From positions 2,740,001 through 2,804,000 of the forward strand of contig NZ_WSRO01000002.1 of NCBI RefSeq assembly GCF_009769735.1: a DNA stretch of 64,000 nucleotides. The letters run 5' to 3'. The notes under the pieces are model-generated. The model had not been told where the DNA came from. It did not search any database and saw only the letters and a list, made by a program, of their open reading frames with translations. The stretch comes from Streptomyces sp. BA2. GTDB lineage: Bacteria > Actinomycetota > Actinomycetes > Streptomycetales > Streptomycetaceae. The translations under genes and the position numbers were made by a program. Every line of letters starts with the position of its first letter. The stretch's first letter is position 1. This document shows positions 1 to 64,000 of this stretch, one piece after another.

Positions 1-303
1 GAACTTGAAGCGGGCCACCGCGATGGCCGCGAAGAGCGAGAGCACCCCGGCGGCAAGGATCGTGCCGAAGCCGACGAGCGCGGAGTTCAGCAGGTACGTG
101 CCGAAGTTGCCCTTCTCGAACACGTAGGTGAAGTGCTCGAAGCTGAAGCCGCTCGGCAGCACGTCCGAACCGCGCGTGACGGCTTTCGGGTCGAGTGCCG
201 TGGAGATCATCCAGTACACGGGGAAGAGCGTGAAGAGCAGCAGCGCGGCGACCGCGACGGGCAGCCCGATGCGTGCGGCGAGTGTGGCGCGACGGACACT
301 CAC
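1..303 (-). CDS. Carbohydrate ABC transporter permease, MalG type (partial, C-terminus off the window)
   Basis: Second inner-membrane permease of a sugar importer. Only the first 101 codons lie in the window; the gene runs off the left edge. The GTG start at 303 overlaps the stop of the upstream permease (GTGA), which fixes the start and implies translational coupling. The N-terminus has a basic stretch followed by a long hydrophobic helix ending in FPVYWMISTAL, a pattern usual for MalG-type permeases, then a periplasmic loop and the beginning of the next helix. The EAA loop is outside the window. The substrate cannot be told from this fragment. Confidence 0.85.
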   Translation of the reverse strand, partial: MSVRRATLAARIGLPVAVAALLLFTLFPVYWMISTALDPKAVTRGSDVLPSGFSFEHFTYVFEKGNFGTYLLNSALVGFGTILAAGVLSLFAAIAVARFKF

Positions 304-1295
304 AGGTCCTCCTCCCCCTGTCGGAACAACGTACGGATGTAGACGACCGTGATGGCGAGGAGCAGCAGGGTCAGCAGGACCGCTGCCGCCGCGCCCGTGC
401 CGTAGTCGTTCTTGGCGAACGCCTGGATGTAGGAGAAGACGCCGAGGTTGTAGACCTCTTCGTTGGCGCCGTCGCCGCCCGGCATCAGATAGATCTGGGT
501 GAAGACCTTGAAGTCCCAGATGGTGGAGAGGATGGTCACCACGAGGAAGACCGGCTTGATCGTCGGCAGCGTGATCTTCCAGAACCGCTGCCAGGCGTTG
601 GCGCCGTCCAGCTCCCCCGCTTCGTAGAGCTCCTTGGGGATCGTCATCAGGCCCGCGAGGACGGTGATGGCGACGAACGGGAAGCCGTGGTGGACGACGT
701 TCAGGGTCGCGATCGCGTAGAACGGCCCGCGCTCGGTGAACCAGTTGGTGGTCTCGGGGTCGATGAGCCCCATCGAGCCCGCGATCTGGCTGACCATGCC
801 GTCCTGCGGCTGGAAGAGCCAGATCCAGACGTACGTCCCGGTGACGGCGGGCATCGCCCAGGCCGCGAGGATCGCGATGGAGCAGATGAGCCGCCACGTC
901 GGGCCGAGGCGGTTGAGCAGCAGTGCGACGAGGGTGCCGAGCGCGACGGTGAGGCCGACGCAGGCGATCGCGAAGAACGCCGTGTTGGGCAGGACCGTCT
1001 TCCACAGGAGTCCGCTGCCGAGCAGGTCGGTGTAGTGGTCGAATCCGGTGTACGTGCCCACTCCGCCGCCGAATTTGACGGCGTAGTCCTGCATCGAGAG
1101 CTTGCCGACCTGGATCAGCGGCCAGAGCAGCAGGCCCGCGAGGACCAGGAGGGACGGTGCGAGGAGGAGCCACGGCCGGGTGAGGCCGACCAGCTTCTTC
1201 TTGCGCAGGGCCGCTTCGTGTTCGGGGCGGGGGGCTGCGGGGCGACGGGCCTCGGCGCCTTCCTTCGGCCCGTCGCTGACGAACGTGTCTTTCAC
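300..1295 (-). CDS. Carbohydrate ABC transporter permease, MalF type
   Basis: 331-residue inner-membrane permease. After a charged N-terminal segment there are about six transmembrane helices, starting near residue 40. The EAA loop that docks on the ATPase is seen as EAGELDGANAWQRFWKITLP near residues 225-245. It starts with GTG, 19 bp after the binding-protein stop, and overlaps the next permease by 4 bp, so the three genes form one operon. No ATPase gene is present in the window; Streptomyces sugar importers of this class often share the distant MsiK ATPase (family knowledge). The sugar is unknown. Confidence 0.92.
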   Translation of the reverse strand: MKDTFVSDGPKEGAEARRPAAPRPEHEAALRKKKLVGLTRPWLLLAPSLLVLAGLLLWPLIQVGKLSMQDYAVKFGGGVGTYTGFDHYTDLLGSGLLWKTVLPNTAFFAIACVGLTVALGTLVALLLNRLGPTWRLICSIAILAAWAMPAVTGTYVWIWLFQPQDGMVSQIAGSMGLIDPETTNWFTERGPFYAIATLNVVHHGFPFVAITVLAGLMTIPKELYEAGELDGANAWQRFWKITLPTIKPVFLVVTILSTIWDFKVFTQIYLMPGGDGANEEVYNLGVFSYIQAFAKNDYGTGAAAAVLLTLLLLAITVVYIRTLFRQGEEDL

Positions 1296-1314
1296 AGTGC
1301 CGACTCGCCCTCGC

Positions 1315-2616
1315 CTACTTGTCCTTGGCGAAGATCGCGTCCATGTCCTTGGCGGCCTTGTCCGCCGCTTCCTGGACGGAGGACTTCCCGGTCAGGATGG
1401 ACTGCACCATGCCGGGGATGACCTTCGATGCCTGGATCTCGCCGTACGCCTTGGTTTTGGGGACGGTCGCGCCGGCCTCCAGCATCTGCTTGGCGAACGG
1501 CTCGACCAGCGGGTCCTTCTTGGCCTCGATCTTCTTCAGCTCGGAGTTCTGCCCCGGGAAGTAGTTGGTCTCGGCGGCCCACTTGGCCGCGAAGTCACCC
1601 GTGGTCAGCATCTTCACGAACTCCCAGGCGAGATCCTTCTTGTCCGTGTTGAACGTGGACAGGTAGGAGCCGCCGAGGAAGGACTTGCTCATGCCGCCGT
1701 CCTGGCCGGGGATCGGCACGGCGGCGAGCTTGCCCTTGAGGTCGGGGTTGGCGTCGACGATGGCCTTCGGGGTCCAGTTGCCGCCGACCGCCATGGAGAT
1801 CTGGCCCTTGTTCCAGGCGTCGCCGACCTCCTTCTCCGTCCAGGTGTTGACCTTGGCCGGGGAGACCTTGTCCTTGGTGGCGAGACCGGTGTAGTACTCG
1901 ATCCCCTTGACCGCCTCGGGGGAGTTGATGGCGGACTTCCACTTGCCGCCCTGCTCGGTGGCGAGTTCGCCTCCGGCGCCCCAGATGAAGGGGGCCGCGA
2001 ACATCTCGGCGCCGCCGGCGACCGGGAAGGGGATCATCCCCGGCTCCTTGTCCTTCAGCGTCTTGGCCGCGGACTGAAGCTCCTTCCAGGTGGTCGGCGC
2101 CTTCAGCTTGTGCTTCTCGAAGATGTCCTTGCGGTAGACGATGCTGCGTACGCCCGCGTACCAGGGCATGCCGTACTGCTTGCCGTCGAGCGTGCCCGCA
2201 TCCTTGAGGCCCTCGACGAGGTCGTCGTTCAGGCCCGACTTCTTGACGTCATCGGTGACGTCGACGAGGGCGCCGGTCTCGGCGAACTGCGGCACCCAGG
2301 TCGTGCCGACCTCGGCCACGTCCGGGACCTGGTCCTCGCCGCCCTCGATGGCGGTGGTGAACTTCTTCTGCGCGGTGGCCCACTGCTGGTACTCGACGTG
2401 GATCTTGGCGCCGGTCTTCTTCTGGAACGCCTTCTCGGCCTCCTTGAAGAAGGGCCTGGCGTCGGGGTTGGTCCCCTCCATGATCCATACGGTGAGGGTC
2501 TTGCCCTTGCCGTCGGTCGCCTTGTCGCCGCTGTCGCTCCCGTCATCGCTGCCGCATGCCGTCGCGGTCAGTCCGAGCGTCATGGCGATACCTGCCGCGA
2601 TGACCCGTCGCTTCAT
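1315..2616 (-). CDS. Extracellular sugar-binding lipoprotein of ABC transporter
   Basis: 433-residue solute-binding protein. The N-terminus MKRRVIAAGIAMTLGLTATA ends in a Cys (residue 21), giving a lipoprotein signal peptide with a slightly unusual lipobox (ATA-C), followed by a Ser/Gly/Asp-rich linker. The mature part fits family 1 extracellular binding proteins (MalE-like), for example LTVWIMEGTNPDARPFFKEA near residue 41 and AVGGNWTPKAI later. ATG start is supported by GAGGGGG 7 bp upstream. It is the first gene of the importer operon. The ligand is not deducible; a LacI-type half operator lies about 50 bp upstream. Confidence 0.9.
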   Translation of the reverse strand: MKRRVIAAGIAMTLGLTATACGSDDGSDSGDKATDGKGKTLTVWIMEGTNPDARPFFKEAEKAFQKKTGAKIHVEYQQWATAQKKFTTAIEGGEDQVPDVAEVGTTWVPQFAETGALVDVTDDVKKSGLNDDLVEGLKDAGTLDGKQYGMPWYAGVRSIVYRKDIFEKHKLKAPTTWKELQSAAKTLKDKEPGMIPFPVAGGAEMFAAPFIWGAGGELATEQGGKWKSAINSPEAVKGIEYYTGLATKDKVSPAKVNTWTEKEVGDAWNKGQISMAVGGNWTPKAIVDANPDLKGKLAAVPIPGQDGGMSKSFLGGSYLSTFNTDKKDLAWEFVKMLTTGDFAAKWAAETNYFPGQNSELKKIEAKKDPLVEPFAKQMLEAGATVPKTKAYGEIQASKVIPGMVQSILTGKSSVQEAADKAAKDMDAIFAKDK

Positions 2617-2662
2617 ACCGGCCCCCTCATGGGTACGTGCTGTAACTGCGCCGATCCGTTTG

Positions 2663-2670
2663 TGGGAGCG
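2663..2670. promoter_or_regulatory. Possible LacI-family operator half-site
   Basis: TGGGAGCG, identical to one half of the CebR-type operator (TGGGAGCGCTCCCA), lies about 47 bp upstream of the binding-protein start. The second half (ATTGTG) is degenerate, so this is suggestive only. No LacI-family regulator gene lies in the window. Confidence 0.25.
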
Positions 2671-2798
2671 ATTGTGGTCACAGGCTCAGGGCGCGGTCTA
2701 GACCCATTCGGCTAGCGGGGCCGAAACGTGATTTGCGTTGCGTCCTGCGCTGGAGCGGGTCCCGGGGGCCCGCGCCTTGCCTGCGCGGTGGGCTGTCC

Positions 2799-2826
2799 TC
2801 TGCCGTGCTCTGCCGTGCTCTGCCGT
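2799..2826. repeat. 10-bp tandem repeat
   Basis: The decamer TGCCGTGCTC is repeated twice exactly (2801-2820) with flanking partial copies. It lies in the noncoding spacer between the sugar importer and gltD. No function is apparent. Confidence 0.7.
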
Positions 2827-2846
2827 CCGTTCGGCCACGGGTAATG

Positions 2847-2937
2847 CGCCGCTTCGCGGCGATCTTTCCCGCCCACCCACCCGATTGCCCTGCGGGGTAA
2901 TGGGTGGGTGGGCGGGAGAGATCGCCGCGAAGCGGCG
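2847..2937. repeat. Long near-perfect inverted repeat, 36-bp arms
   Basis: Arms 2847-2882 and 2902-2937 are complementary with one mismatch around a 19-nt loop. The GCCGCTTCGCGGC end is itself palindromic. It sits 66 bp upstream (plus-strand sense) of the gltD stop region and could stop transcription from gltBD. The CCCACCCACCC and GCTTCGCG motifs recur in the frame of the second ADP-ribosylglycohydrolase (11331-11372), so this looks like a dispersed repeat family. Confidence 0.75.
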
Positions 2938-2962
2938 GCCTTGAAACGGTCTGGAAACGCCA

Positions 2963-3003
2963 CGGCGCCCGCCCCAGTCCGGTCGGGGACAAGGCGGGCG
3001 CCG
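2963..3003 (-). terminator. Hairpin downstream of gltD, probable terminator
   Basis: CGGCGCCCGCC (2963-2973) pairs perfectly with GGCGGGCGCCG (2993-3003), an 11-bp GC stem with a 19-nt loop. It starts 45 bp beyond the gltD stop. No U-run follows, which is normal for GC-rich actinobacteria. With the hairpin at 2847-2937 it fills most of the 431-bp spacer 2617-3047, in which I see no gene. Confidence 0.55.
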
Positions 3004-3047
3004 CATCAGTTCCGTACGCCGTTGTACGGGACGTACTGGGGGGCGTA

Positions 3048-4500
3048 CTAGACCATCAGGGAACGGTCCGTCGGGCGGATCGGGGACGGCAAGTCACTCG
3101 CACCGGTCAGGAATCGGTCCACGCCCCGCGCAGCGGAACGGCCCTCGGCGATCGCCCAGACGATGAGCGACTGACCGCGGCCCGCGTCACCGGCGACGAA
3201 GACGCCGGGCACGTTCGTCTGGAACTCGGCGTCGCGGGCGACGTTCCCGCGCTCGTCGAGGTCCAGGGAGAACTGGTCCACGAGGCCGTTCTCGCGGTCC
3301 GTGCCCGTGAAGCCCATCGCGAGCGTCACCAGCTGGGCGGGGATCTTGCGCTCCGTACCCGGCTTCTGGGTCAGTTTGCCGTCGATGAACTCGACCTCGA
3401 TGAGGTGCAGGAACTGCACGTTCCCGTCCTCGTCGCCCTCGAAGTGCGTGGTCGAGACGGAGTAGACCCGCTCGCCGCCCTCCTCGTGCGCGGAGGTCAC
3501 CTTGTAGAGCATGGGGAAGGTCGGCCACGGCTGGTTCGGGTTCCGCTCCTCGCCCGGACGCGGCATGATCTCCAGCTGCGTCACGGAAGCCGCGCCCTGG
3601 CGGTGCGCCGTGCCCACGCAGTCCGCGCCGGTGTCGCCGCCGCCGATCACGACCACGTGCTTGCCCTCGGCCGAGACCGGCGTGGTGACGTAGTCGCCCT
3701 CCTGGACCTTGTTGGCCAGGGGCAGGTACTCCATCGCCTGGTAGACACCCTTGAGCTCACGGCCGGGGACCGGGAGGTCGCGTGCCATCGTGGCGCCCGC
3801 GGCGATGACCACCGCGTCGTACCGCTTGCGCAGCTTCGCCGCGTCGATGTCGCGGCCGATCTCCACACCCGTACGGAACTTGGTGCCCTCCGCGCGCATC
3901 TGCTCGATGCGGCGGTTGATGTGGCGCTTCTCCATCTTGAACTCGGGGATGCCGTAGCGCAGGAGGCCGCCGATGCGGTCCGCGCGCTCGTACACGGCGA
4001 CCGTGTGGCCCGCCCGCGTCAGCTGCTGGGCGGCGGCCAGGCCCGCCGGGCCCGAACCGATGACCGCGACCGTCTTGCCGGAGAGACGCTCGGGCGCCTG
4101 CGGCTTGACGTCGTTCGCGTCCCACGCCTTGTCGATGATGGAGACTTCGACGTTCTTGATGGTGACGGCGGGCTGGTTGATGCCGAGCACGCACGCCGAC
4201 TCGCAGGGCGCCGGGCACAGGCGCCCGGTGAACTCCGGGAAGTTGTTCGTGGCGTGCAGCCGCTCGGAAGCGGCCGACCAGTCCTCGCGGTACGCGAAGT
4301 CGTTCCACTCGGGGATCAGGTTGCCCAGCGGACAGCCCTGGTGGCAGAACGGGATGCCGCAGTCCATGCAGCGCGACGCCTGCTTGGAGATGATCGGGAG
4401 GAGGGAGCCCGGAACGTAGACCTCGTTCCAGTCCTGGACGCGCTCGCCGACCGGGCGGGTCTGCGCGACCTCACGGCCATGGTTCAAAAAGCCCTTGGGA

Positions 4501-4508
<8 letters not shown>
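3048..4508 (-). CDS. gltD: Glutamate synthase (NADPH) small subunit
   Basis: 486-residue beta subunit of glutamate synthase. It passes electrons from NADPH through FAD and Fe-S clusters to GltB, which makes glutamate from glutamine and 2-oxoglutarate in the cytoplasm. The N-terminus carries two Cys clusters, C47/C50/C55/C59 ([14 protein letters not shown]) and C98/C102/C106 (CPAPCESAC). A first dinucleotide fold begins at AVIGSGPAG (148-156) and a second at [12 protein letters not shown] for NADPH. The length is normal. Its start overlaps the gltB stop by 8 bp, so the two subunits are probably translationally coupled. Confidence 0.97.
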
Positions 4509-9078
<4,570 letters not shown>

Positions 9079-9383
9079 TGGCTCTCCCGTCGTCGTCGTG
9101 GCATAGGCAAAAAGCGAGGGACGACGTTGGCCCAGGCAAAATTTCGTGCAGGTTACATGATGGAACGCTTCTCGAAAAGCGGATAGCTCATTCCACCATG
9201 TGGACACCGCCCGTAGGCGTGGGGAGCGGTGGGGGACCTCTGCGGACAGATCGATGACCGTAGGCCCGAGAGCGGCACAGGCCTCATTGCCCGCAGCGCT
9301 TACGGCTCATGCCCGGTGGTTAAGGATTCGAAACCGCCGAGTAACGGCTAGTTATGCAGAGTCCCGCATAGGACTGCAAGGGT
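9079..9383. other. gltB upstream region, no gene
   Basis: 305 bp between gltB and the VIT-family gene. It is less GC-rich than its surroundings and must hold the gltB promoter. On the minus strand it shows a GlnR-like motif (9141-9156) and an imperfect nested hairpin at about 9158-9200 (ATGGTGGAA against TTCCATCAT, with CGCTT/AAGCG inside). I found no open frame with a credible ribosome site and no RNA gene. Confidence 0.6.
9141..9156 (-). promoter_or_regulatory. GlnR-like binding motif upstream of gltB
   Basis: The minus strand reads GTAAC-6 nt-GAAAT, which fits the GTnAC-n6-GAAAC half of the actinobacterial GlnR box except for the last base. It lies about 62 bp before the gltB start, a natural position for nitrogen control. 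The match is by eye and one half-box could occur by chance. Confidence 0.35.
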
Positions 9384-10115
9384 TCATCCTACGGCGGTAC
9401 CGAACAAGCTGCCCAGGGCGTACGTCACACCCGCCGCCGCCCCGCCGAGCGCGAGCTGCCGAAGTCCGCTGAACCACCAGGAACGCGCGGTCACCTTCGC
9501 CACAACGGCGCCGCAGGCGAAGAGCCCGACCAGCGCGAGCAGCAGCGCGGGCCAGAACGTGTCGGCGCCGAGCAGATACGGCAGTACGGGAAGCAGGGCG
9601 CCGAGCGCGAAGGCGCCGAAGGAGGAGACCGCGGCGACGGCCGGGGACGGCAGATCGCCGGGATCGATGCCCAGCTCCTCGCGCGCGTGGATCTCCAGGG
9701 CCTGCTCGGGGTCCTTGGACAGCTGCTTGGCGACCTCGCGGGCGAGCCCCGGCTCGACGCCGCGCGACACGTACAGCGCGGCGAGCTCCCGCTCCTCGTC
9801 CGCCGGGTGCTTGCGCAACTCCCGCCGCTCCACGTCGAGTTCGGCCTGCACGAGCTCACGCTGCGAGGCGACGGAGGTGTACTCACCGGCCGCCATGGAG
9901 AAGGCGCCCGCGGCGAGGCCGACCAGACCCGTGACGACGATGGTCTGCTGCGAGACGGCTCCGCCGGCGACACCGGTCATCAGGGCCAGGTTGGACACCA
10001 GGCCGTCCATCGCGCCGAAGACGGCGGGGCGCAGCCAGCCGCCGTTGACGTCGCGGTGGGTGTGGTTGTCGCGGTGCGCCTCGTGCAGTGCCGCTTCGGT
10101 CTCGATGATCGCCAT
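9384..10115 (-). CDS. VIT1/CCC1-family membrane protein (Fe/Mn transporter-like)
   Basis: 243-residue membrane protein of the vacuolar iron transporter family, which moves Fe2+ or Mn2+ across membranes. GAMDGLVSNLALMTGVAGG (about residues 32-50) and SMAAGEYTSVASQRE are the conserved first and second helix motifs. A charged cytoplasmic metal-binding stretch follows (ELDVERRELRKHPADEEREL), then three C-terminal helices. ATG 10115 was chosen because it opens the conserved part (MAIIETEAALHEAHRDNHTH); upstream in-frame sequence lies in the divergent promoter region. The His-rich N-terminus could bind metal. It is divergent from the hydrolase cluster and probably unrelated to it. Confidence 0.88.
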   Translation of the reverse strand: MAIIETEAALHEAHRDNHTHRDVNGGWLRPAVFGAMDGLVSNLALMTGVAGGAVSQQTIVVTGLVGLAAGAFSMAAGEYTSVASQRELVQAELDVERRELRKHPADEERELAALYVSRGVEPGLAREVAKQLSKDPEQALEIHAREELGIDPGDLPSPAVAAVSSFGAFALGALLPVLPYLLGADTFWPALLLALVGLFACGAVVAKVTARSWWFSGLRQLALGGAAAGVTYALGSLFGTAVG

Positions 10116-10327
10116 GGTGGGCCCCCTCAATGCTTGGACGATCTCGAAAGTACGCGCGAAAAATCGCTCTCGCCAGCAAGGAAGGCCGTACTTACCTGCA
10201 TGAACAAGCGTCTGTCGAACCGGTGAGCGCATGCGTCGGAGGGGTGACGTCGGCGGTGCGGATGCTCGCCTCCGGGGCGCCGCGTGGCAGAGATACCCGC
10301 AACGTCTCGGCACCATGGAGGCACGGC

Positions 10328-11317
10328 ATGACGGGCTCGACCGGTGTGACAGGAGCGACCGGCCTGAGAGAGCGGGCGCGCGGCGCGCTTCTCGGCCTCG
10401 CGGTAGGGGACGCGCTGGGCGCGCCCGCCGAGAACATGAAGCCGTCGGAGATCCGCCGCCGCTGGGGACGCATCACCGGGTACGTCGCCGAGCACCCGTC
10501 GGGCACGGACGACACCGAGTACGCGATCTTCTCCGGGCTCCTCCTGGCCCGGCACGGCTCGGCGCTCACCGTCGCGCACGTCGAGGCGGCCTGGCACGAG
10601 TGGATCGCGGACCTCGACGAAGGCCCTTTCCGGGGCGCGGGCTTCAGCGAACGCGGCACGCTGGAGAACCTGCGCCGCGGCCTCGCGGCGCCCATCTCGG
10701 CGCAGCACCGGCACGCGTGGAGCGACGGCCTCGCGATGCGGGCCGCCCCGTTCGGGGTCTTCGCCGCGGGGCGGCCCGCCGAAGCGGCCCGGCTCGTCGC
10801 GATCGACGGCTCCGTCAGCCATGACGGTGAGGGCATCTACGGCGGGCAGGCGGTGGCCGCGGGGGTCGCGGCGGCGATGGGCGGGGCGCCGGTGGATTCC
10901 GTGGTGGCCGCGGCGCTGTCCGTCATCCCGGAGGACTGCTGGACGTCCCGTTCGCTGCGGCGTGCGGTGGCGGTGGCGCATCGGGGGGAACGGGCGGTGC
11001 GCTCCGCCGTGGTGATCGGCGGCTATCCGTGGACCGACCTCGCCCCCGAGGCGGTGGGGCTCGCCTTCGGGGCGTACGGGGTGGCCTGCGGCCGTTTCCC
11101 GGAGGCGGTGTTGACCGCGGTCAACATGGGGCGGGACGCGGATACGACTGCCGCTGTGGCTGGAGCGCTGTCCGGCGCGTCCTGCGGGGTTTCGGCGATT
11201 CCCCCGCCGTGGGCGGCGGCCATCGCTCCCGCGCGGGGGAGTTGTCTGCCTTCCATGCGGGGGCATCACGTGCTGGACATCGCGGAGTTGCTCGTTTCTG
11301 ACCGGGGGGTCTCGTGA
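10328..11317 (+). CDS. ADP-ribosylglycohydrolase family protein, paralog 1
   Basis: 329-residue ADP-ribosylglycohydrolase fold, a di-metal (Mg/Mn) hydrolase family that cleaves N- or O-glycosidic bonds to ribose (DraG, ARH1-3, E. coli YegU). GLAVGDALGAP (23-33) is the family entry motif. T60-D61-D62-T63 and D270-A271-D272-T273 are the two metal-binding motifs and both are intact. Start ATG 10328 is preceded by GGAGGC; the frame is open upstream to 10130 but without a site. It is the first gene of a seven-gene chain, and its stop overlaps the next GTG by 4 bp. The true substrate is unknown. Confidence 0.9.
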   Translation: MTGSTGVTGATGLRERARGALLGLAVGDALGAPAENMKPSEIRRRWGRITGYVAEHPSGTDDTEYAIFSGLLLARHGSALTVAHVEAAWHEWIADLDEGPFRGAGFSERGTLENLRRGLAAPISAQHRHAWSDGLAMRAAPFGVFAAGRPAEAARLVAIDGSVSHDGEGIYGGQAVAAGVAAAMGGAPVDSVVAAALSVIPEDCWTSRSLRRAVAVAHRGERAVRSAVVIGGYPWTDLAPEAVGLAFGAYGVACGRFPEAVLTAVNMGRDADTTAAVAGALSGASCGVSAIPPPWAAAIAPARGSCLPSMRGHHVLDIAELLVSDRGVS

Positions 11318-12654
11318 CCGCCGACAAGCCCGGCGCTTCGCGCCGGATCTCTCCCACCCACCCACCCGTTTACCCCGCAGCAGCTCCTGCTGTGGGCAGG
11401 CGTTCCGCAGGGCGGAACGGGTGGGCACAGCCCACGATGCGGGGTGCGGATGGAAGCGGCGTCCACCGAAGCGAGGCGCCCAGGGCGTACATCGAGGGGC
11501 TCCTTCTGGGCCTCGCCGCAGGCGACGCCGCCGGGTGGCCTGCCGCCCGCCACAGGGCAAGCCGCATGCCGGAGTGGACCCGAAGACTCACCCGCGAACT
11601 GGACACCTTCGCCGAGCAGAATGCCACCACCACCCTCCCCGTCCCCATCGCCCTCAATCAACCCCCAGAGCCCCTCCGCCTGGGCCCCTCCGACGACGCC
11701 GAATGGGCGGCCTTCACCGCCGAATCACTGCTCCGCGCTGCGGACGGGACGCTCGACCCCCAGCTGCCCCCGAACCGCCGGGTCCGCGCGACCCTGGACA
11801 TTGCCTGGGGCGCCCTCGCCAGCGAAATCGCCGCCGCAGCGGCCCGCGCCCCCGAGGTCGAGTCCGCCGTACTCCCCCTCCGCGCCCGCATCTCCGTACG
11901 CGCGGGCCTCGGCAACCTCGCCACCGGCCTGCGCCCGCCCGCCACCGGCCACGACAACCCCCACTTCTTCGACGACGCCGCCTGCGTACGCGCCTGCGTC
12001 CTGGCCCTGGTCCACCCGGGCGACCCCGAACAGGCCGCCGCCCTGGCCGAGTTCGACGCCCGCTACACCCAGGACGGGGACGGCGTGCACGGTGCCCGCG
12101 CCATGGCCGCGGCGATCGCGGCGGCGCTCGGCGGCGCGGACGTCGACGCGAGCGTGGACGCCGCCCTGGCCCAGCTCCCCGAGCACACCGAGATCGGCCG
12201 CAACGCCTGGCACGCCGTCAAGCTCGCCCGCACCCAGACAACAGAGGGTGACGGCGCCTTCGGTCTCGTCCCGCTCCTGGAGCACCAGATCGTCGACCAC
12301 GTCTACAGCTACGGCATCGCCGCCGCCGAGACCGTCCCGGTCGCCCTCGCCCTGACCACCGCGGCCCGCGGCCGCATCCGTGACGCGGTGCCCTCCGCCG
12401 CCTGCCTCTCCCGCGTCGCCGACTCCGCCCCCGCCCTGACCGGCGCGCTGACCGGCGCGCTCGGCACGGCCACCGCCATCCCCGAAGCCTGGCGCGACGC
12501 CTGCCGCACCCTCTCCGGCTGCGCGCTGCCCCGCCTCGCGGGCACCGACCTGGTGGAACTCGCCGGGCACCTGGCAGCCACGGAACTGACCGCTCCGGGA
12601 GGACAATTCCGGCATGACGCCATCAATGGAACCAACGGGCCCGGATCTCCCTGA
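11314..12654 (+). CDS. ADP-ribosylglycohydrolase family protein, paralog 2 (degenerate metal site)
   Basis: 446 residues from the coupled GTG. The family domain begins only at AYIEGLLLGLAAGDAAGWP, about residue 60; the first 40-50 codons are read through repeat DNA (11331-11429). ATG 11437 is an alternative start beyond the repeat. The first metal motif is S126-D127-D128-A129 (DDA instead of DDT). The second is R367-V-A-D370-S, so the first Asp of DxD(S/T) is replaced by Val. The fold seems kept (DGDGVHGARAMAAAIAAALG), but catalysis is doubtful. It may be a pseudoenzyme partner of the adjacent paralogs. It overlaps paralog 3 by 41 bp. Confidence 0.82.
   Translation: MTADKPGASRRISPTHPPVYPAAAPAVGRRSAGRNGWAQPTMRGADGSGVHRSEAPRAYIEGLLLGLAAGDAAGWPAARHRASRMPEWTRRLTRELDTFAEQNATTTLPVPIALNQPPEPLRLGPSDDAEWAAFTAESLLRAADGTLDPQLPPNRRVRATLDIAWGALASEIAAAAARAPEVESAVLPLRARISVRAGLGNLATGLRPPATGHDNPHFFDDAACVRACVLALVHPGDPEQAAALAEFDARYTQDGDGVHGARAMAAAIAAALGGADVDASVDAALAQLPEHTEIGRNAWHAVKLARTQTTEGDGAFGLVPLLEHQIVDHVYSYGIAAAETVPVALALTTAARGRIRDAVPSAACLSRVADSAPALTGALTGALGTATAIPEAWRDACRTLSGCALPRLAGTDLVELAGHLAATELTAPGGQFRHDAINGTNGPGSP
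11391..11429. repeat. 39-bp dispersed repeat, copy 1 (inside paralog 2 frame)
   Basis: Identical over 39 bp to 13994-14032. The core is CGTTCCGC-AGG-GCGGAACG, an 8-bp perfect hairpin, flanked by GTGGGC and GGGTGGGCAC segments. It falls in the N-terminal extension of the second hydrolase gene, next to sequence (11331-11372) related to the hairpin at 2847-2937. Such hairpins are usually intergenic in Streptomyces. Confidence 0.85.
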
Positions 12655-13777
12655 CCGCATCACCGCCTGCCTGGTCGGAGCAGCCGTCGGCGACGCCATG
12701 GGCGGCCCCGTCGAGGGCTACTCCCCCGAGCAGATCGTCGAACGGCACGGCGGTCGCGTACACGGCATCGTCGGCCCCTGGAACGGCGACCACTGGCGCA
12801 CCGCCCGTCCCATCGCGCCGTACCACAAGGGTGACGGGCACGTCACCGACGACACCTTGATGACGCACGCGCTCATCCGCGTGTACGCCGCCGTCCGCGA
12901 TCACTTGGACGCCTACGCGGTCGCCGACCACCTGGTCCCCGACCTCATGACCCACCCCCGCTGGATCCCGGAACTGGAGACGGAGGCCATCCCGCTCCAC
13001 CGGCTCTTCCTCGCCGAGAAGTGGATCGTCGCCCGCATCCACTACGGCCACGTCGACCCGCGCGAGGCCGGCACGGGAAACATCGTCAACTGCGGTGCCG
13101 CGATGTACATGGCACCGGTCGGTCTGGTCAACGCGGCGAACCCGGAGGGCGCGTACGCCGAGGCCCTCGACATCGCGGGCGCGCACCAGTCCTCGTACGG
13201 ACGTGAGGCGGCCGCGGTCTTCGCGGCGGCGGTGGCGGCGGCCTGCGCGCCGGGTGCGACGCCGACCTCGGTGATCGACACCGCCCTCTCCCTCGCGAAG
13301 GACGGAACGCGGGCCGCGATCGATTCGGCGGCCGAAGTCGCCTCCCACCACCGGGACTTCGAGTCCGCGCTCGTCCCCCTGCGCACCGCTGTCACCCCCT
13401 TCGACACGGTCGGCCAGGACTACCGCGCCCCGTCACTCGGGGCCCGCCGCCCCTCCCGCCTGCACTCCATCGAGGAACTGCCGATCGCGCTCGGCATGCT
13501 CCTGGTGGGCGACGGCGACTACCGCCACACGGTGCTCGGCTCGGTCAACTACGGCCGCGACTGCGACTCCATCGCGACCATGAGCGGCGCGATCGCCGGC
13601 GCGCTCGGCTCGGGCGCCCCGCCTGAGTGGTCGAAGACGGTCGAGGAGGCGAGCCGCCTCGACCTGCACGCCCCCGCGGCGACGCTCACGGAGGTCACCC
13701 AGGAGATCTTCACCCGTGACGTACGCCGCCGCCGCGCCCACGAGTCGGCGTACGCGGCCCTGACGGCCACCCCATGA
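12614..13777 (+). CDS. ADP-ribosylglycohydrolase family protein, paralog 3
   Basis: 387-residue member with the canonical motifs. GAAVGDAMGGPVEG (22-35) opens the domain. T78-D79-D80-T81 and D316-C317-D318-S319 (NYGRDCDS) are intact metal sites, and NCGAAMYMAPVG and AGAHQSSYGREAAAVFAAAV are conserved in the larger YegU-like branch. ATG 12614 lies inside the end of paralog 2 and has GGGAGGA about 9 bp upstream, so it can be initiated independently. It overlaps paralog 4 by ATGA. It is the longest uninterrupted and most orthodox of the four paralogs, and the best candidate for an active enzyme. Confidence 0.92.
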   Translation: MTPSMEPTGPDLPDRITACLVGAAVGDAMGGPVEGYSPEQIVERHGGRVHGIVGPWNGDHWRTARPIAPYHKGDGHVTDDTLMTHALIRVYAAVRDHLDAYAVADHLVPDLMTHPRWIPELETEAIPLHRLFLAEKWIVARIHYGHVDPREAGTGNIVNCGAAMYMAPVGLVNAANPEGAYAEALDIAGAHQSSYGREAAAVFAAAVAAACAPGATPTSVIDTALSLAKDGTRAAIDSAAEVASHHRDFESALVPLRTAVTPFDTVGQDYRAPSLGARRPSRLHSIEELPIALGMLLVGDGDYRHTVLGSVNYGRDCDSIATMSGAIAGALGSGAPPEWSKTVEEASRLDLHAPAATLTEVTQEIFTRDVRRRRAHESAYAALTATP

Positions 13778-15177
13778 TCCGCCTCACCTGGGTCCAGCCG
13801 GAGGACTTGGTGGGCCACGAACTGCGCCAGGCGGAGGAGGAGGGCAAGGACGTCGAGGCCATCAAGTCCCGCTGGCTGACAGCGGGCGGCCACTTGGCTC
13901 CCACCAGAGCAGGCGCGTCCCCAACACCCCCCGCTCCCCAGCTACGGGCTTTGGCGGAGGAGCTACTGACCGAACTGTCGCAGCCGCCCGCGTTGTGGGC
14001 AGGCGTTCCGCAGGGCGGAACGGGTGGGCACAACGCCACCCACCGGGCCGCACCGAAAAGCGAGGCCCCGCGGCAGGCGGTTTCGGGAAGGGGCGGGCTT
14101 GGGGAAAAAGAAGCCCTACGTCACCGCCTACACGCGGCCTGGCTAGGCAGAGCGGCAGGCTGCCTACTGGGCAAGCCAGTGGAGAAACTCCCCCTGACCG
14201 CCATCAGAAGCCTCGCCCAAGCAACAGGGAACTGGCCCCTCACCACCTGGTTCACAGAAAAGGGCCTCCCCCCGGAGCTAAGGGAAGCCCACCCCTGGAA
14301 CAAGCGCTCCGCGCAAACCTCCCTCGCCGAGAACATCGACGGCATGCCGGAGGACGACGACCTCAACTACCCCCTCCTCAACCTCCGCCTCCTCCAACGC
14401 CACGGCAGGACCTTCACCACCACGGACGTGGCAAAGCTCTGGCTGGACGAGCTCCCCGCGGCCCGCACCTTCACCGCCGAACGCATCGCCTACCGCAACC
14501 TCCTGTGCGGCATCGAGCCCCCGCACACCGCCACCCACCACAACCCCTTCCGCGAATGGATCGGCGCCCTGATCCGCGCCGACGTCCACGGCTGGACGAA
14601 CCCGGGCGCACCCACGGCCGCCGCCGACCAGGCCCGCCGCGACGCGAGCCTCAGCCACACCGCCAACGGCGTGTACGGCGCGATGTTCGCGGCGGCCACC
14701 ATCGCCGAGGCGGCGGCAGGCACCGGAGACGTCCACCACTGCCTTCGCACGGGCCTCACCGTTGTACCGCAGGACTCGCGCCTGTCCCGCGCGATCCACC
14801 ACGGCATCCAACTTGCCTGCACAGCAACGGACTTCGACCACATCGTGGACGACCTCCACGCCGCCTACGGTCACCACCACTGGGTCCACGTCATCCCCAA
14901 CGCCGCCCTCCTGTCCGCCGCCCTCACCCACGCCGACGGCGACTTCACCGGCTCCATCACGCGCGCGGTCTCCGGCGGCTGGGACACCGACTCGAACGGC
15001 GCGACCGCGGGGTCGATCGCGGGCCTGCTCGCCGGGCGCCCCGACGCGCTCCCGGACCGCTGGACCGCCCCGCTCAAAAACCGCCTCACCAGCTCGATCA
15101 CCGGCTTCGACGGCATCGGCTTCGACACTCTCGCCGACCTCACCACCAAACTCGCCCAGGAGAGACCCCACCCATGA
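13774..15177 (+). CDS. ADP-ribosylglycohydrolase family protein, paralog 4 with inserted linker
   Basis: 467 residues. A distinct N-terminal cap, MIRLTWVQPEDLVGHELRQA through about residue 70, is followed by a low-complexity linker (about 74-112) that contains the second copy of the 39-bp repeat. The hydrolase domain then starts at HAAWLGRAAGCLLGKPVE. The first metal motif is E193-D194-D195-D196, a DDD variant of DDT; the second, W403-D404-T405-D406-S407, is intact. It is coupled by ATGA overlaps to paralog 3 and to the kinase. Codons in the linker look less biased than in the rest, suggesting acquired DNA. Confidence 0.88.
   Translation: MIRLTWVQPEDLVGHELRQAEEEGKDVEAIKSRWLTAGGHLAPTRAGASPTPPAPQLRALAEELLTELSQPPALWAGVPQGGTGGHNATHRAAPKSEAPRQAVSGRGGLGEKEALRHRLHAAWLGRAAGCLLGKPVEKLPLTAIRSLAQATGNWPLTTWFTEKGLPPELREAHPWNKRSAQTSLAENIDGMPEDDDLNYPLLNLRLLQRHGRTFTTTDVAKLWLDELPAARTFTAERIAYRNLLCGIEPPHTATHHNPFREWIGALIRADVHGWTNPGAPTAAADQARRDASLSHTANGVYGAMFAAATIAEAAAGTGDVHHCLRTGLTVVPQDSRLSRAIHHGIQLACTATDFDHIVDDLHAAYGHHHWVHVIPNAALLSAALTHADGDFTGSITRAVSGGWDTDSNGATAGSIAGLLAGRPDALPDRWTAPLKNRLTSSITGFDGIGFDTLADLTTKLAQERPHP
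13994..14032. repeat. 39-bp dispersed repeat, copy 2 (inside paralog 4 frame)
   Basis: Identical to 11391-11429, here encoding residues about 74-87 of paralog 4 (WAGVPQGGTGGHN). The outer bases GTTGTG and CACAAC also pair, giving a longer imperfect hairpin than copy 1. The frame stays open through it. Confidence 0.85.
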
Positions 15178-16097
15178 CCCACATCGCCGTGCTCGGCAGC
15201 ACGAACATGGACCTCGTCGCGTACGTCGCCAAGGCACCGCAGCGCGGGGAGACCGTCACCGGGCGCGAGTTCCGTACGCTCCCCGGCGGCAAGGGCGCCA
15301 ACCAGGCCGTCGCCGCGGCCCGCGCGGGCGCCGACGCCGTGTCGATGATCGGCGCGGTCGGCGCCGACGCCTTCGGCACACAGCTGCGCTCCGCGCTCGA
15401 ACACTCCGGTGTCGACACCGACCTGCTGCGCACCGTCGACACCGCGGCCACCGGCACCGCGCACATCGTGGTCGACGACGACGGCGGCAACGCGATCGTC
15501 GTCATCCCCGGCGCCAACGCCACGCTCACCGCGCTCGCCCCCGGCGACGAGGGCCTGATCACCTCCGCCGACACCCTCCTGCTCCAGCTGGAGATCCCCG
15601 TCGAGGGGGTGCTCGCCGCCGCGCAGGCCGCCCGCAGGCACGGCGTGCGCACCATCCTCACACCGGCGCCCGCCCAACCCCTGCCTCCCGAACTCCTCGA
15701 CGCCATCGACCTGTTGGTGCCGAACGAGCACGAGGCGGCCACCCTCACCGGCCTGACCGAACCGCACGCCGCCGCCAGGTCACTCCTCTCCCAGGTCCCC
15801 GAAGTCGTCGTCACGCTCGGCTCGCGCGGCAGCCTGTACGCGACCAGAGGCGCCGAGCCGGTCATGGTGGAGGCCCCGCACGTCACCGCCGTGGACACGA
15901 CCGGTGCGGGCGACACGTTCGTCGGCACCCTCGCGGTGGCCCTGGCCGAGGGCGGCTCCGTGCCGGACGCGCTCACGTGGGCGTCGTCGGCCGCCGCGCT
16001 CTCCGTCCAGCGCCCGGGGGCGTCGGCGTCCATGCCGTTCCGCTCCGAGATCGACACCCAGGCGAACGGATCCCGGACGGACGGCGCCGCGTCATGA
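15174..16097 (+). CDS. Ribokinase-like PfkB-family sugar kinase
   Basis: 307-residue PfkB carbohydrate kinase. MTHIAVLGSTNMDL is the ribokinase-type beginning, LPGGKGANQAVAAARAG (about 38-54) is PfkB signature 1 for sugar binding, and DTTGAGDTFVGTLAVALAEG (about 242-261) is signature 2 with the catalytic Asp and anion hole. The length is typical of RbsK. The likely reaction is ATP-dependent phosphorylation of ribose or a ribosyl compound. It starts within the paralog 4 stop (ATGA) and ends within the CoA-transferase start (ATGA). Its placement suggests that it phosphorylates the sugar released by the hydrolases; this is inference. Confidence 0.92.
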   Translation: MTHIAVLGSTNMDLVAYVAKAPQRGETVTGREFRTLPGGKGANQAVAAARAGADAVSMIGAVGADAFGTQLRSALEHSGVDTDLLRTVDTAATGTAHIVVDDDGGNAIVVIPGANATLTALAPGDEGLITSADTLLLQLEIPVEGVLAAAQAARRHGVRTILTPAPAQPLPPELLDAIDLLVPNEHEAATLTGLTEPHAAARSLLSQVPEVVVTLGSRGSLYATRGAEPVMVEAPHVTAVDTTGAGDTFVGTLAVALAEGGSVPDALTWASSAAALSVQRPGASASMPFRSEIDTQANGSRTDGAAS

Positions 16098-17281
16098 CGG
16101 CGCCCCTCACCGGCCTCCGCGTCCTCGACCTGGCGACGCTCTTCGCGGGCCCGCTCGCCGCCACGATGCTCGGCGACTTCGGCGCGGAGGTCATCAAGGT
16201 CGAGCATCCACGGAAGCCGGACCCGTCCCGTGGGCACGGCCCGTCCAAGGACGGCGTCGGCCTCTGGTGGAAGATCCTGGGCCGCAACAAGCGCACGATG
16301 ACGCTCGATCTCTCCACACCCGGCGGCCGCGAGACCCTGCTGCGCCTGGCCGCCACGGCAGACGTGATCGTCGAGAACTTCCGCCCGGGAACCCTGGAGA
16401 AGTGGGACCTCGGCTGGGAGGAGCTGAGCGGGGCGAACCCCCGTCTCGTCCTGACCCGCGTCACGGGCTTCGGCCAGTTCGGCCCGTACTCCCGCCGCCC
16501 CGGCTTCGGCACCCTCGCGGAGGCGATGAGCGGTTTCGCCGCGATCACCGGCGAACCGGACGGACCGCCGACCCTGCCGCCCTTCGGCCTCGCCGACTCG
16601 ATCGCGGGGCTCGCGACGGCGTACGCGGTGATGACGGCGCTCGCGGCCCGTGACCGGACGGGCAAGGGCCAGGTGGTGGACATGGCGATCATCGAGCCGA
16701 TCCTCACGGTCCTCGGCCCGCAGCCGACCTGGTACGACCAGCTGGGCCATGTGCAGCCCCGCACCGGCAACCGCTCCACCAACAACGCGCCCCGCAACAC
16801 CTACCGTACGGCGGACGGCAGTTGGGTCGCCGTCTCCACCTCTGCCCAGTCGATCGCGGAGCGCGTGATGCGCCTGGTGGGCCGCCCGGAGCTGATCTCC
16901 GAGCCCTGGTTCGCGACGGGCGCGGACCGCGCGGCCCACACGGACGAGCTCGACGGTGCGGTCGGCGGCTGGATCGCCCTGCACACCCGCGCCGAGGTGA
17001 TCGAGGCCTTCGAGAAGGCGGAGGCGGCGGTCGCTCCCATCCAGGACGTACGCGACGTGATGACCGATCCCCAGTACGCGGCCCTGGACACCGTCACCAC
17101 GGTCGATGACCCGGAGCTCGGCCCGCTGCGCATGCAGAACGTCCTCTTCCGCCTCTCCGAGACGCCGGGCTCGATCGGCTGGGCGGGCCGCCCGCATGGA
17201 GCGGACACGGCGGAGGTCCTGACCGAACTCGGCCTGACGGAAGGGGAGATCGCGAGGCTGCGCAAGGAGGGCGCCCTGTGA
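16094..17281 (+). CDS. CaiB/BaiF family III CoA-transferase
   Basis: 395-residue CoA-transferase that moves CoA between carboxylic acids through an aspartyl-CoA intermediate. The N-terminal MTAPLTGLRVLDLATLFAGP and FGAEVIKVEHP are family hallmarks. Asp168 in GLADSIAG is at the position of the catalytic Asp of formyl-CoA transferase. NRSTNNAPRNTYRTADG is the usual small-domain motif. The length is normal. Coupled upstream to the kinase (ATGA) and downstream to the lyase (GTGA). With the next gene it suggests activation and cleavage of a dicarboxylic or hydroxy acid as a CoA ester; the acid is unknown. Confidence 0.92.
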   Translation: MTAPLTGLRVLDLATLFAGPLAATMLGDFGAEVIKVEHPRKPDPSRGHGPSKDGVGLWWKILGRNKRTMTLDLSTPGGRETLLRLAATADVIVENFRPGTLEKWDLGWEELSGANPRLVLTRVTGFGQFGPYSRRPGFGTLAEAMSGFAAITGEPDGPPTLPPFGLADSIAGLATAYAVMTALAARDRTGKGQVVDMAIIEPILTVLGPQPTWYDQLGHVQPRTGNRSTNNAPRNTYRTADGSWVAVSTSAQSIAERVMRLVGRPELISEPWFATGADRAAHTDELDGAVGGWIALHTRAEVIEAFEKAEAAVAPIQDVRDVMTDPQYAALDTVTTVDDPELGPLRMQNVLFRLSETPGSIGWAGRPHGADTAEVLTELGLTEGEIARLRKEGAL

Positions 17282-18111
17282 AGGACACTCCTCTGACCTG
17301 GCTGTACGCGCCCGGGGACCGGCCGTCCGTCGTGGCGAAGGCGCTGCTCGCGGGCGCCGACGTCGTCATCGTCGACCTGGAGGACGCGGTCGGCCCTGAC
17401 CGCAAGGAGTACGCGCGAGCGGCGACGGCCGAGCTGCTCTCCGAACCTCCCGCCGTCCCGGTCCACGTCCGAGTGAACGCCCTGGACAGCCCCCTGGCCG
17501 AGGCCGACCTCGGAGCGATCGCGCACCTCCCCGGGGTCTCCGGTCTTCGCCTGCCGAAGGTGACCTGCCCCGCCGACGTCGTGCGCGTCGCGGAGCGGTC
17601 GGCTCCCGCGGACGGCGGCGCCCCCGCCCTGCACGCCCTGATCGAATCGGCCGTCGGCCTGGAGCACGCCTTCGCCATCGCCACCGCGCACCCGGCCCTG
17701 CACGGGCTCTCCCTCGGCGAGGCGGACCTCCGCGCGGACCTGGGCGTACGTGACGACGCGGGCCTCGACTGGTCCCGCGCCCGCGTGGTGGTGGCAGCCC
17801 GGGCCGCGGGCCTGGTACCGCCCGCGCAGTCGGTGTACGCCGACATCCGTGACGTCCAGGGCCTGACGGCGTCCTGCGCGCACGGCCGTTCCCTGGGGTT
17901 CCTGGGCCGCGCCGCGATCCATCCACGCCAGCTCCCGGCCATCGAACGTGCCTACCTCCCCACCCCGGAGGAGATCGACCACGCCGAGCAGATCGTCAAG
18001 GCGTCCACGACGGAGGCGGGCGCCTTGGCGCTCCCGGACGGCACGTTCGTGGACAAGGCCGTGGTGGACGGCGCGCGGCGCGTCCTCGACCTGGCGCGGC
18101 GGCGCCCCTAG
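17278..18111 (+). CDS. HpcH/HpaI aldolase / citrate lyase beta-like CoA-ester lyase
   Basis: 277 residues with a TIM-barrel CitE-like fold. LYAPGDRPSVVAKALLAGAD, VIVDLEDAVGPDRK (metal-site Glu/Asp) and GLRLPKV are the typical motifs, followed by ALIESAVGLEHAF and GRAAIHPRQLPAIERA. Family members cleave or form malyl-, citramalyl- or citryl-CoA type esters with Mg2+. The start is GTG, overlapping the CoA-transferase stop by 4 bp. It is the last gene of the seven-gene chain, with a strong terminator 11 bp after the stop. Pairing with a CoA-transferase is common in itaconate or citramalate type catabolism. Confidence 0.9.
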   Translation: MKDTPLTWLYAPGDRPSVVAKALLAGADVVIVDLEDAVGPDRKEYARAATAELLSEPPAVPVHVRVNALDSPLAEADLGAIAHLPGVSGLRLPKVTCPADVVRVAERSAPADGGAPALHALIESAVGLEHAFAIATAHPALHGLSLGEADLRADLGVRDDAGLDWSRARVVVAARAAGLVPPAQSVYADIRDVQGLTASCAHGRSLGFLGRAAIHPRQLPAIERAYLPTPEEIDHAEQIVKASTTEAGALALPDGTFVDKAVVDGARRVLDLARRRP

Positions 18112-18121
18112 CTATTCATGG

Positions 18122-18160
18122 CGATGGGGCCGCCGGATCGGTGATCCGGCGGCCCCATCG
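18122..18160. terminator. Bidirectional terminator hairpin
   Basis: Perfect 18-bp stem (18122-18139 with 18143-18160) and a 3-nt loop, between the convergent lyase and lgt genes. It ends the seven-gene cluster and also serves lgt. Confidence 0.85.
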
Positions 18161-18202
18161 ACGTACGAAGCAGACATACGAAGCAGAGGAGAGCGTCAGC
18201 CC

Positions 18203-19156
18203 TCAGCCCTTCTTGGCGGACTCGGCTCCGTCCTTGCCCTTGTCCCCTGTGTCCGCCGTGCTCTCGGTGTCGTCGTCCTTGGACGGCTTCGCGTCCTCGC
18301 CCTCCGAAGGCTCCGAAGCGTCCGTGGCCCCCTCGCCGTCAGGCACGGGCTCGACGATCTCCTCGCGCCCGGGGCGCTTCTTCGCGGAGAGCACGAAGTA
18401 GACGACGGCGAGCACGAACACCGCGATGGCGGTCCAGACGTTGAGGCGCAGCCCGAGCACGTGGTGCGCGTCGTCGACCCGCATGTACTCGATCCAGCCG
18501 CGACCGGCGCAGTACGACGCGACGTACAGGGCGAACGCACGGCCGTGTCCCAGCTTGAAGCGGCGGTCGGCCCAGATGACGAGGAAGCCGACGCCGATGC
18601 ACCAGAGGGACTCGTAGAGGAACGTCGGGTGGTACGTGCCGGGCACCCGGCCGTCCTCCGCCGACGTGATCTTCAGCGCCCACGGCAGATCCGTGGCCTT
18701 GCCGTACAGCTCCTGGTTGAACCAGTTGCCCCAGCGGCCGATCGCCTGGGCGAAGGCGACGCCGGGGGCGAGGGCGTCGGCCCAGGCCGGCAGCGGAATG
18801 CCGCGCCGGCGACAGCCGATCCAGGCACCGACCGCGCCGAACGCGATCGCGCCCCAGATACCGAGGCCGCCCTCCCAGATCTTGAAGGCGTCCACCCAGT
18901 CACGGCCATCGCTGAAGTACAGCTGGTAGTCCGTGATCACGTGGTAGAGACGCCCGCCGACGAGGCCGAACGGCACGGCCCAGACGGAGATGTCGGCCAC
19001 GGTGCCTGGGCGGCCCCCGCGAGCGATCCACCGCTTGTTGCCGAGCCAGACGGCGACGAAGACGCCGATGATGATGCAGAACGCGTAGCCGCGCAGCGGA
19101 ATGGGTCCGAGTTCGACCACACCGCGCGACGGGCTGGGAATGAAGGCAAGGTCCAT
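18203..19156 (-). CDS. lgt: Prolipoprotein diacylglyceryl transferase
   Basis: 317-residue integral membrane enzyme that attaches diacylglyceryl from phosphatidylglycerol to the lipobox Cys of prolipoproteins. WEGGLGIWGAIAFG and IGRWGNWFNQELYG are the signature motifs (the latter normally GRWGNFxNxE), with PTFLYESLWC further on and about seven helices. The C-terminal 45 residues are a charged, Ser/Asp/Glu/Lys-rich tail not needed in the family core but common in actinobacteria. ATG 19156 opens the conserved MDLAFIPSPSRGV. It is in the same orientation as, and downstream of, the DsbA-like gene. Confidence 0.95.
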   Translation of the reverse strand: MDLAFIPSPSRGVVELGPIPLRGYAFCIIIGVFVAVWLGNKRWIARGGRPGTVADISVWAVPFGLVGGRLYHVITDYQLYFSDGRDWVDAFKIWEGGLGIWGAIAFGAVGAWIGCRRRGIPLPAWADALAPGVAFAQAIGRWGNWFNQELYGKATDLPWALKITSAEDGRVPGTYHPTFLYESLWCIGVGFLVIWADRRFKLGHGRAFALYVASYCAGRGWIEYMRVDDAHHVLGLRLNVWTAIAVFVLAVVYFVLSAKKRPGREEIVEPVPDGEGATDASEPSEGEDAKPSKDDDTESTADTGDKGKDGAESAKKG

Positions 19157-19267
19157 GGCAGGTCCGACGCTACCGTGCCGGGTGGTGCCCAGGGCAACCA
19201 GCCCGGCTACGTCTCCATAACAGGGCCTCCGGACGGGGACCGAGAGGAGCCCCGCTCCGGGAGACGG

Positions 19268-20044
19268 CTAGCCCCTGTTGGCCTCCTCGACCTTCGCCTT
19301 CAGCTTCGCCGGGGTCAGCGGGTTCTTCTGGTCGCCGAAGATGTTCTTGCCGTCGAGCAGCACGCTCGGCGTGCCCTGGAGGCCCGCTTCCTGGAAGGCC
19401 TTGTTCGACTTCTGGGCCCAGCTGTCGTGCTTGCGGTCGTCCACGCACTTCTTGAAGGTGTCGTTGACGAGCCCGTCCACCTTGTCCGCCAGCTCGATCA
19501 GCTTGCTGTTCTTGCTGAACGCGTCGTCCGCCTCCGCGGGCTGGTTCATGAACAGCACGTCGTGGTACGGGGTGAACTTCCCGGCGTCCTGGGCGCACGC
19601 CGCGGCGTTGGCCGCGCGCAAGGAGCCGCTGCCGCCCATGTTCCCGTCGATGATCGTCGCCAGGTGATACTCGACCTTGAGCTGGCCCTTGCCGGTGAGC
19701 TCGTGGATCGTCTTTCGATACAGGTCCTCGAACTGCTTGCAGGCGGGGCAGCGGAAGTCCTCCCAGATGGTGAGGGTGGACTTGGCGCTGTCCTTGCCGA
19801 CGGGGATGGCGAGCTGATCCTCGCCGGTCGCCCCCTTGGGGACGGACAAGGGACCCGAAGTGTCCTTGTCGTCACCCGAGTTGGCAGCGAGCAGACCGGC
19901 CACGGCGGCGAGCGCGAGCACGCCCACGACGGCGGCACTCACGATCAACACCCTGCGCTGCTTGTCCCGCGACTTCTGCCGCTCTCGCTCTTCCGCCAGC
20001 CGGTCGCGGGCCGCGCGCTTTCCCTCACGGTTCTTCTCACTCAC
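19268..20044 (-). CDS. Membrane-anchored DsbA-like thioredoxin-fold protein
   Basis: 258 residues. A basic cytoplasmic N-terminus (VSEKNREGKRAARDRLAEER) leads into one transmembrane helix (about 31-54), then an extracytoplasmic thioredoxin fold with active site C99-P-A-C102 after WEDFR. A further Cys pair (AAACAQ and KKCVDD) could form a structural disulfide. It fits DsbA/DSBA-like oxidoreductases that introduce or isomerise disulfides outside the membrane. Start GTG 20044 was chosen because the conserved SEKNREGKR opening follows a GGCGGGG site. A second member of this type lies at 51012. Confidence 0.88.
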   Translation of the reverse strand: MSEKNREGKRAARDRLAEERERQKSRDKQRRVLIVSAAVVGVLALAAVAGLLAANSGDDKDTSGPLSVPKGATGEDQLAIPVGKDSAKSTLTIWEDFRCPACKQFEDLYRKTIHELTGKGQLKVEYHLATIIDGNMGGSGSLRAANAAACAQDAGKFTPYHDVLFMNQPAEADDAFSKNSKLIELADKVDGLVNDTFKKCVDDRKHDSWAQKSNKAFQEAGLQGTPSVLLDGKNIFGDQKNPLTPAKLKAKVEEANRG

Positions 20045-20057
20045 ACCCCGCCAACGA

Positions 20058-20087
20058 ACCGGGGAGGCACGAGCATGCCTCCCCGGT
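20058..20087 (-). terminator. Terminator after trpA
   Basis: ACCGGGGAGGCA pairs perfectly with TGCCTCCCCGGT, a 12-bp stem with a 6-nt loop, starting 21 bp beyond the trpA stop. It separates the trp genes from the DsbA-like gene. Confidence 0.8.
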
Positions 20088-20107
20088 CCCAGGTCCACCC
20101 GTACGAG

Positions 20108-20923
20108 TTACGCGTTGCCGCGAACTCCCTGGGCGAGATCACCCGCGAGCGCGCGGACGGCGGCCAGGCCCGAAGCCTCGTCCTCGGCGTCCAGCAGGCG
20201 CTGCACGAAGGCCGAGCCGACGATCACGCCGTCGGCGAAGCCCGCGACCTCGGCGGCCTGCTTGGCGTCCGAGACGCCGAGGCCGACGCAGACCGGCAGG
20301 TCGGTGGTGGCCTTGGTGCGCCGCACCAGTTCCTGCGCCTGTTCCCCGACGGACTCACGGGTGCCCGTGACGCCCATCAGCGACGCCGCGTACACGAAGC
20401 CGGAACCTGCCGCCGTGATGGTGGCGAGGCGCTCGTCCTTGCTGCTCGGCGCGACGACGAAGACCGTCGCGAGGCCGTGCTTCTCGGCGTGCTCCCTCCA
20501 GGTCGCCGACTCCTGGACGGGCAGGTCGGGCAGGATGCACCCGGCGCCGCCCGCGTCGGCGAGCTCGGCGGTGAAGCGCTCGATGCCGTAGCGGTCGATG
20601 GGGTTCCAGTACGTCATGACCAGCACCGGCTTGCCGGTCGCCTCGTGGGCCTCGCGGACCGTGCGCATCACGTCGGCGATCTTCAGGCCCGCCTTGAGCG
20701 CGATGTCGTCGGCGGTCTGGATGACGGGGCCGTCGAGGACCGGGTCACTGTGCGGAAGGCCGACCTCCACGACGTCGGCGCCACCGTCGAAGACGGCCTT
20801 GATGGCAGCGATGCCGCCGTCGACGGTCGGGAACCCGGCCGGCAGGTAGGCGATGAGGGCGGACCGGCCCTCGGACTTGGCCGCGGCGAGAGTCTCGTCC
20901 AACAGCTGGATGTTGCCGCTCAC
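20108..20923 (-). CDS. trpA: Tryptophan synthase alpha subunit
   Basis: 271 residues, TIM barrel. It cleaves indole-3-glycerol phosphate to indole and glyceraldehyde 3-phosphate. Catalytic residues are Glu53 ([10 protein letters not shown]) and Asp64 (VLDGP), equivalent to Glu49 and Asp60 of the enteric enzyme. GVTGTRESV is the flexible loop 6 and VGSAFV the phosphate site. Its ATG overlaps the trpB stop by 4 bp, which suits stoichiometric synthesis of the alpha-beta complex. Confidence 0.97.
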
Positions 20924-22206
20924 TTGGCGTCCCCCTCGATCTCCGCGGCGCCGTTGCCCGCGTCCGCCTCGACGGCGGCGTCCGTGTCGTACAGGCCGAA
21001 GTAGCGGGCGGCCGTGTCCATGTCCTTGTCGCCGCGCCCGGACAGGTTGATGATCAGCAGCCCGTCCTTGCCGAGCTCCTTGCCGACCTCGATGGCCCCG
21101 GCGAGCGCGTGGGCGCTCTCGATGGCCGGGATGATGCCCTCGGTGCGCGACAGGAGGCGCAGGGCCTGCATGGCGGCGTCGTCGGTGACGGCGCGGTACT
21201 CGCCGCGGCCGCTGTCCTTGAGGTAGGCGTGCTCGGGGCCGATGCCCGGGTAGTCGAGTCCGGCGGAGATCGAGTAGGGCTCGGTGATCTGCCCTTCCTC
21301 GTCCTGGAGGACGTACGACCGCGAGCCGTGCAGGATGCCCGGCTCTCCGGCGGTCAGCGTGGCCGCGTGCTCACCGGTCTCGACGCCGTGGCCCGCGGGC
21401 TCGCACCCGATGAGCCGGACTCCGGCGTCCGGGATGAAGGCGTGGAAGAGGCCGATGGCGTTCGAGCCGCCGCCCACGCAGGCGACGGCGGCGTCGGGCA
21501 GCCGTCCCGCGCGCTCGATGATCTGGCGCCGTGCCTCCACCCCGATGACGCGGTGGAAGTCGCGCACCATGGCGGGGAAGGGGTGCGGGCCCGCCACGGT
21601 CCCGAAGAGGTAGTGCGTGCGGTCGACGTTGGCGACCCAGTCGCGGAACGCCTCGTTGATGGCGTCCTTCAGGGTGCGGCTGCCGGACTTCACGGCGATG
21701 ACCTCGGCGCCGAGCATGCGCATGCGGGCCACGTTCAGGGCCTGGCGCTCGGTGTCGATCTCGCCCATGTAGATGGTGCATTCGAGGCCGAAGAGGGCGC
21801 AGGCGGTGGCGGTGGCGACGCCGTGCTGTCCGGCGCCGGTCTCCGCGATGACGCGGGTCTTGCCCATGCGCTTGGTGAGCAGGGCCTGGCCGAGCACGTT
21901 GTTGATCTTGTGCGAGCCGGTGTGGTTCAGGTCCTCGCGCTTGAGGAAGACGCGGGCGCCACCGGCGTGTTCGGCGAACCGGGGCACCTCTGTGAGGCTG
22001 CTGGGCCTTCCCGTGTAGTTGACGAGGAGGTCGTCGAGCTCGGCGGCGAAGGCTGGGTCGCTCTTGGCCTTCTCGTACTCGACGGCGACCTCGTCCACGG
22101 CGGCGACGAGGGCCTCCGGGATGAACTTTCCTCCGAAGGCGCCGAAGTAGCCCTCGACGGTGGGGACTTGACCCTCCGGGTCGGGAATGAAGAACTGGCT
22201 GGGCAT
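20920..22206 (-). CDS. trpB: Tryptophan synthase beta subunit
   Basis: 428-residue PLP enzyme that condenses indole with serine. [13 protein letters not shown] places the PLP Lys at residue 100, and [10 protein letters not shown] is the phosphate-binding loop. A C-terminal tail of about 25 residues ([16 protein letters not shown]) goes beyond the family core. ATG 22206 begins [15 protein letters not shown]. The 152-bp gap to trpM holds a Streptomyces-type hairpin repeat, so trpB translation is not coupled to the gene before it. Confidence 0.97.
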
Positions 22207-22280
22207 GGCGATACCTCGCTAGGGATGGCGTTGACGTTTCGGCATGAATACGCCATGGCGCCGTTGCTGGTGGGGTTTCT

Positions 22281-22340
22281 TGCGCGACTGCGGCCCGTCG
22301 TGGGCTGATCGCGCAGTTCCCCGCGCCCCTTACGGGGCGC
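22281..22340. repeat. Dispersed Streptomyces hairpin repeat between trpM and trpB
   Basis: Contains CGCGCAGTTCCCCGCGCCCC followed by TTAC and GGGGCGC, giving a 7-bp GC stem (22323-22329 with 22334-22340) and a tetraloop. The sequence resembles a short repeat I know as frequent between Streptomyces genes. It lies inside the trp cluster and could reduce or stabilise the transcript between trpM and trpB. Confidence 0.6.
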
Positions 22341-22358
22341 TTCGCAGCTCTGCGGCGC

Positions 22359-22505
22359 TCAGGCGCCGCCCTGCCATCGCATCCCGGGGATCTGGCCCGG
22401 TTCCGCGCCGATGTGGTATCGCACCCGGCGACCCCGCACACGCCGCGCCGGCGCCCGGCAGCCGCGGGGGCGGCAGCCGGGTGCGAGGCGGGCGAAGGCG
22501 GTCAT
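22359..22505 (-). CDS. trpM: Tryptophan biosynthesis modulator TrpM
   Basis: A 48-codon gene too short for usual ORF cut-offs: MTAFARLAPGCRPRGCRAPA, then a basic stretch, ending PGQIPGMRWQGGA. The CRPRGCRAPARRV and YHIGAEPGQ...GMRW segments match the actinobacterial TrpM family, a small basic protein described in S. coelicolor as modulating tryptophan synthesis and development. It lies 9 bp after the trpC stop, with AGGAG-free but purine-containing sequence before the ATG, so it probably relies on coupling to trpC. Two Cys five residues apart might bind metal or be redox active; this is not established. Confidence 0.8.
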   Translation of the reverse strand: MTAFARLAPGCRPRGCRAPARRVRGRRVRYHIGAEPGQIPGMRWQGGA

Positions 22506-22514
22506 CGGGAGGTG

Positions 22515-23324
22515 TCAGCTCCGCCCGTGGCGGAGAGCCGGGTGCGCGCCCGCGGCGACCAGGTCGGAGACCGCGCCCTTCGGGTCGCGGCCGGTCACCA
22601 GGGACTCGCCCACGAGCACCGCGTCGGCGCCCGCGTTGGCGAAGGCGATGAGGTCGTGCGGCCCGCGCACACCGGACTCGGCGATCTTGACGACGCTGTC
22701 CGGCAGCTCGGGAGCCACGCGCTCGAAGGTGGAGCGGTCGACCTTGAGGGTCTTGAGGTCGCGGTTGTTGACGCCGACGACCCGCGCGCCCGCGTCCACG
22801 GCCCGCTCGGCCTCGTCCTCGTCGTGCACCTCGACGATCGGCGTGAGGCCGATCGAATGGGCGCGCTCGATGAGCGACTCCAGGGCGGGCTGCTCCAGGG
22901 CGGCCACGATGAGCAGGGCGAGGTCGGCGCCGTAGGCCCTGGCCTCCCAGAGCTGGTACGACGTGACGATGAAGTCCTTGCGGAGCACCGGGATGTCGAC
23001 CCTGGCCCGGACGGCCTCCAGGTCGGCGAGCGAACCGCCGAAGCGGCGCTGCTCGGTGAGCACGGAGATGACGGCCGCGCCGCCCGCCTCGTAGTCCGCG
23101 GCGAGCCCGGCGGGGTCGGCGATCGCGGCGAGCGCGCCCTTGGAGGGGCTTGAGCGCTTGACCTCGCAGATGACCTTGACGCCGTCGCCACGCAGCGCGG
23201 CGACCCCGTCCTTGGCCGCAGGAGCCTTCGCCGCGCGCTCCTTGAGCTCGTCGAGGCTGACGCGCGCCTGCCGTTCCGCGAGGTCGGCACGGACTCCGTC
23301 GATGATCTCGTCGAGCACACTCAC
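22515..23324 (-). CDS. trpC: Indole-3-glycerol phosphate synthase
   Basis: 269-residue TIM-barrel enzyme converting CdRP to indole-3-glycerol phosphate. [12 protein letters not shown] contains the catalytic Glu/Lys, VLRKDFIV the second Lys, GVNNRDLKT the phosphate-binding part and IAESGV the late Glu-Ser motif. The GTG at 23324 is preferred because [19 protein letters not shown] is the conserved beginning and GGAAGGGGG lies 11 bp upstream; the frame is open further up to 23444. No separate trpF is seen here, as expected when PriA supplies that activity. Confidence 0.96.
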
Positions 23325-23508
23325 GCGAGCGGCCCCCTTCCCTGACGGTGAAGCTGCTGTTTGCACCTCAAGCTGTTCGGCTGCCTCATCAGGCATTCCG
23401 ATGGTCACTGCGATGGTATCCGCAGGAGGGCGAAGGCCCCGCATCCGGTTGACGCCAGTCCCACGTCCTGGACACCCGATGGCCCCGCGGCCTGGGCTTT
23501 CTCGCCAT

Positions 23509-23952
23509 TCAAGGATGCAGCCATGCCCCGAACGGCAGATTGCGTACGAGGGTGAAAACCGCGATCAGCACCCCGATCCCGTACAGCTGTGCGGGCCCCA
23601 ACTCGATCCGCAGCCGTCGTCCGCGCGCCGCGCGGGTCGCCCAGAGGGTCCACAGGACCGCGAAGACGCCGTATCCGACGACGGCGAGGGCGTTGGCGCC
23701 GAGTGCCGTGGTGAGGTCGCCGTGGACGACGGCGTGGGCGCTGCGCAGGCCGCCGCAGCCGGGGCAGAACACGCCGGTGAGCTGGAGCAGCGGGCAGGCG
23801 GGGTAGTGGCCGGGCTCGTTCGGGTCGACCGTCCCGACGTAGGCGAAGGCGGCGATCACCGAGCCGAGTACTCCGAGGGGCACGGCGAGGCGCCGCAGTG
23901 CGGTGCCGGCGGGTGGTGCCGCGCTCTCGGGTTCAGCGTTCACCCGATGCAT
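23509..23952 (-). CDS. DUF2752 membrane protein
   Basis: 147 residues, three to four predicted helices. [20 protein letters not shown] (about 53-72) is the DUF2752 hallmark: three Cys and a [10 protein letters not shown] turn between helices, suggesting metal or disulfide chemistry of unknown purpose. ATG 23952 has GAAGGG at a suitable distance; GTG 23943 is an alternative. It sits between trpC and the HGxxPAAW gene in the same direction, within what may be a long trpE-to-trpA transcription unit. Function is unknown. Confidence 0.85.
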
Positions 23953-24048
23953 TGTGCCCTTCGGCGGCCGCGTCCGCCCGGCAGGGAAACGCGAAAGGAG
24001 GCGGTCCCGGCACCTGCCGGGTCCGCCTCCCGCGTACGTCGGTGGAGC

Positions 24049-24288
24049 TCAGCCCTCGGAGTGCGCGAGCTGACCCGTCTGCGGCTGCGGGCTGCGCTTC
24101 GCCTGGCCGAGGCCGGCGGCACGCATGACCATGCCCACGACGCCACCGGCGGCGATGATGACCATGCCGGCCCAGAAGCCCAGCGGGTTGGCCAACACCA
24201 TGAAGGCACCCGATACGCAGAAACCGATGAAGGCGATGATGACACCGGTCCAGGCGGCCGGGGTGTGTCCGTGGCTGCTGCCCGCCAT
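24049..24288 (-). CDS. HGxxPAAW-family small membrane protein
   Basis: 79 residues: MAGSSHGHTPAAWTGVIIAF begins with the HGxxPAAW motif that names the family, followed by two transmembrane helices (about 13-33 and 37-57) and a polar tail. ATG 24288 has GAGGAG upstream. It is conserved in actinobacteria next to trp genes; the role is unknown. Its position right after the TIGR02234 membrane protein suggests that the two act together. Confidence 0.85.
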   Translation of the reverse strand: MAGSSHGHTPAAWTGVIIAFIGFCVSGAFMVLANPLGFWAGMVIIAAGGVVGMVMRAAGLGQAKRSPQPQTGQLAHSEG

Positions 24289-24392
24289 GACTTGCTCCTC
24301 GTTGCTGTATGCGTGGTGGTGATGCGTGGGGTGAGCCGAACGCTCACCGTTCCATTGTCCCGTACGCGCGCGGGTGCCTTGAGCGCGGGGTC

Positions 24393-25064
24393 TCATGCCT
24401 CGCGCGTCGGGTCCTCGCCGCGGTCCAGGGCCTTCCACAGGTCTTCGGGGCGGTCCGGGTCGACCTTGGGCGGCGCCTTGCGGGGGCGCGGGGCGCCGTC
24501 GCGTTCGTAGCGTCCCGACATCGCGGGCCAGGACCTGCCGTACGTCAGGGCGAGAAGACCGGCGATCAGGATCAGCGCGCCGGCGGCGGCCGCGGCGTAC
24601 GGCCAGGCGGTGTGGCTGAGGTCACCGATCGTGGCGGCGGTGTCGCCGGAGGCCTCGGCGGCCTTCTCGTCGAGCGCGCCGCTGTCGTTCGCGGCGAGGA
24701 GGGCCGCGGCCACGGTGCCCGCGCCGCTCAGCGCGAGCAGCAGCGAGACGAGCATCCGTCCGGCCTTGCGGACGGCGAAGACGGCGACGAGCGCGGCGAG
24801 CCCCACTATCGCCAGGGCCGCGGGTACGCCCGTGACGTCGCTGCCCGTGGCGCTCAGCGGCAGTTCGCCCCCCGCGACCGAAGCGGTGCCCTTCGCCCAG
24901 GTCTGGCGGGACGCGAGCAGCGCGAGGGCCGCGCCGACCGCGCCGGACAGCAGGGCGAAGGCGATGCTGCGCCGACCGCTGCGCTGGGCCCGGGTCTCGG
25001 GCTCGGCGTCGGCCTCGGCGGCATCGGCGGCCTGGGTGCGGGGCGGAGGTACGGCAGAAGTCAC
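24393..25064 (-). CDS. Trp-operon-associated membrane protein (TIGR02234 type)
   Basis: 223-residue membrane protein found beside trp genes in actinobacteria. Hydrophobic helices lie around residues 33-50, 74-92, 101-120 and 151-170, with a conserved SRQTWAKG after the first. The C-terminus is charged (RYERDGAPRPRKAPPKVDPD and beyond). The start was set at GTG 25064 (VTSAVPPPRTQA), 7 bp after the trpE stop with GGAGGG adjacent; ATG 25088 would overlap trpE. The family has been suspected of a transport or export role for Trp precursors, which is not shown here. Confidence 0.8.
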   Translation of the reverse strand: MTSAVPPPRTQAADAAEADAEPETRAQRSGRRSIAFALLSGAVGAALALLASRQTWAKGTASVAGGELPLSATGSDVTGVPAALAIVGLAALVAVFAVRKAGRMLVSLLLALSGAGTVAAALLAANDSGALDEKAAEASGDTAATIGDLSHTAWPYAAAAAGALILIAGLLALTYGRSWPAMSGRYERDGAPRPRKAPPKVDPDRPEDLWKALDRGEDPTREA

Positions 25065-25071
25065 CCCTCCA

Positions 25072-26574
25072 CTATCCCTCACGTCCATCGGGGCGCCGCA
25101 GCCGGTTCGCCGTGTGGATGGCCCGCAGGACGGCCGCCGCCTTGTTGCGGCACTCGGTGTCCTCGGCGACCGGGTCGGAGTCGGCGACGACCCCGGCTCC
25201 GGCCTGGACGTATGCCGTGCCCTCGCGCAGGAGCGCGGTGCGGATGGCGATGGCGGTGTCGGAGTCGCCCGCGAAATCGAGATATCCGACACAGCCGCCG
25301 TACAGGCCGCGCCGGGAGGGTTCGAGCTCGTCGATGATCTGCATCGCGCGGGGCTTGGGGGCGCCGGAGAGGGTGCCCGCGGGGAAGCAGGCGGTGAGGA
25401 CGTCGAAGGCGGTGCGGCCTTCGGCGACCTGTCCGGTGACCGTCGACACGATGTGCATGACGTGGGAGTACTTCTCGATGGACATGAAGTCGACGACCTC
25501 GACCGAGCCGGGCTCGCAGACGCGCCCCAGGTCGTTGCGGCCCAGGTCGACGAGCATCAGGTGCTCGGCGCGCTCCTTGGGGTCGGCGAGCAGCTCGTCG
25601 GCGAGGGCCTGGTCCTCCTGCGGCGTCGCGCCGCGCGGCCGGGTGCCCGCGATGGGGTGCACCATGGCGCGGCCGTCCTCGACCTTGACGAGGGCTTCGG
25701 GGGACGAGCCGACCACGTCGAAGCCGTCGAAGCGGAAGAGGTACATGTACGGCGACGGGTTGGTGGCCCGCAGCACGCGGTAGACGTCCAACGCGCTCGC
25801 GTCACAAGGGGTTTCGAAGCGCTGCGAGGGGACGACCTGGAAGGCCTCGCCCGCGCGGATGCGCTCCTTGATGTCCTCGACGGCTTCTTGGTACTGCTCG
25901 CCGCCCCACAGCGCGGTGTACGGCGGGAGCTCGGAGGGCGGCAGGGCGGCCGGGGGCTGGGAGACGGCCCGCGACAGGTCGGCCTCCATGGTGTCGAGGC
26001 GGGCCACGGCGTCGGCGTAGGCCTCGTCGACGCCTGTCTCCAGGTCGTTGTGGTTGATCGCGTTGGCGATCAGGAGCACGGAGCCGTCCCAGTGGTCGAG
26101 TACGGCGAGGTCGCTGGTGAGCAGCATGGTCAGCTCGGGCAGCTGGAGGTCGTCGCGCTCGCCGGGGCCGATCTTCTCCAGGCGCCGCACGATGTCGTAG
26201 CCGAGGTACCCGACCATCCCGCCGGTGAAGGGCGGCATCCCGGACGCCAGGTCGCGCGGGGTGTGCAGGGCCTCGACGGTGGCGCGCAGGGCGTCGAGCG
26301 GGTCGCCCGACGTGGGGACGCCGACGGGCGGGGTGCCCAGCCAGTGGGCCTCGCCGTCGCGGGTGGTGAGGGTGCCGGCGCTGCGGACGCCGACGAAGGA
26401 GTAGCGAGACCAGGAACGGCCGTTCTCCGCGGACTCCAGGAGGAACGTGCCGGGCCGCTCTGCGGCGAGCTTGCGGTAGAGGCCGACGGGAGTGTCGCCG
26501 TCCGCGAGGAGCCTGCGGCTGACGGGGATCACTCGGCGGTCGCTCGCGAGCTTGCGGAAGGTCTCGAGATCCAT
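25072..26574 (-). CDS. trpE: Anthranilate synthase component I
   Basis: 500-residue chorismate-utilising enzyme that makes anthranilate using ammonia from TrpG (not in the window). [19 protein letters not shown] (about 44-62) is the Trp feedback site (LLES). [28 protein letters not shown] and [19 protein letters not shown] are active-site motifs. The ATG at 26574 is preceded by an in-frame stop four codons earlier and by no purine-rich ribosome site; TAAGCT lies 6 nt upstream as a possible -10, so the mRNA may be leaderless. No Trp-rich leader peptide or attenuator is visible upstream. Confidence 0.95.
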
Positions 26575-26652
26575 GGGAGGAGCTTACGGCCGTGCGGGTG
26601 GCGGACGGTGTTTCTGGCCGACAGGTGGAACACCGGCCGCTAGAACGGGACG

Positions 26653-27120
26653 ATGACCAACCGCCGTACGCTGCCCGCCCTCGCCCTCCTCCTCGCCTCG
26701 ACCGCGTTCGCGGCCTCCGCGCCCGACCCCGTGGTGTGGCCCGCCCCCAAGGACGTACCCGAGAGGGTCCGGGCCGCGGGCCTGGAGATGCTCGACTCCG
26801 AAGGGATGGACATGCACATCCACACCACCCTGAAGGTGTACTCCGGGGCCAGCCCCGTCACGGTTCCCGCGGACATCGGCATCGACCGCTCGGGCCCCGA
26901 GCCCCGCTACAGCCCGCTGCACACGCACGACACCACCGGCACCCTGCACGTGGAGTCGGAGGAGTGGCGGGACTTCACCCTGGGTCAGTTCATGACCCAG
27001 TGGGGCGTGAGCGGTGTACGGGAGAAGTGCCGCGCCGATGTCGGTGGGCGCTCCTGGGCGGGCGATCCGTCCCGCATCGTGCTGCGGGACGGCGAGACGA
27101 TCACGCTTCGGTGCCGGTGA
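26653..27120 (+). CDS. Secreted protein of unknown function with HTHD motif
   Basis: 155 residues. [20 protein letters not shown] is a Sec signal peptide with cleavage likely soon after (ASA). The mature domain contains [11 protein letters not shown] and [16 protein letters not shown], a His/Asp-rich pair of strands suggestive of metal binding, then [17 protein letters not shown] recognise the pattern from secreted bacterial proteins but know of no assigned function. It is divergent from trpE (78 bp apart) and overlaps the end of hisI by 20 bp tail to tail. It is probably exported and membrane-detached because no lipobox is seen. Confidence 0.75.
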
Positions 27121-27481
27121 AGGTGACCGTGAGGGAGTCGGAGTCGAAGCACGTGCGGGTGCCCGTGTGACAGGCGGCGCCGATCTGGTCGACCTGGACG
27201 AGGACGGTGTCCGCGTCGCAGTCGAGAGCCACGGACTTCACGTACTGGAAGTGGCCTGACGTGTCGCCCTTGACCCAGTACTCCTGACGGCTGCGCGACC
27301 AGTACGTGCAGCGTCCCGTGGTGAGCGTGCGGTGCAGCGCCTCGTCGTCCATCCAGCCCAGCATCAGCACCTCGCCGGTGTCGTACTGCTGGGCGATGGC
27401 GGGGACGAGGCCGTCCGTGCCGCGCTTGAGGCGGGCGGCGATCTCTGGGTCCAGGCTGCTGGGCGGGGGCGTGGCGGTCAT
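27101..27481 (-). CDS. hisI: Phosphoribosyl-AMP cyclohydrolase
   Basis: 126 residues, stand-alone HisI without the HisE pyrophosphatase domain, normal for actinobacteria. It opens the adenine ring of [40 protein letters not shown] and the Zn/Mg ligands DCDADT and [10 protein letters not shown] are all present. The ATG at 27481 is the natural family start. It lacks a clear ribosome site; CACAAT lies 6 nt before the ATG, a weak -10 for a leaderless mRNA. It is separated from the other his genes and its end overlaps the secreted-protein gene by 20 bp. Confidence 0.95.
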
Positions 27482-27562
27482 GGGGCCATTGTGCCGCGCC
27501 CTGGAGCCTCGCCGGGCCGCGTCCACTGGGCGGACCTCTTTCCGAGTCGTAGGCTGGATGGC

Positions 27563-28198
27563 ATGTCGACCCATGCCAAGCGTGAACGACTTCTCCTCGC
27601 CGATCTGTTGGAGGCGGAGGGCCCTGACGCCCCCACCCTCTGCGAGGGCTGGAACACCCGTGATCTCGCGGCCCACGTGGTGGTCCGCGAGCGGCGGGCG
27701 GACGCCGCGGGCGGGCTGCTGATCAAGCAGCTGGCCGCGCGCCTGGAGCGTGTGCAGGCCGAGTTCGCCGCGAAGCCGTACGAGGAACTGATCCAGCTGA
27801 TCAGGACGGGCCCGCCGCGCTTCTCCCCCTTCTCCCTCAAACAGATCGACGAGGCGTCGAACGCCGTGGAGTTCTACGTCCACACGGAGGACGTGCGCCG
27901 CGCCCGGCCCGACTGGACGCCGCGCGAGCTCGACCCGGTCTTCTCCGACGTCCTGTGGTCCCGGCTCGAACGGATGGCCCGCCTCATGGGCCGCAAGGCT
28001 CCGGTGGGCCTGGTCCTGCGCCGCCCGGACGGCCAGACGGCGGTGGCGCACCGCGGCACTCCCGTGGTGACGGTGACCGGAGAGCCGTCCGAGCTTGTGA
28101 TGTTCGTGCACGGACGCCAGGACGCGGCCAACGTCGAACTGGACGGCGACAAGGACGCGATCGCCCGACTGCACGAGACGAAGCAGCTGGGCATCTGA
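27563..28198 (+). CDS. TIGR03085 family metal-binding protein (DinB/maleylpyruvate isomerase-like)
   Basis: 211 residues with the mycothiol-dependent maleylpyruvate isomerase N-terminal (DinB-like four-helix) fold. [20 protein letters not shown] and [18 protein letters not shown] provide the His ligands for a divalent metal typical of TIGR03085. Cytoplasmic, with probable thiol-dependent chemistry but an unknown substrate. ATG 27563 is preceded by TAGGCT 7 nt upstream and no convincing ribosome site, so it may be leaderless. It overlaps the glyoxalase gene by 1 bp (TGATG). Confidence 0.85.
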
Positions 28199-28602
28199 TG
28201 ATCCGGGTCGCGATGACCGGGGTGTACGTGGACGACGTGGCCAAGGCCCACGCCTTCTACACGGACGTCCTGGGCTTCGAGACCCGGCATCACGTGGACA
28301 TGGTGGCCGGGCAGGTCTTCGTCACCGTGGGGGCGGCGGCGGGGGCGCAGCCCGACTTGGAGCTGCTGCTGGAACCGGGCGAGGGGCCGATCGCGGAGCC
28401 GTACCGCAAGGCGCTGCACGAGGCCGGGATCCCGGCCATCGTCTTCGGCGTCGATGACGTACGGGCCGAGCACGAACGGCTCGTCGGCCTCGGGGTCCGG
28501 TTCACTCAGGGGCCCGAGGAGCAGGGGCCTGTGATCACTGCGGTGCTCGACGACACGGTGGGGAATCTGGTGCAGCTGATGCAGGTCGCGTCCGCCGGGT
28601 AG
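28198..28602 (+). CDS. Glyoxalase/bleomycin resistance (VOC) family protein
   Basis: 134 residues with two betaalphabetabetabeta modules. [20 protein letters not shown] is the VOC opening and [20 protein letters not shown] begins the second module, ending [12 protein letters not shown]. Members are metal-dependent dioxygenases, glyoxalases or antibiotic-binding proteins; the ligands here are not diagnostic. TGATG overlap with the TIGR03085 gene shows coupling, so the two may act in one thiol-linked detoxification step. The convergent MFS gene ends 5 bp beyond. Confidence 0.85.
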
Positions 28603-28607
28603 GGGTC

Positions 28608-29855
28608 TCAGCGGGGCAGCTCCGCGTGGCGCAGGGCGCCGGAGCAGAGGCCAAGCACCCCTCCCGCCGCGCTCACCGCCGCGCTCACGGCGAACACCGG
28701 CTCGACGCCCCAGGCGCCGATCGCCGCGCCGACCACGGGGTACGTCATGGGCGCGAAGCCGACCGTGAAGAGCGTCGCCACCGAGGTGACGCGCCCCAGG
28801 TAGGCGGGCTCGGTGACGGTCTGGACGAGGGCGCCGATCAGCGCGCCGCCGAGGCCCGTGCACAGGCCGACGCAGAGCCCGGCCACCGCCGCGACGGCGA
28901 CCGAGGGGGCGAAGCCGATCGCACCCAGCGCGACGGAGCCCGCCACCACTCCCCAGGACTGCACGGCTCCGGCCCTGGCTATCCGCCCGCGCACGGCAAG
29001 CAGCAGCGCCGCCGCACCTGCGCCGACGCCGAAGCCGCCCACGGTCCAGGCCATGCCCGCGGCGCCCCAGCCGCGCTCGTCGGCGAGCAGCACGATGCCG
29101 ATGTTGGCGGGCCCCGAGAAGCCCAGCTCCATCACGGCGGCGACCAGGAGCAGCGGGGCCAGCACCCGGTGTCCCCGGATGTACCGCAGCCCGCCCACGA
29201 GCTGGCGCCGGGCGGTCTCACTCGTCCCCGCTTCCTCGTCGGGCGCCAACTCCCGCACGCGTACCGCCATCAGCAGCACCAGCGAGACCGCGAAGAGCAC
29301 CCCCGCCACGCCGAACCCGGCCGCGGGTCCGCCCACCGCCACCGCGAGACCGCCGAGCGGCGCCGCGACGACCGTGGCGACGCGCTGCGCGAACCCCCGC
29401 ATCCCCTGCACTCTGCCGAGCTCTCCCGGCGACGTGATGCGGGCCGGCAGGGCGCCGACGCTCGGCAGGAACAGCGCGTCCACGGCACCGAAGACCAGGG
29501 CGACGAGGACAAGGAGCCAGATGCCGGGGGTCGCGAGCAGGAGCAGCACGGCCACGGCGAGGATGATCACGCAGCGCACCGCGTCGCTCCCGATGACCAC
29601 CCGGCGTGGCCCGAAGCGGTCGGCGATCACTCCGCCGCCGAGCATGAGCACGGCGCGCGGCACGGAGCCGACGGCCAGGACGAGCCCTGCCTGCGCGGGG
29701 CTGCCGCTGCGGGTGGCGGCCCAGGAGAGCGCCACGAAGTAGATGCTGTCGCCGACCATCGACGCGGTGTAGGCGCTGAGCCAGCGCAGGACGTTGCCGT
29801 CCCGGTGCGCGGGCTTCCGGGTGGCGGGGGCCGTGCGTATGCCGGTGGTGGTCAC
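28608..29855 (-). CDS. MFS transporter (probable efflux)
   Basis: 415 residues and about 12 helices. RWLSAYTASMVGDSIYFVAL is the usual beginning of the enterobactin-exporter/macrolide-type MFS subfamily. VIADRFGPRRVVIGSD is the conserved loop 2-3 motif. GTG 29855 was chosen because the sequence upstream is in the regulator gene and reads as another frame. The ArsR-type regulator stop is 14 bp upstream, so regulator and pump are one operon, probably induced by the pump substrate, which is unknown. Confidence 0.88.
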   Translation of the reverse strand: MTTTGIRTAPATRKPAHRDGNVLRWLSAYTASMVGDSIYFVALSWAATRSGSPAQAGLVLAVGSVPRAVLMLGGGVIADRFGPRRVVIGSDAVRCVIILAVAVLLLLATPGIWLLVLVALVFGAVDALFLPSVGALPARITSPGELGRVQGMRGFAQRVATVVAAPLGGLAVAVGGPAAGFGVAGVLFAVSLVLLMAVRVRELAPDEEAGTSETARRQLVGGLRYIRGHRVLAPLLLVAAVMELGFSGPANIGIVLLADERGWGAAGMAWTVGGFGVGAGAAALLLAVRGRIARAGAVQSWGVVAGSVALGAIGFAPSVAVAAVAGLCVGLCTGLGGALIGALVQTVTEPAYLGRVTSVATLFTVGFAPMTYPVVGAAIGAWGVEPVFAVSAAVSAAGGVLGLCSGALRHAELPR

Positions 29856-29869
29856 GTGGGGCAGCCCTC

Positions 29870-30475
29870 TCAGATCCGGAAGGGGAAGCTGGCCAGGTGC
29901 ACGGCGACGTTCTCGCGCCCCTCGGTGTCGCCCGCCGCCTCGGCGGCCTTGCCCTGCTCCTCGTACGTCTTGATCAGGGCGTGGATCTCGGCGTTGAGCC
30001 GGGTGAGTTCGGCGGGGTTCAGGCGGGCGAGGAAGTCCGACTGGTCGGCCGCCATGCGCCATTCGGCGCCCCATGCCTCCTGCTGGGCGAGGTAGGTCTC
30101 GTACTGCTCCTGGCGGTGCGCGATGAGGCTGCGGACGACGGCCGTGTGCGTGGCTGCCCCCTCAGGGGTGTCCTTGAAGTCCTCGTGCCGGAAGCTCACG
30201 GTCTCCTGCGCGGCCTGCCACCACCGCTCCCGCGCGTCTTCGCTCTGCACCTCGGCCTCCTCGATGAGGCCGTGCTCCGCGAGCTTGCGCAGGTGGTAGC
30301 TGACCAGTGAGACCGCCTCGTCGACCTGCGAGGCGAGCTGCGACGCCGTCGAAGGGCCCGCCACCCGCAGCGTGCCGTAGACCTTCAGACGCAACGGATG
30401 CCCCAATGCCTTGAGCGTGCCGAGGTCGGTGATGCGGCGGGACTCGACGCCGGGCTTGGGCTGCTTGTCGTTCAT
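29870..30475 (-). CDS. ArsR-family winged-helix transcriptional regulator
   Basis: 201 residues. The winged helix-turn-helix lies near residues 14-85: LGTLKALGHPLRLKVYGTLR, then STASQLASQVDEAVSLVSYH with the recognition helix SLVSYHLRKLAEHGLIEEAE. No Cys metal site of classic ArsR is visible; the longer C-terminal helical part (HRQEQYETYLAQQEAWGAEW) is like regulators that respond to organic ligands. ATG 30475 has GAAGG at a good distance. A strong palindrome 28-49 bp upstream suggests autoregulation together with the MFS gene. Confidence 0.88.
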   Translation of the reverse strand: MNDKQPKPGVESRRITDLGTLKALGHPLRLKVYGTLRVAGPSTASQLASQVDEAVSLVSYHLRKLAEHGLIEEAEVQSEDARERWWQAAQETVSFRHEDFKDTPEGAATHTAVVRSLIAHRQEQYETYLAQQEAWGAEWRMAADQSDFLARLNPAELTRLNAEIHALIKTYEEQGKAAEAAGDTEGRENVAVHLASFPFRI

Positions 30476-30502
30476 GCCTTCACCGTAGATACGAAAGAAA
30501 AC

Positions 30503-30524
30503 TTGCGCAATATAAATTGCGCAA
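30503..30524. promoter_or_regulatory. Probable operator of the ArsR-type regulator
   Basis: Two copies of the palindrome TTGCGCAA are separated by TATAAA, making a 22-bp element within an AT-rich stretch 28-49 bp upstream of the regulator start. Such spacing fits a winged-helix dimer bound across the promoter. Confidence 0.65.
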
Positions 30525-30550
30525 CTTTCCCTTCGCATCTCGCGAGCAGA

Positions 30551-30579
30551 AAGCCCTGGCCACCCAGTGACCAGGGCTT
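30551..30579 (-). terminator. Terminator after hisF
   Basis: AAGCCCTGG (30551-30559) pairs with CCAGGGCTT (30571-30579); the stem extends to 13 bp with one mismatch and a 3-nt loop. On the minus strand it is followed by CTTTCT. It ends the hisD-to-hisF unit before the regulator promoter. Confidence 0.7.
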
Positions 30580-30603
30580 ACGCGAAGACGCGAAGAACGC
30601 GGC

Positions 30604-31359
30604 TCAGCGGACGGGGTGACCCGCCTCCCGAAGGGTTTCCTTCACCTCGCCGATCCGCAGATCCCCGAAGTGGAAGACCGACGCGGCGAGCACCGCGTCC
30701 GCGCCGGCCGCGATCGCCGGCGGGAAGTGGTCGAGGCGGCCCGCGCCGCCGGACGCGATGACAGGGACGGTGACGTGGCGTCGTACCGCCGCGATCATCT
30801 CGATGTCGTAGCCGTCCTTGGTGCCGTCCGCGTCCATCGAGTTGAGGAGGATCTCCCCCGCGCCCAGCTCGGCGGCCTGGTGCGCCCACTCGACCGCGTC
30901 GATCCCGGCGGACTTGCGACCGCCGTGGGTCGTCACCTCGAAGCTCCCGGAGGCGGTCCGCCTCGCGTCCACCGACAGGACGAGCACCTGGCGGCCGAAA
31001 CGCTCCGCGATCTCGCGGATCAGCTCCGGCCGTGCGATGGCGGCCGTGTTCACGCCCACCTTGTCCGCACCGGCCCGCAGGAGCTTGTCGACGTCCTCCG
31101 CCGTGCGGACGCCGCCGCCCACCGTGAGCGGGATGAAGACCTGCTCGGCGGTGCGCCGGACCACGTCGTACGTCGTCTCACGGTTGCCCGACGACGCCGT
31201 GATGTCCAGGAAGGTGAGTTCGTCGGCGCCTTCGGCGTCGTACACCTTGGCCATCTCGACGGGGTCGCCCGCGTCGCGCAGGTTCTGGAAGTTGACGCCC
31301 TTGACGACCCGGCCGTTGTCCACGTCCAGGCAAGGGATGACTCGTACGGAGAGGGTCAT
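30604..31359 (-). CDS. hisF: Imidazole glycerol phosphate synthase, cyclase subunit
   Basis: 251-residue TIM barrel that, with ammonia from HisH, makes imidazole glycerol phosphate and [25 protein letters not shown] holds the catalytic Asp (about residue 11). [25 protein letters not shown] (second catalytic Asp) and VIASGGAG are the phosphate and catalytic loops. Its ATG overlaps the RidA-family stop by 4 bp. It is the last gene of the his chain. Confidence 0.97.
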
Positions 31360-31763
31360 TCCGCGACACCTGCCCGCGGGCCGTAGGCCTCCACCTCGAC
31401 CTCGACGACCAGACTCGGGTCGATGAAGCCGGAGACGATGATCATCGAAGCGGCGGGACGGACGTCGTCGAAGAGCTCCTTGTGGGCCCGGCCGACCTCC
31501 TCCACGTCCCGCGCGTGGGTCAGATACATGCGGGTGCGTACGACGTGCTCCCGGCCGAGGCCCAGCTTCTTCAAGGCCTCGACGGCGACGTGGAAGGCGT
31601 TGGCCGCCTGCTCGTAGGGGGTCCCGGCGTCTATGACGCCGTTCACCACCGACGTGCAGCCCGACACCAGGACGAGGCCGTTGGGCAGCTCGACCGCGCG
31701 GGAGTAGCCGATGGCCTCTTCCCACGGGCCGCCCGAGCTCACCCTGCGGACGATGTCACTCAT
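31356..31763 (-). CDS. RidA/YjgF-family protein
   Basis: 135 residues. RidA-family proteins hydrolyse reactive enamine/imine intermediates. [40 protein letters not shown] and [10 protein letters not shown] are family features; the usual catalytic Arg is likely in RTRMY. The C-terminal VEVEAYGP matches the trimer interface strand. ATGA overlaps on both sides (priA before, hisF after) place it firmly in the his operon, where it may protect PLP enzymes or handle a histidine-pathway by-product. That link is inference. Confidence 0.9.
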
Positions 31764-32488
31764 GACGTCGCCACCGCGGCGAGTGCCTCTTCGAGCGTGA
31801 ACGCCTTGGCGTACAGCGCCTTGCCGACGATGGCGCCCTCGACGCCCTGCGGGACGAGCTCGGCGATCGCGCGCAGGTCGTCCAGGGACGAGACGCCGCC
31901 CGAGGCGACCACGGGACGGTCCGTCGCCGCGCAGACGCCCCGCAGGAGCTCCAGGTTCGGGCCCTGCAGCGTGCCGTCCTTGGCGATGTCGGTGACGACA
32001 TAGCGGGCGCAGCCCTCGGAGTTGAGGCGCTCCAGGGTCTCGTAGAGGTCGCCGCCGTCGCGGGTCCAGCCGCGGCCGCGCAGGGTCGTGCCGCGTACGT
32101 CGAGGCCGACCGCGATCTTGTCGCCGTGCGACGCGATGACCTTGGCGACCCAGTCCGGGGTCTCCAGGGCGGCGGTGCCGAGGTTCACGCGCGTGCAGCC
32201 GGTGGCGAGCGCGGCCTCCAGGGACGCGTCGTCGCGGATGCCGCCGGACAGCTCGACCTTGATGTCCATGGCGCCCGCGACCTCGGCGATGAGCGCGCGG
32301 TTGTCGCCGGTGCCGAACGCGGCGTCCAGGTCCACCAGGTGCAGCCACTCGGCGCCCGACCGCTGCCAGGAGAGGGCGGCCTCAAGGGGGGAGCCGTAGG
32401 AGGTCTCCGATCCGGACTCGCCGTGGACGAGGCGTACGGCCTGGCCGTCGCGGACGTCGACGGCGGGGAGGAGTTCGAGCTTGCTCAC
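31760..32488 (-). CDS. priA: Bifunctional HisA/TrpF isomerase PriA
   Basis: 242-residue TIM barrel catalysing both the ProFAR isomerase step of histidine synthesis and the PRA isomerase step of tryptophan synthesis. [20 protein letters not shown] has the first catalytic Asp, and [16 protein letters not shown] the second, with [14 protein letters not shown] as the PriA-type loop. The start is GTG 32488 (VSKLELLPA), with CAGGGA upstream; an in-frame ATG at 32503 is less likely. Absence of trpF from the window and the presence of priA are typical of Streptomyces. It links the trp and his clusters functionally. Confidence 0.96.
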
Positions 32489-32505
32489 AGAAATCCCTGA
32501 CATCC

Positions 32506-33147
32506 CTAGAGGGTTCCGATCCAGTTGGTGAGGAGCTGGGCGCCGGCGTCGCCGGACTTCTCGGGGTGGAACTGCGTGGCCCACAGCGCGCCGTTCTCGA
32601 CGGCGGCCACGAAGGGCTCGCCGTGCGTGGTCCAGGCGACCTTGGGCGCCCGGAAGGCGGGGTTGCCGACCTCGAAGTCCCAGTGGTGCACCGCGTACGA
32701 GTGCACGAAGTAGAAGCGGGCTTCGGCGTCGAGGCCCGCGAAGAGCTGGGAGTCGTCCGCGGCCTGGACCGTGTTCCAGCCCATGTGCGGGACGATGTCG
32801 GCCTTCAGCGGCTCGACGGTGCCGGGCCACTCGTCGAGGCCATCGGCCTCCACGTCGTGCTCGATGCCGCGCGCGAAGAGGATCTGCATGCCGACGCAGA
32901 TGCCCATCACGGGTCGGCCGCCCGCGAGCCTGCGGCCCACGATCCAGTCGCCGCGGGCCTCCTTGAGCCCCTGCATGCAGGCGGCGAAGGCGCCCACACC
33001 GGGGACGAGGAGGCCGTCGGCGTTCATGGCCGTGTCGTAGTCACGGGTGATCTCGACGTCCGCGCCCGCGCGCGCGAGGGCGCGCTCGGCGGAACGGACG
33101 TTCCCGAAGCCGTAGTCGAAGACGACGACCTTCTTGGGAGCGGTCAT
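32506..33147 (-). CDS. hisH: Imidazole glycerol phosphate synthase, glutamine amidotransferase subunit
   Basis: 213-residue class I glutaminase that feeds ammonia to HisF. The nucleophile Cys is in [10 protein letters not shown] and the His-Glu pair in [28 protein letters not shown] is the family start. Stop TAG lies 17 bp before the priA GTG. Upstream is a 16-bp gap to the small membrane gene. Confidence 0.97.
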
Positions 33148-33163
33148 ATGTGGATCAGCCCCC

Positions 33164-33328
33164 TCAGTTCCAGTAGTCGAGCCGCATGACGCCCGCGACG
33201 ATGCACATGGCCGCGCCGATGGAGAGCAGCGTGATCAGGCTCTTGGGCATCCCCTGCTTGACGAAGGAGATGATGCCGCCGATCAGGAAGAGACCGACGA
33301 CGATCAGGATGGTGTTGAGACCGGTCAT
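33164..33328 (-). CDS. Small conserved membrane protein in his operon
   Basis: 54 residues: [20 protein letters not shown], then [20 protein letters not shown] and a C-terminal VMRLDYWN. Two hydrophobic helices are separated by a short basic loop. It lies between hisB (4-bp gap) and hisH (16-bp gap), so it is surely cotranscribed. I do not recognise a function; it may be a membrane tether or stress-related small protein. Confidence 0.8.
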
Positions 33329-33332
33329 GGCT

Positions 33333-33926
33333 TTACAGCGCGCCCTTCGTGGAGGGGAGGATCCCGGCGGCGCGGGGGTCACGCTCGGACGCGTAGCGCA
33401 GCGCGCGGGCGAGGGCCTTGAACTGGCACTCCACGATGTGGTGGGCGTTGCGGCCGTAGGGCACGTGCACGTGCAGGGCGATCTGGGCCTGCGCGACGAA
33501 GGACTCCAGGATGTGCCGGGTCATCGTCGTGTCGTACGTGCCGATCATCGGCGCCATGGTCTCGGGCTCGGTGTGCACGAGGTACGGGCGGCCGCTCAGG
33601 TCGACGGTCACCTGGGCGAGCGACTCGTCCAGCGGGACCGTGCAGTTGCCGAAGCGGTAGATGCCGACCTTGTCGCCGAGCGCCTGCTTGAAGGCGGCGC
33701 CCAGGGCGAGGGCGGTGTCCTCGATGGTGTGGTGGGTGTCGATGTGCAGGTCGCCCTCGGTCTTGACCGTGAGGTCGAAGAGGCCGTGGCGGCCGAGCTG
33801 GTCGAGCATGTGGTCGTAGAAACCGACACCCGTCGAGACCTCGACCTTGCCGGTGCCGTCGAGATCGATCTCGACGAGGACCGACGTCTCCTTCGTGGTC
33901 CGTTCGACCCGTCCAACGCGGCTCAT
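33333..33926 (-). CDS. hisB: Imidazoleglycerol-phosphate dehydratase
   Basis: 197-residue monofunctional IGPD, a Mn-dependent 24-mer. The two metal motifs are [16 protein letters not shown] (about 67-82) and [16 protein letters not shown] near residue 165. [13 protein letters not shown] adds further ligands. The phosphatase domain found in enteric HisB is absent, as usual in actinobacteria. Its ATG overlaps the hisC stop by 4 bp. Confidence 0.97.
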
Positions 33927-35038
33927 GCCAGCTGCTCCTTCTTCAGTTCGCGTACCGCATCGAGGAACGCGTCGTTCTCTTCCGGGGTTCCTGCGGAGAC
34001 CCGCAGCCATCCCGGCACTCCGTTGTCCCGGACCAGGACGCCCCGGTCGAGGATCCGCTGCCAGACCGCGTGGGCGGCCCCTTCGCCCTCGAACCGCCCG
34101 AACTGGACGAAGTTGGCGTCGGAGTCGGTCACTTCATAGCCGATCGCACGCAGCTCGCTCACAAGGCGGTCGCGCTCCTGCTTCAGCTGCTCGACGTACT
34201 TCAGGAGCGTGTCGGTGTGCTCCAGGGCGGCGAGCGCGGTGGCCTGCGTGACGGCCGACAGGTGGTACGGCAGGCGTACGAGCTGCACGGCGTCGACGAC
34301 CGCCGGGTCGGCGGCGAGGTAGCCGAGGCGCAGCCCGGCCGCTCCGAAGGCCTTCGACATGGTCCGCGAGATGACGAGGTTCGGCCGTCCCGCGAGCAGC
34401 GGCAGCAGCGAGTCGCCGTGGCTGAACTCGACGTACGCCTCGTCCACGACCACCATCGACGGCTTGGCGGCCTGTGCGGCTTCGTAGAGCGCGAGGACCG
34501 TGTCGCCGGAGACGGCGTTGCCCGTGGGGTTGTTGGGCGTGGTGACGAAGACGACGTCGGGCTGGTTCTCGGCGATGGTCTTCGTCGCCGCTTCGACGTC
34601 GATCGTGAAGTCGTCGCCGCGGGGGCCCGAGATCCAGCCCGTGCCGGTGCCGCGCGCGATGAGGCCGTGCATCGAGTACGAGGGCTCGAAACCGATGGCG
34701 GTGCGTCCGGGCCCGCCGAAGGTCTGCAGGAGCTGCTGGATGACTTCGTTCGAGCCGTTGGCCGCCCAGACGTTGGCGAGGGTGACCTCGTGGCCGCCGG
34801 TGTTCGTGAGGTAGCGCGCGAGCTCGGTGCGCAGCTCGACCGCGTCGCGGTCGGGGTAGCGGTTGAGGTCGCGTGCCGCCTCGCGGACCCGCTCGGCGAT
34901 GCGCTCGACGAGCGGCTCGGGGAGCGGGTAGGGGTTCTCGTTCGTGTTCAGGCGTACGGGTACGTCGAGCTGGGGCGCCCCATAAGGGGATTTGCCGCGC
35001 AGTTCGTCGCGTACGGGAAGGTCGTCGATGTTGGTCAC
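33923..35038 (-). CDS. hisC: Histidinol-phosphate aminotransferase
   Basis: 371-residue fold-type I PLP aminotransferase. [14 protein letters not shown] and [18 protein letters not shown] are N-terminal motifs. PNNPTGNAV contacts the substrate, [10 protein letters not shown] holds the PLP-ring Asp, and the PLP Lys is in [20 protein letters not shown] 35038 overlaps the hisD stop (GTGA), which decides the start over an ATG at 35059 inside hisD. Confidence 0.96.
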
Positions 35039-36360
35039 TTGTTCTCCGGCACCTTCCATCCGAACCTCGCCTTGATGGCCGCACCGTGCGCGGGCAGGTC
35101 CTCGGCCTCGGCGAGCGTCACCACGTGCTGGGCCACGTCGGCGAGCGCGTCGCGGGTGTAGTCGACGATGTGGATGCCGCGCAGGAACGACTGGACGCTG
35201 AGCCCCGAGGAGTGGCAGGCGCAGCCGCCCGTCGGCAGGACGTGATTGGACCCTGCGCAGTAGTCACCGAGGGAGACGGGCGCCCAGGGGCCGACGAAGA
35301 TCGCGCCCGCGTTCTTGACGCGGTCCGCGACGGCGGCGGCGTCCGCGGTCTGGATCTCCAGGTGCTCGGCGCCGTACGCGTCGACGACGCGCAGGCCCTC
35401 CTTCAGGCCGTCGACCAGGACGATCGCGGACTGCCTGCCCGCCAGGGCGGGGACGATCCGGTCCTCGACGTGCTTGGTCGCGGCGACCTGCGGCTCCAGC
35501 TCCTTGGCGACGGCGTCGGCAAGCGCCACGGAGTCGGTGACGAGGACGGCGGCCGCGAGCGGGTCGTGCTCGGCCTGGCTGATCAGGTCGGACGCGACGT
35601 GCGCCGGGTCGGCGGTGTCGTCGGCGAGGACCGCGATCTCGGTCGGGCCCGCCTCGGTGTCGATGCCGATGCGTCCGGTGAAGTAGCGCTTGGCGGCCGC
35701 GACCCAGATGTTGCCGGGCCCGGTGACCATGTTGGCCGGGGCGCAGGTCTCGGTGCCGTACGCGAACATGGCGACGGCCTGGGCGCCGCCGACCGCGTAC
35801 ACCTCGTCGATGCCGAGGAGGGCGCAGGCGGCGAGGATCGTCGGGTGCGGGAGTCCGCTGAAGTCCTTCTGCGGCGGGGACGCGAGCGCCATCGACTCGA
35901 CGCCCGCCTCTTGTGCCGGGACCGCGTTCATGATCACGGAGGACGGGTAGACGGAGCGGCCGCCCGGGGCGTAGAGCCCGACGCGCTCGACCGGCACCCA
36001 CTTCTCGGTGACCGTGCCGCCGGGGACGACCTGGGTGGTGTGCGGGGCGCGGCGCTGCTCGCGGTGGACGATGCGGGCGCGGCGGATCGACTCCTCGAGC
36101 GCCTCGCGCACGAGCGGGTCGAGACCGGCCAGGGCTTCGGCGATGGCGGTCGCGGGGACGCGGACCTGCGCAAGGCGTACTCCGTCGAACTTCTCCGCGT
36201 ATTCGATCAGCGCCGCGTCGCCCCGATGATGTACGTCCTCGCAGATGGGCCGCACCTTCTCCAGGGCGGCCGCGACGTCGAAGTCGGCACGGGGCAGCAG
36301 GGCGCGCAGGGCGGGACCCTCGGGGAGGGCGTCGCCGCGCAGATCGATTCGGGAGATCAC
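35035..36360 (-). CDS. hisD: Histidinol dehydrogenase
   Basis: 441-residue Zn-dependent, NAD-linked enzyme that oxidises L-histidinol to histidine. [31 protein letters not shown] and [13 protein letters not shown] are signature motifs. Zn ligands include the His of SQAEHDP and a later LPAHGAA region; [17 protein letters not shown] is the catalytic loop. The start is GTG 36360 ([10 protein letters not shown]). The frame continues far upstream as noncoding antisense to the next gene. It is the first gene of the hisD-C-B-x-H-priA-ridA-F chain. Confidence 0.96.
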
Positions 36361-36525
36361 ATGGCCAATTCTCTCAGACCCTGATTCCGGGCCGGACGCC
36401 GTATCACTGGCTGATATGAATCCCGGAAGACCACGTTCACCACTAGCGTTCAGCCCGTCACTGAGCGGGCATGAACAGGTGTACGAGAGCCAGCGCATCG
36501 CAGGAGCACGGGGAGGACAACAGCA

Positions 36526-38100
36526 GTGGTCGACGACACCGGCACCGGGGACCCGCCGGACGGACTGACCGCCGCCGAGATCGGCATGTGGCAGGCCTTC
36601 CGCAACGGCAGCGTCTATGACCTCCGCTCCGGGGACGCGATGGCGGACGACCCGCACGGCGGCCACCCCTGGGGTCCGGAACGCAGCGTGCGCGCGCGCA
36701 TCGTGTGCTGGCTGCTCCTCGACGGGCCGCCCGCCCTCTCGGGCCGGGTCTCGTCGCTGAAGCTCTCGGGCCTCCAGATCACGGACGTACTCGATCTTGC
36801 GGGCGGCGAGGTCCTTCCCTACGCCGAGCTGAAGCACTGCCGCTTCGAGAAGGAAGTGCTCGTCCCCGAGGCCAAGTTCACCACGTTGCGTCTCGTCAAC
36901 TGCTCGATCCCGCGCGTGGAGGCGGCCCGCGTGCACACGGAGGGCGATCTGCACCTGCCGCGCTGCCGGATCCACAACGGCATGCGGCTCACGGACGCCC
37001 AGATCGGCACCGACCTCCTTATCAACCAGGCCGTGATCTACCGCGACCGGCGCGGCAACTCGATCATGGGCGACGGGCTCTCGGTCGGGCAGGACCTCCA
37101 GGCCGAGATGATGGAGTCGCACGGCCAGCTGAGCCTGCGCGGCGCGAAGGTCGGCGTCTCCTTCAGCCTGCGCGGCAGCAAGCTCGCCAATCCGTACGGC
37201 CAGCGGGCGCTCAACGCCCCGCAGATGACCGTGGAACGCACGCTGTACATGACGCCCGCCGCGCTCGGCGATCCCCCCATGACCAGCGGCACCACTCCCC
37301 CGCGCGGCACCCGCGTCCAGCGCTTCGAGTGCCAGGGCGGCATCAGGCTCGACGACGGGCGCTTCGGGGACGCCGTCGACCTGGCCCAGGCGCGCTTCAC
37401 CCTGGAGAACGACCAGGAGGTGTCGCTGCGCCGCGTCCAGACCCCCGAGCTGCGCTTCCTCGGCGAGGCCCCGCAGCGCGGCAAGATCATTCTGTCCGGC
37501 GCCAAGGTCGTCACGCTCATCGACAAGTCGATCAGCTGGCCGGGTCCCGGCGGTCTCCAGATGGGCGGCTTCAGTTACGAGAACCTCGTCCCGCAGGGCA
37601 GCTTCCCGCTCTCCCGGCGGCTGAGCTGGGTGGCGGCCGCGACCGCCGAGTACAGCCCCGAGCCGTACGAGAAGCTGGCGACCGTCCTGCGCGACAGCGG
37701 CGAGGACGCCGACGCCCGCGAGGTCCTGCTCGCCAAGCAGCGCAGACGCCGCGAGACCCTGCCGCTCGCGGCGAAGCTCTGGGGCTTCGCCCAGGACTGG
37801 ACGGTGGCCTACGGCTACCGGCCGGGCCGCGCCGCCCTCTGGATGGCGGTGCTCTGGGCGGTGAGCGCGGTGGCCTTCTCGCGCGCCGACCACCCGGCGA
37901 TCAAACCGGGCGAGCACCCGAACTGGAACCCCGCCCTCTTCGCCCTCGATCTGCTGCTCCCGGTCATCAACCTCGGCCAGGACAGCTACTGGCAGCTGCG
38001 CGGCGGCTGGCAGTGGTTCGCGGCGATCCTGATCCTGCTCGGCTGGGTGCTCGCGACGACGGTCGCCGCGGGGGCGACGAGGCTGCTGCGGAGGAACTGA
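36526..38100 (+). CDS. Beta-helix-like protein with C-terminal membrane anchor
   Basis: 524 residues, function not recognised. From about residue 75 to 370 there are repeating short strands, such as [39 protein letters not shown] and [20 protein letters not shown], like an irregular pentapeptide or right-handed beta-helix protein. The C-terminal third has two hydrophobic helices (about 432-450 and 495-515) with a Trp-rich loop between them. No signal peptide, so the helix domain is probably cytoplasmic. GTG start with GGGAGG 9 bp upstream. Sometimes labelled oxidoreductase in actinobacteria, but no cofactor motif is visible. Confidence 0.75.
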
Positions 38101-38237
38101 GCGGGCCTTCCGTGGCCACCGGGGACAGATATTTTGCTTTTCCTTGACCATGTGTCAGGCAACCGAACGACCGATGCGAAAGCTTCACCGGCCACCCCCT
38201 GGCACTGCCCCGACCTGCGGCTTTCAATACCCACACG

Positions 38238-39245
38238 ATGGCACTGCTGCGCGCCCTTATCCGCACCGCTCGAATGGTCAGGAACACCCCGCTCCTCGCC
38301 GCCGGTCTGACCCCCGACGACGAGGTGCTCCTCGACGCGCCCGACGACCGTCTCGGCCCCGCGCTCGTCGCCGCGGGCCGGGGCGACCACGGCCCCGCCG
38401 CCAAGCTCCTCGCCATGACGCGCGAGGGCAACGAATGGGAGAACCGCGACCGCTACACGACGCGTCTGGCCGCCTTCGCCCGCTCCCGCTCCGAATGGTT
38501 CGACGACTGGCAGGCCGCCGCGCCGCACGACCCGGACGCGCTGCTCGTCAAGGCCGAGCTCGCGGTCGTCCGCGGCTGGGAGTCACCCGCCCGCGCCGAG
38601 CTGCTTCGCGAGACGGCGCCCCTGATCACCGCGGCCGCCGAGGCCGACCCGCGCGACCCCGTGCCGTGGCGGATCGCCCTGGACCACGCGCGCGGCACCC
38701 ATGCCCCGCACTCGGTCTTCGACGCGCTCCGGGCCGAGGCGGTGCACCGCTCCTCGCACCACTACGGCTGCCACGCCTCGGCGCTCCAGTACCTGTCCGC
38801 CGCCTGGTACGGCTCGCACCGCCAGTGCTTCGACTTCGCCGAGCGCGCCGCACGCGACGCGCTGCCGGGATCGCTGATCCAGGCGCTGCCCGCGCGGGCC
38901 GCGTTCGCCTACCTCACCAGCGCTTCGGGGAGCGTGCCGCGCGAGCGCCTGGACGCCGCGGCCGACCTCGGGATCGCCCTGTCGCAGGAGTACGAGGCCG
39001 GGGATCCCTGGCCGGCGGAGGTCCGCAACGTCCTCACGTTCGTCCTCGTACGCCTGGAGCGGTGGAGCGACGCCCTCGAACAGCTGCGCCTCATCGGGCC
39101 CTATGCGACGTCCTTCCCCTGGGACCGCATGTCCGACGATCCGCTCGGCCAGTTCCTGGAACTGCGTGACGGCATACGCATCGAGGTGGCCTCCGGGACC
39201 CCGCTGCGCACCGGTGGCGGACGTCCGGCCGCCGGCGACCATTAG
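38238..39245 (+). CDS. Conserved actinobacterial helical-repeat protein
   Basis: 335 residues, all-helical, no signal peptide. Pairs of amphipathic helices (for example ADPRDPVPWRIALDHARGTH, ALQYLSAAWYGSHRQCFDFA and VPRERLDAAADLGIALSQEY) look like degenerate TPR repeats. I recognise it only as a conserved Streptomyces hypothetical. The 137-bp gap before it includes an AT-rich stretch (38131-38150). The LON-domain gene begins 11 bp downstream of its stop, so they may form an operon. Confidence 0.7.
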   Translation: MALLRALIRTARMVRNTPLLAAGLTPDDEVLLDAPDDRLGPALVAAGRGDHGPAAKLLAMTREGNEWENRDRYTTRLAAFARSRSEWFDDWQAAAPHDPDALLVKAELAVVRGWESPARAELLRETAPLITAAAEADPRDPVPWRIALDHARGTHAPHSVFDALRAEAVHRSSHHYGCHASALQYLSAAWYGSHRQCFDFAERAARDALPGSLIQALPARAAFAYLTSASGSVPRERLDAAADLGIALSQEYEAGDPWPAEVRNVLTFVLVRLERWSDALEQLRLIGPYATSFPWDRMSDDPLGQFLELRDGIRIEVASGTPLRTGGGRPAAGDH

Positions 39246-39256
39246 GCTTGAGGCTC

Positions 39257-39997
39257 GTGACCACCGTCCGGCTTCCGCTCTTCCCGCTCAACTCGGTGCT
39301 GTTCCCGGGGCTCGTGCTCCCGCTGAACGTGTTCGAGGAGCGTTATCGCGCCATGATGCGCGACCTGCTCAAGACTCCCGACGAGGAGCAGCGCCTCTTC
39401 GCGGTCGTCGCGATCCGCGACGGCCTGGAGGTGGCGCCGAGCGCCCCGGGTCTCCCTGACCCCACCTCGCAGCCCGAGCAGGGGCCGGCCGCCGGCTTCG
39501 GGGACGACCCGCTCAAGGCCTTCCACACGGTGGGCTGCGTGGCGGACGCGGCGACGATCAGGGAGCGCGCCGACGGCGGCTTCGAGGTGCTCGCCACCGG
39601 CACCTCACGCGTGCGCCTGCACTCCGTGGACGCGTCGGGCGCCTTCCTGACCGCGGAGGTCGAGGAGCTGCCCGAGGAACCGGGCGAGGAGGCGGGCACC
39701 CTCGCCGAGGGCGTCCTGCGGGCCTTTCGCTCCTACCAGAAGCGGCTCGCCGGGGCGCGCGAGCGGTCCCTCTCCACGGGCGCCGAACTGCCGGACGACC
39801 CGTCCGTGGTGTCGTATCTCGTCGCGGCCGCCGCCGTCCTCGACACCCCCACCAAGCAGCGGCTCCTCGAGGCGCCGGACACGGCGTCGCGCCTGCACGA
39901 CGAGCTGAAAGTCCTTCGCGCCGAGACCGCCATCATCCGTAATCTGCCGTCGTTGCCCGCGACGGACCTGACGCGCGGCACCACAAGCCTCAACTGA
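39257..39997 (+). CDS. LON peptidase substrate-binding domain protein
   Basis: 246-residue stand-alone Lon N-terminal domain (PUA-like) without protease or ATPase parts. RLPLFPLNSVLFPGLVLPLN is the domain opening, followed by FEERYRAMMRDLL, GCVADAATIRE and GTSRVRLHSV. Such proteins are thought to bind substrates or adaptors; the role is not established. GTG 39257 was chosen because GAGG precedes it and the conserved strand starts 5 residues later. It lies 17 bp before ybaK. Confidence 0.87.
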   Translation: MTTVRLPLFPLNSVLFPGLVLPLNVFEERYRAMMRDLLKTPDEEQRLFAVVAIRDGLEVAPSAPGLPDPTSQPEQGPAAGFGDDPLKAFHTVGCVADAATIRERADGGFEVLATGTSRVRLHSVDASGAFLTAEVEELPEEPGEEAGTLAEGVLRAFRSYQKRLAGARERSLSTGAELPDDPSVVSYLVAAAAVLDTPTKQRLLEAPDTASRLHDELKVLRAETAIIRNLPSLPATDLTRGTTSLN

Positions 39998-40014
39998 CGT
40001 AAGGCGCGAGCGCT

Positions 40015-40521
40015 TTGGCGAAGAAGCAGAAGAAACAGCAGTCGGGCGCCGGCGGCACCCCGGCGACGGTGGCCCTCACCGCGGCGGGCGCCGGCTACAC
40101 CGTCCACGCCTACGAACACGACCCCGCGCACCCCTCGTACGGCGAAGAGGCGGCGCAGGCCATGGGCGTCTCCCCCGACCGGGTCTTCAAGACCCTGGTC
40201 GCGGAGGTCGACGGCGAGCTGACGGTGGCCGTCGTCCCCGTGGCGGGCACCCTGAACCTCAAGGCCCTGGCCACGGCCGTCTCCGGCAAGCGCGCGGTGA
40301 TGGCGGACCCCTCGGCCGCCGAACGCACCACGGGGTACGTACGGGGCGGCATCTCGCCCCTGGGCCAGCGCAAGAAGCTCCGCACGGTCCTGGACGACTC
40401 GGCGTCGGCGCACGCCACGATCTGCGTCTCGGCGGGCCGCAGGGGCCTGGAAGTGGAACTGGCCCCCGGCGACCTGGCGCGTCTCACGGGCGCGGTGCTG
40501 GCCCCGATCGGGCGTGAATAG
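40015..40521 (+). CDS. ybaK: Cys-tRNA(Pro)/Cys-tRNA(Cys) deacylase YbaK
   Basis: 168-residue YbaK/EbsC-type editing domain that removes Cys from mischarged tRNA-Pro. The Lys-rich start (TTG, read as Met, then AKKQKKQQSG) is usual in actinobacteria. DPAHPSYGEEAAQAMGVSPD, RVFKTLVAEVDGELTVAVVP (catalytic Lys in FKTL) and GYVRGGISPLGQRKK are family motifs. TTG is the only starting codon that gives the full conserved N-terminus; AAGGCGCGAG lies upstream. Confidence 0.92.
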   Translation: MAKKQKKQQSGAGGTPATVALTAAGAGYTVHAYEHDPAHPSYGEEAAQAMGVSPDRVFKTLVAEVDGELTVAVVPVAGTLNLKALATAVSGKRAVMADPSAAERTTGYVRGGISPLGQRKKLRTVLDDSASAHATICVSAGRRGLEVELAPGDLARLTGAVLAPIGRE

Positions 40522-40561
40522 GCCCTCGACGAGGGCCGCGGGCTCGACTAGTACCACCCTC

Positions 40562-40636
40562 ATGTCGAAGAAGACGCGCAAGAGGAAGTGGCGGGTACGC
40601 AAGGGCAAGGCGAACCACGGAAGGCGGCCCGCCTGA
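40562..40636 (+). CDS. bL37-like 24-residue ribosomal protein
   Basis: Twenty-four codons: MSKKTRKRKWRVRKGKANHG then RRPA. Eleven of 24 residues are Lys or Arg. The size, the start MxKxxRKxR and the end KANHGxRP match the mycobacterial 50S protein bL37 as I remember it. If correct, it binds 23S rRNA. There is no ribosome site; TAGTAC lies 7 nt before the ATG as a possible -10, so it may be leaderless. It falls between ybaK and the convergent membrane gene (6 bp after its stop). Confidence 0.65.
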   Translation: MSKKTRKRKWRVRKGKANHGRRPA

Positions 40637-40642
40637 GATCTC

Positions 40643-41308
40643 TCAGCCCGCGCTGCCCTCGGTCCGCCCTGGGTCGTCCCCGTACGCCATGGGGTACGGC
40701 TCAGGGTCCCGCGGCCCGAAGAGGCCGGTAAGGCCCAGATGCACGAGCAGCGCGGCCACGGGCCAGGCAAGCAGCGCGCCCTTGGCCTTGAGCTCCAGAG
40801 GGGCGTCGAACGCGACGCCCTTGCCCACGGACTTCGCATGGGCGATGACATCCGTCTCGGGCCCGAGGAAGATCCCAAGACGCCAGGCGATCACTGCCCC
40901 GAGGAGGCCCCCTGCCGTCAGCCCGATGACCAGTGGAATCCCGCCCCGCCTGCGCAGCAGGAACACCACGGCGCCGCTCACCGCGCCGAACGCGAGCGCG
41001 AGGAGAGTGAACGTTCCGTCGACCCCGATCGCCTGCTCGCCCTCGGTGTCCTTGAGGAACACCGCCTCGTTGTCCGCGATCAACGGCACGCGCGGCGCGA
41101 GCCACAGCCACAGCAGCCCGAGCAGGAGTCCGCTGACGGCCACCGCGAGCGCGATCACAGCGGCCTGCCGCACTTCGGTCTTCATATCGGGACCGTCCTC
41201 CTCGTCCGCCGACGGGGGAACGGCTCCGGACGGCTGAGCGGCTTGCTGCCAGGGGTCGTGCGGGGGCTGGTCGTGGGGCGGCTGGGAGGGCGTCAGCGGT
41301 GCAGTCAC
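40643..41308 (-). CDS. DUF2567-like membrane protein
   Basis: 221 residues from GTG 41308 (an ATG two codons up is the alternative). A Pro/Gln-rich cytoplasmic tail of about 40 residues precedes four helices. VPLIADNEAVFLKDTEGEQA lies in the first extracytoplasmic loop and is the best conserved part. It resembles DUF2567 proteins of actinobacteria. Function is unknown. It is convergent with the bL37-like gene. Confidence 0.72.
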   Translation of the reverse strand: MTAPLTPSQPPHDQPPHDPWQQAAQPSGAVPPSADEEDGPDMKTEVRQAAVIALAVAVSGLLLGLLWLWLAPRVPLIADNEAVFLKDTEGEQAIGVDGTFTLLALAFGAVSGAVVFLLRRRGGIPLVIGLTAGGLLGAVIAWRLGIFLGPETDVIAHAKSVGKGVAFDAPLELKAKGALLAWPVAALLVHLGLTGLFGPRDPEPYPMAYGDDPGRTEGSAG

Positions 41309-41386
41309 CCACACATGGTGCCAGTACTGCCTGAGTACCGCTTCACCGCACAGTCAGGACCGCGCAGGACCACGGCGAAGTCCGCT

Positions 41387-42205
41387 TCAGCGCACGGCCG
41401 CACGGCGGTACGCCCAGGTGGCGATCGCCAGCGAGGCGACGCCGACCCCCGCGCAGACCGCGAGATCGAGGGCGACGGCGGCCCAGTCCGGATGCGGCCC
41501 GAAGGTACGGGCGAACGCCTCGACTCCGTACGTGGAAGGCAGCAGGTCACGGGCGTACTGCAGGAAGCCGGGCATCCGCTCGGCCGGGAGCACACCGAGA
41601 AGCAGGGCCGCGGACATGCCCAACTGCCCGAGCAGCGTGGCGAGTTCGGGCCGGGGCGCGAGCAGCCCGAGGGCGGCACCGAGCCCGGCGAGGGCGGCAC
41701 CGGCCAGCGGGATCACCGCGGCGAGCACCCACAGGTGGGCCAGCGGGAGCCCGAAGAGGCCGCATCCGACGACCGCGGTGACGAGCGTGCCCGGCACGGT
41801 GAACGAGGCGTAGGCGGCCGCGGCGCCGAGGACCACCGAGGCGGGCGGCACGGGCAGCGTGGCGTAGTGGTCGAGGCCGCCGTCGGCCCGTAGCTGCCCG
41901 AAGTACTGCGCGAGCAGGTTGAGCGCGACGAACGCGACGACGAGTACGGAGGACCCGGCGACGACGGCACGCGCCTCGCCTCCCCCGTCCACGACGCCCC
42001 GCATCAGGATCATGATCCCGACGGACTGGAAGGTCGCCACGAAGAGCAGCGGAATGCGGGCGACCCGGGCCCGGGACAGCTGCGCCCGGTAGACGGCGGC
42101 AAGCGCGGGAAACAGCCGCGCACGGGGCCCCAGCGGCTCGGCGGCATCGCCCTGCCACTCACGGTCGTCGGCCCGTACGGCCGCTTCCAGGGGAACGGCA
42201 CTCAC
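41387..42205 (-). CDS. ABC-2 type transporter permease
   Basis: 272 residues with about six helices (for example VVAGSSVLVVAFVALNLLAQ and ALAGLGAALGLLAPRPELAT). GYA-type ABC-2 exporters have this layout; LPVPPASVVLGAAAAYA and AERMPGFLQYARDLLPSTYG are conserved. GTG 42205 was chosen for AGGAAGG upstream. The ATPase gene ends 41 bp upstream, so the two form a two-gene exporter operon. The cargo (drug, lipid or other) is unknown. Confidence 0.87.
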   Translation of the reverse strand: MSAVPLEAAVRADDREWQGDAAEPLGPRARLFPALAAVYRAQLSRARVARIPLLFVATFQSVGIMILMRGVVDGGGEARAVVAGSSVLVVAFVALNLLAQYFGQLRADGGLDHYATLPVPPASVVLGAAAAYASFTVPGTLVTAVVGCGLFGLPLAHLWVLAAVIPLAGAALAGLGAALGLLAPRPELATLLGQLGMSAALLLGVLPAERMPGFLQYARDLLPSTYGVEAFARTFGPHPDWAAVALDLAVCAGVGVASLAIATWAYRRAAVR

Positions 42206-42245
42206 CGAACAACCTTCCTGTCGCTGTTCATCCGCCCGGCGAAGG

Positions 42246-43280
42246 TCATGCCTTGACCAGCCCCTCCCCGTTCCCGCCGAGGGCGAGATACACGTCCTCC
42301 AGGCTGGGCGTAGCCAGGGTGAAGTCGTCCAGGGAGGCGAAGGCGTCCCCGCCGGTAACCGCAGCGACCGCGGCCCGAGCCTCATCAGGCGCAAGCCGCA
42401 GCGACCACCGCCGCCCGGATTCCACCGCGGACGAGCGAAGCGCCAGGACTTCGGGGACATCCAGTGGCGCCCGCTCCCGCCAGACGAGCTCCACCCGCAC
42501 CTCGCCCGCGACCTGCTCCTTGAGACCCAGGGGGCTGTCGCAGGCGATGACCCTGCCGTGGTCGAGCACGGCGACGCGGTCGAGGACCGTCTCGGCCTCG
42601 ATGACGTTGTGGGTGACGAGCAGCACCGTCGTGCCGCGCTCGGCCCTGCGCCGGTCGACCGCGCCCCAGACGGCGCGCCGCGCGATGGGGTCCATGCCGG
42701 TCGTCGGCTCGTCGAGGACAAGCAGCGGCCGCTCCCCCACCAGGGCGGTGGCGAAGCAGGCGAGCCTGCGCTGCCCGCCGGAAAGCTTCTTCAGGGGCCG
42801 CGAGGCGAGCCCGGTGAGCGCGAGTTCTTCGAGTACGCCGTCCCGCTCGGCCCGCGCCGCGCGCACGTCGAGTCCGCGCAGCCGCGCGGTCGTCTCGACG
42901 GCGAGCGAGACGGTCAGATCGTCGAGCGCGGTGGACTCCTGCCCCAGGTACGCGAGGATCCGCGCGGCCCGCTCGGGGTGGCGCAGGATGTCGTGCCCGA
43001 GGATCTCGACGCTCCCGCTGTCGGGCCGCATCAGACCGGTCAACTGACGTACGAGGGTGGACTTGCCGGCGCCGTTGGGCCCGAGAAGGCCGAAGATCTC
43101 GCCGCGTCTGACCTCCAGGCTGATGCCGTCGGTGGCGCGAACCTCCGGCGTCGCGGGCGTGCCGCGCCTGCCACGGGCGGCGGGATACGTCTTGACGAGG
43201 TCGCGCACCGCGCAGACGGCATCACTGCCGTGACCCTGTCGGAGCCCCTGTCGGACTGCCTGTGCCGAGCGCGTACTCAC
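42246..43280 (-). CDS. ABC transporter ATP-binding protein (exporter type)
   Basis: 344 residues of DrrA/NodI type. Walker A GPNGAGKST (about 67-75), signature LSGGQRR (about 164-170), Walker B LLVLDEPTTGMDP and the switch LLVTHN are intact. The C-terminal extension (about 240-344) ends FTLATPSLEDVYLAL, a usual DrrA-like tail. GTG 43280 lacks a good ribosome site; a start within the next 20 codons is possible. It partners with the downstream permease. Confidence 0.92.
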   Translation of the reverse strand: MSTRSAQAVRQGLRQGHGSDAVCAVRDLVKTYPAARGRRGTPATPEVRATDGISLEVRRGEIFGLLGPNGAGKSTLVRQLTGLMRPDSGSVEILGHDILRHPERAARILAYLGQESTALDDLTVSLAVETTARLRGLDVRAARAERDGVLEELALTGLASRPLKKLSGGQRRLACFATALVGERPLLVLDEPTTGMDPIARRAVWGAVDRRRAERGTTVLLVTHNVIEAETVLDRVAVLDHGRVIACDSPLGLKEQVAGEVRVELVWRERAPLDVPEVLALRSSAVESGRRWSLRLAPDEARAAVAAVTGGDAFASLDDFTLATPSLEDVYLALGGNGEGLVKA

Positions 43281-43355
43281 GAAGGACGAGGGTACGGGGT
43301 CCCGTGCCCGGTACGACGCCCGGGGCGCCCCGTACGCCCCGTATCGGTCATGTGT

Positions 43356-44651
43356 TCACTCGCCGGAGCGGTCGCCCACCGGCGCGTGCTCCACCGCGGT
43401 GTGGACGTCGATCTCGCGCCAGAAGCCCGCCCGGATCGCGTACCGGTCGTGTTCGTCGATCTGGTCGTCCTTGTGGGCGAGCAGGCCGAAGCGGGCCGCG
43501 TACCGCAGGAGCTCGCCGTCGACGCGGTGCGGGATGCGCGGGTACATCGTCGAGAGCTTCTGCAGGTTGTGCTGTTCCGGCAGGCGGGCCATCCAGCGGC
43601 GCGCGAATACCTGCCCGACCTCGAAGGGGTCACCGCCGACCGTGGTGATGTCCTCCTCGCGGTCGGCCCAGCGCTGCTCGGCCGTCGTCAGCTGGGCGAG
43701 CGTCGGCAGGGCGGCGGCCTCCGGGCTCTCCGCGGCGCCGCCGGGGCGCTCGACCCAGCCCTTGTCGGAGGACCAGCGCAGGGTGGCGTTGGTGGGATGC
43801 TGCGCGGCCTGGGTGGTGCCGGGACCGCGCAGGGCGGCCAGGTCCTTGGGGGTGGGCACGCCCTTGCCCGGCGGGATGTGGTGGGCGCCGCCGCTGTCGC
43901 CGTTGGCCCCGGCTCCGGCTCCTGCCCCTGCCCCTGCTTCGGCGTGCTGGCCGTGCTGTGCGTGCTGGACCCCGGCGGCCTCGTCGGCGGCCCGCTGGGC
44001 GCTTGCCGCGAGCGCGGACTCCGGCAGCGGCGCGGAGAGGATCGCGGCGATCTCGGGGCGCGGGACGGGAGGGGGCGCGCAGACGCCGGTGAGCTCCTTC
44101 GGGCGTACGGCCTTGGTGATCCAGGCCCGGTCCAGGACGCGGCGCTCGTCGGCTTCGGCCACGAGGTCCTCGGACTGGTTGTAGTCCCCGTCGGCGGCCT
44201 GGACCGCCCACAGGTGGACGGCGACGCCGTGCTCCTTGGCGGCCATCATGCCGGGCAGCAGGTCGCCGTCGCCGGTGACGAGCACGATGTCCGAGCAGGC
44301 GCGGTTGCGGGCCAGCTCCGTCAGCTCGGCGTGCATGGCGGCGTCGACGCCCTTCTGGGCCCACCGGCCGTCGCTGCGGGTCAGCGCGCCGAGCCGGACC
44401 GTCACGCGCGGCATGACGCGCAGCCTGCGGTGCTCGGGCTGCGGTACGCGGTCGGGGGCTCCGTCGAACCAGTAGATCCGCAGGAGGGGGCGCTCGGTGT
44501 CGGATTCGGCGCGCTCACGGATGCCCTGGATCAGGGCGGTGTGATCGACGGTGATCCGGGACCGGGACGGCTCGCCCGCGAGGAGACTCGCGGCGGCACC
44601 CAGCAGATACCCGGCGTCCACCAGGACGATGCAGCGGTCCACGCGATCCAC
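43356..44651 (-). CDS. NYN-domain (PIN-like) putative ribonuclease
   Basis: 431 residues. The NYN nuclease-like domain covers about residues 5-175: CIVLVDAGYLLGAAAS (first acidic site), KGVDAAMHAELTELARNRAC (second) and DIVLVTGDGDLLPGMMAA (third). A low-complexity Ala/Gly linker (GAGAGAGAGANGDSGG, about 240-255) follows, then a conserved C-terminal helical domain starting at WADREEDITTVGGDPFEVGQ. Probably an RNA-processing or RNA-quality enzyme acting on an unknown RNA. GTG 44651 has GAAAGAGG upstream. Confidence 0.83.
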   Translation of the reverse strand: MDRVDRCIVLVDAGYLLGAAASLLAGEPSRSRITVDHTALIQGIRERAESDTERPLLRIYWFDGAPDRVPQPEHRRLRVMPRVTVRLGALTRSDGRWAQKGVDAAMHAELTELARNRACSDIVLVTGDGDLLPGMMAAKEHGVAVHLWAVQAADGDYNQSEDLVAEADERRVLDRAWITKAVRPKELTGVCAPPPVPRPEIAAILSAPLPESALAASAQRAADEAAGVQHAQHGQHAEAGAGAGAGAGANGDSGGAHHIPPGKGVPTPKDLAALRGPGTTQAAQHPTNATLRWSSDKGWVERPGGAAESPEAAALPTLAQLTTAEQRWADREEDITTVGGDPFEVGQVFARRWMARLPEQHNLQKLSTMYPRIPHRVDGELLRYAARFGLLAHKDDQIDEHDRYAIRAGFWREIDVHTAVEHAPVGDRSGE

Positions 44652-44878
44652 CCTCTTTCCCTGGAGATTCCCTGGAAGTAATGGTTCGGGTTTCCTTCGA
44701 GTCTGCCCGACCCGGCGGAGGTTAACGGCCGGAACTCGATCTTCGGCGTGGCGTATCTCGACTTCACTCTCCGACAGGGCTTATTACGCACGGTAATTCT
44801 CTGAAATGCGCACCTTGTCGGCATATGTGAATCTGGTCGCGTCCTGGCCCCCAGATCCCCCTCAGGAGGAAGATCACC

Positions 44879-45064
44879 ATGGCCAAGAACAAGAACCGCA
44901 AGCAGGGCGGCGATCAGAACCGCGCTTCGGCCGCGGAGCAGGCGCAGGAGCAGGCCAAGTCGTCCGCGGAGCAGGCCGAGTCGAGGATGAAGGACGCCGT
45001 GCAGTCGCAGGGCAGCCCGGCCGAGGTCGCCCGCAAGCACCAGCGCCGTTTCGGCCACAACTGA
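44879..45064 (+). CDS. Small hydrophilic helical protein
   Basis: 61 residues: MAKNKNRKQGGDQNRASAAE followed by a Gln/Ala/Glu-rich amphipathic helix and ending VARKHQRRFGHN. AGGAGG lies 9 bp before the ATG, and a strong terminator follows at 45088, so it is a monocistronic gene. Similar small proteins occur widely in Streptomyces; the role is unknown. The lack of hydrophobic residues suggests an intrinsically disordered or nucleic-acid-associated protein. Confidence 0.8.
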   Translation: MAKNKNRKQGGDQNRASAAEQAQEQAKSSAEQAESRMKDAVQSQGSPAEVARKHQRRFGHN

Positions 45065-45087
45065 CGCCCACGCAGGCGTATATGCGT

Positions 45088-45123
45088 GAAGGGGCGCACC
45101 CGGACTTCCGGGTGCGCCCCTTC
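45088..45123. terminator. Bidirectional terminator between small gene and dnaE
   Basis: A 17-bp perfect palindrome (GAAGGGGCGCACCCGGA against its complement) with CT at the centre; the real stem is about 15 bp. It sits between the convergent ends of the 61-residue gene and dnaE and can stop both. Confidence 0.88.
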
Positions 45124-45143
45124 CATGTGCTGGACGGTGTGAC

Positions 45144-48100
45144 CTACCCGGCGAGGCAGGACGGGCCGAGCAGCACCTTCAGGTCACCGAAAAGGGCGGG
45201 ATCCGGCTGTACCCGATGGCGGTCGAGCCGCAGCACCGTCGTCTTCTGCGCGCCCTGGAGCTTGATCCGCACCTCGCTGTTGCCGCGGTGGTGGCTGAGG
45301 ATCTCGCCGAGGCGGCTGACCATCGGCGGGGTCACCTTCACCGTCGGGATGGTGATCAGGACGGGCGCGTTGGTCCCCGCGTTCGACAGGTCGGGGACCT
45401 GGAGCTCCATCGCGACCAGGCGCGGCACGTCCTCGCGCTTGTCGAGGCGGCCCTTGACGAACACCACGGCGTCCTCGACGAGTTGGGTCGAGACGAGCTG
45501 ATACGTCGCCGGGAAGAACATGCACTCGATGGAACCCGCGAGGTCCTCGACGGTCGCGATCGCCCAGGCGTTGCCCTGCTTGGTCATCTTGCGCTGGAGG
45601 CCGGAGATGATGCCGCCGATGGTGACGATCGAGCCGTCCGAGTAGTCACCGCCGGTGAGCTGTCCGATGCCCGCGTCGGCCTTGTCGGACAGCACGTGCT
45701 CCAGGCCGAACAGAGGGTGGTCGGAGACGTACAGACCGAGCATCTCCCGCTCCTGGGCGAGGAGATACGTCTTCTCCCACTCGTCGGTGGAGAACTCCAC
45801 GTCGAGCCCGAAGCCCGGCTCGTCCCCGCCGGACTCGTCGCCCATCCCCCCGAAGAGGTCGAACTGCCCTTCCGCTTCCTTGCGCTTGACCTGCACCACG
45901 TTGTCGATCATGGGTTCGTACTGCGCGGTGAGGCCCTTGCGGGTGTGCCCCATGGTGTCGAAGGCGCCCGCCTTGATCAGCGACTCCGTGGTGCGCTTGT
46001 TGCAGGCGGCGGCCTCGACCTTGTCGAGGTAGTCGGGGAAGGAGGCGAACTTCCCCTTGGCCTTGCGCGACCGGACGATCGACTCGACCACGTTCGTACC
46101 GACGTTCCGGACCGCCTCAAGGCCGAAGAGGATCACGTCGTCGCCCTGCGCGGCGAAGTTGTGCACGGACTCGTTCACGTTGGGCGGAAGGACCTTGATG
46201 CCCATGCGCCGGCACTCGTTGAGGTAGATGGCCGACTTGTCCTTGTCGTCCTTCACCGAGGTGAGCAGCGCGGCCATGTACTCGGCGGGGTAGTTCGCCT
46301 TGAGGTAGGCGGTCCAGTACGTGACGAGGCCGTACGCGGAGGAGTGCGCCTTGTTGAAGGCGTATCCGGCGAAGGGGACCAGGACGTCCCACAGGGCCTG
46401 GATCGCCGCGTCCGAGTAGCCGTTCTTCCGGGCGCCCGCCTGGAAGAGGACGAAGTTCTTCTCCAGCTCCTCGGGCTTCTTCTTGCCCATCACGCGGCGC
46501 AGGATGTCGGCTTCACCGAGGGAGTACCCGGCGATGATCTGCGCGGCCTTCTGCACCTGCTCCTGGTACACGATGAGGCCGTAGGTCAGGCCGAGCGTCT
46601 CCTTCAGGGGCTCTTCGAGCTCCGGGTGGATCGGCGTGATCTCCTGGCGGCCGTTCTTGCGCTCCGCGTAGTTGATGTGCGAGTTCATGCCCATCGGGCC
46701 CGGCCGGTAGAGGGCCGAGACGGCGGAAATGTCCTCGAAGTTGTCGGGCTGCATCTGGCGGAGCAGCGAACGCATCGGGCCGCCGTCGAACTGGAAGACA
46801 CCGAGCGTGTCACCGCGGCAGAGCAGTTCGAAGGTCTTCGGGTCGTCCAGCGGGAGCGAGAGCATCTCCAGGTCGATGCCCTTGTCGTTGCGCACCATCT
46901 TGACGGCGTCGTCCATGATGGTGAGGTTTCGAAGGCCCAGGAAGTCCATCTTGAGCAGGCCGAGCGACTCGCACTGGGGGTAGTCCCACTGCGTGATCGT
47001 CACGCCGTCCGTGTGCCGCACCCAGATCGGCGCGTGGTCCACGATCGGCTCGCTGGACATGATGACGCCGGCCGCGTGCACGCCCATCTGCCGGACCAGG
47101 CCTTCCACACCCTTCGCGGTGTCGATGACCTTCTTCACGTCCGGTTCGTTCTCGTACATCCCCCGGATCTCGCCCGCCTCGCTGTAGCGCGGGTGCTTGG
47201 GGTCCGTGATCCCGGAGAGGTCGATGCCCTTGCCGAGGACGTCGGCGGGCATCGCCTTGGTGAGGCGGTCGCCCATCGCGTACGGATATCCGAGCACGCG
47301 CGCGGAGTCCTTGATGGCGTTCTTCGCCTTGATCTTTCCGTACGTGCCGATCATGGCGACCTTGTCGGCGCCGTACTTCTCGGTCACGTACCGGATCACT
47401 TCGACGCGCCTGCGCTCGTCGAAGTCGATGTCGACATCGGGCATGGACACGCGCTCGGGGTTGAGGAACCGCTCGAAGATCAGGCCGTGCGTGATGGGGT
47501 CGAGGTCGGTGATGCCCATCGCGTACGCGACGATCGATCCTGCCGCGGAGCCACGGCCTGGGCCCACCGCGATGCCGTTGTTCTTGGCCCACATGATGAA
47601 GTCGGCGACCACGAGGAAGTACCCCGGGAACCCCATCTGGATGATGATGTCCATCTCGTACTCGGCCTGCTGCTGCCGGTCCTCGGGGACACCGCCCGGG
47701 TAGCGGCGGGCCATGCCGACCCGGACCTCTTCCTGGAACCAGGTGACTTCGGTGAAGCCCTCCGGGATCTCAAACTTCGGCATGAGGTCGCGCTTCTCGA
47801 ACATCCCGGTGGTGTCGATCTGCTCCGCGACCAGGAGCGTGTTCCGGCACCCCTCCTGCCAGGCCTCCGAGGAGTCGATGGCGTACATCTCGTCCGTGGA
47901 CTTCAGGTAGTAGCCGGTGCCGTCGAAGCGGAAGCGGTCCGGGTCCGAGAGGTTCTTGCCCGTCTGGATGCAGAGCAGGGCGTCGTGGGCGACGGACTCG
48001 TGCGCGTACGTGTAATGCGAGTCGTTCGTCACCAGGGGCGGGATGCCGAGCTTCTTGCCGACCCGGAGCAGGTCGTCACGGACCCGGCGCTCGATGTCGA

Positions 48101-48686
48101 TGCCGTGGTCCATCAGCTCCAGGAAGTACCGGTCCTTGCCGAAGATGTCCTGGTACTCGGCGGCAGCCTTCACCGCCTCGTCGAACTGGCCCAGGCGCAG
48201 GCGGGTCTGGAGCTCTCCGGAGGGGCAGCCGGTGGAGGCGATCAGGCCCTCCGACCACTGGGAGATCGTCTCCTTGTCCATGCGCGGCCACTTCTGCAGC
48301 CAGCCCTCGGCGTACGCGTCCGAGGACAGCCGGAAGAGATTGTGCAGGCCGGTGCTGTTCGCCGCCCAGATCGTCTTGTGGGTGTAACCACCCGAACCGG
48401 ATACGTCGTCCCGCTTCTGGTGCGGCTGACCCCACTTGATCTTCCGCTTGTTGCGGCGGGACTCCGGGGCGACGTACGCCTCGATGCCGATGATCGGCGT
48501 CACGCCCGCCTTCTGCGCCGAGTGGAAGAAGTCGTACGCCCCGTGGAGGTTGCCGTGGTCGGACATGGCGACATGCGTCATGCCCATCTCATTACAGGCG
48601 TTGAACATGTCCTTGAGCCGCGCGGCACCGTCCAGCAGCGAGTACTGGGTGTGGACGTGGAGGTGCGTAAAGGGCGGCTTGGTCAC
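45144..48686 (-). CDS. dnaE: DNA polymerase III alpha subunit
   Basis: 1180-residue DnaE1-type replicative polymerase. The PHP domain opens with FTHLHVHTQYSLLDGAARL (metal-binding HLHVHTQ), and HVAMSDHGNLHGA follows. The C-family catalytic Asp triplet is in SMPDVDIDFDERRR, preceded by GPGRGSAAGSIVAYAMGITD. FNKAHSSAYG, the helix-hairpin-helix and the C-terminal OB domain (IVTIGGIISGLQRKMTKQGN) are complete. GTG 48686 (VTKPPFTHLHV) has GGAGGC upstream. It is an isolated gene on the minus strand, divergent from the DUF2252 gene. Confidence 0.97.
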   Translation of the reverse strand: MTKPPFTHLHVHTQYSLLDGAARLKDMFNACNEMGMTHVAMSDHGNLHGAYDFFHSAQKAGVTPIIGIEAYVAPESRRNKRKIKWGQPHQKRDDVSGSGGYTHKTIWAANSTGLHNLFRLSSDAYAEGWLQKWPRMDKETISQWSEGLIASTGCPSGELQTRLRLGQFDEAVKAAAEYQDIFGKDRYFLELMDHGIDIERRVRDDLLRVGKKLGIPPLVTNDSHYTYAHESVAHDALLCIQTGKNLSDPDRFRFDGTGYYLKSTDEMYAIDSSEAWQEGCRNTLLVAEQIDTTGMFEKRDLMPKFEIPEGFTEVTWFQEEVRVGMARRYPGGVPEDRQQQAEYEMDIIIQMGFPGYFLVVADFIMWAKNNGIAVGPGRGSAAGSIVAYAMGITDLDPITHGLIFERFLNPERVSMPDVDIDFDERRRVEVIRYVTEKYGADKVAMIGTYGKIKAKNAIKDSARVLGYPYAMGDRLTKAMPADVLGKGIDLSGITDPKHPRYSEAGEIRGMYENEPDVKKVIDTAKGVEGLVRQMGVHAAGVIMSSEPIVDHAPIWVRHTDGVTITQWDYPQCESLGLLKMDFLGLRNLTIMDDAVKMVRNDKGIDLEMLSLPLDDPKTFELLCRGDTLGVFQFDGGPMRSLLRQMQPDNFEDISAVSALYRPGPMGMNSHINYAERKNGRQEITPIHPELEEPLKETLGLTYGLIVYQEQVQKAAQIIAGYSLGEADILRRVMGKKKPEELEKNFVLFQAGARKNGYSDAAIQALWDVLVPFAGYAFNKAHSSAYGLVTYWTAYLKANYPAEYMAALLTSVKDDKDKSAIYLNECRRMGIKVLPPNVNESVHNFAAQGDDVILFGLEAVRNVGTNVVESIVRSRKAKGKFASFPDYLDKVEAAACNKRTTESLIKAGAFDTMGHTRKGLTAQYEPMIDNVVQVKRKEAEGQFDLFGGMGDESGGDEPGFGLDVEFSTDEWEKTYLLAQEREMLGLYVSDHPLFGLEHVLSDKADAGIGQLTGGDYSDGSIVTIGGIISGLQRKMTKQGNAWAIATVEDLAGSIECMFFPATYQLVSTQLVEDAVVFVKGRLDKREDVPRLVAMELQVPDLSNAGTNAPVLITIPTVKVTPPMVSRLGEILSHHRGNSEVRIKLQGAQKTTVLRLDRHRVQPDPALFGDLKVLLGPSCLAG

Positions 48687-48876
48687 GGCGGGAGGCCTCC
48701 GGAGAACGTTCGGCAACAGGCTGCGGGCAGTCTGGGGGGACAGCGTGGAAGTCTAATCCGCGGCACTGACAAGCGACGGGCACTCGGGGGTACCGTCGTG
48801 CGTTGGACTGGTCGGAGCACCTGTCCAAAATGTCATGCACCACCTGGCACCACCCGTTACCTGGAGGCACCCCGCG

Positions 48877-50205
48877 ATGTCGGACCCGCAGCCCACCGCT
48901 GAGCAGCGCGGCGAGCAGATCCTCTCCGTCTTCGACACCGCGTTCGGCGAGCTGCTCGCCGCGGACCCCGCCGCGTTCCGGGTCAAGTTCCGGAAGATGG
49001 CAGGCTCCGCGTTCGCGTTCTACCGCGGCACGGCCTGCCTCTTCTACGGGGACCTGGAGCGCGAGCAGCACGGCGGTCCGTACCTGGACGAGCGCACGGG
49101 CCGGGTGTGGATCCACGGCGACCTGCACGCGGAGAACTTCGGCACGTACATGGACTCCCAGGGCCGCCTGATCTTCAACGTGAACGACTTCGACGAGGCG
49201 TATGTGGGCCCCTTCACCTGGGACCTGAAGCGCTTCGCCGCCTCCGTGGCCCTGATCGGGTACACGAAGGCGCTCAGCGACGAGCAGATCACCGACCTGG
49301 TGCGGGTGTACGCGGCCGCGTACCGCGAGCGGATCCACGACCTGGCGACCGGCGCCAAGAGCGACGAGGTGCCGCCCTTCACCCTGGACACCGCCCAGGG
49401 CCCGCTCCTGGACGCGCTGCGCGACGCGCGCTCGCTGACCCGCTTCGGCCTCCTGGACTCCATGACGGAGATCCGCGACTTCGAGCGCCGCTTCGCCCCG
49501 GGCGGCGGCTCCATCGAGCTCGACGCGGCCACCCGGTACAAGGTCCTTGCCGCCTTCGACGGATATCTGGAGACGCTGCCCGAGTCCTCCCTCACCCGCC
49601 CCGACTCGTATCGGGTGAAGGACGTCGTCGGACGCCGCGGCATCGGTATCGGCTCCGCGGGCCTGCCCTCGTACAACATCCTTCTGGAGGGCAACAGCGA
49701 CGCCCTGGAGAACGACGTCGTGATCTACCTCAAGCAGGCGCAGACCCCGGCCGTCTCGCGGCACATCACCGACGGCGCGGTCCGTGGCTACTTCCAGCAC
49801 GAGGGCCACCGCACGGTCATCTCGCAGCGCGCGCTCCAGGCGCACGCCGACCCGTGGCTCGGCTGGACCGAGCTGGACGGCGCCGGCCAGCTGGTCGCCG
49901 AGGTCTCTCCGTACGCCGTGGACCTGGACTGGTCGGACATCGACGACTGGGACGAGATCGCCGCGGTCATCGCCGACCTGGGCCGCGCCACCGCCACGAT
50001 GCACTCCGCAGCGGACGACGAGAGCGGCCACTCGGACCTGGTGCCGTTCTCCACGGAGCGGGCGATCGACGCCGCCATCGCGGCGGACGAAGAGAGCTTC
50101 GGGGACCTGCTCGTGGACTTCGCGCACGAGTACGGCGCGCGCGCCCGCAGGGACCACCAGATCTTCGTCGACCTGTTCCGTAACGGTCGGATTCCGGGTC
50201 TGTAG
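48877..50205 (+). CDS. DUF2252 family protein (kinase-like fold)
   Basis: 442 residues. RVKFRKMAGSAFAFYRGTAC, VWIHGDLHAENFGTYMDSQG (catalytic-loop-like HGDxHxxN) and FNVNDFDEAYVGPFTWDLKR (DFD metal motif) mark the DUF2252 branch of the aminoglycoside-kinase-like superfamily. RYKVKD-type Lys and GIGSAGLPSYNILLEG are also present. Substrate unknown; it may phosphorylate a small molecule. ATG 48877 has GGAGG upstream and is preferred over the in-frame ATG at 48835. Confidence 0.88.
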   Translation: MSDPQPTAEQRGEQILSVFDTAFGELLAADPAAFRVKFRKMAGSAFAFYRGTACLFYGDLEREQHGGPYLDERTGRVWIHGDLHAENFGTYMDSQGRLIFNVNDFDEAYVGPFTWDLKRFAASVALIGYTKALSDEQITDLVRVYAAAYRERIHDLATGAKSDEVPPFTLDTAQGPLLDALRDARSLTRFGLLDSMTEIRDFERRFAPGGGSIELDAATRYKVLAAFDGYLETLPESSLTRPDSYRVKDVVGRRGIGIGSAGLPSYNILLEGNSDALENDVVIYLKQAQTPAVSRHITDGAVRGYFQHEGHRTVISQRALQAHADPWLGWTELDGAGQLVAEVSPYAVDLDWSDIDDWDEIAAVIADLGRATATMHSAADDESGHSDLVPFSTERAIDAAIAADEESFGDLLVDFAHEYGARARRDHQIFVDLFRNGRIPGL

Positions 50206-50284
50206 GCACGAAGACGACGCCGTGCAACTCATAGGCACCCTTTAGGGCTGCCTTACGGGAGCACATGGCACACTCGGCTGCGCG

Positions 50285-50968
50285 ATGGACATATCAGGGA
50301 CTCAGCTCAGAGCCGTGCGCGCGGCGCTCTTCACGACGCTCGTCGTGACACTCTCCGCCGCGTCGCACGTGCTGCTGTCCCGCGCCCCGCTGCCGCTGAC
50401 CACCGTCGCCGTGATCGCCGCCGCGGTCTTCGTCATCGCGTACGCACTGGCGGGGCGCGAGCGTGGCTACGGCCGCATCGCCGCCCTGCTGATCCCCCTT
50501 GAGCTGGCCGCCGACACGGTGTTCACCACGGGGCAGCACGTCTGTTACGGCCAGGCGGGCGGTCCCGTCGCGGGCCCGCTGCGCTCCGTCGGCTTCGACG
50601 TGCTGTGCGGCGGCGCGAGCGTCGGCACCCCGCTGGCCCAGATGACCGGCGGTGACGGACACCGTGCCGTGCTGCTCGCCGACGCCGATCCGGGCGCCGC
50701 CTGGCTGCTGCTCGGCGCGCACATCGCGGTCGGCCTGATCGCGGCGGCCTGGCTGCGGCGCGGCGAACGCGCCCTGGCCCAGGTCCTGCGCGCGGTGGCC
50801 GCCTCCACCTTCCGGCCGCTGCTCATCGCGGTCGCCGCGGTGAGCATCCGCCTCCGGCCCGTCCGGCGCGCCCCGCGCCCCGCGCACCGGGTGCGGACCG
50901 CGCGTACGCGGCTTCTCGTGCATTTCGTGGGACGGCGTGGACCGCCGTGCTCGGCCGTCTTCGCCTGA
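50285..50968 (+). CDS. Hypothetical polytopic membrane protein
   Basis: 227 residues with about four helices (around 13-31, 36-56, 60-75 and 138-157). A loop with the Cys pair QHVCYGQ and DVLCGG may be extracytoplasmic and disulfide-bonded. The C-terminus is Arg-rich. I recognise it only as a Streptomyces conserved hypothetical. It precedes the DsbA-like gene by 43 bp in the same direction, which supports a redox-related role, but this is inference. Confidence 0.7.
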   Translation: MDISGTQLRAVRAALFTTLVVTLSAASHVLLSRAPLPLTTVAVIAAAVFVIAYALAGRERGYGRIAALLIPLELAADTVFTTGQHVCYGQAGGPVAGPLRSVGFDVLCGGASVGTPLAQMTGGDGHRAVLLADADPGAAWLLLGAHIAVGLIAAAWLRRGERALAQVLRAVAASTFRPLLIAVAAVSIRLRPVRRAPRPAHRVRTARTRLLVHFVGRRGPPCSAVFA

Positions 50969-51011
50969 GCACCACCGTCCCCACGCAGTCACCCCTACGG
51001 AGAACATCATC

Positions 51012-51830
51012 ATGAGCAAGCGCAACAGCCAGGCGGCCAAGTCGGCGGCCCGCGAGCGGATCCGCGCCCAGCAGGAAGCCGAGCGCAAGCGGCAGAAGCG
51101 GAAGCGGACCATGGTCGTCGGCGTCTCCGTCGTCGCGGTCCTGGCAATCGCGGGCGGCGTCGGCTACGCCGTCATGCAGGCCAACAAGCCCGGCCACTGG
51201 GAAGCCGCCAAGGACGAGAAGCTGGTCAAGCCGGCGAACTCCGCGGGCACGGACGGCACGACCGTCGTCATCGGCAAGGACAGCGCCAAGAAGACCCTCA
51301 AGGTCTACGAGGACCCGCGCTGCCCGGTCTGCGCCAGCTTCGAGCAGACCGTGGGCCCGACGGTCGAGAAGGACCTGAAGGACGGCAAGTACAAGATCCA
51401 GTTCATCGGCGCCTCGTTCCTGGACCGCAACCTCACGGGCGAGGGATCCAAGAACGCGCTCAGCGCGATGGGCGCCGCCCTGAACGTGAGCGACCAGGCC
51501 TTCCTCGACTTCAAGAAGGCCATGTTCTCCAAGGAGAACCACCCCTCCGAGACGGAGGACAAGTTCAAGGACGACGCGTACCTCACCAAGATCGCGAACC
51601 AGGTCCCTGAGCTCAAGAAGAGCAAGACCTTCGCGAAGGACGTCAAGAACGGCACGTACGACCGCTGGGCCCTGGAGATGTCGAAGAAGTTCGACGACAA
51701 CAAGGACGGCGTCGACGGCACGCCCTCCTTCGTCATGGACGGCAAGAAGCTGACCGGGCCCGACAAGAAGAACGCTCCCTCGACGGTCGAGGACTACAAG
51801 AAGGCCGTCGACGCGGCGCTGAAGGGCTGA
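51012..51830 (+). CDS. Membrane-anchored DsbA-like thioredoxin-fold protein (second copy)
   Basis: 272 residues. A very basic N-terminus (SKRNSQAAKSAARERIRAQQ) leads to one helix (about 33-55), then a thioredoxin fold with C104-P-V-C107 after YEDPR and the cis-Pro loop GVDGTPSFVMDG. It is similar in layout to the protein at 19268-20044 but with only the active-site Cys pair. ATG 51012 has GGAG upstream. It may oxidise or reduce extracytoplasmic proteins, possibly the Cys-containing neighbour upstream. Confidence 0.87.
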   Translation: MSKRNSQAAKSAARERIRAQQEAERKRQKRKRTMVVGVSVVAVLAIAGGVGYAVMQANKPGHWEAAKDEKLVKPANSAGTDGTTVVIGKDSAKKTLKVYEDPRCPVCASFEQTVGPTVEKDLKDGKYKIQFIGASFLDRNLTGEGSKNALSAMGAALNVSDQAFLDFKKAMFSKENHPSETEDKFKDDAYLTKIANQVPELKKSKTFAKDVKNGTYDRWALEMSKKFDDNKDGVDGTPSFVMDGKKLTGPDKKNAPSTVEDYKKAVDAALKG

Positions 51831-51870
51831 ATCGGCGCTAGAGCCGTGCGCTGAGCGGCACTTGGCGGAA

Positions 51871-51902
51871 GAGCGGGCGAACGTTTCACAATTCGCCCGC
51901 TC
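51871..51902 (+). terminator. Hairpin after DsbA-like gene; overlaps possible PHO-box sequence
   Basis: GAGCGGGCGAA pairs perfectly with TTCGCCCGCTC, an 11-bp stem with a 10-nt loop, 40 bp after the DsbA-like stop, followed by TTGG. The loop contains GTTTCACA, one base off the PhoP repeat GTTCACC pattern, so it could also be part of phoD control. Confidence 0.5.
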
Positions 51903-51909
51903 TTGGCGA

Positions 51910-51923
51910 TTACTGATCAGTAA
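51910..51923. promoter_or_regulatory. Perfect 14-bp palindrome upstream of phoD
   Basis: TTACTGATCAGTAA, a perfect palindrome ending 11 bp before the phoD start codon, in a short AT-rich patch that should hold the promoter. It could be an operator. The protein that binds it is unknown. Confidence 0.45.
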
Positions 51924-51934
51924 GGTAATCGCTC

Positions 51935-53593
51935 GTGACCAGTCGAAACAGCGCACACAGACCGCTCAACTCCCCGGCCCCGAGCCGCCGTACGGTCGTC
52001 AAGGCCGCTGCCGCCACCACGGCCCTCGCGCCGCTCGCCGCGGCTCCCCTCGCCCACGCCGCCGAAGGGCCCGCGTTCCACCACGGAGTCGCCTCGGGCG
52101 ACCCGCTGCCCGACGGTGTCCTCCTGTGGACCCGCGTGACCCCGATACCCGAGGCCTCGCCCGGCTCAGGCAAGGGGCCCGACACCGAGGTGAGTTGGGA
52201 GATAGCCAAGGACAAGGGCTTCACCCAGATCGTCGGCCAAGGCAGCCTGACCGCGCGGGCCGCAACCGACCACACGGTCAAGGCCGACGTAAGGGGCTTG
52301 AGCCCTGCCACCACCTATTACTTCCGCTTCTCCGCGGGCGACACGCACTCCCCCGTGGGCCGCACGCGCACCACCCCCGCACACGAAGCGGCGGCCCCCG
52401 GCGTCCGGTTCGGCGTGGTGTCCTGCGCCAACTGGGAGGCCGGCTACTTCTCCGCGTACCGCCATCTCGCGGCCCGTACCGAACTCGACGCGGTGCTCCA
52501 TCTCGGCGATTACGTCTACGAGTACCCGAGCGGCGAGTACCCCGCCGCCAAGTACGCGGTGCGTCAGCACGAGCCGCGGCATGAGATCGTCAGCCTCGCC
52601 GACTACCGCACCCGGCACGGCGCCCACAAGACCGACCCGGACGCCCAGGCGATGCACGCGGCGCACCCCCTCATCGCGATCTGGGACGACCACGAGTTCG
52701 CCGACAACACCTGGTCGGGCGGCGCGGTGAACCACTCCCCCGAGACCGAGGGCGACTGGGCGCGGCGCATGGCGGCCGCCAAACAGGCGTACTTCGAGTG
52801 GATGCCCGTACGCCCTTCTACTGAAGGGACCGTCTACCGCCGCCTGCGCTTCGGCAAGCTGGCCGATCTGCATCTGCTCGACCTGCGCTCCTTCCGCTCC
52901 GAGCAGGCGGGATTCGGCAGCGGTGACGTGGACGATCCGGACCGTACGATCACGGGCCGCGCCCAGCTCGACTGGCTGAAGGCGGGCCTCGCCTCGTCCG
53001 ACGCGTCCTGGAAGCTGGTCGGCACCTCGGTGATGATCTCGCCGGTCGCCTTCGGTTCCGTGCCGGCCCATCTGCTCGAACCCATCGCGGAGTTGCTCGG
53101 CCTGCCCAAGGAAGGCCTCGCCGTCAACGGCGACCAGTGGGACGGTTACACCGACGACCGCAAGGAGCTCATCTCCCACCTGGTCGACAAGGCCATCCGG
53201 AACACGGTCTTCCTCACCGGGGACATCCACATGGCGTGGGCGAACGACGTACCGGTCAGGGCCGCCACGTACCCCGGATCACCCTCCGCGGCCACGGAGT
53301 TCGTGGTCACGTCCGTGACCTCCGACAACGTGGACGACATGCTGCACGTCGCCCCGCACACCCTCTCGCTGGTCGCGGTGGGCGCGGTGAAGGCGGCCAA
53401 CCGCCATGTGAAGTGGCTGGACATGGACTCGCACGGGTACGGCGTCCTCGACGTCACCGCCGAGCGCTCGCAGATGGACTACTACGTCCTGTCCGACCGC
53501 AAGGATCCCAAGGCGACGTCCAAGTGGGCCCGTTCGTACCGCACCCTCACCGGCACCCAGAGGGTCGAGCGGGCGTACTCGCCGGTGCGCTGA
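51935..53593 (+). CDS. phoD: PhoD-family alkaline phosphatase/phosphodiesterase (Tat-secreted)
   Basis: 552 residues. The Tat signal has [20 protein letters not shown] with the twin Arg and cleavage after AHA (about residue 42). The mature enzyme begins with a PhoD N-terminal domain ([20 protein letters not shown]) and then the metallophosphatase: [41 protein letters not shown] and [12 protein letters not shown] are the Ca/Fe ligand motifs. It releases phosphate from phosphodiesters, and is exported folded with its metals. GTG 51935. Regulation by PhoP is expected for the family; only a weak PHO-like sequence is visible. Confidence 0.94.
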
Positions 53594-53633
53594 CCGGGTC
53601 ACGCGTGTCGGTGGCGCCCTCTACGCTGGGGAC

Positions 53634-55169
53634 ATGAGCGGCCAGGGGGACGTGGTGGACGGACGCTTCGAGCTCTTGGAGCGGCTCGGCAGCGGCGGCA
53701 TGGGCACGGTGTGGCGGGCACGCGACACCGTGCTGCACCGCGAGGTGGCCGTCAAGGAAGTGCGGCCCGCGGGGCGGGAGCTGACGGACGAGGAGTCGCG
53801 CGTCCTGCGGGAGCGGGTGCTGCGCGAGGCCAGGGCGCTCGCCCGGCTCAACCACCCGCATGTGGTGACGATCCATCACATCGTGGACACGGACCCGCAC
53901 CCCTGGCTGGTGATGGAGCTGCTGCCGGGGCGCACGCTCCAGGATCTCCTGGAGCAGGGCACGTTGCCGCCGCACGAGGCCGCGCGCATCGGCCGTGAGC
54001 TGCTCTCGGCGCTGCGCGTCGCCCACGCGGCGGGCATCCTGCACCGGGATGTGAAGCCCGCGAACGTACTGCTGCGGGACGAGGCCCCCGGCACAGGCGT
54101 CTCCGTGGTCCTCACCGACTTCGGCATCGCCTCGCTGCGGGGCTCCACGCAGCTCACCGCGACCGGCGACCTGATCGGCTCGCCGGAGTTCATCGCGCCC
54201 GAGCGCATCCGCGGCACGGATGAGGGCCCGGCGGCCGACCTCTGGTCGCTCGGCCTCGTCCTCTACGTCGCCGTGGAGGGCGTGAGCCCGCTGCGCCGCT
54301 CCTCGACGCTGGCCACGCTCGCCGCCGTGCTCGACGACCCTGTGCCGCCGCCTGTGCGCTCCGGGCCGCTCGCCCCGGTCCTGAGCGCCCTCCTGGTGCG
54401 GGACCCGGCACTGCGCCCGGACGCGGAGCGCCTGGACGCGATGCTCGCCGCGGTGGCGAACGGCATCGCGTGGCAGCCGACGGAGACGTCGGAGCGCCCG
54501 GCGGTCACGGTGGGCCCGCCCGTCACGGTGGGATCGCCCTCCGCCGAGCCCCGAAGACGTACGCCGGTGATGGTCGCGGTGATTGCCGTGGCGCTCGCCA
54601 TGGTGGCCGGTGCCGCGCTGGTGCTCGCGCTGCGGGGCGGGGGCGGTACGGACGGGGAGGAGTCCAAAAACCCCACCCAGTCCGAAAGCCCCACCCGGAG
54701 CAAGAGCCCCACTCAGCGCAAGAGCCCCACCCAGAGCAAGAGCCCCACCCGGAGCGAAAGCCCCGATCCGACCACGCCGTCGGCATCGCCGTCGGCGTCA
54801 ACGTCGGCATCGGCATCGGCATCGGCGACGCCACCCGCGTCGGGCAGCTGGATCGCCCAGCTGTTCTCCGAGCCCGTCGGCACAGGAGCCGGTGCCCGCG
54901 ACCGCCGGCTCGCGGCCGTGCGCAAGGACGTGCCGGAGGCGCAGTACCTGCGCAGCGACGACTACGCCTCGCTGCGGCCGGGCTTCTGGGTGATCTACGC
55001 TCCCGGACCCTTCGCGGACGGCCGGGCCGCCCTGCGGTTCTGCGAGGAGCGCGGCAGGACCACCGGCAACGAATGCGTCGGGCGGTATCTCAGCTCCAGC
55101 GGCGGCGACTACGGCCTGCAGTGCAAGCCGCCCGCGAGCGCCCCGGTGGGCCGCTGCACGCGCGCGTGA
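53634..55169 (+). CDS. Membrane Ser/Thr protein kinase, PknB-like
   Basis: 511 residues. The kinase domain covers about 11-270: G-loop LGSGGMGTVW, Lys41, HRDVKPANVLL, DFGIASLRGS and APERIRG are intact. A transmembrane helix at about 311-333 follows. The extracytoplasmic part has a linker of six-residue repeats (pattern PTxSxS, about 345-380), a Ser/Ala/Pro stretch, and a small C-terminal domain (WIAQLFSEPVGTGAGARDRR onward) with three Cys. It has no PASTA domains. ATG 53634 follows TACGCT by 6 nt and GGGG directly. The signal it senses is unknown. Confidence 0.93.
   Translation: MSGQGDVVDGRFELLERLGSGGMGTVWRARDTVLHREVAVKEVRPAGRELTDEESRVLRERVLREARALARLNHPHVVTIHHIVDTDPHPWLVMELLPGRTLQDLLEQGTLPPHEAARIGRELLSALRVAHAAGILHRDVKPANVLLRDEAPGTGVSVVLTDFGIASLRGSTQLTATGDLIGSPEFIAPERIRGTDEGPAADLWSLGLVLYVAVEGVSPLRRSSTLATLAAVLDDPVPPPVRSGPLAPVLSALLVRDPALRPDAERLDAMLAAVANGIAWQPTETSERPAVTVGPPVTVGSPSAEPRRRTPVMVAVIAVALAMVAGAALVLALRGGGGTDGEESKNPTQSESPTRSKSPTQRKSPTQSKSPTRSESPDPTTPSASPSASTSASASASATPPASGSWIAQLFSEPVGTGAGARDRRLAAVRKDVPEAQYLRSDDYASLRPGFWVIYAPGPFADGRAALRFCEERGRTTGNECVGRYLSSSGGDYGLQCKPPASAPVGRCTRA
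54669..54764 (+). repeat. 18-bp minisatellite in kinase linker
   Basis: Five tandem 18-bp units and a partial sixth, consensus AGCCCCACCCRGAGCAAG, in frame, coding six-residue repeats in the extracytoplasmic linker of the kinase. Units differ by one to four bases. Such arrays can gain or lose units by slippage without a frameshift. Confidence 0.85.
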
Positions 55170-55172
55170 GCC

Positions 55173-55748
55173 CTACTCGCCGAGCGTCTCCAGGAAGCCG
55201 ATCGCCGTCCGCCACGTCGCCTCCGCCGCCTCGGCGTCGTAGTCGTCCAGGTCGGGGTCGGTGTAGAGGTGGCCGGCTCCGGCGTAGCGGTAGACCTCGA
55301 CGTCGGCGCCCGCGCGCCCCATCTGCAGGTACCACGCGCTCAGCCAGTCGTCCGTCTCGAACGGGTCGGGCTCGGCGACGTGCAGCTGCACCGGCAGCTC
55401 GTCCACCGTCGTGTTCTCCGCGATGTCGGACGTGCCGTGCAGGAGCAGCAGCCCGCGCGCCTTGTCGTCGCCGAGGGCGAGGGTCTGCGCGGTGGCGGCG
55501 CCGAGCGAGAAGCCGGCGTAGACAAGACCCCGCTCGGAGTAGGGCGCGGAGGCCAGAATCGCCCGCTTCAGGAGCTCGTCCTTGCCGAGCTCGTCCTTGA
55601 AGGCCATGCCTTCCTCGACGGTGTCGAAGGTGCGCCCGTCGAAGAGGTCGGGCGTCCACACCTCGTGTCCCTCCGCGCGCAGCCGGTCGGCCGCCGCGTG
55701 CACCGCGGGCCGCAGCCCGTACGTCGAGTGGAAAAGCATGATGTTCAT
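55173..55748 (-). CDS. Dienelactone hydrolase family alpha/beta hydrolase
   Basis: 191 residues. IMLFHSTYGLRPAVHAAADR is the DLH-type opening with a TYGL turn; the nucleophile elbow is AGFSLGAA, with Ser where classic dienelactone hydrolases have Cys. The acid is probably in AEPDPFE and the His in GAGHLYTDP. Cytoplasmic, substrate unknown. ATG 55748 is the conserved start (MNIMLFHS); the frame is open upstream but antisense to the channel gene. Confidence 0.87.
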   Translation of the reverse strand: MNIMLFHSTYGLRPAVHAAADRLRAEGHEVWTPDLFDGRTFDTVEEGMAFKDELGKDELLKRAILASAPYSERGLVYAGFSLGAATAQTLALGDDKARGLLLLHGTSDIAENTTVDELPVQLHVAEPDPFETDDWLSAWYLQMGRAGADVEVYRYAGAGHLYTDPDLDDYDAEAAEATWRTAIGFLETLGE

Positions 55749-55778
55749 GAGGCCATCGTGCCACCTACCCTCGGGGGC

Positions 55779-56870
55779 ATGGAGAACGTACTGCGTCCGT
55801 TGATCGTGGTCGGCGGCTCGGTCGTGCTCACGCTGGCCGTGGTTTGGCTGGCCGATGTGCTGCTGCGCCGGGCCGATGACCGCCACCCCGACACCCCGCT
55901 GTGGGGTCTGCTGCGCCGCTGCCGACTGCCCCTGCAACTTTCCCTGTGCGCCGCCTTGTTGCGCGGCTCCTTCGAACAAGCGGAGATCGGCAAGGACCAT
56001 GCGGCGGGAATCGCGCAGACCCTGACCCTGGTGCTCATCGGGTCGGTGGCCTGGCTCCTCGTCCGCATCGCGACCGCCGTCGTCGAGGCCACCTACGCCC
56101 AGTACGCAAACGCCCATCGCGATCCGGCACGCGTCCGAAGGGTGCGTACGCAGGTCACCCTCATCCAGCGGGTGGTCACCGCGATCGTCGGTGTCGTGGC
56201 CGTCGGAGCGATGCTGCTCACCTTCCCCGCCATGCAGGCGGCCGGGACGTCGCTGCTCGCGTCGGCCGGTGTACTCGGCATCGTCGCGGGCGTCGCCGCC
56301 CAGTCCACGCTGGCGAATCTCTTCGCCGGGCTGCAGATCGCCTTCGGTGACATGGTGCGGATCGGCGACACGGTCGTCGTGGACGGCGAGTGGGGCACGA
56401 TCGACGAGATCACTCTGACCTTCCTGGCCGTACGGACCTGGGACGAGCGCCGGATCACGATGCCGGTGTCGTACTTCGTGTCGAAGCCCTTCGAGAACTG
56501 GTCGCGCGGCGGCGCCCAGATGACCGGCACGGTCTTCTTCCAGCTGGACCACTCGGCGCCCATCACCGAGATGCGCGAGAAGCTCCAGGACATCCTGCGC
56601 GAGTGCGCCGCCTGGGACGGCAGGGACTGGGGCCTCGCGGTCACGGACACGACACCGAACACGATCCAGGTCCGCGCCCTGGTCACCGCCAAGGACGCCG
56701 ACGACATCTGGACGGTGCGGGTCACGGTGCGCGAGCACCTGGTCCGCTGGCTGACCGAGCACCACGCGTACGCGCTGCCGAAGGTCAGCACGGCCTGGGC
56801 CGAACTGCCGCCCGACGACGACGGCCCGCATCCGCCCCCGCCGATAGTGCCCCGCACGGGCCGGGGCTGA
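55779..56870 (+). CDS. MscS-type mechanosensitive ion channel
   Basis: 363 residues with four N-terminal helices; the pore helix is in AAGTSLLASAGVLGIVAGVA, followed by the MscS beta domain: AGLQIAFGDMVRIGDTVVVD, then EWGTIDEITLTFLAVRTWDE. It opens under membrane tension to release solutes. The C-terminal alphabeta part (HSAPITEMREKLQDILREC) is typical. ATG 55779 follows TACCCT by 7 nt; there is a GGGGG run before the ATG. It is divergent from the hydrolase (30 bp apart). Confidence 0.92.
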   Translation: MENVLRPLIVVGGSVVLTLAVVWLADVLLRRADDRHPDTPLWGLLRRCRLPLQLSLCAALLRGSFEQAEIGKDHAAGIAQTLTLVLIGSVAWLLVRIATAVVEATYAQYANAHRDPARVRRVRTQVTLIQRVVTAIVGVVAVGAMLLTFPAMQAAGTSLLASAGVLGIVAGVAAQSTLANLFAGLQIAFGDMVRIGDTVVVDGEWGTIDEITLTFLAVRTWDERRITMPVSYFVSKPFENWSRGGAQMTGTVFFQLDHSAPITEMREKLQDILRECAAWDGRDWGLAVTDTTPNTIQVRALVTAKDADDIWTVRVTVREHLVRWLTEHHAYALPKVSTAWAELPPDDDGPHPPPPIVPRTGRG

Positions 56871-56885
56871 GCCCTCGGGCCTCCC

Positions 56886-58475
56886 TCAGGACCGCAGGCT
56901 GCGTACGTCGAGTTGGTGCAGGACCCGGTCGACGATCTCCGGATCGGCGCCGGGTTCGCTGCGCGCGGCGAGGATCTCGTGGCGGGCGGCCGACATCATG
57001 TCGCGCTGGATGCGCTGGACCGCCTTGAGACGGTCGGCGCGCTTGGAGTACCGCTCGCGCCGTTCGTCGTCGACGATGTCGGGGCTGATCCTGGCCCCGA
57101 TGTCGAAGGCCCCGCGCAGCAGCCGCTCCGAGAGGTCCTCCGGCAGCTCCTCGACCTCTTCGATCTCCTTGAGGCGGCGCTTGGCCGCCTTGGCCGCCCG
57201 GATGGCGAGGTCACGCTCGACGGCCCGCTCGGCGTCGGTGTCCGCCCGCACCCCGAGCTTCTTCACCAGCCAGGGCAGGGTGAGCCCCTGGACGACGAGG
57301 GTGGCCATGATCACGCAGAAGGCGATGAAGATGATCTCGTCGCGGGCCGGGAAGGGATCGCCGTTCTCCGTCTTGAGCGGAATGGCGAGGGCGAGGGCGA
57401 CCGATGCCACACCGCGCATCCCGGACCACCACATGACGACGGTCTCGCGCCAGGTCGTCGGGATGTCCTCGTCGTAGTCCCGCAGCTTGTGCAGCCGCTT
57501 GGCGAGCCAGGTCGCGGGCAGCAGCCACAGCAGTCGTACGCCGACGACGACCGCGACGACCGCCGCGCCCCAGCCGATCATCTGCAGCTCGCGGCCGTTC
57601 GCCGTGCCGAAGACGTTGTGCAGTTCGAGCCCGATGAGCCCGAAGGCGACACCGGTGACCAGGGTGTCGACGATCTGCCAGAACGTCTGCCCGGTGATCC
57701 GGCCGAGCACGTCGTCGGCGTCGGCGCCGTGCTCCGCCAGATAGAGCGCGGTGGTCAGTACGGCGAGCACGCCGGAGCCAAGCAGCTCCTCGGCGAGCAC
57801 GTAGCTCACGAAGGGCACGAGCAGCGTCAGGCCGGTCTGCAGGGTGGCCTCGCCGAGCACCCCCATGAGCTTGTTGGTGAGCCAGCCGAGCGCGAACCCC
57901 ACGGCGACGGCGACCACCCCGGAGAGCACCAGCTGCCCCACCGCCGACGGCCATGAGAACGTTCCGCTGATCGCCGCCGCGATCGCCACGTGGTAGAGCA
58001 CGATCGCCGTGACGTCGTTGAAGAGCCCCTCCCCCTCCAGGATCGACACGAGCCGCCGCGGCAGCCCGAGCGACCCGGCGACGGCGGTCGCCGCGACCGG
58101 GTCGGGCGGCGCCACGAGGGCGCCGAGCGCCACGGCCGCGGCGATCGGAAGGCCGGGAACGACCGAGTTCGCGATGGCGGCGACCGCGGCGGTCGTCACG
58201 AAGACGAGGGCCACGGCGAGCAGGAAGATGGGGCGTCTGTTGGCCGTGAACTGCCGCCAGGAGGTGCGCTGGACGGCCGCGTACAGCAAGGGCGGAAGGA
58301 CCAGCGGAAGGATGTAGTCGGGCGGGATCTCGACGTTCGGTACCCAGCTGACGAAGGCGAGCACGATCCCGGCCAGTGTCATGAGCACGGGCGCGGGCAG
58401 CCCGAGCCGCTCCCCCAGCGGCACCGTCACCACGGCACCGAGCAACAGAATGAGCAGCAGCGCCAGCTGGTCCAC
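56886..58475 (-). CDS. Na+/H+ antiporter (CPA1 family)
   Basis: 529 residues, about 12 helices. LGALVAPPDPVAATAVAGSL and LEGEGLFNDVTAIVLYHVAI contain the ion-binding Asp/Glu of CPA1 exchangers, and WWSGMRGVASVALALAIPL is the conserved Arg helix. A long cytoplasmic helical tail (about 430-529, charged) may be regulatory. GTG 58475 was chosen because GGAGGGC precedes it and VDQLALLLILL starts helix 1; the frame is open to 58523. It is likely a pH and Na+ homeostasis protein. Confidence 0.92.
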   Translation of the reverse strand: MDQLALLLILLLGAVVTVPLGERLGLPAPVLMTLAGIVLAFVSWVPNVEIPPDYILPLVLPPLLYAAVQRTSWRQFTANRRPIFLLAVALVFVTTAAVAAIANSVVPGLPIAAAVALGALVAPPDPVAATAVAGSLGLPRRLVSILEGEGLFNDVTAIVLYHVAIAAAISGTFSWPSAVGQLVLSGVVAVAVGFALGWLTNKLMGVLGEATLQTGLTLLVPFVSYVLAEELLGSGVLAVLTTALYLAEHGADADDVLGRITGQTFWQIVDTLVTGVAFGLIGLELHNVFGTANGRELQMIGWGAAVVAVVVGVRLLWLLPATWLAKRLHKLRDYDEDIPTTWRETVVMWWSGMRGVASVALALAIPLKTENGDPFPARDEIIFIAFCVIMATLVVQGLTLPWLVKKLGVRADTDAERAVERDLAIRAAKAAKRRLKEIEEVEELPEDLSERLLRGAFDIGARISPDIVDDERRERYSKRADRLKAVQRIQRDMMSAARHEILAARSEPGADPEIVDRVLHQLDVRSLRS

Positions 58476-58577
58476 GGTGCGCCCTCCGGCGGTTTCGAGG
58501 CGGTTCGAGTCTCGGACGATCAAGACCTCAACCCTGCCACGCGTTCCCCCCGAACCGGGCCAATGCCGGTGGCGCCG

Positions 58578-59048
58578 CTAGTCCAGCGCCTTCCGCATCG
58601 CCCGGTGCGGAATCCCCGCGTCCGGGAACTCGGGGCCGTAGACCTCGTATCCCAGCCGTTCGTAGAACCCCAGGGCATGCGTCTGCGCGTGCAGGTCGAC
58701 CGCGGTGAGGCCACGCGCGCGTGCCGTGTCCTCGATCGCCCGCACCAGGGCCGCGCCCACACCGAGTCCGCGCGCGGCCTGGGTCACCGCGAGGCGGCCG
58801 AGCGCGCCCACCTCGGCGTCGCCGCCGTTCTTGGCCGCGGCCGCCGCGCCGGTGAGCAGACGGCCCGTGCCCAGCGGAAGCCCGTCCTCGCGGACCGCGA
58901 GGACATGCACCGCTTCGGCGTCGTACGCGTCGTACTCAAGGTCCTCGGGGACCTGCTGCTCCACGACGAAGACTTCCTTGCGGACCGCGAAGCAGGCCTC
59001 CAGGTCGTCGGTCTCGACCGCGACCCGGCAGATGACCCCGGCGCTCAT
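58578..59048 (-). CDS. GNAT family N-acetyltransferase
   Basis: 156 residues. [20 protein letters not shown] is the start typical of the ElaA/YjcF-like GNAT subgroup. [20 protein letters not shown] holds the acetyl-CoA pyrophosphate loop (R/QxxGxG as QAARGLGVG). [19 protein letters not shown] is the C-terminal motif. Substrate unknown. Its ATG overlaps the pseudouridine synthase stop by 4 bp. Confidence 0.9.
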
Positions 59049-59986
59049 TCGCTCTCTGCCCGCACCCGGTCGAGAGCCTGCTGGAGGTCGTCCGGATAGG
59101 TGCTCTCGAACTCCACCCACTGCCCGTCACCGGGGTGCTCGAAGCCGAGCCGCACCGCGTGCAGCCACTGGCGCGTGAGGCCGAGCCGCTTGGCGAACGT
59201 CGGGTCCGCGCCGTACGTCAGGTCGCCCACGCACGGGTGGCGGTGGGCCGCCATGTGCACGCGGATCTGGTGCGTGCGCCCCGTCTCCAGCTTGATGTCG
59301 AGCAGCGAGGCCGCCCGGAACGCCTCGATGAGGTCGTAGTGCGTGACGGAGGGCTTGCCCTCGGCCGTGACCGCCCACTTGTAGTCGTGATTCGGGTGGC
59401 GGCCGATGGGGGCGTCGATCGTGCCGCTCATCGGGTCGGGGTGACCCTGCACAAGGGCGTTGTAGCGCTTGTCGACCGTGCGCTCCTTGAACTGCCGCTT
59501 CAGGGAGGTGTACGCGCGCTCCGACTTGGCGACCACCATCAGGCCGGAGGTGCCCACGTCGAGGCGGTGCACGATGCCCTGACGCTCGGCGGCGCCGGAG
59601 GTCGAGATGCGATACCCGGCCGCCGCGAGGCCGCCGATCACCGTGGTGCCGCTCCAGCCGGGGCTCGGATGCGCGGCCACGCCCACCGGCTTGACGATCA
59701 CGAGGATGTCGTCGTCGTCATGGATGATCTCCATGCCCTCGACGGGCTCGGCGACGATCTGCACCGGAGCGGGCGCCTGCGGCATCTCCACCTCCAGCCA
59801 GGCGCCGCCGTGCACACGCTCGGACTTGCCGACCACGCTGCCGTCGACCATCACCTTGCCTGCCGCCGCCAGCTCGGCGGCCTTCGTGCGGGAAAAACCG
59901 AACATGCGAGAGATGGCGGCGTCGACGCGCTCGCCCTCCAGGCCGTCCGGCACGGGCAGGGTACGGATCTCGGGAATCGTGCTCAC
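59045..59986 (-). CDS. RluA/RluD-family 23S rRNA pseudouridine synthase
   Basis: 313 residues. An S4 RNA-binding domain (about 14-75, [20 protein letters not shown]) precedes the catalytic domain with [20 protein letters not shown], whose Asp attacks the uridine, and [20 protein letters not shown]. Length and domain order fit RluD, which modifies helix 69 of 23S rRNA; the exact target is inferred. GTG 59986. It is coupled downstream to the GNAT gene; lspA lies upstream in the same direction, 76 bp away. Confidence 0.92.
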
Positions 59987-60062
59987 CCATTGAGTATGCA
60001 GGAGCGCACTGACACTCCCGCACCGCAGGACCCCGCCGGACCCCGCAGGACCCCTCAGGACC

Positions 60063-60653
60063 TCAGTCCTTGTGGACGGTCCCGTCCGGGTCCAGGCCGC
60101 GGAAGGACAGGATCACGATCAGGAAGCCACCGCACACGATGGCCGAGTCCGCGAGGTTGAACACCGCGAAGCCCTTCGGTGCGATGAAGTCGACCACCGC
60201 TCCCTCGAACACGCCGGGGGCGCGGAAGATCCGGTCGGTGAGGTTCCCCAGGGCGCCGCCGAGCAGCATGCCGAGGGCGATGGCCCACGGCATGCTGTAG
60301 AGCTTGCGGGCGAGGCGGGCGATCACCACGATCACGGCCGCCGCGATGCAGGTGAAGATCACGGTGAAGGCCTCGCCGATCCCGAAGGCGGCGCCCGCGT
60401 TCCGGATGGCGTTGAACTGGAGCCAGTCCCCGATGATCTCGATCGGCTCGTGGTGCTCGAGCTTCGCGACAACGATCATCTTGCTGACGAGGTCCAGGGC
60501 ATACGCCAGCACGGCCACCGCGAACAGGACGAGGATCTTGCGCTTGCCCTTGCCCGGCTTCTCGTCCGGCGAGGCCGTCTCGCCCCCGGCCTCGTCCTGC
60601 CCAGCAGCCTCAGGGATATCCGGCGTACCGATGATGCGCTCCGCCTCTGCCAC
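60063..60653 (-). CDS. lspA: Lipoprotein signal peptidase
   Basis: 196-residue membrane aspartyl protease (signal peptidase II). It removes signal peptides after Lgt has modified the lipobox Cys. Four helices; catalytic Asp residues in [11 protein letters not shown] and [23 protein letters not shown] is the conserved second motif. A charged N-terminal tail of about 37 residues precedes helix 1. GTG 60653 has GAGGGA upstream. Confidence 0.96.
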
Positions 60654-60731
60654 GTGAGTCCCTCAACCTAGGTACCTGACTGGGGACGAGGGTACGGCAC
60701 ACACGTACGGCACCAGGTGGTCAGGCCGTGT

Positions 60732-61592
60732 TCAGTAGCGCCGTTCCTGCTTCTGCTTGCAGTCCATGCACAGGGTCGCGCGGGGGAAGGCCTGCATCCG
60801 CGCCTTGCCGATGGGATTGCCGCAGTTCTCGCAGACGCCGTACGTCCCGGCGTCCAGCCGCTCCAGGGCGCGCTCGGTCTGGATGAGCATTTCGCGCGCG
60901 TTGGCGGCCAGCGACATCTCATGTTCCCGCGTGATGTTCTTCGTGCCGGTGTCCGCGTCGTCGTCGCCGGCACCGTCACCGGAGTCGCGCATCAGACCCG
61001 CAAGGGCGTCCTCGGAGGAGGTGATCTCGCTGCCCAGCCGCAGTGCCTCGCTCTGGAGGTCCGCGCGGGCCTCCTCGACCTCCTCCGGGGTCCAGGGGTC
61101 CTCACCGGGGCGGACCGCGAGCTCACCGGGTTCCGCCGCCGCGATACGCGCCTTGGGCACCGCCGTCGGCTTCTTGGCTGCCGTCGCCGTGCCCGGAGTC
61201 TTCTTCGTGACCACTGTCGTGGCTCCCGTCGTCTCCGCGGCCTGAGCCGCACCCTCGGCCGCTGTCGCAGCCGTCTTCTTGGCCGTGCTCTTCCTGGCCG
61301 TGCTCTTCTTGGCAGCTGTCTTCTTGGCCGCGGGGGCCTTCTTCGCCGCGGGGGCTTTCTTCGCCGCGGGAGCCTTCTTCTTCGCCGGGGAGGGCTCCTT
61401 GGCCGCGCCCTCCCCGGTCCCGGCCGCTGTCTTCTTACCGATGTCGGCGACCTTGGCGACCGCCTTCTTGGCGACGGCCTTCTTCGCGGCTGCCTTCTTC
61501 ACCACGGCCTTCTTGGCGGCGGTCTTCTTCGTGGCCGCGCCCGTGGATCTGCCCGACGCCGAATGCTGTACGGCGGTCTTCTTCGCCACCAT
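60732..61592 (-). CDS. DksA/TraR-type C4 zinc finger protein with histone H1-like Lys/Ala N-terminus
   Basis: 286 residues in two parts. Residues 1-150 are Lys/Ala-rich repeats (KKAVAKKAVAK, KKAPAAKKAPAAKKAPAAKK) like bacterial histone H1 tails. Residues about 165-286 form a DksA/TraR module: a helix pair with acidic residues (WTPEEVEEARADLQ; SLAANAREMLIQTERALERL) and a C4 zinc finger, C254-x2-C257 and C275-x2-C278. Such proteins bind RNA polymerase through the secondary channel; the tail probably binds DNA. ATG 61592 follows AAGGGG. It is upstream of lspA in the same direction with 78 bp between. Confidence 0.87.
   Translation of the reverse strand: MVAKKTAVQHSASGRSTGAATKKTAAKKAVVKKAAAKKAVAKKAVAKVADIGKKTAAGTGEGAAKEPSPAKKKAPAAKKAPAAKKAPAAKKTAAKKSTARKSTAKKTAATAAEGAAQAAETTGATTVVTKKTPGTATAAKKPTAVPKARIAAAEPGELAVRPGEDPWTPEEVEEARADLQSEALRLGSEITSSEDALAGLMRDSGDGAGDDDADTGTKNITREHEMSLAANAREMLIQTERALERLDAGTYGVCENCGNPIGKARMQAFPRATLCMDCKQKQERRY
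61327..61380 (-). repeat. 18-bp tandem repeat in the Lys/Ala tail
   Basis: Three 18-bp units (GCCGCGGGGGCCTTCTTC and two near copies) code AAKKAP hexapeptides in the DksA-type protein. Length variation among strains is likely. Confidence 0.8.
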
Positions 61593-61898
61593 GGCCGCGG
61601 CCCCTTCACATTTTGTGATCTTGCTCGCGCAATCGTGCTGGGACGATAAATCGACTCAGGGTCCGCGGCAACGGGGCACGCCGCCTGATGCGCCCGCCCC
61701 ACGGGTGCCGCGCTGCGAGCATGCATGCGTTGTGCCCAGCTCGCAGCCGGGTAATCCGCCCGGTACGACGGGCCAGGACGCGGACGCTCCGCATGTCGCC
61801 ATTCGGGTCAGTCCCGGCGGCCTCGAGCGCACCGCGCCCGAGCCCGTTCCGAGGCCGGAAACAGGCATAAACTGGTGCATGACAGAAGAAGGTGCGCC
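61593..61898. other. Spacer between dksA-like and DUF1059 genes
   Basis: 306 bp with the divergent promoters of the two genes. It is AT-richer at 61612-61665, where the dksA-like promoter should lie. A 9-bp inverted repeat (GCTGCGAGC at 61712-61720 with GCTCGCAGC at 61739-61747) has an 18-nt loop rich in ATGCATGCG. No coding frame of typical codon usage was seen. Confidence 0.5.
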
Positions 61899-62090
61899 AT
61901 GCGCAAGACAGCCGACTGCCGAGAATTCCCGAGCGAGACCAACTGCACCCTCGCCATCTCCGGCGAAGAGGAAGAAGTGGTCCGCGCCGCCAGCGAGCAC
62001 GCCGTGTCCGTCCACGGGCACACCGACAGCCCGGAGCTGCGGAAGATGGTCCGCGACTCCCTCCGCGACGAGATCCCCCAGCACGCCTGA
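61899..62090 (+). CDS. DUF1059 small protein
   Basis: 63 residues: MRKTADCREFPSETNCTLAI, then SGEEEEVVRAASEHAVSVHG, ending LRDEIPQHA. The pattern of one early Cys, a second Cys, EEEV and HA-x4-H is the DUF1059 signature. Two Cys and two His could bind Zn. ATG 61899 has AGAAGG 8 bp upstream. Function unknown. It is followed by the ileS leader. Confidence 0.85.
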   Translation: MRKTADCREFPSETNCTLAISGEEEEVVRAASEHAVSVHGHTDSPELRKMVRDSLRDEIPQHA

Positions 62091-62149
62091 AGCCCCCGGC
62101 CCGCCCGGAGGCCCGCGATAACCGGTCGGCCGGGTCCGCCCCGGCCCCG

Positions 62150-62155
62150 TACACT
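62150..62155 (+). promoter_or_regulatory. Possible -10 element of ileS
   Basis: TACACT lies just upstream of the T-box leader, about 290 bp before the ileS start. It fits TAnnnT; no good -35 is seen. Confidence 0.35.
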
Positions 62156-62161
62156 GGGCGG

Positions 62162-62443
62162 AGCGAGAAGCGTGGATGGGGACGAGTAGCGGCGTACGCG
62201 GCCATGAGCGACCCGGGGACGGTGTGAGCCCGGGGGCAGGCACGACGCGAAGATCACCCCGGAGCCGCCGGAAGAAAGCCGAAGCCCAGGCAGAGGCCAG
62301 TAGACCCGGCATCGCGACCCCAATGAGGGGGCTTTCCCGAGCGCCACACGCGTGGGGAAGGCCAAGGAGGGTGGTACCGCGGGAGCGCGACAAGCGGCTC
62401 TCGTCCCTCCGACGGAACGGAATCGTCCGCCGGAGGAAGCGCG
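62162..62443 (+). promoter_or_regulatory. T-box riboswitch of ileS (translational type)
   Basis: The conserved T-box core GGAGGGTGGTACCGCGGG lies at 62366-62383. The probable specifier codon is ATC (62253-62255) within AGATCAC, matching tRNA-Ile. CCTCCG at 62406-62411 can pair either with GGAGGG of the T-box (antisequester) or with CGGAGG at 62431-62436, the ileS ribosome site (sequester). No terminator U-run is seen, so control is over translation: uncharged tRNA-Ile should expose the ribosome site. This is the known class in actinobacterial ileS leaders. Confidence 0.9.
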
Positions 62444-64000
62444 TTGAACACGCAGCCGCAGTACCGCCAGGTGCCCGCCCAGGTCGACCTGCCCGCCCTT
62501 GAGCACGCCGTGCTCGACTTCTGGCGCGAGCAGAAGATCTTCGCCAAGAGCCTCGAACAGTCCGAGGGCCGCCCCGAGTGGGTCTTCTACGAGGGCCCGC
62601 CCACCGCCAACGGCATGCCGGGCGCCCACCACATCGAGGCCCGCGTCTTCAAGGACGTCTTCCCGCGCTTCCGCACCATGCGGGGCTACCACGTCGCCCG
62701 CAAGGCCGGCTGGGACTGCCACGGCCTCCCGGTCGAGCTCGCGGTCGAGAAGGAGCTCGGGTTCAACGGCAAGAAGGACATCGAGGCGTACGGCATCGCC
62801 GAGTTCAACGCCAAGTGCCGCGAGTCCGTGACCCGGCACACCGACGCCTTCGCCGACCTCACGACCCGCATGGGCTACTGGACCGACCTCGACGGCGCAT
62901 ACCGCACGATGAACCCCGAGTACATCGAGTCGGTCTGGTGGTCCCTGAAGGAGATCTTCAACAAGGACCTCCTGGTCCAGGACCACCGCGTCGCCCCTTG
63001 GTGCCCGCGCTGCGGCACCGGCCTCTCCGACCACGAGCTTGCGCAGGGGTACGAGACGGTCGTCGACCCGTCCGTCTTCGTCCGCTTCCCGCTCACCGGC
63101 GGCCCGCTGGCGGGCGAGGCGGCCCTCCTGGTGTGGACGACCACTCCGTGGACCCTCGTCTCCAACACGGCGGTCGCCGCGCACCCGGACGTCACGTACG
63201 TCGTCGCGTCGAACGGTGAAGAGAAGCTCGTGGTCGCCGAGCCGCTCGTCGAGAAGGCACTCGGCGAGGGCTGGGAGGTCACCGGGCAGAAGTTCACCGG
63301 CGCCGAGATGGAGCGCTGGAACTACCAACGCCCCTTCGAGCTGGTCGAGTTCCCGGCTCCGGCCCACTTCGTGGTCAACGCCGACTACGTGACCACCGAG
63401 GACGGCACCGGTCTGGTCCACCAGTCCCCCGCCTTCGGTGAGGACGACCTCAAGGTCTGCCGCTCGTACGGCCTCCCGGTCGTGAACCCGGTGCGCCCCG
63501 ACGGCACCTTCGAGGAGGACGTCCCGCTCGTAGGCGGTGTCTTCTTCAAGAAGGCCGACGAAAAGCTCACCGAGGACCTCCAGGACCGCGGTCTGCTCTT
63601 CAAGCACATCCCGTACGAGCACAGCTACCCGCACTGCTGGCGCTGCCACACGGCGCTCCTGTACTACGCGCAGCCGTCCTGGTACATCCGCACCACGGCC
63701 ATCAAGGACCGTCTCCTCCAGGAGAACGAGAAGACCAACTGGTTCCCCGACTCGGTCAAGCACGGCCGCTTCGGCGACTGGCTGAACAACAACGTCGACT
63801 GGGCGCTGTCCCGCAACCGCTACTGGGGCACCCCGCTGCCCATCTGGCGCTGCGAGGAAGGCCACTTGACGTGCGTGGGCTCGCGCGCCGAGCTCTCCGA
63901 CCTGACGGGCACCGACCAGTCGGAACTCGACCCGCACCGCCCGTACATCGACGCGGTCACCTTCCCCTGCCCGACCTGCCAGGAGACCGCGACGCGCGTC
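62444..64000 (+). CDS. ileS: Isoleucyl-tRNA synthetase (partial, C-terminus off the window)
   Basis: First 519 codons of class I IleRS; it runs off the right edge in frame. TTG start (LNTQPQYRQVPAQVDLP) with GGAGG 7 bp upstream, inside the T-box expression platform. PPTANGMPGAHHIEARVFKD holds the HIGH-type motif (HxxH as GAHH), and GWDCHGLPVELAVEKELG is the conserved core. The editing CP1 domain follows (VWTTTPWTLVSNTAVAAHPD). The sequence style is that of the eukaryote-like IleRS2 branch found in actinobacteria. The KMSKS motif is outside the window. Confidence 0.96.
   Translation, partial: MNTQPQYRQVPAQVDLPALEHAVLDFWREQKIFAKSLEQSEGRPEWVFYEGPPTANGMPGAHHIEARVFKDVFPRFRTMRGYHVARKAGWDCHGLPVELAVEKELGFNGKKDIEAYGIAEFNAKCRESVTRHTDAFADLTTRMGYWTDLDGAYRTMNPEYIESVWWSLKEIFNKDLLVQDHRVAPWCPRCGTGLSDHELAQGYETVVDPSVFVRFPLTGGPLAGEAALLVWTTTPWTLVSNTAVAAHPDVTYVVASNGEEKLVVAEPLVEKALGEGWEVTGQKFTGAEMERWNYQRPFELVEFPAPAHFVVNADYVTTEDGTGLVHQSPAFGEDDLKVCRSYGLPVVNPVRPDGTFEEDVPLVGGVFFKKADEKLTEDLQDRGLLFKHIPYEHSYPHCWRCHTALLYYAQPSWYIRTTAIKDRLLQENEKTNWFPDSVKHGRFGDWLNNNVDWALSRNRYWGTPLPIWRCEEGHLTCVGSRAELSDLTGTDQSELDPHRPYIDAVTFPCPTCQETATRV

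What the first reader, a model, noticed from the sequence alone, without database searches (positions are those of the whole stretch)
10328..18111. Seven-gene cluster of four ADP-ribosylglycohydrolases, a PfkB kinase, a CoA-transferase and a CitE-like lyase
Four consecutive paralogs of one hydrolase family are fused by overlapping codons to a ribokinase, a family III CoA-transferase and a CoA-ester lyase. Every junction overlaps by 4 bp, one by 41 bp, so the proteins are likely made together. E. coli has yegU (same hydrolase family) beside yegV (PfkB kinase) and a nucleoside-like transporter, so hydrolase plus kinase is a known pairing with an unsolved substrate. Here the pathway is extended by acid-CoA chemistry. 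Inference: a ribosylated acid is hydrolysed, ribose is phosphorylated, and the acid is activated and split. No dedicated transporter lies inside the cluster.
Basis: partly seen in the sequence, partly recalled or inferred. Interest (0 to 1): 0.8.

Follow-up and report, generated by a model that had tools for sequence, protein, structure and literature searches.

The report
Streptomyces operon for breaking down ribosides
Seven overlapping genes in this soil bacterium look like most of a widespread sugar-breakdown operon that appears to split ribose off an unknown compound and then cut up the leftover acid, and they suggest that enzymes usually named as erasers of ADP-ribose marks can work as ordinary glycosidases.

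Summary
In detail: four PF03747 hydrolases (G1-G4), a ribokinase (G5), a family III CoA-transferase (G6) and a CitE-like lyase (G7), with five 4-bp overlaps and one of 41 bp. The set is kept beside gltB-VIT and lgt in Streptomyces (G3 in 150 of 199 genomes) and is under purifying selection. What is new comes from relatives. In the 21 other actinobacterial loci examined the hydrolases follow a LacI regulator and a sugar ABC transporter, and three Streptomyces loci hold the whole 11-gene operon. The window's version lacks regulator, operator and transporter. Related operons occur in Proteobacteria and Firmicutes, where the acid module is either CoA-transferase plus lyase or AtuA plus DUF4387, and where the modelled second hydrolase carries a CBM66-like domain. 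The substrate is unproven; a furanosyl glycoside, probably a riboside, of a citramalate-like hydroxy-diacid is my best guess. G2 has a fixed altered active site and may be a non-catalytic partner of G3. Three library papers treat the likely S. coelicolor counterparts as uncharacterised or ARH-like hydrolases.

The parts
10328..11317 (+). G1, ARH-fold hydrolase, motifs intact
   Evidence: PF03747 E 7.6e-59; GDxxGxPxE, TDDT and GRDADT positions kept in 45 of 45 rows apart from two T to S changes; dN/dS 0.14
11314..12654 (+). G2, ARH-fold paralog with altered active site (GTG start)
   Evidence: PF03747 E 1.1e-36; 42 of 42 rows have D to V/L in the third motif and S/G-DD-A in place of TDDT; dN/dS 0.34
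12614..13777 (+). G3, core ARH-fold hydrolase, motifs intact
   Evidence: PF03747 E 2.1e-47; motifs kept in 46 of 48 rows, one gapped and one broken; in 150 of 199 Streptomyces; about 40-44% identical in rhizobial plasmids
13774..15177 (+). G4, ARH-fold hydrolase of the EDDD / GWDTDSN type with an N-terminal extension
   Evidence: PF03747 E 2e-46; DDD in 45 of 45 rows and third-motif D-T-D-S in 44 of 45; groups with Mycolicibacterium ARH
15174..16097 (+). G5, ribokinase
   Evidence: TIGR02152 328.9 bits, cut-off 299.65; GGKG and AGD residues in 34 of 34 rows
16094..17281 (+). G6, family III CoA-transferase
   Evidence: PF02515 E 6.5e-124; aspartate of the LAD motif in 42 of 42 rows
17278..18111 (+). 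G7, CitE/RipC-like CoA-ester lyase (GTG start)
   Evidence: PF03328 E 4.7e-36; best NCBIfam RipC_Ccl 169.7 bits, below cut-off 375; D, E and D of DLED, R of VRV and E of the IES motif in 42 of 42 rows
11399..11428 (+). interspersed palindromic repeat copy inside the variable N-terminal part of G2
   Evidence: 2 exact copies in the window against 0 expected; its 27-bp core has 9 exact copies and 4 with one mismatch genome-wide
14002..14031 (+). second copy of the same repeat inside G4, before the hydrolase domain
9384..10115 (-). flanking VIT-family gene, divergent (start chosen by me); marks the conserved site, not part of the pathway
   Evidence: PF01988 E 7.1e-69; next to G1 in the gltB-lgt loci
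18203..19156 (-). flanking lgt, convergent; marks the other side of the site, not part of the pathway
   Evidence: PF01790 E 8.5e-65; follows G7 in the gltB-lgt loci whose contig reaches it

Best explanation
The cluster is the enzymatic core of a catabolic operon for a furanosyl glycoside, most likely a riboside, of an acid. In other lineages a LacI repressor controls a CUT1-type ABC transporter that brings the compound in. ARH-fold hydrolases G3 and G4, helped by G1, use their two-metal sites to cleave the glycosidic bonds; the ribokinase turns free ribose into ribose-5-phosphate; the CoA-transferase activates the released acid; and the CitE-like lyase cleaves the acyl-CoA into acetyl-CoA and an oxo-acid. 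G2 has lost key residues but is conserved and sits beside G3, so it is probably a structural or substrate-holding partner of G3. In the window's lineage the set was left without regulator, operator and transporter between gltB-VIT and lgt and kept under selection, so it may now act on an endogenous compound or depend on the lone related transporter elsewhere in the genome. Shown by computation: families, gene order, co-occurrence, motifs, absence of the operator, selection. Inferred: every reaction and substrate. The acid is probably citramalate-like (about 0.35) and the sugar probably D-ribose (about 0.6).
Against: No activity is measured. No transporter, LacI or operator lies beside the window's cluster. 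Six of 24 Streptomyces loci lack G5 and only 4 of 47 proteobacterial loci have a ribokinase nearby, so ribose is not certain. Of 11 annotated plasmid loci, 6 list neither kinase nor CoA pair (that annotation is incomplete). The separate SBP occurs in 25 of 49 genomes without G3, and the association is modest (Fisher p 0.008). G7 is well below the RipC cut-off. The AtuA-citramalate link rests on one figure legend.
Confidence: 0.66

Rival explanations
1. The hydrolases are true ADP-ribosylation erasers of proteins or nucleic acids, and the downstream genes recycle ribose and unrelated acids.
For: Family name and fold; S. coelicolor SCO2028-2031 are listed as uncharacterised DraG/ARH homologues.
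Against: Sugar transporter, LacI, CBM66-like domain and CoA module in related operons; SCO2028 and SCO2030 showed no activity on U-alpha-ADPr (the only substrate seen in the passages); DraG equivalog score 76.7 against a cut-off of 337.
Confidence: 0.1
2. The pathway salvages modified nucleosides: hydrolases act as nucleosidases, the kinase recycles ribose, and the CoA module handles an acidic side chain of the base.
Against: Transporters here are annotated as carbohydrate ABC type, and the Nonomuraea-type binding protein is nearest to sugar and oligosaccharide binders; an extra GH13/GH27-like protein occurs in 10 loci.
Confidence: 0.14
3. The sugar is another furanose (for example a fructofuranoside or arabinofuranoside) and G5 or a chromosomal kinase handles it.
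For: CBM66-like domain, a module that binds fructofuranosyl ends (function recalled; fold); many operons lack a nearby ribokinase.
Against: G5 passes the ribokinase cut-off; ribokinases accompany ARH genes in Agrobacterium, Deinococcus, Mycolicibacterium and Paenibacillus.
Confidence: 0.2
4. In Streptomyces the genes sit together by history only and no longer form one pathway.
For: No regulator, operator or transporter beside them; G5 lost in 6 of 24 loci; one genome keeps G1 alone and G2-G3 elsewhere.
Against: Tight junctions kept and purifying selection on all seven genes.
Confidence: 0.08

Closest known systems
DraG / ARH1 / ARH3 ADP-ribosylhydrolases (PF03747)
   Different: Far below the DraG and Tri1 equivalog cut-offs; related operons are built around carbohydrate import and acid-CoA chemistry
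Staphylococcal ARH-permease-ribokinase gene set (SERP2216-2218)
   Same: ARH beside ribokinase and a transporter (PMC3637587, passages read)
   Different: One ARH, a nucleobase-type permease, no CoA module in the passages read
E. coli yegTUVW
   Same: ARH-family protein next to a PfkB kinase and transporter
   Different: Single ARH, no CoA-transferase or lyase (recalled)
Itaconate / citramalate degradation (Rip/Ict-Ich-Ccl)
   Same: CoA activation then CitE-type cleavage; G7 best NCBIfam match is RipC_Ccl
   Different: Score 169.7 against a cut-off of 375; no hydratase gene among the seven; pathway layout recalled
LacI-controlled CUT1 sugar ABC operons
   Same: LacI, permease and SBP matches in all 21 other actinobacterial loci examined
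   Different: Absent beside the window's cluster

Membership tests
ADP-ribosylglycohydrolase fold family (PF03747) | Score above Pfam cut-off 26.2 bits | tested here: met
   G1 200.2, G2 127.5, G3 162.6, G4 159.4 bits
ADP-ribosylglycohydrolase fold family (PF03747) | Two-metal motifs in G1, G3 and G4 (GxPxE, TDDT or EDDD, GxDxDT/S) | tested here: met
   Kept in 45 of 45, 46 of 48 and 44 of 45 rows, counting conservative T to S
ADP-ribosylglycohydrolase fold family (PF03747) | Two-metal motifs in G2 | tested here: not met
   E to A/S in 41 of 42 rows (one gap), S/G-DD-A and third-motif D to V/L in 42 of 42
DraG (TIGR02662 equivalog) | Score above 337.05 | tested here: not met
   G1 76.7, G3 40.1, G4 19.5
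ADP-ribosylarginine hydrolase Tri1 (NF041672 equivalog) | Score above 490 | tested here: not met
   G1 46.4, G2 21.1, G3 33.7
ADP-ribosylhydrolases (activity) | Removes ADP-ribose from a target | not testable with these tools
   No assay; [quoted passage not shown] their correspondence to genes of this cluster is inferred
Ribokinase (TIGR02152) | Score above 299.65 | tested here: met
   328.9 bits; the PRK11142 ribokinase model is missed (277.9 against 341)
RipC citramalyl-CoA lyase (NF038242) | Score above 375 | tested here: not met
   169.7 bits
Succinate-glutarate or formyl/oxalate CoA-transferase equivalogs | Scores above their cut-offs | tested here: not met
   240.7 against 750, 215.9 against 504.2, 179.3 against 522
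LacI-controlled CUT1 catabolic operon | LacI, two permeases and SBP adjacent | tested here: not met
   No LacI or SBP match in the window and no permease match near the cluster; met in 21 of 21 other actinobacterial loci and in L194-L196

The most novel reading that the evidence does not exclude
An undescribed and widespread pathway uses ARH-fold enzymes as true glycosidases: it imports a ribofuranosyl glycoside of a citramalate-like hydroxy-diacid, removes ribose with an active/altered ARH pair (G3 with G2), and cleaves the acid through either CoA-transferase plus lyase or the functionally unassigned AtuA-DUF4387 pair. In most cluster-bearing Streptomyces the enzymes were freed of transporter and repressor and now recycle an endogenous ribosylated metabolite.
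Probability: 0.25. Interest if true: 0.87.

Novelty: new variant of a known kind. Interest (0 to 1): 0.72.

Why it matters
Papers count many ARH homologues of Streptomyces as ADP-ribosylation hydrolases (PMC5087735, PMC9411070, passages read). If the four here are glycosidases of a catabolic operon, that count and the picture of lively bacterial ADP-ribosylation need revision. The operon also gives a direct way to a function for AtuA/DUF4387 proteins, which stand in for the CoA module in Firmicutes, and to the substrate, since the transporter's binding protein in relatives can be screened for ligands.

Tried and rejected
Large protein database search: switched off, not sent. I used tblastn on plasmids, class and genus genome searches and one genome-contig scan instead.

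A gap between G1 and G2 as proof of separate transcription: rejected, because 12 of 24 relatives keep the 4-bp overlap as called.

G2 ORFs of more than 1000 aa in some relatives: an artefact of my script, which ran past the true stop; one search shows a stop near the G3 start.

Substrate by literature: rhizolotine, a recalled plant-nodule riboside, gave 0 papers. No paper found with the term sets had a title or abstract start describing the pathway; I read only listings plus passages of PMC10434189 and PMC3637587, and most subscription journals are not held, so this is a weak negative. A recalled Bacteroides rus ribose locus with an ARH was not confirmed: the passage in PMC10434189 lists a ribokinase and a nucleoside hydrolase there, and its ARH mention is another locus of another species. 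PMC5036795 came up for SCO2028 only in a primer and plasmid description of trpM work.

Operator palindrome: the consensus was read from palindromes in the same actinobacterial loci, so its count there is not independent; the reversed control has few chances in GC-rich DNA. It was not found in L112-L156 (0 of 45).

Extra protein of 10 loci: model confidence is modest (pLDDT 62.1), so its GH13/GH27 likeness is only suggestive.

Homology of the window's G4 to the rhizobial long form is weak (27-30% for Ensifer and Sinorhizobium rows); the tree puts them in sister groups. The CBM66-like domain lies in the long form and not in the window's G4, whose hydrolase domain is at its C-terminal side.

A sugar-permease match at window 312-1100 (32%, 83 bits) was considered as the missing transporter and rejected: it is 9 kb away on the other strand and far less alike than the operon permeases (about 60-80% among the nearer loci).
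Full report
OBSERVATION. Pfam and NCBIfam confirm the families. G5 passes the ribokinase cut-off (328.9 against 299.65 bits). G6 and G7 pass their Pfam cut-offs but no equivalog cut-off; the best for G7 is the citramalyl-CoA lyase model RipC_Ccl (169.7 against 375). The flanks are gltB (glutamate synthase domains), a VIT-family gene, lgt, a DsbA-like gene and trpA.

CONSERVATION IN STREPTOMYCES. G3 is found in 150 of 199 sampled genomes of the genus at E up to 1e-60. I fetched 27 stretches from 26 relatives (one genome gave two). The order gltB-VIT-G1-G2-G3-G4-(G5)-G6-G7-lgt recurs as far as the contigs reach, except for one split case (L038, L047), one decayed cluster (L045) and one cluster without those flanks (L043). 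In the split case (G012) G1 stands alone at the gltB side and G2 with G3 lies elsewhere. Of 26 stretches holding G3, 18 have G5, G6 and G7, 6 have G6 and G7 without G5, and 2 have none, one of them because the contig ends. Junctions are tight: G4-G5 is -4 in 18 of 18, G6-G7 is -4 in 19 of 24, G2-G3 is at most 20 bp apart or overlapping in 22 of 25, and G1-G2 is -4 in 12 of 24. Against the closest relative found (G3 93% identical) dN/dS is 0.14, 0.34, 0.16, 0.26, 0.22, 0.10 and 0.12 for G1 to G7, against 0.37 and 0.16 for lgt and VIT (one pair of genomes, simple counting method). The cluster is maintained there, though two stretches show decay (L045 with G2 not found and G4, G7 broken; L046 with G3 in two frames).

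THE FULL OPERON ELSEWHERE. A profile of G3 hits 62 of 394 genomes of the class at E up to 1e-30, in 15 of 137 genera. Of the 33 hits outside the genus I fetched 20 and added Nonomuraea gerenzanensis. All 21 have LacI, permease and solute-binding-protein matches near G3 on the same strand; 18 have G1, 16 G2, 20 G4, 15 a ribokinase, 17 the CoA-transferase and 16 the lyase, some contigs being cut. Three Streptomyces (L194-L196) carry LacI-permease-permease-SBP-G1-G2-G3-G4-G5-G6-G7, with G7 of L196 matched in two pieces. In 9 of the 109 Streptomyces with both genes the binding-protein gene lies within 5 kb of G3 (counted by eye). The window has no LacI or SBP match anywhere and no permease match nearer than 9 kb. 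Its genome keeps a lone permease-permease-SBP set at about 7.16 Mb (63, 62 and 53% identical to the Nonomuraea-type parts), without a LacI match beside it. Across 199 genomes the binding protein occurs with G3 in 109, G3 alone in 41, binding protein alone in 25, neither in 24 (Fisher p 0.008). One genome (G465) has both a cluster copy and a separate copy, so the separate set is probably a paralog and only a candidate supplier.

A LOST OPERATOR. A palindrome with core GKAAACGTTTMC lies upstream of LacI in 17 of 21 non-Streptomyces actinobacterial loci and in the three complete Streptomyces operons; the fourth transporter-bearing Streptomyces locus (L043) is cut before LacI. It is absent from 24 of 24 gltB-lgt loci, from the window even with one mismatch, and from the whole genome of the window; reversed control patterns gave no hits. 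The consensus was read from these same loci, so the 17 of 21 is descriptive. The simplest reading is that regulator, operator and transporter were lost, or left behind, together.

OTHER PHYLA. Fourteen plasmid loci were fetched. Of 11 with annotation, 2 (Ensifer, Sinorhizobium) show LacI-permease-permease-SBP-ARH-ARH-UgpC-CoA transferase-CoA ester lyase; 3 have a ribokinase with ARH and transporter (Mycolicibacterium, Agrobacterium HAMBI 105, Deinococcus); 6 list neither (the gene tables are incomplete). Of the 3 without annotation, Ensifer adhaerens L061 has the full CoA form, Nonomuraea has G1-G5, and Halostella shows only an ARH and UgpC-like matches. Of 47 proteobacterial loci, 31 have both CoA genes by my score limits, 6 only the transferase and 1 only the lyase; 4 have a ribokinase nearby. 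Of 33 Firmicute loci, 27 have a ribokinase, 29 have AtuA plus DUF4387, 2 have CoA-transferase plus lyase, 2 have neither acid module, and none has both. This exchange suggests that the two modules do the same job on the same acid. In E. coli O157:H7 a DUF1446 gene (DUF1446 is the older name of AtuA, recalled) sits in a cluster able to make (S)-citramalate, whose further fate the authors call unclear (PMC4682846, passages and a figure legend read). With the RipC-like lyase this points to a citramalate-like acid. This is the weakest link.

LITERATURE. PMC5087735 and PMC9411070 (passages) list SCO2028-SCO2030 and SCO2028-SCO2031 respectively among uncharacterised DraG/ARH homologues; PMC13036486 (passages) found SCO2028 and SCO2030 inactive on U-alpha-ADPr. 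That these are G1-G4 of S. coelicolor is inferred from their number and adjacency; I could not fetch that genome. PMC3637587 (passages) reports an ARH-permease-ribokinase set in staphylococci. Searches listed no paper that announces this operon.

VERDICT. A real, selected gene set, the enzymatic core of a broad glycoside-acid catabolic operon that lacks its transporter and control in most Streptomyces that keep it.

Noticed in passing
window 11399-11428 and 14002-14031: An identical palindromic repeat lies inside the ORFs of G2 and G4; its 27-bp core has 9 exact copies in the genome and 4 more with one mismatch, against none for the reversed control.
   Followed up: partly
L192 about 7521-10533 (G000:C2 near 7.157-7.160 Mb): A lone permease-permease-SBP set related to the operon's transporter, without a LacI match, in the window's genome.
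   Followed up: partly
window 312-1100, - strand: A sugar-ABC-permease-like stretch (32% to the operon permease, 83 bits) near the left edge of the window; seemingly another transporter.
   Followed up: no
L161 4086-5755, L157 4851-6578 and 27 other Firmicute loci: AtuA (PF07287) plus DUF4387 stand in for the CoA-transferase and lyase; a lead to the function of both families.
   Followed up: partly
L107 4782-6779 and 9 other loci: A GH13/GH27-like barrel protein with a C-terminal FGE-sulfatase-type domain (three members checked by Pfam) travels with the operon in 8 actinobacterial and 2 alphaproteobacterial loci.
   Followed up: partly
L047 and L038 (genome G012): A natural split: G1 alone at the gltB side, G2 with G3 as a pair elsewhere, G4-G7 not seen in either stretch, suggesting that G2 and G3 work together.
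   Followed up: no
L132, L141, L154 (Caballeronia and Paraburkholderia): A minimal version with LacI, an MFS transporter and G3; a ribokinase match follows in L132.
   Followed up: no
[not shown]
   Followed up: no
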